Source: Tipula vernalis
Taxonomy: Eukaryota > Arthropoda > Insecta > Diptera > Tipulidae
Reading direction: 5' to 3'
Assembly: GCA_958295665.1 (NCBI GenBank)
Contig: OY282558.1
Location: 28,851,045 to 28,915,044 of the forward strand
DNA: 64,000 bases
Shown here piece after piece: positions 1-64,000 of this stretch (positions are counted from its first letter, which is position 1; every line of letters starts with the position of its first letter). The notes below the pieces were generated by a model. The model ran no database searches. It was not told the origin of the DNA and saw only the letters and a program-made list of their open reading frames with translations. The position numbers were made by a program, and so were the translations under genes.

Positions 1-543
1 GAGACATTCCTAACGAATTTGTTAGTTAAATACCGAGATAATGAGATTTCAGCTGAATTGTTTGGAAGTTTTGCTTCTATTTATTGTATCCGGATGCTTG
101 GACAAACACAATGCCTATTTAATATCTTACCAACAACACTTAATCCTATTTGTAAATTGTCGTATGCGTACGATGCTAAAATTTCGGCGGCTCAATTAAA
201 TCGTGTTTCAGCAGAATTTTATTGTGAAAATGATATGAAACGATTGAATGACACACTGCAGGATGATGGTATAACTTGTTTGTATACACAAGATTTTATT
301 GATTGTAAAATTAGCCATTTAACAACCAACGCGTTTAGATCGGCATCAGCTAATTTATGCGAGTAAGTACATTTTAAAAAGCTTTATTGAAATCTCCTTA
401 TTTTTAAAATATTTCCTTTTAGAAGCTTGGATGCAAACATTTTATGTGAAAGTCTGCTGGGAACTTGCACTAATCAACATGTACATTTGTATCAACAACA
501 ACTATCCAGAATGTCGAGGCGTGGAGTTGGCTGTCCACTTTAA
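1..543 (+). CDS. 3' part of a secreted cysteine-rich protein gene (DUF1397-like), copy 1
   Basis: Two exons are visible, 1-362 and 423-543, joined across a 60-bp intron (GTAAGT donor at 363, TTTTAG acceptor ending at 422). The frame runs open from base 1, so the 5' end is outside the window; TAA is at 541-543. The 160 visible residues carry cysteines in the order C-x8-C-x12-C-x23-C-x17-C-x8-C, and the protein ends GVGCPL. The same spacing occurs in the gene at 9319-10348, and the last exon has the same length (121 nt) and phase in both, so they are paralogues. The spacing, with the acidic stretch DDG before a Cys, fits what I recall of the insect 27-kDa hemolymph glycoprotein family (Pfam DUF1397), secreted proteins of unclear biochemical role. 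The family call is recall, not alignment; the gene structure itself is clear. Confidence 0.72.
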
Positions 544-1873
544 CTTGAATATATTGTTTAATTCTTGGAATCAAAGATAAAATTGATTTAAAAATTGTTT
601 TAAATTTGAATATTTTTTTGAATTGTATTTGTAAACGAATTGGCAAACACTATTTTATTTAATATAAAATAATTTATGTTTCCCCTGTTTTGAAATATTT
701 CTTAATCACTAACTGATTAAATAGATTAAAAATTAGAAAGACATAGATTTTAAATAGTTTTATCCTTGGTAATAAATTAGAATAAGATAAATTATTAAAT
801 TCCCATTTATATTTTCTTATTCGTACAAGACAAAGCATATTTTCTATAAATATTCAAATTTTCTAAATATAGATTTTAATTTAAAAATCATTGTAATAAA
901 TACTCATATATTAAATATACACATTTCTGTATATTATATCACTTAAAATACTTGTTTATTCTCATTCGCATGAGGAATAAATTCTTCATGTTCGTTTGGT
1001 AAACTTTAGTTGAATAGCAGAATATAAATCTAGAAAAATTTGAGCAGATGGCAAGAAGACGAAATTGAAAGCTAATGATCACATCATGATCTTTCTCAAC
1101 ATAACTTCGGAATTTGCTACATGCAATCTGTAGCAGGTCGACCTAGTATAGCCCATGACATTAAGTTTAACTCTTGATTAATTCTTAATCTCTTTAACTG
1201 TTCTAATTAGTGCTTTCTTTATGAAATTTTTTTTTATTCTGGGAACTATAGCTATCTCCGTTTTGCAGATATGTCTATTCAAACATTTAAATCAAATATG
1301 CGTATTACTAATTTACGTCATTTTCACAAAGATAATTTTTGGAGAATTGGAAGATATTGCAATAAAATTTCCGAAACCCTCAACCATGTTAAAAATTAGA
1401 ACTTTCTTACTTCATTTCTTCAAAGCTAAAATTTTACATGAAGTCTGAATCTTGTGGAGTACAAAGATCTTAAAGTTGTGTAAATTATTTTGAAATCCTC
1501 AAGTGGGTTTTCGGCAGCATAAAATATATCCTGTGTAGACAACTGAGTAAGATTGGAAAAATTACATGGCAGTTAATTAACGTTGTAAAAACTCTTAAGA
1601 GAGATAACATCGTTATTGAACGACTTCCTGAAAATAAATAAATTTTGGAAAAAATAAAGGTGTTTATATGGGTATAGACCATTTTTGGGTCTATGCTGCT
1701 CCTCAGAACACCCACCCTAACCTAACCTAAATTTGTTTATTGTTGACTGTAGTCTTAAATCCGTATTACAATTTTGTAAAATTTCGTTGAATGATTTATT
1801 ATAATAATTCCTTTCAAAAGCTTCGCTCTTTTTGAATATACAACTAAATAATTTTTTGTAAAAAGTGTGATGA
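544..1873. other. AT-rich intergenic DNA with a fly-type TTAGG-rich repeat fragment
   Basis: I see no gene. Many AATAAA-like hexamers follow the stop of the preceding gene. About 1660-1730 reads on the minus strand as a TTAGGTTAGG block followed by GGGTGGGTG and a GC-richer stretch, resembling degenerate dispersed repeats common in higher flies. A related TTAGGTTA block is at about 13341-13440. Confidence 0.5.
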
Positions 1874-2257
1874 AATTATTTTTCTATTTCCATAATCATG
1901 TCATATAACTTATTCGTTTTAAAGTTGGTTTGATCATTAAGAAGCAATGCGTTGCGGCGCTGTTGATATATATTTCAAATTCTTCCACTCTATCCATAAA
2001 GTGGCCTTGCTAAATCTGTGTAGAATTTTTAGGTTGGTGTCTTGATTAGTGTACATATGTGTGGCCATCTTCCGCTAAATGTTGTGCATAATTTGATTTG
2101 TATTTATTCCGCGGCTGTTTAATTAACGCGTCTTTATGGATAGAGTGGAAGAATTTGAAATATATCAACAGCGGCGCAACGCATTGCTTCTTAATGATCA
2201 AACCAACTTTAAAACGAATAAGTTATTTGACATGATTATGGAAATAGAAAAATAATT
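1874..2257. repeat. Long inverted repeat (hairpin) 1
   Basis: Arms 1874-2001 and 2132-2257 (about 127 bp each) are near-perfect reverse complements around a 130-bp spacer. A transcript from either strand would fold into a long duplex. No open frame spans it and no transposase is nearby. It could be a MITE or foldback element, or a hairpin-RNA (endo-siRNA) locus. Confidence 0.9.
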
Positions 2258-3759
2258 ATTTGAATTAAAATGTTTAGTTTATTAAATAAATGGTTTAGAT
2301 GCTATTGAAAATGATGAAGTAAAATGTCTCTTTAGTCATATTCACTTGAAATGTTGGCACGATGCCTTGGAATATGTGAAATATCACATAAATATGAATA
2401 CATGTGAGCTACTCAACGAATCGATTAGCTGCGAGGAGCAACTCGACGGATGTATAAATCAAAATGTAAAACAATACCGTTGCTCATAAATAAAACCATA
2501 TAACACGATATTTGCATTATTTGATTTTAAGTGTTTTTTAAATATACGTCTAATTAGAATTTAAAACCATTAAATTAATCATGTAACTATAATTTGCGAC
2601 ATCACAATTTTGGCAACGTATAGATCCAAGATGATAATGGCTGACTTAGAGTACCAACCGCAAAATTATTTTTTAGATTAAGACAAGAATTTAGATGTTA
2701 ATAAAATAATAAAAATTTACTGTCTTGTCACGTATTCTAAATCATCAATAACGTTTACGCTTAAGCCATTTATATAACCTAATCCGGTTTTTTAGGGAGT
2801 GGCGCCATAGCAAAATATTAATACCATCAAATTTTTACAATGTAGGTGTTAGGGTCCCTCCTCCTTTCAATGTCAAAAGTCAAAGAAAACGAAAGAATTT
2901 TTTTTTTTACCTTTTTCCTGTTCTTCTCGTTTGATGTCGTTATTTATTCATGTCACATTTCAAATTTTCATTTTCATTTCGTTTCGAATATTTTATTTGT
3001 ATATACCAAATGGATACGGGCCCGAAGAAGTTAAATTTCAACGAAACTATTTATAATGGCGTCAGCCATATTTTTACTAATCACCATATTTGTATTAGAG
3101 TTAATTGTTTTAGCAAGATTCAAATTGAATAATTGCAAAACATAAAAGTCGTAATTAAAGGAGGGAGTAAGGAGAGGACTCGCACCAGATTGTAGTTTTT
3201 AAGCTGCAGTTTCTTAGGTACAAATAACCTTGAGCTTTGATTTGCGAAAACCAAAGAGTTTCAAAACTGATTTTTCCTTCGGAGTACGCATTTGTGGAAA
3301 GGGATGGAATATAACTTACAGAAGTTCAAACTTATTATCAAAAATAGAATTCTTCAACAGTGAACTCCCAATCTCGCACAATACCCTCTTGTAATTCCTT
3401 CCCGTGTTGTTTCACTTCCATCGCTTTCCTTACGTAATGCTGTGTGTTGTTGGTTATTCGTAAGGATTCAATAACCAAGAAATTCTTAAGCATTAAGAAA
3501 AAAACCGAAAATGAATAATCACAATGGTGATATTTCTTGTTTTTGTTTATTAAAAAAGTCCTCTGGACTTTATTTATATTATGATTTGGAAACAACGCCC
3601 CCTGTAGAAAAGCAATAACACTAACAGCCCCGCCTGCTGACTTAAATTCTCACGTTAGTTTTTAAACTCTGACTCCATTAGGAACAGTCATCAAAATGGA
3701 AGTAACCGATGCCTCAATGTCCGCTTAGCCCGAATCCGTATAGAACTAACAATCTTTGG
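2258..3759. other. AT-rich intergenic DNA, no gene seen
   Basis: Only short random frames are present. No splice-linked coding segments, RNA genes or clear repeats were recognised. Confidence 0.4.
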
Positions 3760-3975
3760 TTGCACGATGATTGTCTCACAAGCTCAAAACACCTCAAAGC
3801 GATCTCGATAGAGTGAACGTCATCAGATTCATAAAATTATCAAGGTTAATATGGCTGGGACACGTCCTTCATTCTCAAAATTAGACCGCCGAACATGCCT
3901 TGGAGTCGGCACCAACGAAAGAAGAAGCTCGTGGAACACCGTCTATCTGAACGAAGGACGATTTTTGGGTGACTT
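3760..3975 (+). mobile_element. Remnant of the C-terminal end of a non-LTR retrotransposon reverse transcriptase
   Basis: A plus-strand reading around 3795-3960 gives IKLSRLIWLGHVLHSQN, a stop, and then TAEHALESAPTKEEARGTP. This resembles the RT C-terminal block of the form R-L-x-W-x-GH(V/I) followed by a basic G-R-P motif, found just before the stop of several non-LTR families. It carries stops and is not functional. Clade is not determined. Confidence 0.6.
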
Positions 3976-6900
3976 TGTATTTCTTGTTTGGACGAACAAT
4001 TTTTTGGCCTATCTTCATTATTGATTTTGGTTCAAATATTCACCGCGTCAACACCATACAAAATTTTTCTCATCTAAATATTTGTTTGTTGCCAGATAAT
4101 GATGCATTATTTTGGCATTTAAATTAAATTTCGCACAAAATTCTTTCATGAGGTAACACATGCAGCATACATTTTATATCGATATACCCATAAACACAAA
4201 GCCACACATACTTACAATCATCTTCTTATTTATATTGTATATATTTATGTATAAATTATTATTTGTTGTTGCTGCTTTATGTACAAATAATAACAAGACA
4301 CGAAGAAGAAAAAGAAAATTTATCATAAAAAGAAGTATTAATAATTCTTGGTGACAAGTAAAATATGGCCCAGATGTTATCACATTTTCTCCTACATTAT
4401 TTTTTAACTTATAGAACAATATATTAGTTGTACATAGTAAGTAAAGAATTCGCAAATAAACAAAAAAAAAATATTATGATTTTTATAGATTGTAAAAGTG
4501 AAGTTGTGATTTTCGTTCAATTTTGTAACGTTGGGGTGAGATGATTAGTTCAATAAATTGTATGTCTTGCGTGTGTGTGCGAATGTTAATAAACTTACTT
4601 ATTAAATATTATTATTAGTGAAGTCTGGTGTTACATTCCACAAATTGATCGGTGGTAATTATCACAATTTTTTGTGATTGTATTTTTACCTATCAGTTTC
4701 GTTATCACCAACAAGAAAAAAATTTACAAAATATTTTATGGTAGTATTTGCAGAAAATGGGAATATTTATTGCAATTAATTTTGTTTAACGTTTCGTGGC
4801 TTAAACATGATATGATGATGGCCCTTGCAGTCAGTTTCCCAACGCCCTGTGAAAGAAATTTTGTCTTTGTACCTGAGAAAAATGTTGTTTGATTTTAATT
4901 TTGACTCCTTTAAAGATTAATAGTCTTTCAAATTGTATGTCTCTATTCGAATGGATTTGTATTTTTATATAGAAGATTAGTCCGTGAGATCCGCCATTAT
5001 TTTTTTTTATCCGCGAAAATGTTACAATTATATTTACAATAATAACAATTAAATAAATTTTATTAAACTTTTTTGAAGAGATGCTCCTTCTTCAAAATCA
5101 GCTGTAAATCAATCGGCTGTTGCTTACATCATAAAATATATTTTATTCTTGCATGATAAAATTTACTACAAATGCAATATGGCGCCAAAGTCTAATATTT
5201 ACCGGTTGAGCAGATTCTTATAGAATAAACAAAATAAAATAGAATAAACTTATATAATTGATCGACTGGCAGTATCAATAAATTAATGTTAACTATCTTT
5301 AGTCTTTTTAATGTTAAGTTGTCGACGTCTCGGCAATATATTAATACAATTTTATTGATGAAACCTGGTGATTTTTTATTGAAGTACATACAAGAAACAT
5401 ACAACTTTGAAGGCTCCTAATTCAATTCTTCTAAAGAGAAGTACAATCCAATCAAACAAACTTAAATATGTTCAAATTATATAACCCTGTGTAATATAAG
5501 ATCTACCATTATCAACGCCTTGGGTATCAAATTAGAAATGATGTTTATTCCGCAATGTAATTATATGTCTATGTAGATTATAGAGAATGTCATTTAAAAT
5601 AAAATTGTGTTGCATTGAGTTGCTAAAAAGAGATATTTAGTTAGTAAAATATAAAAATATAAAATGATCTAAACAAAAATTCACGACCAATCGATATTAT
5701 CATAAGTTCTCATGTTAATCGAAATAATCAACAACACAGCAAAATAAAACAAATATTGAAATCACAAAAAACAACCTAATCATCTATCTATCTATGTATA
5801 CGTTCTAACATAAAAGCTCAAATACATATGAAAAACATACATACTACAAGTTATTCAAAATAATAATAATAATAATTGTATTTTCGTTTAAAAAACATAA
5901 CACGCACCAAACAAAAGAAAATCTATTATTTTCTTACACACAACTCCCCACACACATTTTCCTTCACAACACAATGTCTTATGTTACGTGTTCGTTTTTC
6001 AATTCGTACATGAAACACGTGACTTAAGCTTAAATTTTCTTCATTTTGTGTTTTGTTTTTATTAAATTTCTCTCGTTACTAAAGAGATAAGTTTGACTGC
6101 GAAAGTTGTTTTCTATATTTTCTTAAAGATGAATACACGCACATACACAAACATAACAATGTCCAAATTAGGACTAATTAACTTTAATCAGACAATATGA
6201 GAGAAAAACAGAAACTAAGAAAAAAAAAATTGAAATTCCACAATGAAAGCTCTCTAATGAACATCGAAAGTTGTTGTATAGTAATTAAATTATGTTTATG
6301 CGGGCTTCTTGAAATACATACTTACATAAGAAATATTTATCCACTACATTTTTTTCCGTTTCCATGTTGAAAAAAGCAGGTTAAATAATAAATTTCCAAT
6401 GAAAATATCATAAAATACATTATTAGCCACTTTTTTACTTATTGTTATTACATGTCGAGATGTCGTTAAGTGAATGTATTTTCGAAAAGGAACGAACACG
6501 AACAACAATCGCAACAGATTTATGATCATTTTTTGGGTTAATAACGAACACGTTCATCAATAAAATATATAAGCTCCACCCAAATGCTCTTTTTGAAATG
6601 GGGTTATGTATACCGACCAAAGAACGCGTACAGTTCTTTATTATTATGTGTACTTGTGACAAGTGGATGTGATATGCGCGAGCTACGAGCATATAAATCA
6701 AATGGTTAGTTTAGAACTCCTGGCTTATAGTTGGAAATGTTAAAGTAAAAATGTGAATAGAAAAAGTTTTCATCTTGGTTAAAACTGTTAATAAAATGTA
6801 ATTTTATACTTTATAATTAAAATTGACGTTGTTTGTTTTTTGATTCAATCAAATTAAAAAAATGGTGTTGTTGTTACATTTAGAAATTAGCTTTGAGTAT

Positions 6901-9318
6901 ATATAATTCTTCTTGATGTGTTTTGCACTTTTTTTCTCCAAATTTTCAAGCCAATGTACACATATGTACAACCACAGAAAACAGAATAGCACCCATTATC
7001 TTCTCTCTCTCTACTGACAGCTAAACTGAAAAATGAAAAACGTTAAGCACCCTTGCTTATTTGAACCAATTTATGTTATTTTAAATCTATTATATTTTAA
7101 ACTTTAACTATACATTGTCGTGCACCAACTACGAGATTGTGTGATTGTCAATTTTACTGTGGATTCATAATTTTTTTTAGCAATAAGATTAGATCTGTTT
7201 TGTAGAATAACACGTTAAGCCATACCGATAAAAGTGTAGATTTCATGTAGACAATTTTTCTAAAGCTTCCATTTCACCCTCTAAAGTATTTTAATTGTCT
7301 TAATAAAATATTTAAATACAAATTAAATGGTCATAGATTTAGGATTTACAGAGACTTTCTTATTTATGAATGGTTAAATAAAAATCTATTTTATATACAT
7401 ACATATGTATATGTACATACCTACGAATACCAAAAAAAAAAAAAAAAAATAAACATCCCCTTCAAATTTTATAATGATTTTATTTTGCCATATAAACAAA
7501 GAAACGCAGTTAAGATAATTTAAAATAAAATTAAACTAAAGGCGAGGGGTTCCAAAAAAGGAAGAAAATTTTCTTATAAACTCGAAATGGCATACAATAA
7601 TAATAACCTCCATGTAGCAAAGGAAGAAAAGGTTTAGAATCTGTTTGGAATGAGCGGATGAAATTAGTATGAATGAAAATTATAATAAGATACCTCTCTT
7701 GGGGTACATTAGTTACGCGTAGTGAACTTTTCTTCACGAAACAGCAACAACAACAAAAGAGTCATTTTCTTAGTCTATAAAATACGATTTTAATAGCATT
7801 GTGCAACTTCTTAACAGCGATTATGATGAATATGTTTTTTGAACTTAGGTTTTTTACTTTCTAATTCCCACTACACCAAGAAAGATATGGCAGCTTATGA
7901 ATTCATGTCGTGTATATGTGTAGGCATAATGAAATGATCATTAAATTAAAATGAAATGTGTGAAGGTAGCAGAAATTTTTTATTTTTATGAATATTGTTT
8001 TATGTTCGGAGCGGGAACAATGATTTCATCTCAAGATTTTATGTGAATTTCTTCCATTTTTTACTTGACAAAATCTATAAAAATGAAATCATGTGAAAAT
8101 TATACTTGAAAAAATAATAAAAATGTAATAATTTTTAAATTTCAGCCAGTGCGAGTGTTTCCCATATAAAAATCAACAATACTTCAAGTTACATAAAATG
8201 TATTATAAACTGGAAAATTGTGTAACAATTATCACTATCATTGAGTGGACATTTTGTGTCAATGAATAAAACTCGATTATTGAAACTTTTTCATGCGTTT
8301 AATCTAATATAAATACATATAATTTATAGTCTATAGACATAAATTAAAAAAATTTCCCACACAGAAATTAATTACCTCAAGCTTTTCTATAGAGATATGC
8401 TTGGAATACCAAATAATATAAGCTTCTTGTGTTCTCTTACAAAATAATTTTTTTGAATGAATACGAAAAATACATCCCTTTATGTACTTCAGTACAACAC
8501 AGTTGCTTTGTAATCTGTAACAACTTAAAAAGTCTTTATTTTGCTTTCTGAGGTCATTTTATGGTTTAATGTTTTGGACTGTTGGACTTTTGAGGTAGCA
8601 CCTATTGAAACCAACCAAAGTGATGTAAAAAGAATAAAATAGTATAATGATCTTTACAATTTTTTTTATACAAAGATCAATTCCACAAAAAAATTTGATA
8701 CCGTTCTTTTAATTACTTTAATGTTTATCTGTGGGCCCAGAATCACGTCTCTTAACTGTAAAATGTATCAGATCTCATTGTAAAACAATATTAAAAATAA
8801 AGTGAACGATGGGTTCAGTCGTAAATGGAATTTTGTACAACCCTTTTTGTGCAATTTTTTATTATTTTTATGTATTAAGAAAAGAAAAAACACCACATCA
8901 AATGAAGATCATCGCCACGCCACTTCATTTTTAATATTTTACGGTAAGGTCGATTAAGTTGAACAGTTAAGAGATATAAATATGCCTTTGCAGATACGCG
9001 TAGATAAAAGCCGATATTCATGTACACTTCAATTGCGCAATATAACTGTGAGATAACAGCATTGCGCAATAAAATTGAAAATTTCGAATAAAAATTGAGT
9101 ATTTTGTGCAATACACACGATAATATTGTATAATTTAATTGTACATGAATACCGCGCTTAATAGACTCGGTTTAGATACAAATTATAAGCATCAAATAGT
9201 CCGCTATCGAGCTTATAGTGCTATTTATTTTTAAACTAAATTTATGTGACACCAATATATAAGTTTCAATTCAATTGCACAATGAAAATAAGTATTTAGC
9301 TTTATGCCCAAGGCTTCT
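3976..9318. other. Long AT-rich intergenic stretch, no gene recognised
   Basis: I read both strands and found no convincing exon, RNA gene or transposon protein. There are simple-sequence tracts, such as the ATAC/poly-A run at about 7395-7450. The short frames here have no recognisable composition or splice context. Confidence 0.4.
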
Positions 9319-10348
9319 TTAAAACTCGCAGTGAAATTGTTCCTTGAATTTTTCATTTATTTCTTTAAACTTTTCTTTAACGAATTTATTTTCACAATCA
9401 TCATACTTCGGTAGACAGGTTATCATTTTCTTGATAAATCTAAAATGCACAAAAATATATACATACATAAGTATATTATATAGTGTGTTTAACAAAATCA
9501 CAGAAACTTACAGACATAAATTAGCATCCGCATAAAGCTCGGCCGAATTCATATCAATATGTGGCTCCGTAGCATTGATACAGGCAATATGTTGCTCATT
9601 TTTCACAATACACCCAGCACCATCACCTTTAACAACAGCTTTATAACCTTCTGCACTATTTGCACACAGCTCAGTGACAACAATTAGCAAGAAATCTTCT
9701 AAATTTAATTTCTTCTCGAAACGCCTCTCGCTCAAACACTCATCATTTATATGCGCTTTGTAATCGACCCGGCAAACAATTGTCGAATGGAATAGTGGAC
9801 ATGTGCTATCAATTAATTCCTCGAATTCACTTTCTGTTATTTTGCCATCGGCGAGATGTAAAAAATATTCTTGAAGTACTGTTTCACTAAAATTACCCGA
9901 AGTACAATTTGAGTATGCCTCCAGTAAGTTTTCATATTGTTCATCACAAACATTAAGATGTTCAGCTGCGATTAAAACCGCTTTACTCGTTTGTTATAGG
10001 TAATAAAGGTTTATAAGCGATTTAAAATTATTATATGAAATGTATTTCCTTGACAAATCCACAACAAAAGTAGAAATTAAATAAGTGAAAGAAAATATTT
10101 GATTTATTTAAATCTTATTCGAATTATTTGTAAAAGTACCGGCCACTTGATGTTTTTCATATGAAATTAATTTCGAATGGTTGGCTACTTTTCAAAATAA
10201 ATTAAATTTGACTTTTCTGTTTCCTTGGAAAACAATAAAATCCAAAATAATTCAAATTAAATTTTTCTCAAGAAAATACGCTGTTTGATGAACAATGTAC
10301 TTGTTTACTTATATACATACCAAATGCGAATAAAATTAGATACTTCAT
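9319..10348 (-). CDS. Small secreted cysteine-rich protein (27-kDa hemolymph glycoprotein / DUF1397-like), copy 2
   Basis: Three exons on the minus strand: 10348-10321, 9965-9512 and 9439-9319. Introns of 355 and 72 bp have GTATGT and GTAAGT donors and CAG/TAG acceptors; phases agree, giving 603 nt (200 aa plus TAA at 9321-9319). The start begins MKYLILFAFA, a short hydrophobic leader typical of a secretion signal, followed by EHLNVCDEQY. Cysteines follow C-x8-C-x11-C-x23-C-x17-C-x9-C, and the lysine/glutamate-rich C-terminus ends FHCEF. The same spacing is seen in the genes at 1-543 and 57267-57871. From recall this matches DUF1397 secreted insect proteins, whose biochemical function is not firmly known. 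It lies about 500 bp from the ribozyme-bearing inverted repeat at 10855-11304; no functional link is shown. Confidence 0.8.
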
Positions 10349-10898
10349 TGTACAATATACTTTGCTACACTGTAGTTATTTTTATTTACAATTATCAGAA
10401 AATTGGTTTAGTGCTCTATGACCGAATGATCCAGTAGATACACTATAGACCCAGTATAGCTATACAGTATACAATAGATACAGTGTAGCTTCAATAAAGG
10501 CAAATTTTTAGTTAAATAATGAATTATTTATAGTCATTATTATTTGTATTCTGTACAATATACTGTTCGTATAATTCAATGAATTTCAATTTAGTAAACC
10601 AATAATTTTGTAGCATTGTTTATTAACCGCATTTAGAACATTTGCAAACAAAAGTAAATAATAAAAGAGATACAATGTTCAGAATGGCGACCTATCCGTT
10701 TTGAACAACTCAATTCAGCAGTACAAGGTATATTTTATTAATGAATAAATTAAGGGGTTAATGAATAAATTAGTTATTATTTTATTAAGAGGAGCTTGTA
10801 AACAAGCCTTAGCTAATTCATTTAGATTAACCAAAAACATAGTTTGAAAAGGTAATATGATACGATTTTAATAAGTTCCGAAGATTGTAAGAGAATTC

Positions 10899-10971
10899 AA
10901 TCCAGTTTCGAATTGATGAGCTTATGATTATGAAAAAATCAATGTTCTCATCAGGCCGCGGCGACTGGACT
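10899..10971 (-). ncRNA. Type III hammerhead ribozyme motif (left arm of inverted repeat 2)
   Basis: This is the mirror copy on the minus strand. Stem III 5' strand is 10971-10964, C17 at 10963, stem I 10962-10955, CTGATGA 10954-10948, stem II GAAC from 10947, GAAA 10909-10906, and the 3' strand 10906-10899. Stem III extends to 8 bp here with one G-U pair. Stem II keeps only three pairs (GAA/TTC), because the fourth is C opposite A. The core is intact. Confidence 0.7.
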
Positions 10972-11192
10972 GATTATACCACAATTAACATTCTATATTT
11001 ACGGAATGTTCTGTGCGTTAAGTACTAGCGAATCATACTAATACAGATGAACTAGAGAAAACAGAAATAGAGCTGTGTGAATATTGTGAAGAAGAAAAAT
11101 TGTAAGAGAGTTCATCTGTATTAGTATGATTCGCTAGTACTTAACGCACAGCACATTCCGTATATATAGAATGTAAATTGTGGTATAATCAG

Positions 11193-11261
11193 TCCAGTCG
11201 CCGCGGCCTGATGAGAACATTGATTTTTTCATAATCATAAGCTCATCAGTTCGAAACTGGA
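11193..11261 (+). ncRNA. Type III hammerhead ribozyme motif (right arm of inverted repeat 2)
   Basis: Core elements in order: stem III 5' strand 11193-11198, cleavage triplet GTC 11197-11199, stem I GCCGCGGC 11200-11207, CTGATGA 11208-11214, stem II GAAC 11215-11218 pairing with GTTC 11249-11252 across a 30-nt loop, GAAA 11253-11256, and stem III 3' strand 11256-11261 (ACTGGA pairing with TCCAGT). All conserved core positions of the family are present. Stem I would close with only a two-base loop, or could pair between molecules because it is self-complementary. Activity is inferred, not shown. Confidence 0.75.
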
Positions 11262-11304
11262 ATGAATTCTCTTACAATCTTCGGAACATATTAAAATCAT
11301 ATAA

Positions 11305-13800
11305 TTAAATAAATAGAATTCTGTCTATTAGTCGGTTTCGTTGAATTACTGTTCGTAAATACTAATATATTTCTAGTGTTAATAAAAACACATTTAAAAA
11401 GGTCTAATCACCGGTAGCATATTAGAAATTACATGAATTAATTAACATTCAACAAAAAATCAATAAAATAAAAATAACAGGATACCGATAATTATTTGAA
11501 ATCTATACTTACTTACGAAAAAAAAAAGTTCTCAACTCAGTTATACAACAACTTTAAAAAAGAAGGATTTGGGTTGCGATTCTTTGTGTGTTTGGCGCAA
11601 GTTTGATTGGTAGTAAAAAAATCTGAAAATTATCTTCCGGCAAATATTAAGACTCACAAGATTTTACCCCTCCCAATTATTTTATTTGTTATTTTCTTAT
11701 GAGTCCTCTCTTATCCTCTCTAATCTTCTTTAATCCCATATAGATAAATCGGTGTGTGTATGCCAAATGCCTTACTCATAAATAAATAAATGTCTTAATA
11801 GGAAGATAACTAGCATTTTGTTAAAATAAAACCAGAATTTATATTTTGTCAACAAATTTATCAATTTCTTGTATACTTAGAATATAGGTATGCGACCAGT
11901 ATATACGAGGGTGTAAATATCTTATTTACAAAGATTTGTTTTGTTGCTTTAATGTTTGTTTTATCTTAATTTGCCGGAAATACGATATACTCGTACAAAC
12001 GAATTAGAATACCAACACGACACTAAAATGAAATTAAATACTTAATCAGTGGAGTTTCTGCCCGTTTCATTTAATAAGAGCCAAATTAACTTATTTCCAA
12101 ATCAATATCGAGAGATACACTAACCCAATGACCTTTTTTTTTTTTAATTTTTTGCTGCTGGTCGTCGTGATGTATTTTTTTGTCCTGTCTTTGAAGAACA
12201 CACAATCAATTTGATACTCCTTTACGGTTACGCTTTTTTGTGTATTATACGGTCGAAAGAAAAAATACCGAACAGAAAATAAATAAAAATATAAATTCCG
12301 ATTCTCATGGGAATAGTTTAGAAAAATGGTTTTTTGTTTTGTGCTCTCTTGTTTACAAATGTTAAGGGTCAATCCATCATTTTGTAAAGGGTCAGTCAGG
12401 TAGTTTACCAATGTGTACTGTAATGCAATAAATAGCGGGCGGAATAATTATTTTATTGAATAATAATGGTTTTTGATTCTTTGGGGGAAATGTGTGTGAA
12501 GGGAAATTTCAATTGATATACATAATAAAAATAAATAAGAAATCAGCGGAGTGGTTATAGCATTCAAGATAATAATGTGAGCATATTTACAGTTAATAAA
12601 TAATAGAATTAATTTAATGTGATCCAGTCCAAGGCTACCTAAAGAGTAATTGTTTAGAATAATCAAAACTAAGATTTTTATCTTCTAATAAGATTTTTTA
12701 ATTTCCTTTAAATTAAAAACAAGAAAATGCGGATGGAAAATTAAACTACATATTTTGTTAATAAACGCACATAGCGATATTGTTGTTTACCAGTTTGTTG
12801 TACATTTTCGTCATGCGAACAAAATAAGTTTCTTTGGGAGTTGTGATTGTCTGTATGTTAATAAAGGCAACAAAATATTTGATAAAATTTACTGTTGTTT
12901 TGACTGTTCTGAGTGTAATATAAGTTTTTTGTGCTTTGGTGAAGAAAACGGGTAGGATGAGAGAATAATGCAGCGCGCGGAATGGGTTGTGTTGTTGAAT
13001 GTGTTAGTTGCATATAGATAGATATTTTTGTTATGTTGTACAATGTATGTACATAAAGAACCAAATAGATTTCAAAGGTTTTATTTCAAGATAAGAAATC
13101 AGAGGGCGTGAAAATTGAATTGTTTATTTTTCTGGTATTTTGATGTGTTGTGTATTTATCATTTTGAATTTGTAGTATACTATAATTGCATTTTTAGGAA
13201 AAACGATAAAAATTTGTGGTTTTAGTATAGATAGTTTTTTGTTTCAATTATTCAGTGTTTATTAGCCATTTTCTAAAAAGCAATCAGAATCATCAATTTT
13301 TTTAAATTTGGCAAGACTACACTCATAAACACGAGTACTTATAGGTTAGGTTATAGGTTAGGGTGACTGTCTCCAGGACCGGCATAGATACAAAAACGGA
13401 CTGTAGCAGAGCCTTCTAGAGTATAGAGCCATAATCATAATGACGTATTTTTTAGAAGCTTTATTAGTGGTATAACTTTTCATTGATTTCCATAGGAATC
13501 CATAGAAAAAATGGTGTTTTTTAGCTTCAAGTTTTTCAATGAAAAAAGCAAATATATTATAAAACGTTTACATAAATGTTTTCTACATACCTTGAACAAC
13601 AACATTCAGGAAGACTATTGTTATTGAATAAATATTAATTGCAGAAATATTAAAATTAAACTTTGCCTAAAATATATTTTTCGAATTTCCATTTTGAAAG
13701 AAAAAATCAAATTTGGCTCTGATGAATTAACATAATACTTGCTAAATTTATCTTTAGTCTTACTAGCGTACGTAAGATATCTAAAATATTTACAGAAAAA
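11305..13800. other. AT-rich intergenic DNA with one degenerate TTAGG-type block
   Basis: No gene is recognised. About 13341-13440 contains TTAGGTTA repeats followed by a GC-richer stretch like the one near 1690. Diptera lack TTAGG telomeres, so this is taken as a dispersed repeat. Confidence 0.4.
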
Positions 13801-14320
13801 TACGAAAAAAAATTATTTAGTCACAAAATTATCACTCGTACTTAACATTTTGTGAATTTGTTTGCTTTTCCTACAATTGTTTTACTTGAAATTTCCTCAG
13901 GTGGTAATTTTTGGTATGATTTTATCAAATTTGCGCGGCCATCACTGCAATCTATGTAATGTATATTGACTTAATTACAAAACGAATTGTAGTAAGCTTT
14001 TATTTTAATTTGACCAGAATGCTGTTGTAATGAAATTTTTTTATATTTTGGTTTAAATAATTCAATTAGTACAAGAAAATGAAAACGATTTACTTAAACG
14101 ATATTCATATATGTTGAAATTCAAATATTTAGGAAAGTATTTCAGAAATCATAATTAAGAATTTGTAACGTTTTCATTTAAAAATTTGTCTTAGGAAAAA
14201 AGTGATTTCCCATATGTTTTGTGTATTTTACTATGAAAAGTTTGGTTTTTTCCTCGTTTCTAATTTCTTTATAAAAGCTGTGTTTTTAGACTATGGCTTT
14301 GTATAATCAAGGTTGCTTTA
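13801..14320. repeat. Dispersed repeat R-AB, copy A (empty site)
   Basis: This stretch is clearly similar over about 500 bp to 30301-30539 plus 31054-31340: for example the blocks ACTTGAAATTTC, CGGCCATCACTGC and GACTATGGCTTTGTATAA occur in the same order. Copy A runs straight through TATATTTTGGTTTAAATAA, where copy B carries a hairpin insertion. No protein is recognised. Confidence 0.8.
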
Positions 14321-14344
14321 ACTGTAGTCATATCACATAAAATG

Positions 14345-14960
14345 TTCCTTAACTCTACTCATTGAACCATCCAGAACTTACAACGAAGCTTTGAATACAC
14401 CTGACGTCCATACCATAAGGTCCTAAAAATGTCCATATGGTTTGCTCTAGACAGGGACAGGAGAAGATAAAGTGGAGTAAAGTTTCTTTCTCCTCTTCAT
14501 CCTCACAACCTCTACAGTACAGCGCATGCTCACCTATGATACATTGTCCTGTAGCAACCCCTATGACTATACTAATACGGTCACGCTGAAGTATTAATAT
14601 CTGTCCAGTTCTTGCCCGCCCGATATAGTTATGGCCAGATCTCCTAGCTTCTTCCTGAAGCAAGAGTTTACAAATAGCGAGCAGAATTTCAAAATTTACC
14701 TTATTTGGTAAAGTGAGGCAACGTACGTTAATTGGATGTTATGCATTTCTGCCATTAAGAAATTAAAGATATCTCTGGGCTACCTTCGACTTAAGGAAGT
14801 AATATCGTAGCGTTTTAATAGCGGCCTAACTGTCCGCAAAAATGCGAATTCCCTTTACAGATACTACTAAATTACACCTCAGCCAATCCACCCACGGCTA
14901 CCATTATCGCGATTAATTCAGCCTGAAAACGCTACAATAGTCGGGGAGACAAAATGAGAG
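14345..14960 (-). mobile_element. 3' remnant of a non-LTR retrotransposon (RNase H and Cys-rich tail)
   Basis: Read on the minus strand, the right part (about 14960-14700) gives broken RNase H-like pieces such as FQAE-LIAIMVAV. The frame 14663-14355 then reads CRGCEDEEEKETLLHFIFSC, the C-x2-C...H-x4-C tail found after RNase H in Jockey/LOA/R1-type elements. Stops and frameshifts are numerous. The element end lies near 14345, abutting repeat copy A. Confidence 0.6.
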
Positions 14961-14999
14961 GTATACGTAGTGTAACTGTTTGTGACTAGATTTAGTTTG

Positions 15000-15500
15000 A
15001 CCTAAATCCAGTCGTTACAAAATTACCTTAAGGGGGGAATGCTACCACGACTTAATCCCGGTGCTCAAGTCAGGTAGAGGAATTTGGTCGTGGGGGATGG
15101 TAGCTCCCCTTAAGATCTAGTTAAAGTCGTTTTTTTTGAAAAAAAAGGTGGTTGATAACAACCAAAGAAAAGGGATAAGTAGGCCAATGAAAAAAAAAAC
15201 GGATCAGCCACATGGTTAAAAATATGTGGCCTACCATTTGGAAATTATTTTTTTGTTTGGGAGGGAGGAAAACAAGGATGATTTACAGATTCATCTGTAA
15301 ATCCAATCAAAATAATAAAAAAAACAAAGTTGGCCATTGGCCCCTAACCAAATGTTAGTAAGAATTTAGGTTGTTGAGTGTTGTAGACAGAGGGAGAACA
15401 GTGCAAAGCACTTGCCGTCTCCCGTCCCATACGGGACAGTCCACAGACACCCAACAACCGGTACCGCTTTAATTAGTAATCATTTTTTTTTTTTTTTCGA
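15000..15500. other. Unidentified moderately GC-rich segment with imperfect inverted repeats
   Basis: This segment differs in composition from its surroundings. It contains an imperfect inverted pair around 15027-15052 and 15088-15114, several poly-A/T tracts, and a GTCTCCCGTCCCATACGGGAC block with internal dyad near 15417-15437. It lies between two minus-strand non-LTR fragments, so it may be untranslated retrotransposon sequence. No coding assignment. Confidence 0.3.
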
Positions 15501-16639
15501 CTATACTTACCAAAATTCCGGATAAATCCTCCTTAAATTAAAAAAAACAAAAACGAAGTAATTTAGAGTTTAAAAAAAAATGTATTCACAACTTTGAATT
15601 TATTTTTAACTAACACCACGCGAATCACCAAAAATTTCCTCGCTCAAATCTTAACCACAAGACTCACAAAAACTAAAAAAAAGCCCCAAATAAAATATTG
15701 GCGAGGTTTTTATACAATTTTTCTGCTGATCGAAAAAAAAAAAAAAAATTATTTTTCACATTGACCAATCAACAGAAAAACGCATTCTTATCCCCTCCAA
15801 TACTTCATTGGTTATTCGTGATCATGCTAAAATTGAAATATTCGGCACGTGTTTGTTCAATGTATAAACACATGAACTGCCCAAATTGCCCAAAAACAAC
15901 AAAAAAAAACTAAATTCAATTTGGGTTTCAATTAGCCGCAGGTGAATAAACGCTAAAGAAAATCAAAAAAAAAGGAAGGTTAAAGTATTGTACACACGCT
16001 TGACAAAAATCGCGTGTGCAACAACAAGAAAAAGAAAAAAAAATGTATTTACGTTTTTTTACCGAAACTTGACACTTTAATGTGCAAAGAAAATAAATTC
16101 ATGAATTAAACGTAAATAAAACATATGATTCGTATGGGCACGCGCCACTAGAATACATAGAATTTTACGTTAGTTTGTTGTACAACCAAATTTGATACAA
16201 CTCAACTAAGGTAATTAGAATGTTAACTGCATCCGGACATTGTCATGGGGATTATTATTGTTTTTTTTGTTTTGTTTTTGAGAAGAAAATATCTTCAAAG
16301 GTGGGATGCAATTTCCTTGGTTTATTTTCTTGGGAATTAGGTATATTTTGTAACGGGGATGACACGCGCCCGTTACAGTAGGAATGGTCATCAGCCACTT
16401 TCCAATTCATCAAACTATTTTTAATAAAATCTGAGACAAGTATGATATCTAGTACCACTTGTTTTGCTTACTCTTGCAAGCGGCTCTAAGAATTTCAGAT
16501 GGCATATCATTACCTTCATACTATATAAAGGCTGATATAAGCCAGAGATTCAAACATCCATTACATATGGGTTACTGTAATTCAATAGCACAAACAAGTT
16601 TAGATTAGTTTAAGCGAGAATGAACGGACGAGTTTTACC
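15501..16639. other. AT-rich DNA, nothing recognised
   Basis: Poly-A tracts and short frames only. No exon, RNA gene or transposon motif was recognised. Confidence 0.35.
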
Positions 16640-16990
16640 GTCCTTCTTAGAAAACATCACTTTATAATTTTCGGCCTTGAGTCCCATAACCCGGTCTCCA
16701 GTAACCCATGGCTCCTATCTTTAATAAATCTGATCCAGGGATCAGGACGACATCAACTCCATCAGCTTGAATTTTGAGCCGCAGAGTAGCCGAATCTGCC
16801 TTATAGTGGAGTAAATTAATCTGCAGCACCCTCGCCTCCACCACCGTCGCATCAGACTCCCCAACCGAAAGCGAGTTTGGGACCGAGCCCTTCTAAAGTC
16901 CAACGGGTAATCTCCACCTGACAGGATATCACCTGGAATCTCCCCTCCTAGAGGTTGTAGCAAGCCAATGATTTTTGCTGGAAACTCATC
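16640..16990 (-). mobile_element. Remnant of a non-LTR retrotransposon endonuclease N-terminus
   Basis: A minus-strand frame (16844-16662) reads VLQINLLHYKADSATLRLKI and then DGVDVVLIPGSDL, followed by a G-Y-x-G motif. This matches the opening of the APE-type endonuclease of R1/Jockey-like ORF2 (L-Q-x-N-L-H-x-x-K-A, then a D-V-x-L-I-Q-E-P block). The catalytic Q-E-P appears as IPGS, so it is degenerate. The 14345-14960 fragment has the same orientation and could be the other end of one rearranged element. Confidence 0.6.
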
Positions 16991-17455
16991 AAATCATCAG
17001 AGTGCTTTGGTCTTAACACTTGATTGGCGTACTGAAAAAAAATTGTATCTATCCTCGACCAAGACTGTCATGATTTAACTGAAAGGCACGCTTGACAGTG
17101 AAAAGCTTTGTGCATCTCTCACATCAAAAAAGTAACTGAATATAATAAAAAAGTTTCTTTGCACTGTCTGAAATGATGTATAAGGACAGGTAGGACAGGT
17201 ACCTTATACAGGTGTATAAGGACAGCATAAGGTGAATACCAGCTTCGATGAAATGTAAAGGTCTTGCTTACGTTGATCATTCTGCAATTTCAGCTGATGA
17301 TAATAAATAAATAATATACCTTTAGTTTAATAATATAATTTAACTTTAATAAACTTTGCAATACCTATTAGGTAGGAATAGACAAATAACTTTTAACAAC
17401 AACTTCTAAACTCAACTCATCGAAAAAGTTTTTTCGATATACATAAATAGAACAT
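16991..17455. other. Flank of element E1, including the left copy of its target-site duplication
   Basis: No gene is seen. The last 21 bases (17435-17455) are repeated exactly at 21042-21062. Confidence 0.6.
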
Positions 17456-20400
17456 TGATTGATTGATTGATTGATATGAATGCACGGCCAAGCTTATGAA
17501 GCAAGAAATCCCGTGTTAGTGATGTGGTCATTAAACTGTCACACCAACTTTATAACACAGGTGAATGCTTTCCTTACTGAAGATACCTAAGCACCATTAC
17601 AACAAGGAGAGCACAACCACTCGCGATATCACATAAATGTGACAGCATCATGTCCACCCCTGGCCGGGTCCCACCGTGCACTCTTTCACACATAACAAAA
17701 CCGAAGGATAGGATAGGATAGTTAGAAGTGACAGAATCGGCCCGGTTACAGACACCTAGGTATAGCCGATAGTTAGTAAATTGTTAGTAATTATATAGTA
17801 AAATAGTTAGCACAGGACAACACAATTTCTAAACTACAGCTAATTTACTACTTCTTGATCCTGGAGCGTTGATTCAAGCTAAAATTTAATTCTGAAACTC
17901 AGGATTAATTTAATCCCTATAATAATGATTAATTCTGGAACTATGTTATATTCTGAAAATTGGATTATTTATTATCATATTAAGGAAGAGATCCCTTTAA
18001 ATATTCTCTTAACTAAATTAATTAATATACATTAATGAACAAAACACAACATAATAAAAAGATTAGCACAAGACAGCACAATCTAACTACATTATTAGAT
18101 GATCATGTCTCTGGAATCCAGGGTCGGATACTCAGGACTCCCTAAATTTATAACAGGACTTAGAAAAATTATTAATAATGTTGTAATTTCACCCCTGTCC
18201 GCTTATCATTCATTTACCTGCTAAAATATTTAAGAAAAATATAAAATAACAACACTTATTTCCTTATTCATAGGCCTTTTATATGTAATTAATTAATTAT
18301 TACGTACTGCAACAAGGATTAACATTAACATTATAAACCATTTAAACATAAAATTTAACTTAAAACCAATCATCTATTTCCTACCGAATCAGAAAAAGAA
18401 AATACATAATAATAGATCCAATTATTCTATAAAATTTATATAAAATGATTTAAATTATAATGTTACAGTACCACAACACCTAGACTTATCAATAATTCAA
18501 TTAGGTACTATAATTATATGAAGAATCAACAAATAAAATTAATATAAAAATTAATATAAAAATTTCCAGGCGACTCTGAAAACTAAATTTAATTAATAAA
18601 ACACCGTAATATCAAATTTTATTACTTAAATGAATAATTATTATAACAGGATCTTCAGTATTCACGATCACACATCGTATACACTCATTTACACATACCA
18701 AAACCGATGAATAGAATATGATTATAAGTTGGGACTGCTAAGCGATTGATATATGTATAGCAAATTATTAGTACAATAAATGATAAACAGGTTAGTACAA
18801 GATAGCCATTTTAACTACATGAATAGATGCTCGTTTCTCTGTAAACAAATGCCAGAACTCAGGATTCTTTAAATCTAAATCAGGACATCAACAATTATTA
18901 TTATAATTAATGTTTTAATTTACTAATTTTGTTGACATAATTAAGATAAACAAAAATCAAAATCTACGAAATTTATACTTATTATATACCCCATAAAACT
19001 TCGGCTCCGTTTATGGACGTATTACCCTGCAAAATCAAGCATGCAATGTAAATAAAATAATAAATCAATGAAAGGAACCTGAAACGTTATTTTCTTAAAA
19101 ATTTATCGGTGTACCATTTCAGTAAAATTGACGTTTGTATGTAAAAATTGCAACCTAAACTTCAAAAAATCCATTAAGTTAATTAATTAAGTTCAATACA
19201 TTTAGCATAACAATTTGTCTTTACCTAATTCCACGTTGTTCACATTCGTTTAATCAAAATTTGGCATGCATAAATAAATACGTCATTATGTGTTGCAAAC
19301 CAAATCACAACTCAACTTAAAATTAATATTTCAAAATTAGTATTTAATTATCTAACTTAGTTAATTTATAAACTTATAATATTAATAAAAATCAATTAAA
19401 TATAATTTAATGTAGTTTATAATACCCTGTAAAAAATAAATCGTACCCAAATATACTCTTAAATAAATCTAAATATAGTATATCCATAAAACTTTATCTC
19501 ATTTCTCGTACATATTACCCTGCCACTAAATTATGCACACATAAATCTTAAACTCAAATCATCATTTTCAAATTAGCATTTTATTTATATATTTAGTTAC
19601 TTTATAATTTTATAATATTAAATTAAATTAATTTAAAATCAATTTGATGCAATTTATAATACCCTGTAAAAAAATTATTAATCATAAATAAATAAACTAT
19701 TTTCAATGAATTGTATAAGACGGATTCCAATTCGACTCAAACCCATTCGATTATACGAAGTATAAGAATCCTATTTTGTATAGTATCTACTTTATATGCA
19801 TACAAATAGCGTCACAATGCCTCGAACTAAAATTATATATAAAAGGAATACCAATCCATACATACGAACGATCACCACTGCCAGTATAGACACTATCATT
19901 TGTGCTACCATACATTTACACCGCTTTTATTCAGTGGCAATAGTTATACATAATTTCAAAAAACTAACAAAAATGTCCATACAAGACAATACATACAAAG
20001 AAAATATATAAATTTATATTATCTTCCATGTGCGTAGCAGGGGACATAACAAAGCGTACGCGTATTATCTATAATACCTATAGACAATTCACTTATGAAT
20101 AACAAAACCCAATTATATGCATACGTATAGATCCACTCAAAATACAAATTATATAAACAAAAAATCATACTAAATTCCTGTTCTATATAACAAACAATAT
20201 TCAGGAACATATTTGTGTCGATTGTCAAAACCAACATTAATGTACCACAAACCTGATTGTCACCAATATTAGAAATTTATTTTGCGCTTATACATGAAAG
20301 TATTGGTGATCGACAGATTATATAAACGAGTGAGAAAAACAAACAAATTGTAGATAAAACAAAACAAACGAATTGTGGAGGGAGAATTGGGTATGTTAAT

Positions 20401-21041
20401 AATGAAAAGAAAAAACTAATTGGGATTGGTTAGATGAGAGTATTTTATTCTATTTTTGCACCAACACTTTCAACCATAAGCTATTAAACGTAAGAGTGCA
20501 TCTGTGTGCTTCATCACTGAATTAGGCCTGTAGTATTACATTAGTGTTGGTTTTGCGATTGCACATACAATAAAACACAAGAACACTTATAAATATGCGT
20601 AAAAATAAAATAAGATATGAAAATTAACTACGTACATTATTTCAAATTAAACTAAAATCAATTTTAATACAATCCAATTATTAGATTTTAGTAATTAAAT
20701 TGTATGTACAACCACAAGAAAATTTAAAATCATCCACTTAATCAAAAAATCAAGAATTTTGATTTCTTTAGCTATAAATACAAAACATTGCCTGATAAAT
20801 GCATCCCGGTGGATTGCATTTTCCAAAATTACACTTTAACTATTATTTCACTTTAAATAAATTGAATTAAATTAAATTAAATTAAATTAGAATTAAAATG
20901 TATGTCCATTTGTATATAAAGTATATACATAACACTTCACACTGACACATAAATAAAAAATAAAAATTAAATTAAATTAAATTAAATTTTGAAGAGGAAA
21001 GACAAAATACGTCTATCCTCTTTGAATGTTCGCTCGATCTC
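17456..21041 (-). mobile_element. 3.59-kb element E1 flanked by a 21-bp target-site duplication
   Basis: The element lies between identical 21-bp direct repeats at 17435-17455 and 21042-21062 and begins with (TGAT)n. On the minus strand this would be a 3' (ATCA)n tail, so the element probably reads leftward like a retroposon. Its first roughly 450 bp are recognisably similar to 25594-26070, including CCCCTGGCC, CCCGGTTACAGACACCTA and GATAGTTAGTAAATT. A motif close to TTAGCACAAGACA recurs at about 17811, 18062 and, more diverged, 18789. The interior is AT-rich with (TTAAA)n tracts near 20864-20890 and 20966-20988. No open reading frame of a known retroelement enzyme was found; class unassigned. 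Confidence 0.7.
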
Positions 21042-21062
21042 CGATATACATAAATAGAACAT

Positions 21063-23552
21063 GTATAAAAACTCTAATTAAAATAAAATTAATTTTCAAA
21101 TTTAAAATAATACGAATAATCCAAATGGCTTTTGAGAACTGAAAAATTCTAATTTTTATGAAAAGTATTTTGTGTCGCCTTTTAGACACCGCACTATACA
21201 CATGAGTATGTATGTTTTATTATATAGTATTACATATTTATATATGTATATAATTAATTGGAAAAATAAGGAATTTTCAATTTCTAAGATTTTTGTGTTA
21301 CTAAAATAAGGAAATTTTGGGAAACAGGAATTCTTTAGGTGGAATGGGGTAAAAAAAATTTAACGATTTAAGTGATTAGTTTTCTAGAATTTTTTTTATA
21401 GGTAAATACATATCCATGAACATAGTGGGTATTACATTTAAGGTATTATCTGTATATGGCCTTTGTTTCTTTCGAATTTTTGAGATAGATGAAGCATTAT
21501 TATTGAAATTGAACGTAACATTTTCATTATTTTCATTAAATTTTCTTGGAAAACAGAGTTATAAAGTTTTTCGTATTTTTTACAAACTTGACCAAAATAT
21601 TTTATTTTTAATTTAATTTAAAAAGACATATCAACTTTTTTTTTTAATTAAAATTGATTTATGGAATATCAAGAAAAAGTTTTTTGTTGGGGAAAATTTG
21701 GTTTTCATATATGACTAATTTAGTTGGTGCAAATTTTAATCTAATGATCTGCATAAGGATAACAGTTCTCAATATGAAAGTGGTTTGTGTATTATTTGTG
21801 AAGGAAAATTAAAAGTATTTCAAAATCAAATTTTATAAAGGGACTGACTGCGATGTACATAAAATTGTATGAAATCGCTCATAAACAAAGACAAATTTGA
21901 TTGAAATGAAAAACAATCCCAACCTTTTAATATAAAAAAAAAAAAAATTATTTCAATTTAAAATTTCTATTCCAATTTGGTGAGGGTCAATTTGCTTAAG
22001 TATAAGAAAATGGCTTTCAAAATATAAATTGGGTAACAAGTAAATAGAGTTTCAATATTTATTTTTATTTATTTAATTTTCATTGAAACGTACGATTGGT
22101 CATAATCCTAATGAAGAAAGAAAATCTCATAGTTTTTATTTGAAGATGGAAGATAATTTTTTCTTTTCTTTTTTTCCAAAAAGTAAATGAACCAATAGAT
22201 AATTGTATTTGATGATAACACAGAAAACGAAAACAAAATAAACTTTATATAGTAAAAAAACAAAACCTTAACAATCAAACTTTATCAAGTAAATATTTGA
22301 TTATTCAGTTTTTCTGATTTTGTTTATACGAGTTCAAACATAAAAATTGAATCGAAATGCAAAAAGAAAAATTATGTTTAGGTCATCAAACCTATCCACT
22401 TTAATCGTTTTTACCGTTAAATTTCTACGGTTATTTAAAAAGTTTTTCGATAATGTTTGTAATTGCCCTAATAAGAGGGATATTCACTCGGTAGATGTGG
22501 AACCTTCTTTCGCAATTGTAGTTGAACCTTCTAGCATATAAATAAAAAGTATCTGCAGATTTAGAAATCAGAATGTGTGATATCAGGGGGAAAAACTACA
22601 ATGGCACCCATGGTTGGCTGACTTATTTCATGTAACTGCTATGGATTTGTACATTGTTTATTACCAATTTTCATATAAATGAGTTAAAAATTTACTTTAA
22701 TTCTACAGAAACAACTAGCCCATCATTCAATTAAATTTCTTTAGCGAAGAAGATAGAGCTTACTTCACCGCTTTTCTTTATTATATACAGATTAATATCA
22801 AACAATTTAATTAATAACAAAGCAAAATCTTCAACTCTAATTTAATTTAAACCAAACAATTTAACTAAAATTTAAGTAATATCTTCAAAAAAATAAATAA
22901 TTATAATTATTTAATCAATTAACTTTTATAAAAATTATTTTAATTAAAAATTTTGTATATAAATTTCAAAATAAATGTTCCCGTTTTTATCTTTTTCCCT
23001 ACTCGCTACAAAGTTTTTTATTATAATTTTAATTTATTTAAACTATTTAGAAATAAAATTTTTCGATGTAAAGCAAAACGGAAAAGTTAAGTTAATATAA
23101 AAAAACAAAATAATTATTTTCAAATTTAATCGGATAATAACGTTTGGACTTTGGTTGGATTTTGGATATCTCAATATTTATATTTGCCTTATTTGCCAAA
23201 AAAGAAAGTCTTATTGCTAATTTATCATGCTTGACGAAAAGAAGAAAAGAACATTAAAGAAACAGCAAAATTTTCTGGCTACGATACTAATTTGTCCAAT
23301 CGACGCTAAATAATAATACAGAAACAAGCAAAGATCAAACGCAGCTGTGATAAATTAAACGTAAGGAATTGGAAAGAATTCCAACAAACTGGTTGTAAAT
23401 GAGTCCATTGAAAATAAAATTTGCAAAGTTAGCGTTTTACTCGTATTTAAGTGTTCTGGAAAATGAAAATCTCGATTTTCCAGAATATTTATTGAAATTT
23501 TATTTTCTGGAAGAAAATCTAGAAAATTAAGAATAAACTCTTATATATTCTG
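21063..23552. other. AT-rich intergenic DNA, no gene recognised
   Basis: Short frames only, for example at 22347-22541, without splice context or family resemblance. Confidence 0.4.
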
Positions 23553-24475
23553 AAAAATCGTAATTAACTTGGTCGGCCCTGATTTATTCTTAACATTCAC
23601 TTGCAATTCGTCACGACCGGAGATCATAAAGAAGATATGATTTATGGACAAGCTCCCATAGACCGTTGTGACATAATAGTTCAAGTTTTCCAACAAAAAC
23701 AAATGAGATGTATGGATTTCATCGAAAAGTATCATATTTTTGGAACCGTTAGATGCTAGATGTAGACAATGGAATGACAGAAATGAGGATTACCTCATTC
23801 ACACAATTTAATTTGGTTACATGAAAAAATACATCCAAATCATTAAATTGATCATGTAATTTGAACTGAATTTCCGAATCCAGAGGAGGATCCAGAATTA
23901 TACAATATAATAGTGAAAAATATGATTCATGGTTCATGTGGAAGACTAAATATGATTTCACCATGTATGAGTGAAGGCAAATATACAAAGATATATCCAA
24001 GACGATATTTTAATGAGACACAAACATGAGAAGATGGATATCGTAAGTACACAAGACGATCCCCGGAAAATGGTGGTTTCACTGCCAAAAAACGAATGCG
24101 ATTGAACCAAGAGATAGAAATAGATAATCAATGGGTGGTGCCATATATTCCGCCTCATATAGCTGTATTCGTAATAACCAGAGAATACAGAGAATAACAT
24201 CTGAAAGAAGAAATACTTCAGTGTCAAATGGGCAGAAGCGGCTTGCCGAATATTGGGTTTACCAGTGCATGATTTGGCAGTGCATTTAGAAAATGATCAA
24301 CGATTATATTTTACAAGAGAAACTGAAGAGAGAGAGTAAGCAGCGAACCACCTGAGAATACGACATTAACTGCATTTTCCAACATTGTCAAAGTGATAAA
24401 TTTACAAGAAAGTTGCTATATGTCCATTTTCCGTCATACATTCTGGCAAAAAAGTACCGAGACTTGTTAAATAAA
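23553..24475 (+). mobile_element. Helitron remnant (Rep/helicase protein, broken)
   Basis: Plus-strand reading in shifting frames gives, in order: DRCDIIVQVFQQKQMRCMDF and EKYHIFGTVRC near 23655-23755, GLPHSHNLIWLHEK near 23790 (the HUH-type His pair of the Rep nuclease), NMIHGSCG near 23920, CMSEGKYTKIYPRRYF near 23965, then DNQWVVPY near 24125, and LAVHLENDQRLYFTRETEE near 24280. These blocks are characteristic of the Helitron-like N-terminal domain. The segment that should hold the paired catalytic tyrosines is missing between the WVVPY block and AVHLEN. Several frameshifts and stops make it non-functional. The minus-strand frames here are shadows. Confidence 0.88.
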
Positions 24476-24484
24476 ACACAAATT

Positions 24485-24800
24485 TTAAGTTCAATCATAA
24501 AAATTTATTTTGTTGTCCTCAAAGTATTCCCTATTCGAGAATTTTTTATAGACAGTTTCCTGGAGGGCCTTCAGTTCGCGCGCCGAATTTTGTTTTATGG
24601 CTTCAATCGGGTCAAAACGGGTTACACAGAGTGGCAATTTGAGTCTGGGAAACAGGCAAAAGTCACCTGGTGCTAAATCAGATGATTGTGGTGGTTGATC
24701 GATGATATTTATTTGGTTGTTAGCCTTATATTCTATCACAAGCGTAGCTCGGTGTGTAGCGCGTTATCGTCGTGGAAAATCCATGAGTTTTTTTCCCATA
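24485..24800 (-). mobile_element. 3' fragment of a mariner-family transposase
   Basis: The minus-strand frame 24739-24491 contains SSDLAPGDFCLFPRLKLPL and IEAIKQNSARELKAL, and ends YFEDNKINFYD. This is the C-terminal third of a mariner transposase around its last catalytic Asp. One frameshift upstream separates it from a WIFHDDNA-like segment carrying the second Asp. No terminal repeats were found. It abuts the Helitron remnant, which apparently stops where this begins. Confidence 0.8.
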
Positions 24801-25444
24801 ATTCCGGTCACTTTTTTTACATCAGCACAAGAAATTTCGTGCCGTGCACTAATGAGGTCGACTGACTTAACCAACAGAAGAAACAAACTGGTTGACAGAT
24901 CACGCTCAAAGTTGGCATCATAATGAAAGACAGTCCAACCAATCTAGACAAAAAAAAATGTTAACCCCTTCAGCGCGGGCATTATAAATTAACAATTCTT
25001 GACGAAAGTGAAATTTTTTTAAAAATGTTTACTACATTTTTAAACTATCTATGTATTAGTAAAAATTAACTCCTGCGTTATACGGAAAATGAACTTTATA
25101 AATGTTAATTCATTTAAAAAGTTTACTAAGCATAATTAATTATTTTAGCTCAACAAAAATTTAAAGTAATTTAATCAATAAATAGCAAACTGATTTATTT
25201 TGTTTGGTTGTGTTTTGTTTGCCAAATTGTTACGCGAATCTAATATGAAATGGATAATATTTCTTTTCAAAACAATTAGCAAATAAGAAACGATCTGCAA
25301 AGTAAAGACATTAATTACAAAAATAAAGATAATAAAAGAAGTAACAAACATAAAATTACAAGCTTAATATTTAGTATGAGTAATTAAAAAAACAAAGAAA
25401 AATATTTGTCATAATTCATTACTAACAAACATCTATAGGTTAAA
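24801..25444. other. AT-rich DNA, nothing recognised
   Basis: No gene or repeat recognised beyond the decaying upstream end of the mariner fragment (to about 24960). Confidence 0.35.
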
Positions 25445-25593
25445 CAAAAATATTCTCTGATCCTAGAGTTCTTGCCAATTGATCACATACATAATGAAGT
25501 AACTAGAAGCTATCCCCCAATATCAAAAAAATACCTCCCCTATTTTTGCGGATCGTCAGGGGCTTACACCTTCATTTGGTAGCATATCGTTCT
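25445..25593 (-). repeat. Inverted copy of the 169-bp repeat unit
   Basis: The reverse complement of this stretch matches the tandem units at 29370-29790, including CCCCTGACGATCCGCAAAAA, GGAGGTATTTTT, TAGCTTCTAG and CAATTGGCAA. Its last 21 bases (25573-25593) are the left target-site duplication of the element that follows. Confidence 0.85.
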
Positions 25594-28500
25594 GATTGAT
25601 TGATTGCGATGTACGATCAAGCATTAAGCAAGTCTCCCGTATTATAAATGCGAATACCACACCACTATACCCATGTTGCAACACGACACCATAACTCTCC
25701 CTCACCAAGGAAATATGTACCATCACACTCAGTTTTTCATGAAGCCAAACATAGCAATATTTCACCCCGTAAAGAAAGGCGCCACATCGATAACCACATA
25801 AGTCTAATAGTTGTGATATCCGCCCCTGGCCAGGCAGCCGTCGTACACCTTTTTACATATAACAAAATCGAGGGATGGGAAAGGAATGTTAGCAACAAAT
25901 ACTCAACCCGGTTCCAGACACCTAAGTAGTTGATAGTTAGTAAATTTGTTAGTAATATATTTTTTTTTTTTTTTAGTAATTTATTTAGCACAAGACAATA
26001 CAATTTGAAGTTCATTTACTGCTCCAACTCCTGTAAGGTTGTTTCAGGTTCTTCAAAAAATTCCTAAATTTAAAATATGCATTAACTCTTTATAATAACT
26101 ATTTTAAAATTAATTAAGTATAAATTTGATTCTCTGAAATAAATTATAGATTAATCCCTATGTACCACAAATAAATAACCATTAATAGTTTGACAATCAT
26201 TCAACCAACTACCATCGGGCCATCGTGCTGTCATCTCAGCCATTGTCATCTTGGTCGAGTTTCTCAGGAGTGTTCTAAACTAAAACCATTTTAACTAACC
26301 AATATAAATACTAATATATAATACAATACCAACACCCACTTCAATACCAATACCAACCTCAACCATAATATTAAGACATATGAATAATTCAACATCAACA
26401 ATAAAAATTCTAAGGGAATGTTTAAAAATTTTAAATTGCTAAGTTATAATTCAAATTCACAGCACTTGTTTCATTAGCTACCGTTCTCCTGTAGATAGTT
26501 AATTAATGGTTTACCTACTGTAACTAGATTCAAAAGTAAATGCTGAAATATGTATATTTTATATATTTAACCATACTATTAAATTAAACTAACCGACAAT
26601 TTCCTAAAGATCTTGCAAAAGGATATTAATAATGCTTAAATTACTTATTTATTTACTAAGTTAATAATGTTTAAATTAATTATTATATACTACGCGTTTA
26701 GTTAAGTACTACATGTACCTATATATGATATTCACTAATAAAACTCAAATAGAGTTTCCCAGGTTAGTCTGAAAACTAAATTGCTTTACTACTTAATTAA
26801 TAGAAATTAGCTTATATAAATTAGTAAGTACTAAATAAAATAACATAGATATCACAAGACAATACAATTTCTACGCTACATAGCTGCTGGATGCTTGGAG
26901 TTTCTGGGTGTTGAGCGAGACTTCACCAATATTTCTGTAGCTTGGAGGCGATCTAACAATTATATATAATTAAGTATAATTTATAACAACCACACCATCA
27001 GACAAAAATACCAATACAACTATGACACTTTGATATAATTAAATTCAGCAACCAAAAAGTGCTGAAACGTTTTCATCACTACCTCAAATATTCTTGCAAT
27101 GTAATGTAGTATACAATATCAAGTACCTCTTGCACTTACTGCATCCAAAGCTAAAAAATGTGACCCACAATTAAAGAAAAATACCCGTCAGACTATAAAA
27201 CAATTATCGGACCGTCACAACAAGGGAATCATGGCGTCATTGATCCATCGTCCGGCAAAAAATATCCGTGTGTCAATACCGGACTCGGTGATGTATCGTG
27301 AAACGGAAAAACGTTGCATACACATCTACGCACATCGTCACAGACACATCATTACAGTGTCGTGCAATGGAAAAGCGGTCAAACAATCAAAACATTGTGA
27401 ACCCCATCGTCCAATTTCAAAATTTTTTTACAATTTGTTATACAAAATCGCCCATTTCATGTAATTATTTACTTAATTAGTTCACGAAATCAATAAATTT
27501 TAATCAATGCTGAACCGAAAATGATAATAACGTTTAGTTCTACCCTTTTTTCAAAATTATAATCTTCCTTAAATAATTGTTGTAAGAACGAATTCATTTG
27601 AGAGGATCATTAATCATTATGCACAATATGAATACAAATCTTACACAAACACAATTCATCCATTTCATCCGCTGCTTTATTAGGAAGTGTACAGGAAACA
27701 AAATAAAAATAAAAAAAAAAACGGGTGGCGCAACGAAACTATTTCGATATCCTTTTTTTCTAAAAGGGTGGGTGTATGCAGCCCAGAGCACTGCTACCAT
27801 TGAGGCCTATTGTGCATTGCGTGGATATCCTTATTAAAGTTTCAGTCAATTATGTTACAAAACTGTAATACCTCCCGCTGTAATGTAATTTGTCATCGAA
27901 TAAACTTTAAAAAATCATAAAACCTAAACTCCAGCACTACATAACCTCAAAACAAAACAAAAAATCAAAAAAATCACTTACCTTATATTTACCTCTTTGC
28001 CATCTTTCAGACAGGCCATACGCCAATTCAACACCATAAAATTCATATCGCTTGAATTCCACCCGAATATCATATCATCCTTGCATTCGATTAAATTCCG
28101 GTCGCACATAAATTAAATGTATTGGTAATTTTATCGAATCGAGACATTTTCATATTTTCACACTGACAACTTTTCTCACTAAACACTAATCCACTAAAAT
28201 AATCACTTCGACACGAATTTTATAATTTTATATCGAATTTAGTTAATTCGCGGCTTTTTTTACGAAAATTTTGTGTAAAACAAGAAAAAAGAAAATTGTA
28301 GGTTATATATGTTTTATTTATTTTGATTCAGAAAACGCACACCAAAATACATATCGAAATTATTTTATTTATTTCGCTAGCGATATAAGCGTAAAAGTCG
28401 TTAAATGATATTCCTTTAATTTTACTTTCAAAATAAAAACAATAATCTACTCCACACTACAGTAAAAATATACAAAATACCGTTCTGTATTATGATTACC

Positions 28501-29343
28501 TATGTACACATATCGCCACATACCGTCCAGCATCTAAGTGATACAGACGCACTCCAGTAATCTTGGAGTTAGATCTATGACCTTGCATAAAACTGTAGAC
28601 CGGATCGCGAAACTAGATTCCAGAATCATTATTATAAAAAAATTGTCATCCCAGTTTTTAAATGACACAAATGGATTTTGATAAAAATAGGGTTAGGGCC
28701 GTCACAATACAAAATAGCAGACCCAACTACAAAAAGACTAAAACGCGCTTGTAACACTCAAACACTGAGATGACGATATGTGTTTGGTTCTAACTACCCT
28801 TACCATAGTAAATCATATAATATAATAAAATAATAAATAAAATAAAATACAAAGAAACAATAAAATTTTACACAAATTCATAACACATATACATATGTAC
28901 ATAGACCAGTATATGTGTTATGAAAATACCTCAAACGATAACGGGATATTACCGTTGCGATTTTGTCGAACACAACTTTCATTGTATGAGTCAAAATAAA
29001 ATGATCAAAAATGGTCTACTATTAAATTCTAATTTTTGTAAAATTTTTTTTTTTTTTTAATTTTCACTGCACAACACTCAATTGAAGATCACTTTTATTT
29101 ATTTATTTAAAACACACCTAAGGCAAAAACTGCTTATTATAAAAACTACTTAATTGCCATGAGACACATTTGACACAAAGCTAATCATCACTCACACACT
29201 TTTATTATTTAATTATTATAATAATTAATAATTCATTTAATTTAATTAAATTAACACAATTTGCCACAAATTGAAACTTTTAATTTACCGAATTTACATC
29301 TACATAAAACAAAATTTCGTTCGATGGTTCATCGACGACCCTC
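25594..29343 (-). mobile_element. 3.75-kb element E2 flanked by a 21-bp target-site duplication
   Basis: Identical 21-bp direct repeats at 25573-25593 and 29344-29364 bracket this stretch. It starts with (GATT)n and shares its left end with element E1 (17456-21041), including the CCCCTGGCC and GACACCTA blocks and a motif near TTAGCACAAGACAATACAA at 25986, repeated in part at 26851. The shared part fades after about 26950; the remainder is not obviously similar to E1. Reading leftward, (AATC)n would be a 3' tail. No known enzyme was recognised. Confidence 0.7.
27978..28109 (-). other. Short open frame with strong splice donor inside element E2
   Basis: A minus-strand ATG at 28109 opens 43 codons beginning MCDRNLIECK and containing WRMACLKDGKE, ending at an AG|GTAAGT donor-like site near 27982. 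An overlapping upstream ATG starts another short frame. The look is that of a first exon with its leader, but no family is recognised and it may be chance. Confidence 0.2.
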
Positions 29344-29364
29344 CATTTGGTAGCATATCGTTCT

Positions 29365-29790
29365 AAACAAAAATTAAGTCAACAACAAATTATAAGCCCC
29401 TGACGATCCGCAAAAATAGTGGAGGTATTTTTTGATATTGGGATAGCTTCTAGATACTTTATGATGTAAGTGGCCAATTGGCAAAATCTCTAGGATTAGA
29501 TCCACAGAATTTTTTGTTTAACCAATTTTTGTTTAGAACGATATGGTACCAAATGGAGTTATAAGCCCCTGACGATCCGCAAAAATAGGGGAGGTATTTT
29601 TTGATATTGGCATAGCTTCTAGTTACTTCATGATGTAAGTGGCCAATTGGCAAAATCTCTAGGATTAGATCCACAGAATTTTTTGTTTAATCAATTTTTG
29701 TTTAGAACGATATGGTACCAAATGAACTTGTAAGCCTCTAATGATCCGCAAATATAAGGTAGGTATTTTTTGTTATTGGTATAGCTTCTG
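29365..29790 (+). repeat. Tandem array of a 169-bp repeat unit
   Basis: The anchor GATCCGCAAA recurs at 29405, 29574 and 29743 (period 169 bp), with about two and a half units decaying to the right. Neighbouring blocks TAAGTGGCCAATTGGCAAAA and AGAACGATATGGTACCAAAT recur in register. An inverted unit lies at 25445-25593; removing element E2 joins the two head to head. Confidence 0.92.
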
Positions 29791-30300
29791 TTTATGACAC
29801 TTTATGTATTGCGACATGTAAAATCCCTTAAATATGCTCTTGAGATAATAATTTACGTCTTACACAGGTAAGTTCACTAATACATCTACAATAAAAAATG
29901 TTTTGTAAATTCTTTATTAAAATTTTCTCGTTGCCCAACCGCAACGTGAAGTTTTTTGCGAAAAATTCTGCTAAATATTTTAGTAAGAAAATAAGCAAGT
30001 ACTTCCCAGACATCAATTCTTGTTACATTTTTGACCGAATGTATACCGAATGTTTTGGACCGAATGTACATATGTATACATGGAATGCAACAAGACGAAT
30101 CTTTCAACGAAGAAAGCAAGAAACTCCAGTCGAAGATCAAGAAAGAATTTTGAAAAGTGACGCATAGGGGCGAGTGTATACGGTGCATCAAAAATGCTAT
30201 GTGCTTCTATCTCCGAATGCTACTGCATGAAATTCGTGAACTAACATGTTTCACAGGTTTAAAAAAAATCGATGGATAAGCATGTCAAACATGAGAGATG
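29791..30300. other. Intergenic DNA, nothing recognised
   Basis: An open plus-strand frame at 29898-30167 has no recognised motif or splice context and is not called. Confidence 0.3.
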
Positions 30301-30592
30301 ATGTCGAAAAAAACTATTTAATCACAAAATTGGCACAAAGTTCTTAATATTTTGTGAACTTGTTGTGATTTTCCCACAATTTTTGAACTTGAAATTTCTC
30401 CAGGTGGTAATTTTTTGTACGATTTTACCAAATTTTTACGGCCATCACTGCCATCTATGTAATGTGCGAATTTCAAAGCTTTTATTTCAATTTTACCAGA
30501 ATGCTGTTGTTATGAATTTTTTTTTATATTTTGGTTTAATTGCTGTATAAATGGTACAATTCCATTATATTTCTGTGGCTTTTATCACAATT

Positions 30593-31058
30593 AATATTGA
30601 AACACAATTTTTTATTTTATTTTTATAATTTACGTATTATATTCTTTAATTTGTCGATGTATTTAAAATAATAAATAAACAACACATTAAAAAAATTTTT
30701 ACATTATGAAAATACACACAAAATTGTTATAGTTTTAACTTTCATTAATGTGACAATGATTTATTTAATTTCTTGGAATACGGGTTTCGGACGTTCGTCC
30801 TTCTTCAGTTCCTAATTGACTATTAACTCGTGAGTTTTTAGTCAATTAGGAACTGAAGAAGGACGAACGTCCGAAACCGGTATTCCAAGAAATTAAATAA
30901 CATTAATGAAAGTTAAAACTATAACAATTTTGTGTGTATTTTCATAATGTAAAAATTTTTTTAATGTGTTATTTATTTATTATTTTAAATACATCGACAA
31001 ATTAAAGAATATAATACGTAAATTATAAAAATAAAATAAAAAATTGTGTTTCAATATT
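30593..31058. repeat. Long inverted repeat 3 with Penelope-type hammerhead motifs
   Basis: Arms 30593-30822 and 30839-31058 (about 220-230 bp) are nearly perfect reverse complements around a 16-bp loop; the left arm carries a 9-bp extra block. Each arm holds a hammerhead-like core. Inverted or direct terminal repeats with hammerhead motifs are known for Penelope-like retroelements, which also insert with variable target duplications, so this may be an RT-less Penelope end structure. Confidence 0.9.
30849..30886 (+). ncRNA. Type I hammerhead-like motif with two-base-pair stem III
   Basis: Stem I GGAA (30849-30852) pairs with TTCC (30883-30886). CTGAAGA is at 30853-30859, followed by one extra A; stem II GGAC/GTCC is 30861-30872 with loop GAAC; GAAA is 30873-30876; stem III AC/GT has a two-base loop; cleavage would follow A at 30882. 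The mirror copy lies on the minus strand in the left arm (about 30779-30814). Such very short stem III forms are reported in Penelope-like elements and tend to act as dimers. The extra A after CTGAAGA lowers certainty. Confidence 0.55.
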
Positions 31059-31340
31059 TTGGTTTAAATAAATCAATTATTACAAGAAAATGAAAACGAT
31101 TTACTTAAATGACATTCATATATGTTGAAATTCAAACATTTACGAAAATATTTCAGAAATCATAATTCAGAATTTGTAACGTTTTCATTTAAAAATTTGT
31201 CTTAGGGAAAGAAGTGATTTGCCATATATTTTGTGTGTTTTACTATGAAAAGTTTGGTTTTTTCCTTGTTTCTAATTCCCTTATAAAAGCTTCGTTTTTC
31301 AGACTATGGCTTTGTATAAGTAATCAAGGTTGCTTTGCCT

Positions 31341-31976
31341 AAATTCGTTATGTAGGACTTGCAGATAAACAGGTGCTGTATTTATGTAACTAAAGAAGCA
31401 CATTCTACCGGTTTATTCTCCAGAAAAAACTCCTCAGACCACGACTCCTTCAGTTTTCGGTGGAAGTCTTGAAAGACATTCGTCGATGAGCCTGGCTTCT
31501 GGACTGTTTAAAGAGCTCGCAAGGCAGCTTTAACCAGTCTTCTTCTCACTAACCTTGATGAAATTCGTTTGCCCGTTGCTCGTTCAAGATCCCCACTTAT
31601 GTCCTATGATGATAGGCGTAAAAGTAAACTAAATGTTTGACCAATGTTTTTGCCCAGTACTTGCGGGTTTGTACCACCGTAATAAAACCAAAAAGCGGTC
31701 CAACAAATCATTAAGCCAAATATTAGCACAAAATAAAAACAAAATTATATACTTTATTCCAGTACTTCCACGCCTTTAAGCCTCCAAAGTACTTTGAATA
31801 TTTTGGCATTTTTTCGATTTTCCCCCCTAAATTGGACGTCAACTTTTTTTATATATTGGGTCTTAAATGTACATATTTAAAATGAAATAATAAGCTAATT
31901 GCTTCCAAATGTTTTGTAACCAAAACCCGAATTTGTCATAAAATATGTCTGACCAATTTTTTTTGCACAGCACTGT
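31341..31976 (-). mobile_element. Tc1-like transposon remnant
   Basis: The right end reads, on the minus strand, CAGTGCTGTGCAAAA from 31976 after a TA, a typical Tc1-type inverted terminus. Leftward, a minus-strand reading gives ATGKRISSRLVRRRLVKAAL (HTH-like region of Tc1 transposases) with later WSEEF. The other terminus and the DDE region are not seen. Confidence 0.5.
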
Positions 31977-34059
31977 ATATCGTTTATTTCAGTTCCTATT
32001 AAGATGTCACACTGAACAAAAATCTCAATTTAAAGAATTGCTCATTCTAATCCAATATAAGAATGAACACAAATCAATTTACTTCACGTGTTGTGACGTG
32101 CGAAAAATGCTAAACCAAATCAAGCTGAAGTTGTAATATTTGTATAAATATTTCATTTGCATATAAAATCGTATGTGTCGGTTAAACCACATGAAAAATT
32201 TTCAAAGAACATCCAATAATTTTTCTAGTGTTATATTTTTTCCATTTTCTTCTCCTAATATACAAGGAAAATTGCTGACGTATCTTAAATTCTATTTCAC
32301 GGCTGTCTGAACAATAAACATGATCATTTTTGTGATCTGTATTCTTATTTCATTCTGCTGGTTCGGTTATTGTAGTTTGTGTGCGGTAAGTTTATAGTTC
32401 GCAAATTGTTTTATGTAGAAATTGTATTTTTTTCCTTTTAGATTTTTTTGCTTTCGTCAAAACTAATTTACTGACGACCTCAAAGTAAATTTTTGCTATC
32501 TTCATTACCGAATGCGAGTTTCTCGTTTAACTAATATTTTCAATTTAAATGCATAATAAAATCAAAGTGTGAAATGATAAAATGAAAGCAAAACTTTATT
32601 ACATTTAAATTATCTGTGGAAGTTTTCCAATTTAATGCTTTTTTTTTTGTGAAACATGTTTTATTGAACAAAATTTTTAATTCAAATGTTAACAACTATA
32701 GAAACCGATTTTCTTCTTAAAGATTTTAGTTTTTTCCTTACTTGGAAGATTTTTTTTTCTCAACATAAAGAAAATTTACAGAAGAAAAAAAAAATTGTTT
32801 TTTGTATGCGATAATGGAAAACCAATGTACCCGACAAATTTTCAATTTTTTTTTGCCGAGATGAAAGAATACGAAAATGATAATATTATCGCAAAACTAA
32901 GTTTTTATTTCAATTTTGTAAAATATATAAAATGTAAAAATGTGCATAATATTTGTTCTGTCTATAGCTTTCCTAAACGGACATCAAACATTAAATTCGC
33001 TTTTCGAAAATATCATGAGTTATAAACAATGCAATACAATTAGAAAAAAATATAAAAAAATAAATTCAATTAAATAGAAACTCTCCAAACCGAGGAAAAA
33101 TCAGTCCATCACCACATGTCATAATCAAACCTTATTGATGAATTGATTTTATTTGAATTTTTTCCCGTTTCCTTACCTGTTATTTTTTTCTGCGCGTCGT
33201 ATGCATACCAGCATACATAAAAATCAAATCATCATTCATTGGAAGGAAAAACAACCTCGGGAAAATATTGTAATTGTGTTAAGGTATAAATTTAAGAATG
33301 GCTTTGTAAGAGAACATACACATGTATATGGAAGGGAAAGAGGAAGAAAAGCTGAATAATGTTTAAAATTTATAATATGGGATGAATGAAAAATATTGAA
33401 AGGAAGGGAAGGTTAAGCAAAAAATAAAAAACGAAGAGTGGAAATTTTTATTTGTTGGCTGGAAAATGGTTATCTTAAAACTAATACAAATCAAAAAATA
33501 TAGTTTGACTTTGAAACATAAAGCTTAAAAGTTAAGAATTTCGAATATTTAAAGGAAATAGTTATTTATGGTTCTAGTGAGCAAAACGAGATATTATCCA
33601 AGAAGGATAAGTTTGTGCCACGAAGCGATAGCCGAGACATTTTACTTTTTTTTACATAAGTAATAGTATATTATTAGGCGAGCATATAATGATAGCTGTT
33701 ACCGACAGGAGCCGATAGGCGAGTTTCGTAAATCATCTGAGTGAATAACAGCCATAATATGGGAGTAGAACAAGGTATCGTCTTGTCCACGACCGATAAA
33801 AAATTGTATTTTATTATCAAATCCTTTAAATAAACCTAAAATAATTTACGTCGACATTTTGACGTCTCAATTTAATAATAATGAAAATAGCAAGAGACTA
33901 CTAAATAAAATTTCAAAAATGAAATTTTTATTTGGTAGTAGTGAATAACGAAAGGAGGAACTACTAGATAAACTAGCAATGAATAATGGATATCATTATA
34001 ATTGAAGAAACAAACGTATAATGAGTGTATTATACGTTAGTCGTGGACAAAATAAAGTA
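31977..34059. other. AT-rich intergenic DNA, no gene recognised
   Basis: Short frames only. A 10-bp inverted pair (TGTCCACGAC near 33783 and GTCGTGGACA near 34041) could mark a small element, but this is weak. Confidence 0.35.
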
Positions 34060-34330
34060 TGGTAATCATGAAAATTTTCGACCTTGAGATTTTTAAACAT
34101 TTATCTATTTTGCGGTCCCCTGAGTCCGAAAAAGTGGGTTTCGAAATGGTGTCTGTCTGTCAGTCTGTGTCCTCTTTACAGCCCAGGTGGTTTAACAAAT
34201 CGAACAGAAACTTCTGATTTAAGCTTCTTTGATAAATTGGGAGGTCCCAGTGAATTTTACTACCAAATCGGCTAACCGGAAGTGGCCACTCCCTTGGTCC
34301 CGATTTAAAGAATTTTGTTTTGCAGTTCCT
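34060..34330 (+). repeat. Dispersed repeat R-C, copy 1
   Basis: Similar in order to 45560-45800: CTTGAGATTTTT, TTTCGAAGTGGTGT-like, CTGTCTGTC/GTCGGTCCG, GGTTTAAC, and GGAGGTCCC. Family unknown. Confidence 0.6.
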
Positions 34331-37050
34331 TTCAGAATGCGGAAACCGTTAAATAACACAAGGATTTTTGCAAATTAACTTGCTTAACTGTATTCTTTAT
34401 AAGTTTAGCTTAAGAAGTCAAATGTGGCCTAATTGATATTCAAAGATTGTGCCTTGTTATAGTTAAAGACATATCAGATATCATTTATGGAAAAATCAAT
34501 TTTTGTAAATACAACAAAATTAAACAACTAAATAAACCAAAAATAACTGCAGTTACAAAATTTCATTGTAATAAAATTTGCTTTTGTATTTAAGATTTTT
34601 GTGTGCATGTGTTGTTAAGAAAACGTATTACATTTTTATTCACTCCTAAAATTATTTGTTTGGTAATAACTGATCGGAATAATTTTTGATTAAACTTTCA
34701 TACTTTCTATACGGTGTTGCTGCACTCGATGTTATAGATAGAAAATGTAAATTTTTCCTATTTTTTTGGTTGGTTTGGTACATAAAATTTATGTTTTTTG
34801 TGTTGTAACACACAAAACTTTTCGTTATTTTTATGATTATTATGTAATAATTTTTATGAGAAAATTGATAATTTTGTTTTCCTATTTTATGATATGAACA
34901 GCAACAATAGCAAAACATAAAACAGAGAACGTAAATTCGAATAAAAAAAATCGGAAAAAAATTCATCAACATTTTTATTTGTTTGCAGAATATCAGCTTC
35001 GTTGTTTTATCTCACTTTACCGCCAAAGTTTTTGATGAAATTTGTTTGTTTTAGGATCTTCAACTTTTATTGTATCTTATCTCTTGTTTTGCCATTCTAT
35101 AAACATTGAGTGCGTGGTCGACAAGTTTAATGACGTCAACCCTTGTCTTGTTACAACCGTTAACCTCTCTAAATCTAGTGTAATCCAAATATACCGTTGT
35201 TGCTTTTTGGGGATAGTAAAAAGCTATGCAATAACAAACAATAGTATTTACAACCCTTAATTAAATTTAATAAGTTACACGAAATTAAATTAAACATATT
35301 TTAGAAAATAATTCAACATATTTGTTAAAACTACAAGGGCTTAGAATTTACTAAAAATTATAATAACTTTAAAAATTTAAATTCTCGCCAGTTTTCAATA
35401 AAGTTGACACCACTAGCACATGGTATTTGAACCACATATTTTACATTAATATGACGCGTCCGAAAATTAAATCATTTGAATGTTTTTCTTATAACCGATG
35501 ACCATTGTGTTCCTCTCTTGCTATCGCAAAAATTCTATTTATTTTGTAAGTCGCGGCAACCACTTTAGCAGATTGATCACCTGTGTATCAAAACGTAGCA
35601 AGTAGAATAAAACCTTTTTTGCTTTTTTTACATTTTTAAAAATCACAAGATGATTTATTCTTATTTTTCGTATAACTAGAATCCACTTAAACTAATAGTG
35701 GTAAATTTTCTTTCTTAACACACACACACAAATACACCAGCTAACTAACTTTAAACTTACACTTATAGAATAGAAAAACCAGATTGTAGACTGATTTATT
35801 ATTTCATAAAATATTTTTTTTTCTCTAACACCCCCCAATTGTCGGTTTTATTCACCAGCACAAACAACTGCTCTGCATCAATAAATCCGGAATGTATTAT
35901 AATGCTGACTGCTTTTCTTCGGTGTGTGTACGCTCCCAAAAATTCTTAACTTTTTTATTTAGATTCCAACCTATTATATACATAAGCATTTTAACGTAGA
36001 AGAAGAAGTTTTATTAAACTATAGAACAAAAAACGAAGAAGAAAACAGAAAGTTTTTCTTGGAAATTATTTTTTGTTTGCTGTGTGTCGTGGTTAATGCT
36101 GAAAAAAATACACGGAGTGATTGATTAGAATATTTTCATCTTCATCGTCTCTAATGAGATAATATAATTTTTTTTTTTTTATAACTTAACATTAAAAAAG
36201 GCTAATGAAAGCTAATCACTTGATTTTGATTTGATTTTTTATTTGCATTTGCTTAACCGAGAATTTTCAGTGTGATAACTAACTGGTTTGAAATAGACAT
36301 ATGTACACACATTTCGAATTAATTATTAATCCTCCGTTGTAGATTGGGAAAGATAAATTTCCCTCCTCCTTATTGGAACACAATTGAAAATTAAATTAAA
36401 AATTTATTCGATGCAATGCATACATAGTACAAGTATGTAGTGTGCTGCTTGTATGCTATGTTAACATGCATATTTTGTTATTAAACGCCGTCGACGACGA
36501 CGATGGAACGAATTGTTATCATAATTTTATCCTATTTTTCCATTTAAGTTGTACGTGTATACGAGTATATACAAAGTACATAAGAAAATTTATTGTTTTT
36601 CTATGCTAACTAACATATGAAATCTGAATACATAAGAATATCTTGATATTTTTGTAGAATAACATTTTAAACTGGTAACCCACCTACCAACTGCTTTACA
36701 TATTTATCTGTACATTTTTTCTTTAATAACAATTCATTGTTTGGTTTGTTAAGCCTTTATGTAAAGCATTTCTTTGTGATAATAACAACAGAGAAATGTC
36801 TTTGAAAGGTGTTAAAGATATTTGGAGTGCTTGGCACTGACCACGTTATATTGAATAGAGTAGTAGCGGATTTTTAAAATCCAGTAAATGTGACCCTTCA
36901 AAATACTAGCTCAATTTACTATTTTACCCAAATAAATTTAAGAGAGAAATTCGAAATATTCACGAGTCCACAAAAGCTACAAAATTACGAGATTTTATTG
37001 TTTCCAAAATTGATGGATAATAAAGCTTATTTTCAGAATGCCTTCTAGTA
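34331..37050. other. AT-rich intergenic DNA, no gene recognised
   Basis: No exon, RNA gene or transposon protein was recognised. The last two bases (37049-37050) are the TA target site of the mariner. Confidence 0.35.
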
Positions 37051-38338
37051 TTGGGTGTGTGAATATGACTCCACCCTTTTTTGTTAAAATAAAACACATT
37101 TGCTTGTTTAGAAAATGAAAGAATTATTTATTGAAAGTATGCTCCATTTGCAGCTACAACTTTCCCCAATTTTTCAGGCAGTTTGCGGATTCTCTCTCTG
37201 AAAAAATCTTGGTCTTTGGAGGCGATCCAATCATTAAGCCAATTTTCGATCTCTGCGCGAGAACTAAACCGCTGTTCAGAAAGAGACGACTGCATCGACC
37301 GGAATAAGTATAATCTGAAGGAGCTATGTCTGGTGAATACGGCGGTTGGCGTAGAACTTCCCAGTTCTGTCCTTGTAAATAATTTTTCACAACGTTTGCA
37401 ACATGTGGTTTTGCATTGTCATGCTGAAAAATTAATTTGTTGTGTCTACTCACCCATTCTGGTCGTTTTTCCTCTATAGCTCGCTTCAAACGTATTAGTT
37501 GTCGTCGGTACACATCGCCATTGATAGTTTCACCTGATTCCAGCAGTTCATAATATACCACACCTTTCTGATCCCACCAGATACAGAGCATAACCTTATT
37601 GTAATGGATATCTCGCTTTGGTTGCGATGGATCAGCTTCACCACGCTTCACCCAAGATTTTTGGCGTTTGGGATTCTCATAATAAATCCATTTTACATCT
37701 CCAGTAACTATCCGATGCAGAAAACCTTTTCTTTGTTGTCTTTGAATCATTATTTCACAAATGGTTTTTTCGACGTTCGAGGTCTCTTTCTTTTAATTCA
37801 TGTGGAACCCAGTTGCTAGCTTTTTGAACCATTCCCATTGTTTGTAAATGTTTTGCAACAGTTGATCGATCAACATTTAATGATACAGTCAATTTTGATT
37901 GTGTTTGAGAAGAATCTTCAGCCAATAACGTTTCCAATTCAGCATCTTCAAATTTTTTGGGTGGTTTTCCATGCTCTTTATCTTCATTGACAAAATCATC
38001 ATTTTTAAATCGTCGAAACCATTCTTTGCACGTTGTATTCGGTGGAGCATGCTCACCGTAAATTTCCACAAGCAAACGATAAGTTTCCGCTGCGCTTTGC
38101 TTTGCAATAAAATAATGTAATAAAACTTCCCGCAAATGATGTTTATTTGGAATAAAATTCGACATTTTGAAAGAGTTAAAAATACTATTTGTTTACACTT
38201 CAACCAAATGTCGTATACTGCGTTTGATAGCTGACATAAAGTACTATAGAATACAAGTATTGCGCATTTATAGTTTACGTAAGCAGTAAAAATAACGACA
38301 CCAATTGAGAAAGGGCGGAGCCATATTTACACACCCAA
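37051..38338 (-). mobile_element. Mariner transposon, both terminal inverted repeats present
   Basis: The 1288-bp element is flanked by TA at 37049-37050 and 38339-38340. Its terminal inverted repeats begin TTGGGTGTGT on both strands and extend about 30 bp with a few mismatches (TGACTCCACCC versus TGGCTCCGCCC). Full length is normal for mariner. It encodes one minus-strand transposase with two frameshifts, so it is inactive as a source of protein but could be mobilised in trans if its ends are functional. Confidence 0.95.
37128..38165 (-). pseudogene. Mariner transposase, two compensating frameshifts
   Basis: ATG at 38165, TAA at 37130-37128; 1038 nt overall, a usual mariner length of about 345 codons. 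The N-terminal DNA-binding part (38165-37755) begins MSNFIPNKHHLREVLLHYF and includes a CKEWFRRFKNDDF helix-turn-helix block. After one extra A in a homopolymer near 37775 the frame continues with FLHRIVTGDVKWIYYENPKR (first Asp), then FQHDNAKPH (second Asp) and YSPDIAPSDY (third Asp, 34 residues later), the D,D34D signature of mariner. A one-base loss just after PSDY (near 37310) shifts the C-terminus, which then reads through to the stop. One insertion and one deletion leave the total length divisible by three. Confidence 0.93.
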
Positions 38339-39589
38339 TATTTACGTTTTTATCGGGCGAACGAAACACGAATTTTGTAAAAATTGTTAGATTGTAAAAA
38401 CTTTAACTGCTTACACACTAAAGTGTGTGGTTTGGTGCCTTCAAAAGTAAAGAATTTTTTAGCCAAAAATGTTTTCGAGGGAAAGGTTGATCCTAATTAA
38501 AATAACCGTGAATTATTGTAAAATGTAAATCGGTAGTTTGGCAACTTCCAAAGAACTTCTACTAAAGATAACCTTTTGTGGGAAAGTAGCGTCCGAGGAA
38601 CCGAATAGACATAATTGTTTTGTAAAGATTTAAAGTTTTGAAGTTTACAGAGTTGGCCTTTTTTATATAAAATTAATTAAAATTTGCTTCAAGCAAAGAT
38701 TAGATTTGCTTCGGCGGGCATGGGTTTTTTAAATTTTTGTTCAATGTTATTTGTTTTCAAATAGACATATTGCTGGCATTTATTACGATTATGCTTAATT
38801 TAAGCCAATGATCAGCTTGTTGGTATCGCAGTGTCCAGTAATATCCCCTTTTCTATTTTGCCATGACCCTCAACATGTTGATAGAAGTTAGTTTATAAAA
38901 TTTACAGTTGAACCTAGCTGTTTGACTATTGACGAATTCCAGCCAATTTTAAAGCTGCATTTCAAATGAGATTCACTTAACATCCGAATGCTTATTTACT
39001 ATAGTAAATGACTTATCTAACTAAATAGGTGCGCTAGTATGAACAAATTAAATGTCCTCGTTCAATCCTAGTTGCGCCCAGAGCAATAATCTGAAAAACA
39101 AAATGTCTGTCGGTCAAATCGAGTTAAATGTTCTAAAAAATAGATGAACCATCCGACCAAGTACAAAGAAGTGATCTTCCTTACCTTTCAGACCAATAAT
39201 TCTCAAACAGTTATGGCTAGAGAAGTATGTTTTAATTTTAATTTTATAAAATTTTATTTTATTTTTTTCATTTTATAGTACAAATTGCATATTTAATATA
39301 ATTTATATTATGTATAATAAAAATTTAATTTATTTTAAATTAATAATTTAATTTTATTTATAATTATAAAAATTTCAAATTCTTTCATTTTCAGCATTTC
39401 TTTTTTATTTATATTCATAATGTCACAAAAATTTGTTTTTTGTTTTGGATAATTTTATAAACATTAATTTCGTTAGTTGTTTTGAGGTTATAATTAAATT
39501 ATAATTTTTGTAAATTGCATGTGTCTTTGACAGTTCGATAACGTATTTTTAATTATATATTTTAATAAAATTAAGCAATGTTTTAAAAA
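38339..39589. other. 3' flank of the kinesin gene
   Basis: No gene is recognised. The part nearest 39589 is the probable 3' untranslated region of the kinesin; several minus-strand AATAAA-type hexamers (TTTATT on the plus strand) lie near 39350-39410, but the poly-A site cannot be fixed by eye. Confidence 0.4.
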
Positions 39590-40169
39590 TTAGAAATCAC
39601 TCACCTCCCCTTCGGTATCTGGGTAGGTGCAAGTAAACGGATTTCGCAGCCAATGACATAACGATTTATCCGGCTTTTTCTTTTTAGCGTTGATTTTTTG
39701 GGCACCTCTGGAACCAACACCCGAACCAAAACTTGATTCGTCACTGTCGCGAACTGTAGCTACACTATGATAACCACTTTCAGCACGGCGAGAAATTCCG
39801 GAATGTTTAGAAGTTCGCGGAGTTGAATCGTGGCCACTATCATACGCTTCCGGTGTACCGAGCGAAAGAGGTTGTAGTTGTGGAAGTTGTGTTTGTGATA
39901 TAAGCGGGGTTTCAGGAGTTATGTATTTCTTGTCGGTAAACTCGAACGAACCCATTTTTTCAAGAGAAGACCCCTTATGTAGATCAGTCATTGGTTCTGC
40001 GGGTTTTTCAGACTTCTGTTGTAAATTTGGATCGGACGCCCCGTCAGGATGTCGCAACGAAGCATACTGCTCCATTGAACCGAATTGCATTAGAGCGTTC
40101 AAACTTGGGAGCGATGCTTGACTTGGAGTCCGAGAAATATGCGTATTGGACTGTCGACAACCACGGCAT
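39590..40169 (-). CDS. Kinesin (KIF26-like) last exon
   Basis: Begins CRGCRQSNTHISRTPSQ and ends KSLCHWLRNPFTCTYPDTEG followed by EVSDF and TAA. Contains SGHDSTPRTSKHSG and RRAESGYHSVATVRD phospho-site-like stretches. Confidence 0.92.
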
Positions 40170-43100
40170 CTTTACAAAAAAAAAAAGTATTAAGGTTAAA
40201 AATAAAAAAATGTGTATGAACTAAAAATAAACTACCTTGTTGGACTAGGCGGTCGATATGGCGGTTCACTACAAACACTCGCAGCACCAGTTGTGTACCT
40301 AAATGCTGGTTCACTATAAACACTACCCGCATCTCCAATTTTGTACGCTGGTGTAACTTCAGCCATTGCTAATTGCGACGTAAATATCTCCCGTAGACGA
40401 GCTAATTGATCAAATTGATGTCTGCAAATAGGATAAAGTAATTTAAAAAATATCCATCAATTCTTATTGGAAATTACCTCGTTCTGTCACCAACACCGCA
40501 TTCACTAAAAGCATCGCCAACATTAAAGCTAGATACAACTGAAATTTCTCCGTTACTTAAAGCACTCAATGGATGTTCACATCCCATAGTTCTTGCAATT
40601 TCCTCTTCGGTTACTTGGAGTCCACAATCCATCATCTGAACTGAATGACTATGTATACTTTCATGTGACATATGCCGCGAGCATATCAGATGCAAGCTAT
40701 CGTGACTGATTTCGCGTGAGCTAAGTGGTTCGATTAATGGTAACGCTGGTGGAACTTCAGAGGGACCACTATCCTGATCTTCCTCTTCACCCTGCGAATC
40801 GTTATTTTGATTCGCTGCCACATTAAGTTCAACAGATTTTTCCGACTGAGCATCGTTTTCTTGCTGCACCAAACCAGTTCGTATACAACTTTCCGATATA
40901 TTTTTGCCACTATTACTAAGCACATTCAGGCCTCGCGCCAGGGGATCGATAATTTTATCACTAGACTTGCCGTTCGATTGTTGATCGCACTCTGATCGAC
41001 TAGATTTTTGCTGTGTAGTTGCACGCGATGCTGTTGCTCCTGCCGTCAATACTGATTGGTGTATGGGCGATGAATTTTGAGAAGTTAAAATTTGAGTCGT
41101 CTGATTTTCAACCCATTGGCGTATCATAGTCTTTTTATGGCTATCCATGAAGCCGTAACCACCTGGGCTAGTATTTGTGCCAGGTAGAGAAGTGGCAGTT
41201 AATGATTTAGTAGGTTTGGTATTGGGGCCATCGATCCAAGTTTCACATTGTTTAACATGATTTATTTCGCGTAATAAATGTCGCGCCTCAGCAACCTTGG
41301 CACGTGATACACGAGGACCATCAATCCATTTTTCTTCAACGGTTTTTCTGGATTTTGATGGGCTTTCAGGGGTCGCAGAACCTGTTAAATTTGGACGTCG
41401 TAGTGGTGAACCTTTTGGCGTAGGGACATTTGATCCCTTACTGGTCGATGTGGTTGAGTATTTGAATGGTGATGATGGTTGTAATTTTTGGGGACTAGCA
41501 TATATATTGGAAGAACTTATTTTAATAGGTGAACCATGTAATGGACTAGAAATTGAAACAATATCACTATTGAGGGGATACGCAATAAATGATTGGTTTC
41601 GTTTTAGGCTATCAATTCGTTGTGTCGTTGTGGCGGCTGTTGTGATTGGGCTCTGAGCTGTAAAATAAACAAACAAAATTCAAAACACATACCATATAAA
41701 CCTAATGGTAAAAACAGTTTACGTTTTGGTATTGTTGAAATTATTGAGTTTGCTGGACTACTGGTTTTCGATGGAATTTTACTAGGTTTTTCCACTCCTG
41801 AACCTTTAAGCGCTTTATTCATGGCACATCGATTATCCTCTGCTAAACCGAGAGAGGGCAAATAAACCGGAGGATGTTCACCATCAGTTTGATCGTCACG
41901 CGGACCCATGTAAATGACTGTATCGGCTGAAAAATCGGAACTGGAAGGGTCCGGGCCTTCCGAAGAACCACCTGATTGTTGATTTGTATTACCGTTTTGT
42001 AACTGTTTATCTACTGAAATTGGAAATCTATGTTTTCTTCTACGCATTCTATGAATTCTTGAAGCTAATTGAATTGTTGTAAGTGCATCGGTATGAGTCT
42101 GATTAAGGAGTACACGAGTAAAAAATAATGAATGATTGCATACCATATTATGATTATTAAAGAGCAAAAGTTACCTGTGAATGTAGAACATGGGCTATTA
42201 CAGCAACGTGACAAGTTAATGGTGCTAAGCAGTCTTTTAACAGTGGAGTAAGCGGGTGATCCTTATTCGGTGGGTGCCTTTGTCCACTTAAAATTGATAA
42301 AAATGTATTTCCTATACCGGATAGTGGTAGGCCACCTGACCTATTTGCACATCCACCCAAATCGATTAAATGCAGTCGGCTTCGACCACCGGCAACTGTA
42401 AATCAAGTCATTTGATTGCAAGATTAAATTAAATGTAATTATTTAGTTATTCTTACCTCCACCCCTCCCAGCCAAACTATACTGGTATACATGAAGCGTA
42501 AATATAAATGCTGGATCTAGGTTTCCTTGCGGTCGACCAGCCAAAGCGGCATCTAAAAATAGTGCAGCTCGCTCAGGTGTTGGTGCGCGTAATTCAGTAG
42601 GCCCTCCCAGAAAATCATCTCGTAAATAAACTCCTGGCGAATCATCGGATTCTGTAAAAAAAAAATATTCAAAACATGAAAATTAGATTTTCCAATTTTC
42701 GTTTTTTTTTTTTGGTTTTTCCATTTGTGAACAATCACATCTGTGCACTGTATTCTATATAGTCTCTTGAAAACAATCAAACTTTATTATCAATAAAAAA
42801 TAAAAAACGGGAACATTCTTTTGTATTCAACTCACGTTTTCGAAAATGTTTTTCCGTTTGTTTCCTCTTCATATGCTTTTAATAAATCGCCTATCATACT
42901 TATATTGACATGGGAATTATGGATACCGAAATATTGTTTGGTAACACAGCCAGGCAAAGGCAATAATAAAAATCTAAATTTTGCCACATTTTTACATTCA
43001 GGTAATTGTAACGTGTGTATTCACGGAAAACATGCATTGGTTTAGCAATAATTTGAAATACGAGAATTATTTGCAATTAAAAATACTTAATCCTTACAAA

Positions 43101-46100
43101 TTGCATAATTTGTATAAAATCAAATTAATCAACCGAAATTATACAATACATAAATCTAACCCTTTTCTTTTTAGTCTAAACAAAATAAAAAACAAAAGTA
43201 ATCACAATGAGCCGTCCCTAGATTACATCTCTCCTGTCTAACACAAATCAATTCTACGAAAAATGATTTTTATTTTCACCCTTCATTTCCCGTAAATTTT
43301 CTTAGAAACTTTAATGAATTAAAAACCAAAAAGAACAAATCCATTGACGAAAATGTACAAAGTTTTTCACTTTCTTTTCCATCTTCTCTCTTGTTCTTAA
43401 GACTTTTAAAACCTTCAAACATAGCTTTTGGGGTTTTCAGTCTTTTAGGAACACGGAAATGAATATTACAAATTATTTAAAGAAGAAATCAATTATTTTC
43501 AATTCTTGGAAAAACGAAAATATTAAAGATTAAGACAATTTTGAGCCGAAATTAATTGGCAAGGTAAATTAATTAGTAGTATTTTGGAGTAAAATCAGAT
43601 TTTTTTCTTTTTATTCCGTTCCCATTTTTACCCCAAACTCCATTTTCTATTTTCTTACAAGTAAATATATGGACACATTTGATAAATTTCTGCTGTTGAA
43701 AAAATTAAAAATTGTTGAAATTGTTTCTCAAAAATTTGAATGGGAATTCGGTCAGTAATATTTCACAACTAGCCAAATTTGATCGTGTTTATTATCCTTT
43801 ATACATTTCCCACACCCACCAATATCACGTTATTATTAGGTTTATGCTGTTATTAGGGTTGAGTGTTTGAAAGAAATGTTTTTATTTATGTAAGACAAAT
43901 TTAAATGAAACTCGTATAATTATTTCCTTCAATGTATTCATGCCCAACAATTTACAAAAAAAAAATTAGTTTTTATCCAAAAAATATTTTCACGCAATTT
44001 AGTAGTTTGGTTTTGATTTTTTTTTTAGGAGGGTGATATAACTTTTTAATTATCTAAAATATTTTTAGTGAAAATGATATTAGACTTAAACAAAAGAATT
44101 GAAATCGATTTAATTACTTTAAAAGAAGGAATTTTAATATTAAAGTCCTAAGATTAGAATCCCCTCGAATTTACATAATTTTAGCGTTTTTTATTTACAT
44201 TTCAATAATTTTTATTACGTTTATTTCATTAAAGTATTAATAAAAATTAAATTGAAGGAGTTTTGTCTTATTTATTTATTTATTTAAAACTTAATGTAGG
44301 GAGACATGAATCTATTACATTTTGGAAAGAGGTGGAACATTTTATAAACATTTCTATTAGTCTATTTCAATAAGCGCTATTATTATTACCTGTTAAGAGT
44401 AAGTTTTAATTTCACTGTAAATATCGAACCAGTGAATAAAATGGAAGGAATTAATATACGAACGAATGGCAAATTTAATGATTACTTGCAAGTCACTTTT
44501 GGGCAAAATTGACAATGTAGGGAAAAAACTTAAAAAGTATAATGATTCAAAAGCACGGATGTAAGGTTTTCCAATAATCGACAAGGATGGTTGTCCACTG
44601 AGACCAATTGTAAGTTATTTGGGATCAGCACTGTTCAATTTATAACAACTTTACAATAACTTATTGTATAAAACTCTAAATTTTTCTTTTTTTTGGTAGT
44701 AATTTTTCATTGATAAAAATTGCGGGAGGTTTTAGATATAAAATTCAAAACATAGTTCTACCATAAAATTATATGAATTATTTTATATTTGAATACCGAA
44801 TCTTTATTTACCAACTTAGACTCTTTGTTGTATTTAAATTTGCTTAAAATATTTTGAAATGATACAAAATTTAAAAGCAACACTAATTTATATTTAGAAG
44901 GATTATAATTTGTTTTAAATCATATAGAATTTAGTTTTAACGGAAGATGTTTTAAACAAGTTTTTGGCTCTCCAATGGGCCAATTGGGGCAAACTTGTTA
45001 ATGAAATTGATTGAAATTGAAGTGTTGAAAATATTTTCCGTAAAACCTATTTTCTTCTTTAGGTATGTTTAAAATAATTGTAAGGCCATTCCAAACTTAT
45101 TTCCTCGAATGATTTAATATTTTACTCCGCGAATCAAATTTACTTATGAAATTGAAAATGGAGGTCGTTTAGTTTTTCTTGAAGATTTGGTAATACGCAA
45201 TGAAGATGAAAGCTTAAAAATGTAATACATATACGAAAGCCAAACTTTTGCAAAAGTTGCAGCTTTCCGGAGCAAACAATTTCATCTCGATTTTTCTGAT
45301 TGATTGAGTGAGGACACGTCATATACTTCTAAATAATCTCATACACAAGTATAACCATTGTTACGTAATTATACAAAAATCTTTAAAAACGAAAAAATTA
45401 AAGCGAGATTGGTCCCAGCAGTTCTTTTGAAACATTTTATAGACCACTGCCAAAATTTTAATAAGAAAATATACGTGTCTGAATTGCTATTTAATTAGCC
45501 AATAAATTATTTTAGAATTAATTTGTTAACTCTTACTTTCTTTTAGGTTAGTAAAATAAAATTTAGTAATCGTCCTTGAGATTTTTGGGGATTTATCCGT
45601 TTTGTGGTCTCCTGTGTCTAACAAATTAGGTTTCGAAGTGGTGTTTGTCGGTCCGTTTATGTCTTCTCTATATCCCAAACGGTTTAACCAATTCGAAATG
45701 AAACTGCATATTTAAGTTTTTTTCACAAATTAGGAGGTCCCCAAATTAAAGTGAAAATCGGTCAACACAATCTCAATTCCCATGGACCAGAAAATTTATG
45801 CAAAACTATTAGTTCGAAATGTTCCAAAAACAAAAATTAAGAAAAAATTAAATTTTTAAGAAACTAGCTTAATAGTTTCCCAAAATTCCTCGTTTGTAAA
45901 AGAAAGTCTTTTGTTGACCGCAATTTATTATTTTTTTTTTTTTAACTTTTTCCAAAATGTATTGTGATATTTTATTCTTATTATAAAATAACCTCCCTAA
46001 CTTCTTTACAATGTTTTATGTACAATATCTGGTCTATCTGGTTCAGATTTCGTTTAACAATGTCGATTCTTGCTTGATAAATTAGAACAATTCATTTCAA

Positions 46101-49100
46101 CAATTTAAAGATAGTAATCACTTCATCAGTATTCCTTTTCGAATACTATTCTATTACGTGGTCCGCAGCTTAATCTGTCAAATACTTAATTAGTGACCAT
46201 TATCCATTATCCATAAGGTTAGTAGTTTTTGTAACGGACTTGGAAGATCTATTGAGTTTTGCAGACTCTTGCTGACTCTTCTTGAAAGAAAATCATCTTT
46301 TTTACTGCATATCTTACAAATCTCCAGTTAGATTTATGCAAAAGCGAAAAACAAATTTCTCCCGCCCTATGAATAAGAAAACTAATTACATTCGTTTAAT
46401 TCAATTTAGAAATATTTATTAATTTATAGATATTCCCAATTGACCAAATTACAATAAAATACGAAAACTCTACAGGGAATCCAAATTTCTACCTTTAAAA
46501 ATCGAATATATTGGGCCCCAATCGAAAATCGATTATTGTAAATTTTCAACACAATGCAATAAAAGCTGATATCGTTCGTTAAATGGTCATTATTATTATT
46601 GTTCTTTATATGTACTCCAGAGAAACTATAAATGTGAGGAACACACTTCCTTTCTTCCTAACAATATATAAAAGCAAAATACATCTGTTAATCTTTATTT
46701 CTCCTTCTCGATTTCCTTAAGAAAATCACACAAAAGTGTCATAAATTCGAAAGTTAAATGCGTCTTCCAGATTTTCTATATTTTATTTTCGACATACAGG
46801 GGAGAACGAGTGGAACACATCTGTGATTTAAGAAACATTGAAATGATTTTATTTAACAATATTTTTTTTGACACACAGTAAAAAAAACAGGAATAGGAAG
46901 GGGACGAAAGCAACGAGGAAAATCGAAAAAAATTACGTGAACTTATTTTTTTATTGCCTCAAAGAAAGCAACAAAAAAAAAATGAACAAAAAGAAAGTTT
47001 TGTGTGTGAAAAGTAAGATGTCTTTAAAAGCTGGGACACTTTTGTTTCGTCTCGAAAAACATATCGTGTTACATTTACATTTATTTTTTTTCGGGATCCA
47101 AAATAAATAAATAAAGTAGCAAAAAATATTCGTCGCTGTAGTGTAACAATAGCAATTGTACTCATATTGAAATCTCGTTTTTTATTTACAAAAAATATTC
47201 CGTTCAATTTAAGTACACACACACACACAATACACATCTTGAAGACATGATATATAATTTCGATTTTGTCATTTTCGTTTTTAAATTGAAGTATTATGTT
47301 ATGCAAATATTTATGTCTACATGTTAATATTTTATTTAGATAGAATTTATAAAAATAAATTAGTGTCTTTTATCATCTACAACTCATTAATATTTTCTTC
47401 AAGTTGCAGACAAAAACATTTCTGTTTTGCGAATTCGAAAAATCGAATTTAATTTACGCGCTTTTACTCTATAGCCTCTCTAGATGACGATGAACATTTT
47501 TTTGTCAAAGGCGGATCATTTACAAACTAATAAACATTTTTACTTTTAAACGAAGTTATATGTATTGGGTAAGTTTTGCAACCGCGAAAAATTTTTGTTC
47601 CGCATTTTCATATTTCCTGAAGAATTGGATTTCAATTGACCCATGAACTTCCTGGGCCTGTCAAAGACTCTATGGGCGTACTTGGCGACTACAACCAAAA
47701 ATGATCTACTGGTCATTTCTTACAATCATTAGGCCCATGGTCACCTACGCATCGGTTGTATGGTGGCCTAAAATTGAGCAGAAGGCAACGCAAACCTTAT
47801 TGAATAAGGTTCAGCGTGTAACCTGCATCGGTGTTACGGGCTCAATGAAGTCATGTCCAACCGCGGCGGTGGAGACACTTCTAGGACTGACACCGTTACA
47901 CCTGCATATTAAAAAGATGCTGCAATTATGGCCCTGAAAATGCAGGCGGAAGGAAATATAAAACCAGGCAATATGGTGGGTCATCTGGAAATCCTTAAGG
48001 AATTTCAGACAGACCATACCGTAGGAATGCCTTCCGACTGTATGCCAGCTAAACTGGACTTCCACAAACCATTCTGTGTTAGGTTACCTGACCGGTATAT
48101 GTGGAGGGCATGGGTCCGTGGTATGGTTTACAGATGGATGGAATACACGGGAGTGGCACTACCCTCTCGAAGTCCTTGGTTACCAATGCCACCGTTTTTC
48201 AAGCAGAAGTACATGCTATAGAACTTTGCGCTAGGATAGGCATAGCAGAAGGCCTAAACGATGCAAAGATTTATATTGTATCAGACAGCCAATCGGCCTT
48301 AAAAGCTCTAAGGTCTTGTACCGTTAAGTCAAGGCTGGTATGGGATTGTCTGAAGGTTATTAAACATCTGGCAGGCTCAAATAAGATAACACTTATGTGG
48401 GTGCCAGGTCATACTGGAATCGAAGGAAACGAGGCAACTGATGGCCTCGCCCGTGAGGGTTCTGCCCCATTTATTTGACCAGAACCCTTCTGTGGTGTCA
48501 CTAAGGGACACCTTAGAGCAGCGGTAAAACGCTGGAAGGATGTTCAAAAGTCCTCCTACTGGCGCAGAATTCCAGGTTTACGACAAGCGAGGAAATTTAT
48601 ATCACCTTCGTCTGTCAGGGTTAAGGAGTGTCTTGAACTTAGGAAACCTGAGTTGAGGCTGCTTACTCGCTTCCTCACAGGTCATGCCCTCTTAAGGTAT
48701 CACCTTAAGAAGATGGGCCTAAGTACGACAGATGGATGCCGCTTCTGCGATCTGGAAGCGGAATCAGCGGAACATGTTCTGTGTCATTGCCAGCCATTTT
48801 CCAGCAAAGACTGCAACATCTAGGAGGAAGAACAATGAGCCCAGATAGTATGTATCTTGTACCGGCCAGTAGAATTATCAGATTCAGTAAGAGCCTGAAT
48901 ATTGGCTGGACGGATAATTAAGTAGGGTCCAGCACAATGGATGTTTTAGGTCGCGGTGCGAGGTGGCTTATCGCCCACATGGCCCTTCAATCAATAATAA
49001 TAATACCCCATGAACTCGTCGATGAACTCATGATGAATTCCACAATGAGTTATCAGATGTTCAGTGTGCGCGCCAGATTAAAATCTTTTATATAACTTTT

Positions 49101-52100
49101 TTTCTTGATGAATGATTACGTGAATAGGAGCAAATATCTGTGTTTGTTAGTGGTAAGGTAACGTTCCTCACAAAAATACAATAAAATAATAAAAGTGTGC
49201 AATTGCACAGAGGCCCTAGTATATTTTAAGTTTTATTATCGATTTTCCAATTATTTATGCAGAAAACGAAATTGTTTTATTTATATTTTTACCAAATTAA
49301 TAAATTTTATACAGCAAATAAAAAATTTGTTTTTATAATTTACTCGTAAATTAAATCAATATAGTTCTTATAGAATTCTAATTTAAGCAGTAAAAAGCTC
49401 TATATGTACTCAAGAAGTTTTTAGTAAAATAATTTAGATTTTATGTAACTTAAAAAAAAATATTTCTGTTTTGTTTAGAGATAAAATTTAAAAGTACATA
49501 AATATGTTATTGTGTGTATATGTACATGTGGCAAACATACAAAAAAAAAATCCTAGTTGAATAAATTATGAAATGTTTGAAGCTGTATATGTACATGTAT
49601 TTAAATAAATTATATAATAAATTTTGTTAAATTTACTTATATGTACATACAACATACTACAATAAAATTAGAATAACCACGAAAATACAATGAACTGAAG
49701 AGTTAAGCTTTTTTCTTTTATTTAGTTTCTTAAATTGTTAGTCAAATCAGAGCAATAATTTTATATTTAATGAGGTTTAAAAAAAGGGTAAAATCACAAA
49801 CATTTTTTTTACACACTTTCTATCTTAGGAGGGATTTTTAAATAAAAACGCCATCTTAATCAAAATTACGCATATTTTGTTATAATTATTTTAATATAAA
49901 CCAACAATTAGGATTTTTCATAACAACAACATTCTAATTGAAATAAATCGTAATCAAAAATAAAAGAAGCAACAATCAATCAATCAATTCAACAAACGCG
50001 GCACAAATGCAAAAAAAACTGTGATATATGGTATGTAAATCATCTAATTAAATTAATGTCATATTCTATTGAGGCAAAAAACAGATCTAGATACAAAAAA
50101 AACGAACTGATATCAATTTCTACTATGAATTCAAAAACAAAATGGTTTTTATTTAATTTTTATTTAAAATATTTTAAACTAATAAAACAAAAAGTAAAGT
50201 AAGGCCTTGCTTTATCTTAAATAAAAAAACGGAGCCTTAATATTCTTGGAGCCAAAAGGAAGGTACGAAACACATATGTATGTATTTGGAGTACGAGCAT
50301 GCATATTTGGTAGCTCTGGTCAAATCGATTCGAAAGCATGCGCTTCAATATTATTTCTAATTTAGCTATGATGCACTACGATAGTCTTACTCTTAACTTG
50401 TGGGTTTTGGTAAGATGCTTAATGTAATAGTATTTAACGTAATAATTATAAGACTATATAGTTGTCCATAAATAAATTAAAATGCATTATCTGAGCTTCC
50501 CCTATTCAAAATCGAATAAACGTGGGGTATAAGGATTAATTTTTGATTGATTGATTCGTCCATAAATTAAGGGATTGGAATGGATATCATTTATTATGTT
50601 TATTTATTTATTTGTTTTATCCATATCTTATTAATTATTGATAAACATTTCTTGTTTAGATTTAGGTATTTTATATATAACCGATGATCATTCATTCCTT
50701 TACTGAAACATAGATAATTGATTTTTGATTGATGATGATTACTATCGATACTCAATTCAAAATGTTTTTGATGTTGGGTAATTTAATTCAATTAGATGGG
50801 ATAAATAACTTATAAATACGATATACTAGTACGATATAAATACAGTAGTAATTCTCACGCCTTTTCAATTTTTCTGTATGGGGACTTATATTTAACACGC
50901 TTTTTCAATTTAATTTGAAACTATTAATTAAATTGGAATGCTTCTGTACTAAAATAAACTCATCGTGTAAAGACCATTTGTGCAGCCACAAACCCACAGA
51001 CACATATGTATATGTATAATATCAACCCTCAAATATTTGTACGTGCTGTGTTATGTTTTATTAAATAAAATAAAAAATATTTATTAGATTAAATTTAAAT
51101 GATGCATTACGTTTATGTTCGCTTTTTTTTTTTTTTTGTATGGAAATAACAAAATTAGGGGAGGGCACTTAACACAACGATCAGTCAAAAAACTGAAAAT
51201 ATTTTTTAATGCACATATAATATTATGAATAACTAATTTAACTTACCTGTCGCATGTGCGGCTAACAAATCTTTTGACGTAGAACCAGGTTTGGTCGCAT
51301 TGACACCTAAAGCACTAACACGAACGGAAAATCTTGCACCTGACTTTTGTCGTTTTTCATTTATACCTTTATACAACCAAGATATGGCACATGGTATAGC
51401 ACCTAATTCATTGGCGGCCGATGCTATTGATCCAAATATGGTTTTTGTTTGCCCTAGAAATATAAAAATAAATATGTATAGTATATAACTTTGTACGTAT
51501 TATATTTTATGTAAAAATAGAAGAGCTTCAAAGTAACCTAATCCCATGCGGTTTTATTCATAATCAAAATTACAACAACAGGAAAATTGTTGGTTTCTCA
51601 TTAAAGAGCACAACTTGTTTGCTCGTTCTTGTATCTTTCTGTATTAATACAACAGAAAAGCATGAAATAGAAACAGTATACCAGTACCTCATCCCCGTTC
51701 TTTAGTCTCTTAACTTAAATTTTATTACACATATCCCTGGCAAACAGAAGGAAAATTTTACATTACACATCGACACATAAGAAAAATATGTAAATTTTTT
51801 TATCTTCGTCTTTAATTTTTATCATGATTTAAATGTTGATCCTGTTTTCTTCTCGCTGTCTCTCTCTCTCTCTCTCTCTCTGCGTGAATCATATCAAATA
51901 TATAAAGGGTGTCAATCTACCCTCAGGGGTTGTAGATGATTATACTTTTTGTATTTTTATTTGAATTTAACTCGAGCGATATACCAAAGAAATATATCTC
52001 TATCTGCTTTACATAGGATCCAGAAAAAACCTATTTTATACTTTTCAACATACTATATGTAGCTATATATCGACAACATTGAAAATACAATTCTGAAGAT

Positions 52101-55100
52101 GTGCGTATAGAGATATTCTCATCAATATCCTTTTCTGTTTTTTTTTTTGCAACAGGATATTCAATTTACGATTGTTTGTGATATGTTTTTTTAGGTTGGT
52201 GTTGTTGTTGGTGGGGCATTTAAATTGAAATTTACTTGCTTTTTTAGATTCGGGATGAACCCTTTTTTTGGTATGGCTACGTGAAAGGAATACCAACTGG
52301 AACTACCTTTGTTTCTGGCGAAACATTTTGAATTAACTTACCTTGTTCAACAAACTTGTTTTCACAATTACTAAATCTATGAACATTATTTAGAAAACTA
52401 AAAATGGTTACCGAAATAATATCGTCACTTGTGTATCCGGATAAAAGATTAACGATCGATATGTGCTACTTGAATATTTTATCTGACATCCAACGTTAGC
52501 CAACGTTTCTTTATAACAGTATAGGTGGTCTGACGGGATTGTGTTTGCTCAGTTTAATTACAGAGAGCAAAATCTGATAGTTTTAGTAACTAATCGTTTG
52601 AGTACCATTGGTAATCGTGCTTTGGATCCTTTAGATTCACTAATAAATGAGTATATGGCTGATTATAATCGAGAGAACTTTCTTTCATGACTCAAAACCA
52701 AACATTATTCCCAACAGAGTTCGGAAATAATTACTGTAGTATTTGTTCCCATGTTATGTAAGTATATAACATGGGATACGTTTCCCCAGTTACGATTTCT
52801 TTCTAGAAAATTGATCATATTTTAAATAACGAAGTCGGGACTGGTTAAGTAGAAGTATAGTAAAGAATAAAAATTAAGGTCATTGTCAACCCAGTTCACG
52901 CGTTAATTAATTATAACAATCATGAAAGCCTTTCCTATTTCAATTATTTATTAGGAACTACTTGTGGGACCCCGAAAAATATTAATTTCTTCCTTATCCA
53001 TGATTTAAATGACTACCTGTTAAACAAAAAACCTAAAATTGAAAGTTTTGTTTAACACTGATAAATTTTAAACATGTCGTACTCTTATTATTATTTTACC
53101 TCAGAGGAGAAAAAAGCCAAATTTATACTTCTGAACAACAACAAATAAAACTCTGAAAACTGTAGAATACTTGATCAAAGCGAAGTATGGTTCAGTTTTA
53201 CTTGTTCACTAGGAAGCCAAACTGTCAAGTTAAAAGCGTTTAAAATAAATAGAAGCTTTCCAATTTAGCATCCAGGGTTGAAAAATCTGCTGTATCATTA
53301 ACTTTTTATGGTCCACTGTCCAGTATGACTGGACTCTTTTCGAGAAATGTTTGCTTACTTGGTAGTAGATTTATTTGCAATAAAATGTACGCTTTGGTCA
53401 AGGTATTGCAGCTTCAAATTCACCAAAAATTATAATACACCTAAAAAGGGTTGAAGAAGGATAAGATAGCAAGACTAGGATTTTGAAAATGTATACAAAT
53501 TTATTTGAAAACTTTTAAATTTTAAAATGATTTAGTAGTTCCATTATAGAGAGGAAGGCTTCTGTTTAATCGCTTATAACATGATAGAGTGGCCTCCGAG
53601 TGGGAAATGGTAGATTAAAATTAAATTCGTTTTGATCAAAGATTCTAACGGCACCATCTGGGTGATATTGAAAAGTGGAAAACTATGTTGCACAAACAAT
53701 AAGAATTTACTAAATAAAATTAATTGTGTATGGTTTAATTTCAATTTACTTTATATATACATATATGTAGAATGATCCTAGTAGGGAAATTCATTCATTT
53801 ACATACATTTTCCATTCTAGTACAACGATGATGAGGGAGTTTAACTCCCATTATTAATTATTATTAGAATAATAAGTTGTCATAATATTTACCTGCACCA
53901 GGATATCCTAAAGTTAATAAACATCCATCTGATCCTTCCAAAACAGCGGGTATCACCTCTGACAGTGCGGAACTACAAACATCCGTCTGAAAAGAAATTC
54001 AAAATATAAAATAACCAATACATTTTTCACGTAGCGTTAGTTTTTCATAACCATATTTTATTTTGTGTGTGTGTGCTTACATTAATAAATTTAAAAATGT
54101 GTTTTTCTTTTACATTCTACTACAATAAAATATTTTCTACCTCGTCCTCGTGTATATTATATCGACAAAACAAAGTCTGGTATAAAGAGAGATAATAAGA
54201 CATGTGAAAACTATTAAGAATAAACAGAATAACTTTGCACAGTACAAGAAAAAGGGGATTGCAATAGGTTTATATGTACAGGTTTTTATAATTACCCATT
54301 CTGGTGAGTATCTGATATTTGTTCGTCTCGCTACGAAAAAAAGATTAAAAATAATACTCTTATTTTTTATGACGAGAATGAATCTAGTGGTGTACCATCT
54401 AATGAATTTCGGTTTTACTGTATCCATTTGTGTAAAATTGTCACGTATTTCATTAGGTAAGTTTTTCATCTTATTTATATCATGCCATCATTATCAATAT
54501 TTTTATTATTAAATAATTTTCATTATAGGATTTTCCTTTGTATAAATTTATCAAAACATTTTGTAATAAAATATTAAAACAATAATAATATTTTACGACT
54601 TTCTTTGGCTGCGTTCAACTTTTCTCACAGGTTACCACCAAATCAGAAGCAATCTGGAAAAAAACTCTTTAAAATAATGAGCAAAGGATAAAAGTTTCAA
54701 CATAATTTTAACGTAGATTTTCATCCTAGATATTTTATTTGTACACCTAAGTGTCAGCGAACTCATAGTTGCCTTCGTTCGTGCATTCGTTCTGAAATTT
54801 TTTAAACCAATCGAAGAAAGACGAAAGAAAAATAACGTTATTTTCAAGAAATACGATTAGAAAAAAAAAATCAGAACAAATGAAGGAACGAGCGAGGGCA
54901 ACCATAAATCCGCTAACCCTACGTTATGACAAATTATTAATCGTTCACTAAGAATTTATTTGTTGCGCAGTAAGAATCGAATTAGAGATCGTAAAATGTG
55001 TGTGTCTAGTGGTATTTATGTCAATTACATGTCATGATAAGTACGTGTATTTGGAAAAAATTCAGAAATGAAAAACTATACTCAACTTTTATTAATACTA

Positions 55101-58100
55101 TAAAACTTCTTAGAGGACAATAAAAATGGCATATATGTACCTTCAAATAGATCTTATAAGGCTGGCTATAAGTTGTTCAGAGTACAGTTAATTTTAGTAC
55201 AATTTTTGAATTGTTAATAAACATGGACATATATTTTAAAACCGTCATAGAAACGCTTTAGAAGTGTATCACTTGCAAATCTGCAAAAAAAACAATACAT
55301 CAATATTTCTTAAACCCGCAGACATATATCATTAAACGAATTTCCTAAGTTTGCAATGAGTTCTGGTAATAAATGGAAAGATAATACGATGAGTATTTCA
55401 AATTTTCCCATTTAATTATTCCATCTGAGTTCAGCCAAATGTCCCCAAAAACTAGACTAAAATTTAACGAAATTTTATTAGTAAATGAGGACTAAAAACA
55501 AACATTATTCCAGAGATATACGAGTACATATATATATTCATTCAATTTAATTGAAAGTCTAAATTTTAAGAATTTACTTAGATTATTGTAAAGTTCTTGT
55601 AAAGCACAAATATTTGTGACCAGAAAATATTTGCAATTTAACTGAAACTCACCCATTCTTATTGTTTATCGCTGTATGTAAATATTTGCGAAAACACCAA
55701 GTCCAAAAATAAATTCGAAAATGTAGATCAACAGGTGCCGAACTTGTAAAACTAAATTGCTTTAAAATAAGCTTTCTCCATAACAAAATACATTAGCTGA
55801 TGCATTGAAAATTATGCTTTCGTGAGATTCCCAAACTTATAAAAAACTTTCAAGAAAACCTAAAGTTTAATTTTGATTTTCACTTAAATTGAAATCCTTT
55901 TCAATTTCCAATTACCGACTTTTTCAGTTCAATTTTTCAATTTTCTCGCAAACAGTATAACGGAACTACAACAGTTGCTATATGACTAAGTGTGTATTGT
56001 TTTATGGATTTCACCCCAAAAAAGAAATAAAAGTTATAACCCAAGCGACATCGAAATGAAGAAACAAAAACCAAACTTGAAAAACCTCCCGGAGTTTTTC
56101 ATCTTTGGTTTTTGTTGTTTTGAAAGTTATAAATCATTAGATAATATTCGGTGTATGTATAATGTACATATATACATAAACACATACATACATAGTTTCT
56201 CTTAAGTGATCTATAACTAAAAGAATTGTTTTGGTTGTTGTCTTTTTAAACTCGACGAGACGAAATCTATCACCTTATTATGATAGGTAGGGTTGTATTT
56301 ATATGAATTATATTCGTATGACTAAGTAAAAACAGTTATTGCCCTGTTTTTTTTTTGTGTGGCGGTTTAATTCGTAAAATTGTTTTTATTTTCGATTTTC
56401 GGGCGAGGGTGTAAAACGGAATCGACTAAGTGGAAATAAATTAATTTGATTTAGAAAGATTTATTCGAACCACTATCATTAAAGGGAAGGTCGGGGTATA
56501 TTTATTTAAAGTGTTTTCGACAAAATGGATTTTGTCGAGTAATTTATCGATGCAAATAAATAAACCAATCAATCTATGGGAATGTGATAAATGTTGTTTG
56601 ATACACGAGTTAAAAAAAAAATGTTCCGTCAACAAACAAAATAAATTGACACCAATTTGCTTGCACTGATATACGATGTGGATGTTGTTATATATACTTT
56701 ACTTCCGGAACAGGATGCAAACGTAAAACACAAACAAAGAAGATTAACGATTCAATTATATGAAAACATATATCTGTGACTCGATTCATTTTCATCATGC
56801 ATCCAAACTTTTTATCCCTTTATATTCGTGAAATAAATTAAAAATTTATACTCATCAGACAGGATCCAGGATTTCGTAGATAAATTAAATTACATTCAAA
56901 CCCGACTTTCAGTCGCCGTAGACAGAATCACTATACTAATTTGTATATAAATATTCATAATAGAGTAAACGGGAAAATAACTTTTAAAATGGGGAAGAAC
57001 GACAATGAATCTGCAATTTGTTTTTGTTTCAAAATTAATTTTTATTGTTTTTCCATAGTTTTAATTGCAAATTAAATAATAAAAAAACAAAAAATGGAAG
57101 GTTCTGCATGATTTTCAAATTTAACTTTCATTGTTATGTTTGTTTGCTTGTTGGTTGATTTTTAGAAGAAAATTAGATTAAATATAAATCAAGGTTAATG
57201 ATCAGGATTCGGGTTTATTATTTTCCGTTCAACTATTTTGGTTTTAAAGTCAAGGTTCTAGAGCGATCAATCACACTTAAGCATTTGTTTATTTATATCA
57301 TCTACAAAGACGCGAACTTTTTTATTTTCGCACTCAATGAAATTGAGATTTTCTCTAAAATCGAAGCACATCATTTTCAAAAGTTAAAGACGTTGATTGA
57401 TCGGGAGACATGCATTCCTTAAATTTAGAATTATCCGCATAGCATGCCCCACTATCTTCTTTAATTATTTCTAGGTAAGAAGTTGCTTTGTTTGCGCAAG
57501 TAATCTCTAGCAGATTCCAACCCATTAGGAGTATGTTCAGTTTTGCATTAAATTTCCCATCACAATCCGAGCTTGCTTTTATATTTTGATGCACTCTAAA
57601 ATACCCGTAGTATTCGCACAAAACCCCTGAACCTCAATTTTAAATTGTCCGAACGGTATTTCCTTCCTTGCCAATTTACGAACCAATATCTGTTGCTTTC
57701 CGATCGCACTCATTTCCCGCATTCTTCCGTCTCACTGTTAATATTACAATTACCGAACGCTAAAAATAATAAAATATAGTTAGTAAATAATTTAATATAA
57801 TTCGTAATGTACTTACCTGATTCGATAGTGATCGACACTAAACAAATTAGCACAAGCAAATATATAAACATAATATATCGTATTATATTGAACTCAATTT
57901 GATTTCAACAAAACCAATCTAACGTTATAAATAAAGTTAATTATCCAAACCCGAGCACTTAATGGTTATTATCATAACCAAATTGTCGAATTAATTTAAT
58001 TAATTCGATAATTGGATTCTATTTATTTATGTAAGTATATACATACATAGTACATTTGAACACCATTTTGCAATGAATCATCATTTGCAATTGAATAATA

Positions 58101-61100
58101 TTGTATATTCGTAACTAAAACTTTATTTATGTCACAATATGAAAGTGACAAAACGAAAATAATTGTGTTTTATTGTTAAAAATGTTTAATTGAAACATAA
58201 ATCCATAATTTTCCCTGCAAACGATATTTTACTAAAATTGTTTAGTCTTTAATTCAAATAAAGTGTAAAACTTTATTATGAACGTTTAAAAAATGTTTTT
58301 CGGCGATATAACTATTATAACAAAAATTACTTTGCTGCGCCGGGCGTCACCCCCTTAGAAGTGAAGAAGCTACTAATAATGAATACAATGAAATTATGAA
58401 TCGTTACGAGTAACCGATCACTGAAATTAAAACAACTTATCCAACGTCATCGGTGGTTTGGCGTCTATTGAAGTGGGTGGGGGGGGGGGACCAAAGTTGA
58501 GTAGATTAATCTACCTGCTCCGTAACCTTCCAGTAGGATGCGCAGCACGTGAGCTGTTCAGGTCATGTATTAGGCAAATGCGTGATGGGTACCATTGTGT
58601 AAGGGGTAACATGTTCACAATTCGCAAGTGTACGTGCTGCCTCCTCGTGGCAACCACTAGTAACTTATGCCATTTAGCACATTTTTGGCCATTTATCACA
58701 GGCTAAAGTACGTAGCTAAAGGAGACAATCTTGACAAAAAACCACCCTAATCTAAGGTTGAACAGCTTATTCCGATATTTGAATGGCTGATAGGTTAATC
58801 AGTCCAAAATATGCGGACTCTGGATACCAGGCACCCTCCAGTTTTATTTAGCCTTCCTGTAGTAAAGCTGGGTAACCTACAGGCGATTTGCAATCCCAGC
58901 AACTCGTAAGAGTAAAATCAAACGGAAGACGGGGCAGGGGTAGGAATATACGGGAGTGGGACAGCCCTCTCGCAGTCCTTAGGCCAAAATGCTACCGTCT
59001 TTCTAGCGGGAACACATGCTGTAGTAAACATCTAGGAGGGAGAGCAATAAGCCCAGATAGAATGTATCACGTACCAGCTGGCAATATTATCAAGTTCATT
59101 AAGAACCTGAATATTGACAGGACGGATAATTAAGCAGGGTCCAGCACAATACATCTTTTAGGTCGCAGTGCGAGGTAGCTGATCGCTTACTTTTCCCACT
59201 AAAACGAAGTTATATTTCAAGAAATAATGTATCAGATTTTCACATTTCTCGACGAATTGGTCGATAAACATGAAGGTAATTCGGCGGGTCAAACTCTTGG
59301 CACAATGATTAGTAAGGACCGCCGGAATACCATCGTGACCAGCGCCCTTTTTAAAATTAAGATTAAGCAAGCCATCACGAACTTTCTGCTCAGTAAATTT
59401 AAAAAAATTAAGGTCCACGGAACTGTGAGCGCTTGAAGACATGATAGAGAGCATCGTGGCTGGCTGTATACTGAGGCAAAAGCTAGTAGATCTCCGAGGG
59501 TTGACTAGCGACGGAGTTCTGGTAAGATATAAGAGAAGGAAAACCAACCACTTTTCTTTTCCTATTTATAAAACTCCAGAAATTTTTTGGACTTGATGTC
59601 AATTCCTCCTCGATACGCACAACATATTGGTTATATAAAAACCAATTTAAACTTTAAGCTCTTAGAGGGCTTTATCAAAATCGGGATAAAATTGAACTCC
59701 GTACCGTCTGTATAATGAATGGAACTTATTGCGGCGTTTCTCCAGATTTAACAACCTATTTTATGTTCCATGGCTCCCGAAAGCCGGGTTGTTTTTTTAA
59801 CAACGAAACGTATCTTTCAATACCACTCCTGAGAAGGTCGTTAAATATCAAAATAATGTTATTTAAATTATGGCCACGTTTGAGAACTCGTTTAAGGAAG
59901 CGTAGTCGTCATTTCTGAAATTAAAATAAAACTTGTTAGAAAAAGAATCAGTTGTACAATTTACATGAAAAATGTTTATCATAATCGGTATGCGGTAGAT
60001 GCTCTGGGAACCAGTGAAATCCAGACATGACCCGTATCTTTCTCATAAGCATAATAATGTTTTTATTTTAGTAAACACTTTTCAAACTAAACTTGCAATT
60101 TTGTCAAAGCTGAATAATATAAACTGAAAAAATCGAAAACGCTTTGTCAAACATTAACGATTTACACATAATATTCATTTTTTTTTTTTTCATCAGTAAT
60201 AATTTTGAAGCAGCTGAGAGAGATTAAAAAGGATTCTGGATTTAACTAAAATTGGTTTCATTTTAATCGTAAATATTTTATCCAAAGTTATTTTGTTTTT
60301 GGTTCCGCGTTAATCTGATAAACTAATCGAAAAATAATTAATTGCCTTTTAGGACTTTAGTTTTGAAAATAAAATCAGCGTTGAAACCTCCAGATATTGT
60401 GTTTATAAGCTTTCAAACAATATTAGCCTTCAACATTTAATTCACAGACAATTTAAATATAATTGTTTCATGCATTAACTTTGGCAAACAAATATTCAAC
60501 TTTCGTTTACAGCTAATTAACAAAACTTTATTGCCAATAACAATAACTAAACGAAAAAACCAAACCAATAAAAATCAACAAAACGGAAACTTTCCACATT
60601 TTCCGTATGTTTTGTTTTCAGTTCTCTATAATTATTCATTAGAAATGAAAGAAAAATGACCAAACTTTTCGCTTTCGCTATTGAAATGAAAAAAATCAGC
60701 AAGCGAGTTGGATAAACAACCAACCATGTTATATTTACGTACATTACATACAAATAAACAGTAAAACCACTTTTGATTGCGAGAAAATCAATGATGAGAT
60801 TTGGTTGTTTTTGAAATGCAACTATAAAATGTGTTTTCCTTCTGTTTTTATATTTTGTTTTAAATAGTTCATAGATGTTGAAAATAAACATAAAAAAGCT
60901 CTTTTCGTAGTAAAAAGCGCATACTCATTTTGGAATGAAATATTTTTGCGGTTGTTTTTAAATATTTTTATGGCTGGACATATCCACAGGATTTTATAAA
61001 GACTTTTTTTATTTAACAACGGTATTTAATATTTGGTTGGTTTACATATTTACTTTATACTTATGAAAAATGATGAAAAATTGTTGTTCGGTTTCATAAT

Positions 61101-62661
61101 TACTCGTACATACATGGATAAAATTGTAAACGCATAAATCAAAAAAACCTCGTATTCCGCAGCAATTAAACTCCCCAAAGTCAATTTTAAATATGTATGG
61201 TTACAATCTTAACCCTGTGTCAGAAAATATTCTAATCACTCCCAAATGCCATTTAAATACATATATTCACATCATAAATAATTTTTCTTCGTTTTCATTC
61301 ACCACATTTTGGATTTTGTGCGTATCATAATGATACCCAAATTAAGTCACCACATCGAATGGCACCAATTCCACAATAATCCCTTTTATGTATATAATAT
61401 ATTTGGATGGGGTATATGAGCATCCTTAAATATTATTATTTCTGGTCTAATTGTTCCCTGGAAACCTATTTTCGTATATTTTTCAAAGAGGTCATATTTG
61501 TTGTCTATAATAGGTATACGACAATGTGTTTCGCATTCGTAGACGACACACAATGTTCAAAATAGGAAAATACAGGAAAATTTATTTATAAAATGAAAAT
61601 TTAAAAGGATATATAGTATACAAGCATATACAATTTATACATACATTTTGTAGACGAGTACAAATTCGAAAAATATACGGAGACATGGTAAAGGATCAAA
61701 AAGGAAATATGAAAATTGTTACACACAACTTTCCTTTACACAGGAAAATTCATTTGATTTTCATGTTTTTGTATTCTTCTGTAAATTACCGCATTGCGTA
61801 TAGGAATTCCTTTTGTCCTATATATAAATATAAACTAATATAGATAAATGTACGTACTATAAGTAAGGACATACGGATGGGTTAGAATAAAATGAGTTTA
61901 TCGATTTTATATCTGTTAAACAAATTTTAAACCCACACCCGATATTATCCTGTCAGCTTAAGTCATCATAACCTTATAATCCTTTCGTTCAAAAAATATA
62001 TTTCATTATAACAAGTCTATTCACTTTTGAAGCACTTTAATCCAGTTCACAAAAATGTCAACATAAAATGCCATCACACATCATAAAAATTAAACACTAC
62101 TTTACGGAAAAATGGAATAATAAAACGCGACATTTTTCCGAATGACCACTAAACTTTTTTGTTGTTCTATTTGGAGCACACAAAATAATATCCTTTTCAT
62201 TATGATCAAAAAGGGTTATTTATATGTGTACGGAAAATGTTAAGGGTAAGTGAAAAATGCAGGCGGATTATATTAAATTTTATTATTTTTCAGCACACCA
62301 GTGAATACTATATATATATATCAATACGAAATTTGAAAATATAGGGGAGCCGAAATGATGTGTTAGATTATGTTTAATAATTGAAATTAGAATTAGAAGA
62401 TTAATCTGTGATTTGTAACAAAACAAAAAAACTTAAATTCTTACTTACTTGGGTATCGTCTGTTGTGAATAAAGAATCAAACGCAAACATTTTTGGTGCG
62501 GCCACCATTGGGCCGCGTTCTTGTGTTGTTCCTCCAGGAGACGGTGCAGAAATTGATGAAGGGTCGCTTAGTGTTACTTGTCTTTTTTTTTTGTCGATCG
62601 ACAAATAGCTTGCTACAGTGGTGTCAGGCGGATCATCCGATACTCGTAGCATCACTTTCAC
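39590..62661 (-). CDS. KIF26/VAB-8-type kinesin-like protein (Drosophila CG14535-like), 5' end outside window
   Basis: Nine minus-strand exons (62661-62449, 53986-53893, 51453-51247, 42651-42457, 42395-42175, 42098-41693, 41657-40478, 40421-40236, 40169-39590) join in frame into 1093 codons plus TAA at 39592-39590. Residues below count from the first visible one. The kinesin motor fold opens with VKVMLRVSDD, then FAFDSLFT, P-loop GYPGAGQT (98-105, Gln where catalytic Lys is expected), switch II LIDLGG (246-251), and a tail of LSGIGNTFLSIL, LTPLLKDCL and TDALTTIQLASRIHRMRRRK. After the motor comes DTVIYMGPRDDQTDGEHPP, a signature of the KIF26 subfamily, then a long Ser-rich low-complexity tail. 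Family members bind microtubules without normal motility and act in axon and cell guidance signalling. Introns range from about 35 bp to 8.6 kb and carry transposon remnants and a nested pseudogene. Confidence 0.93.
40236..40421 (-). CDS. Kinesin (KIF26-like) exon: tail
   Basis: Encodes HQFDQLARLREIFTSQLAMA, EVTPAYKIGDAGSVY and SEPPYRPPSPT. Splits an Arg codon at each end. Confidence 0.92.
40478..41657 (-). CDS. Kinesin (KIF26-like) exon: long Ser/Thr-rich tail
   Basis: 1180 nt of open frame, rich in Ser, Pro, Thr and Gln, with repeated WIDGP motifs (EEKWIDGPRVSRAKVAEARH and CETWIDGP), a KKTMIRQWVENQ stretch, and QMMDCGLQVTEEEIARTMG near the end. Probably disordered regulatory tail with short conserved binding motifs. 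Confidence 0.92.
41693..42098 (-). CDS. Kinesin (KIF26-like) exon: motor C-terminus and KIF26 signature
   Basis: Starts THTDALTTIQLASRIHRMRR, the last motor helix, and continues with DTVIYMGPRDDQTDGEHPP and a basic KRKLFLPLGLY end. The following intron is only 35 bp with the GTATGT donor at 41692, or 44 bp if the weaker donor GTTTAT at about 41701 is used; both keep the frame. Confidence 0.88.
42175..42395 (-). CDS. Kinesin (KIF26-like) exon: switch II
   Basis: Encodes GGRSRLHLIDLGGCANRSGG (switch II as DLGG rather than the usual DLAG), then SGIGNTFLSILSGQRHPP, HPLTPLLKDCLAPL and CHVAVIAHVLHSQ. Ends in phase 0 at a CAG|GTAACT donor. Confidence 0.93.
42457..42651 (-). CDS. Kinesin (KIF26-like) exon: central motor
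   Basis: Encodes SDDSPGVYLRDDFLGGPTEL, then RAALFLDAALAGR and FIFTLHVYQYSLAGRGG. It begins with two bases of a split Glu codon and ends with one base of a split Val codon. Confidence 0.92.
42652..44499. other. Kinesin intron 3, 3' part
   Basis: AT-rich intron DNA. No exon or element recognised; frames at 42821-43241 look random. Confidence 0.4.
44500..45480 (+). mobile_element. Penelope-like retroelement remnant (reverse transcriptase)
   Basis: Plus-strand reading in shifting frames gives IIDKDGCPLRPIVSYLGSAL (44567-44635; Penelope RT block after PKIHK), CFKQVFGSPMG (44951-44983), IEIEVLKIFSVKPIFFFRYV (45012-45069; the motif before the catalytic DD, here followed by a stop), and YEIENGGRLVFLEDLVIRNE (45145-45205). 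Order and spacing fit Penelope-type RT. Frameshifts and stops make it non-functional. It lies antisense in a kinesin intron. Confidence 0.8.
45560..45800 (+). repeat. Dispersed repeat R-C, copy 2
   Basis: Second copy of the repeat at 34060-34330, starting about 80 bp after the Penelope remnant. Confidence 0.6.
45801..47639. other. Kinesin intron 3, middle part
   Basis: AT-rich DNA; nothing recognised. Confidence 0.35.
47640..48990 (+). mobile_element. 3' half of a non-LTR retrotransposon (RT end, RNase H, Cys tail), LOA/R1-like
   Basis: Plus-strand frames give RPMVTYASVVWWPKIEQKA and LLGLTPLHLHIKK (RT thumb), ATVFQAEVHAIELCARIG, IVSDSQSALKALRSC and ITLMWVPGHTGIEGNEATDG (RNase H), then LLTRFLTGHALLRYHLKK and CRFCDLEAESAEHVLCHC (Cys/His tail). 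It is 5'-truncated near 47640, has several frameshifts, and ends near 48990 in an AATAATAATA tail. A relative is at 58860-59200. Confidence 0.88.
48991..51246. other. Kinesin intron 3, 5' part
   Basis: Very AT-rich; poly-A and poly-T tracts. Nothing recognised. Confidence 0.35.
51247..51453 (-). CDS. Kinesin (KIF26-like) exon: end of P-loop and central motor
   Basis: Begins GQTKTIFGS, completing a P-loop in which Gln occupies the Lys position, and continues with AIPCAISWLYKGINEKR and RFSVRVSALGVNATKPGS. Acceptor TTCTAG, donor GTAAGT. Confidence 0.92.
51454..53892. other. Kinesin intron 2
   Basis: Contains a (TC)n microsatellite at 51859-51881 and otherwise unrecognised AT-rich sequence. Confidence 0.4.
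53893..53986 (-). CDS. Kinesin (KIF26-like) exon: P-loop
   Basis: Phase 0 start (ACG), one leftover base at the end. It encodes TDVCSSALSEVIPAVLEGSD then GCLLTLGYPGA and splits the P-loop between Ala and Gly. Confidence 0.92.
53987..57266. other. Kinesin intron 1, 3' part
   Basis: AT-rich intron sequence; no exon or element recognised. Confidence 0.35.
57267..57871 (-). pseudogene. Broken DUF1397-like secreted protein gene, copy 3, nested in kinesin intron 1
   Basis: The first exon (57871-57817) encodes MFIYLLVLICLVSITIES, a good secretion signal, with a phase-1 GTAAGT donor as in the gene at 9319-10348. The second exon starts after TTTTTAG at 57759 but runs into TGA after 16 codons. Family-like sequence resumes in other frames: IPFGQFKIEVQGFCANTTGI (with C-x8-C), then SSDCDGKFNAKLNILLMGWN, EITCANKATSYLEIIKEDSG and ACYADNSKFKEC (C-x17-C-x9-C). 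A final segment after a TTTTAG acceptor-like site (88 nt, same phase as paralogues) ends MLKCD and TGA at 57269-57267, but no matching donor is seen. At least two frameshifts plus the lost donor suggest a pseudogene; assembly errors are an alternative. It has the same orientation as the host kinesin gene. Confidence 0.72.
57872..58859. other. Kinesin intron 1, middle; G-run and unidentified GC-richer segment
   Basis: Includes a run of G at about 58480-58490 and a frame at 58458-58706 of average composition without recognised motif. It may be non-coding sequence of an adjoining retrotransposon fragment. Confidence 0.3.
58860..59200 (+). mobile_element. Internally deleted relative of the non-LTR element at 47640-48990
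   Basis: 58948-59020 matches about 48144-48220 of the larger copy (ACGGGAGTGG, CCCTCTCG, AGTCCTTGG/AGG, ATGCYACCGT), and 59026-59190 matches about 48815-48980 (CATCTAGGAGG, GAGCCCAGATAG-like, GACGGATAATTAAG, AGGGTCCAGCACAAT). The 600-bp RNase H region between them is missing. Confidence 0.8.
59190..59930 (-). mobile_element. Jockey-like reverse transcriptase N-terminal remnant
   Basis: The minus-strand frame 59547-59158 contains FTEQKVRDGLLNLNFKKGAG and HDGIPAVLTNHCAKSL, the typical start of a Jockey-clade RT (V-x-x-x-L-x-x-L-x-x-x-K-G-x-G-x-D-G-I-P). Upstream on the same strand, in other frames, are SLNEFSNVAI-like and RRNKFHSLYRRYG pieces and WSFIN/NRKRK-like sequence of the linker. Frameshifted and truncated. 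It is tail to tail with the preceding fragment. Confidence 0.75.
59931..62448. other. Kinesin intron 1, 5' part
   Basis: AT-rich, nothing recognised. Confidence 0.35.
62449..62661 (-). CDS. Kinesin (KIF26-like) exon: start of motor domain
   Basis: Acceptor TTTTTAG before 62661, donor GTAAGT after 62449, 71 codons, phase 0 at both ends. Contains strand beta-1 (VKVMLRVSDD), a basic KKKKRQ-type insert, a Ser/Pro-rich loop, and FAFDSLFTTDDTQ. The preceding exon must end in phase 0 and was not found up to 64000. Confidence 0.9.
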
Positions 62662-64000
62662 CTAAAAATAAAAAAAAATAACGGTTTAGTATCCAATCCG
62701 GAATTTTTTTTGGCAGTCGGATAAACTGCTGCAATATATTCCAATAGATTTTTCAAAGAGACAGTGGACGCACACATATTCTGATCTTAGAAAAGGTACC
62801 CCCAAAATTATATTAACCAAAAATTGGAATTTTGGAAGTTTTTATTTATTCCATATATATTTTGTACATAGTCTATGTATTCCGTAGAATCCTAACCGCT
62901 TCGGGCGAAATAAAAAAAATATATAATTTTCTCGAAATTTTTTCAAATGTATCATTTTATTTTATATACATTTACATCCTCCATTCACAACCTTCCTTCC
63001 ACTCTACTAAAATAAAATATAAATTGTATGTACATAGTATCACAGAGAAATAAATAGACATGAATCCTGAAACGGAAAGTGGAAAATTATTGTAAAATTC
63101 CTTAAGGCAAATATTGTTGAAAGTAATAATAAGAGACCGAAGACGAATACAATAAGAAGACAAAATTGAATGCCAGATTGGGTTGAGGTCAGCTTATAAT
63201 AGATACTTTTTGGTATCTTTATGAACAAAGATTTTTCTTTTGACCGCAAATTGGTATATGCTTACATAAATTTAAGTTTGTTAGTAAATTTCACGCTCTT
63301 TTAAAGAGAATGCCTTTCGGACATTTTCTCTATTATATAAAATTAAGTGGGCAAAATCTTTATATACAAAAATTCATTTTCATCCCTTAACATACAACCC
63401 CTAAATATCATGTTCTGTCATACAGTATGTATACGTATATTCATTTTCGAATGTACCTATACTTATTTATGAAAGAATGTAAAGTTGAATTTAAGTTTAG
63501 ATAATTAAAAAATGATAACGAAAATTATAATAAAAACAATAAATAAATAATAAAATTAACCCACCCTTGATTCTAACCCCGAATCCAACCAAATTAGGTA
63601 GAAACACAGGTAAATAATAGGTACATAAAAAACACAACAAATAATGTATTTTTAACTGAAATGGCGTGATTTAGGCAATTATATGATGTTGTTACTTCCA
63701 TTTCACATTATTACGACGAATATTACGCAAAATGCAGACGATTTTGAACAATTAGCCTGTTTGTTTTTAATACTGTATGTATTTATAACAGCGGGGTTAA
63801 GTTATTTATAGTCAAATCGTTCCAAGTTCCTATGGTGTTTTATGTAGTCCTCAGGTATAGTGTAGGTGTAGTAGATAAAAAGGTTCTACAGCATATATAT
63901 TGTATATATAAGTTTTATATATAATTTATGTAATTTTTATAAAATAAGATGCTTATCTTACATTCGGTTAGTTTGTTTTGTATTTTGTTATGTTGGAGGG
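62662..64000. other. Kinesin intron upstream of the first visible exon
   Basis: No further kinesin exon ending in phase 0 with a convincing donor was found, so the 5' exon(s) and promoter are taken to lie beyond 64000. Confidence 0.4.

Follow-up and report, generated by a model that had tools for sequence, protein, structure and literature searches.

The pLTRs of Penelope elements are inverted, measure about 180-220 bp and contain a TATA box as well as an initiator-like site; the head-to-head inverted junctions of these elements have been attributed to self-priming (PMC3846280). In addition, these pLTRs comprise minimal type I hammerheads (PMC7761336, PMC11167929). Type III hammerheads in animals, dipteran genomes included, are already known as well, with reports from termite genomes and from Drosophila pseudoobscura, Rhagoletis, Musca and Hermetia; in the dipteran and termite motifs, as described there, stem I is long, contains an internal loop (GCCR) and has an additional hairpin, and a pseudoknot connects to loop II (PMC7936874). 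Two further systems are related by their folding, namely the hpRNA loci of Drosophila, at which a long inverted repeat gives rise to a long hairpin transcript (PMC10292708), and the viroid-like RNAs, which combine one hammerhead core per strand with a rod-like fold (PMC7461866). In the titles and abstract openings searched, no paper reported an inverted repeat with type III cores in both arms.

Such an arrangement is found at 10.9 kb of the window, i.e. the whole 64,000-nt stretch of Tipula vernalis DNA analysed here (Table 1). We tentatively explain it as a snapback duplicate of about 200 bp from the 5' end or terminal repeat of a retroelement, bearing a promoter and a silent hammerhead core that would be either a relic or an accident; this explanation is given slightly less than an even chance. 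The locus shares with Penelope-like elements, as these are described, the head-to-head repeats of about 200 bp, the TATA box with an initiator-like site and the hammerhead core in each repeat. Contrary to their minimal type I hammerheads, the core determined here is of type III, so that the link to Penelope is one of layout only. Since the hammerhead type is wrong and no reverse transcriptase was seen, membership in this group is not claimed. With the dipteran, termite and HDV-like type III motifs (PMC7936874), as far as these are described, it has the type III order, the animal genome and the isolated position in non-coding DNA in common. It differs from them in its stem I of 8 palindromic nt and its loop II of 30 nt.

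Table 1. Positions of the repeats, hammerhead-like cores, competing hairpin and promoter-like motifs in the window.
Feature	Positions	Strand	Basis or remark
Left arm of the inverted repeat	10857-11053	-	197 nt
Spacer between the arms	11054-11108		55 nt
Right arm of the inverted repeat	11109-11305	+	197 nt
Type III hammerhead-like core, left arm	10901-10969	-	Hammerhead_3 26.9 bits; descriptor scan; arm alignment
Type III hammerhead-like core, right arm	11193-11261	+	core letters; Hammerhead_3 27.7 bits; descriptor scan
Competing hairpin, CTGATGAG (11208-11215) / CTCATCAG (11242-11249)	11208-11249	+	MFE fold
Promoter-like pair, left arm: weaker box TAAATATA, initiator TCAGTC	10968-11001	-	predicted start A 10971
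Promoter-like pair, right arm: TATATATA 11161-11168, initiator TCAGTC 11189-11194	11161-11194	+	predicted start A 11191
Second snapback repeat	30593-31058		inverted-pair search
Inner arms of the second repeat	30761-30829 / 30832-30900	head-to-head	inverted-pair search

The original prediction had described an inverted repeat with arms of about 195 bp, and this repeat is real. It spans 449 bp overall, and the arm-to-arm alignment showed 8 mismatches in 197 positions, which leaves the two sides about 96% complementary. The longest run without a mismatch between the arms comprised 73 nt (P of 0.21, rising to 0.41 when the eroded edge is left out), and the differences between the arms give no sign that the core was specially spared or is under selection. 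Tandem or single-arm copies, which the original prediction had proposed to look for, did not appear: BLASTN of the repeat, its spacer and its flanks against the 64-kb window returned no further copy of an arm, and the tandem repeats in 8000-14000 included no array of the arm unit. Around the repeat, no target-site duplication was detected beyond the 5-nt AATAA at 10870 and 11308. Stop-to-stop frames overlapping 10850-11310, where a reading frame for a reverse transcriptase or GIY-YIG domain might be expected, did not exceed 50 aa, the peptide encoded by the arm (11134-11268, minus strand) had no candidate in the protein collection, and no reverse-transcriptase remnant was seen beside the repeat.

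Within the spacer, the 25 nt at 11070-11094 were 84% identical to 9672-9648 on the opposite strand (BLASTN against the window, E of 0.008 for the spacer alone and 0.081 for the whole repeat). The latter stretch lies inside the 161-aa frame of a possible three-exon gene at about 10348-9319 on the minus strand, which would encode a small cysteine-rich protein with a signal peptide. For this frame, neither a homologue nor a Pfam match above the cut-off was obtained. Since a stop-free run of the same length occurred in 6 of 60 random windows, the stretch may not be a gene. The idea that the repeat serves as the promoter of this neighbour was dropped because the start of the possible gene appears to lie near 10348.

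All core letters of a type III hammerhead that had been claimed for each arm, i.e. NUH, CUGANGA, GAA and the A15.1-U16.1 pair, are present in both. On the plus strand of the right arm, TCCAGT (11193-11198) and C17 (11199) are followed by GCCGCGGC (11200-11207), CTGATGA (11208-11214), GAAC (11215-11218), GTTC (11249-11252), GAAA (11253-11256) and ACTGGA (11256-11261). Read outward from the centre, both arms comprise TCCAGT-C-GCCGCGGC-CTGATGA-GAAC...GTTC-GAA-ACTGGA (right-arm letters), with CTGATGA at 10954-10948 and C17 at 10963 on the minus strand of the left arm, the latter placed by registering the arms. The variable core positions hold the usual choices (GUC, CUGAUGAG and CGAAAC). Given that one arm is a copy of the other, the two cores count as a single occurrence. 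Non-circular permutations of the hammerhead, as described in PMC10085705, are not needed, since the order is that of an ordinary type III. A reading of these arms as minimal type I was likewise rejected, as there is no GUH after GAAAC, no stem I pairing and no match in the minimal-motif scan.

The stems deviate from this regular picture. Stem II of the left arm comprises 3 bp with C.A as the fourth pair (10913 differs from 11249), and its stem III is, as originally described, longer than that of the right arm, with 10 bp including one G-U in the MFE fold instead of the 8 bp stated. For stem I, we agree with the original prediction that a loop of 2 nt is implausibly small: GCCGCGGC is a perfect palindrome in both arms and leaves nothing more for the loop. 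In the constrained fold, stem I kept no more than 2 bp around a 4-nt loop. Loop II comprises 30 nt, and a looped stem I able to contact it was not found in either arm.

In a descriptor scan for type III hammerheads with stems of at least 3 bp, these two sites were the only ones on both strands of the window. The chance expectation, a product of simulated factors, was about 1.1e-3 per window for stems of at least 3 (I), 4 (II) and 6 bp (III) with G-U allowed. Among 400 Markov windows, 2 type III matches were obtained with a stem III of at least 4 bp (0.005 per window) and none with a stem III of at least 6 bp and no insert. Compared to the Hammerhead_3 model (RF00008), the right arm alone scored 27.7 bits over 11192-11262 (E of 1.7e-4 for 101 bases and all families) and the left arm alone 26.9 bits over 10970-10900 (E of 2.7e-4). 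Neither value reaches the gathering score of 48.5, an outcome that the original prediction had named as one part of a refutation, and Infernal returned no match at gathering score to any Rfam family in the whole window. By linear scaling, 27.7 bits would be expected about 2.5e-5 times per window for Hammerhead_3 alone and about 0.1 times for all 4227 families. An Rfam scan of 1001 bases at E up to 10 gave five rows, none of them a hammerhead. The microRNA rows in the Rfam scans at 10.9 kb and 30.8 kb are generic matches to long hairpins, all below gathering. Altogether, the core match is better than the average accident, yet a scan over many windows would yield some of this kind.

The folding of the arms can be described more directly. 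In the right arm, CTGATGAG is perfectly complementary over 8 bp to CTCATCAG, and in the left arm 7 of these 8 positions pair; this pairing within the same arm had been overlooked in the earlier reading. The minimum free energy was -27.3 kcal/mol for the right arm compared to -11.9 kcal/mol for the enforced hammerhead, and -27.4 compared to -13.5 kcal/mol for the left arm, so that by nearest-neighbour energies, which like all those given here contain no tertiary contacts, the hammerhead is about 14-15 kcal/mol worse than the competing hairpin (z of -4.69). When transcripts with differing start points were folded, the core was paired in all 6. Since CTCATCAG is transcribed before GTTCGAAA, the decoy should also be the first of the two structures to form. 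A transcript of the whole repeat (453 nt) was predicted to be rod-like with -319 kcal/mol and a buried core, in agreement with the original idea of a long duplex hiding the ribozyme. However, because CTGATGAG finds its partner in the same arm, the core would be hidden even in a single-arm transcript. Based on this predicted fold, the core is taken to be silent: its letters are present, self-cleavage is not expected, and the description as a canonical, self-processing ribozyme appears weak, also in view of the score below Rfam gathering.

In each arm, a TATA-like box lies 30 nt before the A of the initiator match TCAGTC, and both pairs point outward. The pair of the right arm is the only combination of TATAWA and TCAKTY on the plus strand of the window, whereas that of the left arm was found only with the looser box TAWAWA, the strict TATA being confined to the right arm. 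A box with an initiator would be expected on both strands of one arm at 0.009 (strict) or 0.026 (loose). Since the motifs had caught the eye before any count was made, and since their frequency in the whole window is near random (2 strict pairs compared to a random mean of 2.97, 11 loose pairs compared to 8.37), they are at most suggestive of a promoter. A genuine promoter would place the transcription start at the base of stem III. A scan for promoters and terminators with a model of bacterial promoters gave no excess over shuffled sequences.

Snapback repeats are common in the window, with 9 inverted pairs of at least 40 nt within 3 kb. At the repeat near 30.8 kb, a minimal type I core as in Penelope occurs in each of the inner arms, with CTGAAGA at 30853 on the plus strand and at 30808 on the minus strand and H17 at 30882 and 30779. 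The arm motif reads GGAA-CTGAAGA-A-GGACGAACGTCC-GAAAC-NN-GTA-TTCC, in which stem III has 2 bp and an additional A precedes stem II. The minimal type I scan, which was written after the motif had been seen, found only these two sites in the window and 2 matches in 800 Markov windows; Rfam gave no hammerhead row for the motif. Compared to the repeat at 10.9 kb, this second repeat fits the Penelope-like elements better. A third snapback repeat at 1874-2257 has arms of 98 nt (98%) and 41 nt (93%), and no hammerhead core was seen in it.

Several other elements were observed in the window. A tandem array at 29390-29789 comprises 2.4 copies of a 169-bp unit with a 51-nt inverted end, and another stretch of this unit lies near 25559 on the minus strand. 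A mariner-like transposase at 37154-38192 (minus strand) is split over two overlapping frames, with the Pfam domain Transposase_1 in the frame 37154-37792, and an RNase H frame at 48092-48478 (plus strand) probably derives from a non-LTR retroelement. Exons similar to kinesin family member 26 were found at 40474-42170 (minus strand); the frame 40474-41679 is similar to 179 proteins, and the name is the one that a source gives to proteins among the 120 of these matches listed. Together with the transposase and RNase H frames, this frame gives the window the look of animal, probably insect, DNA.

From the layout, size and orientation of the arms, the promoter-like motifs and the parallel at 30.8 kb, we infer a retroelement end joined head to head. 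About 200 bp of the 5' or terminal repeat of a transposable element would have been duplicated in this way, similar to the inverted pseudo-LTRs of Penelope-like elements. Each copy would point outward and carry the TATA box, the initiator and, where the RNA is predicted to begin, a strong stem-loop. This stem-loop holds all type III core bases, but nothing is left of the loop of stem I, with GCCG and CGGC abutting, and in the predicted fold the CTGATGA box is bound by its perfect partner in the same stem-loop. On this reading, the hammerhead is either a relic or arose as a chance match, and this copy would be catalytically inactive; the choice between a decayed ribozyme and an accident is close to even. 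Transcription across the full repeat would yield a hairpin RNA, a potential input for RNA interference. The missing second copy of an arm in the window, the lack of a recognised reverse-transcriptase remnant and a flanking repeat of only 5 nt (AATAA) count against an origin from a retroelement end.

A substantial possibility, well short of an even chance, is that the hammerhead letters came together by chance in an ordinary long hairpin, be it a hairpin-RNA locus, a foldback or a MITE-like element, the snapback repeat itself being a real feature. About 1e-3 loose matches are expected per window and scans of this kind read many windows. Moreover, CTGATGAG is explained as one side of the hairpin with its z of -4.69, long snapback repeats such as 30593-31058 and 1874-2257 are frequent, and nothing in the window reached Rfam gathering. 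However, an accident would not readily account for the usual choices at the variable core positions and for a score of 27.7 bits, which on linear scaling corresponds to about 2.5e-5 per window for Hammerhead_3. Among the hairpin loci, those of Drosophila described in PMC10292708 share with the repeat the long inverted repeat and the long hairpin transcript, whereas no target gene is apparent for the repeat at 10.9 kb. The cores could also go back to a circular RNA of the viroid-like or HDV-like kind, rod-like in fold and bearing a hammerhead in either polarity, that was copied into DNA. One type III core per strand and the rod-like 453-nt transcript would agree with this, as would the RNAs from fig, about 357-360 nt long, in which both strands are described to bear a hammerhead (PMC7461866) and the HDV-like type III hammerheads described from termite and dipteran genomes (PMC7936874). 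Nonetheless, such an origin is very improbable, because the 96% complementary sides look like a duplication, the ends of the repeat do not coincide with the cleavage sites, and the long stem I and extra hairpin described for the dipteran, termite and toad motifs (PMC7936874) are absent here. The exact 21-nt core string also had no match in viral contigs, where an insect-like element would hardly be expected. Contrary to the viroid-like RNAs of PMC7461866, as described there, the repeat is genomic with near-identical arms.

For a retrozyme-like mobile element, i.e. a tandem repeat or LTR unit that its own hammerheads process, the position of a hammerhead core within a terminal repeat of suitable size would be fitting. 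Since retrozyme hammerheads are described in direct order, those of animals being of type I (PMC7229834), while the two cores here are inverted, and since no tandem array with such a unit occurs in 8000-14000, this origin seems very improbable. The original prediction had also left room for a stem I formed between molecules. Accordingly, GCCGCGGC would pair with the palindrome of a second RNA, so that stem I reaches 8 bp and two active sites are formed. Both arms have the palindrome without a mismatch, hammerheads requiring a dimer are described from amphibians and from Penelope via stem III (PMC7229834, PMC7761336), and for an Aedes repeat a dimer has been put forward (PMC3088659). The calculated energies do not support this rescue: the double hammerhead amounted to -36.5 kcal/mol for the right arm and -30.1 kcal/mol for the left arm, compared to -65.7 and -68.3 kcal/mol for the unconstrained homodimers, and the dimers described in the compared papers use stem III, not stem I. 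We therefore regard an intermolecular hammerhead as unlikely. Its elaborated form is a remote prospect, namely a type III hammerhead in the end of an animal retroelement that functions only when joined to a second molecule via the palindromic, loop-less stem I. It would sit at the very 5' end of the transcript, so that cutting takes off the cap together with the first 9 nt, and the decoy hairpin and the inverted copy would keep the core off until two RNAs meet.

If the dimer at 10.9 kb should prove true, it would represent a hammerhead in which stem I, not stem III, enforces the pairing. If the core is a relic, as the snapback duplicate of a retroelement end would allow, the locus would be a head-to-head duplicated end that has kept its ribozyme letters while these were silenced by the duplication itself, and it would show how easily a match in core letters is mistaken for a working ribozyme. 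The presence of two different hammerhead-bearing snapback repeats within 64 kb suggests that such copying of ends may be frequent in this genome.
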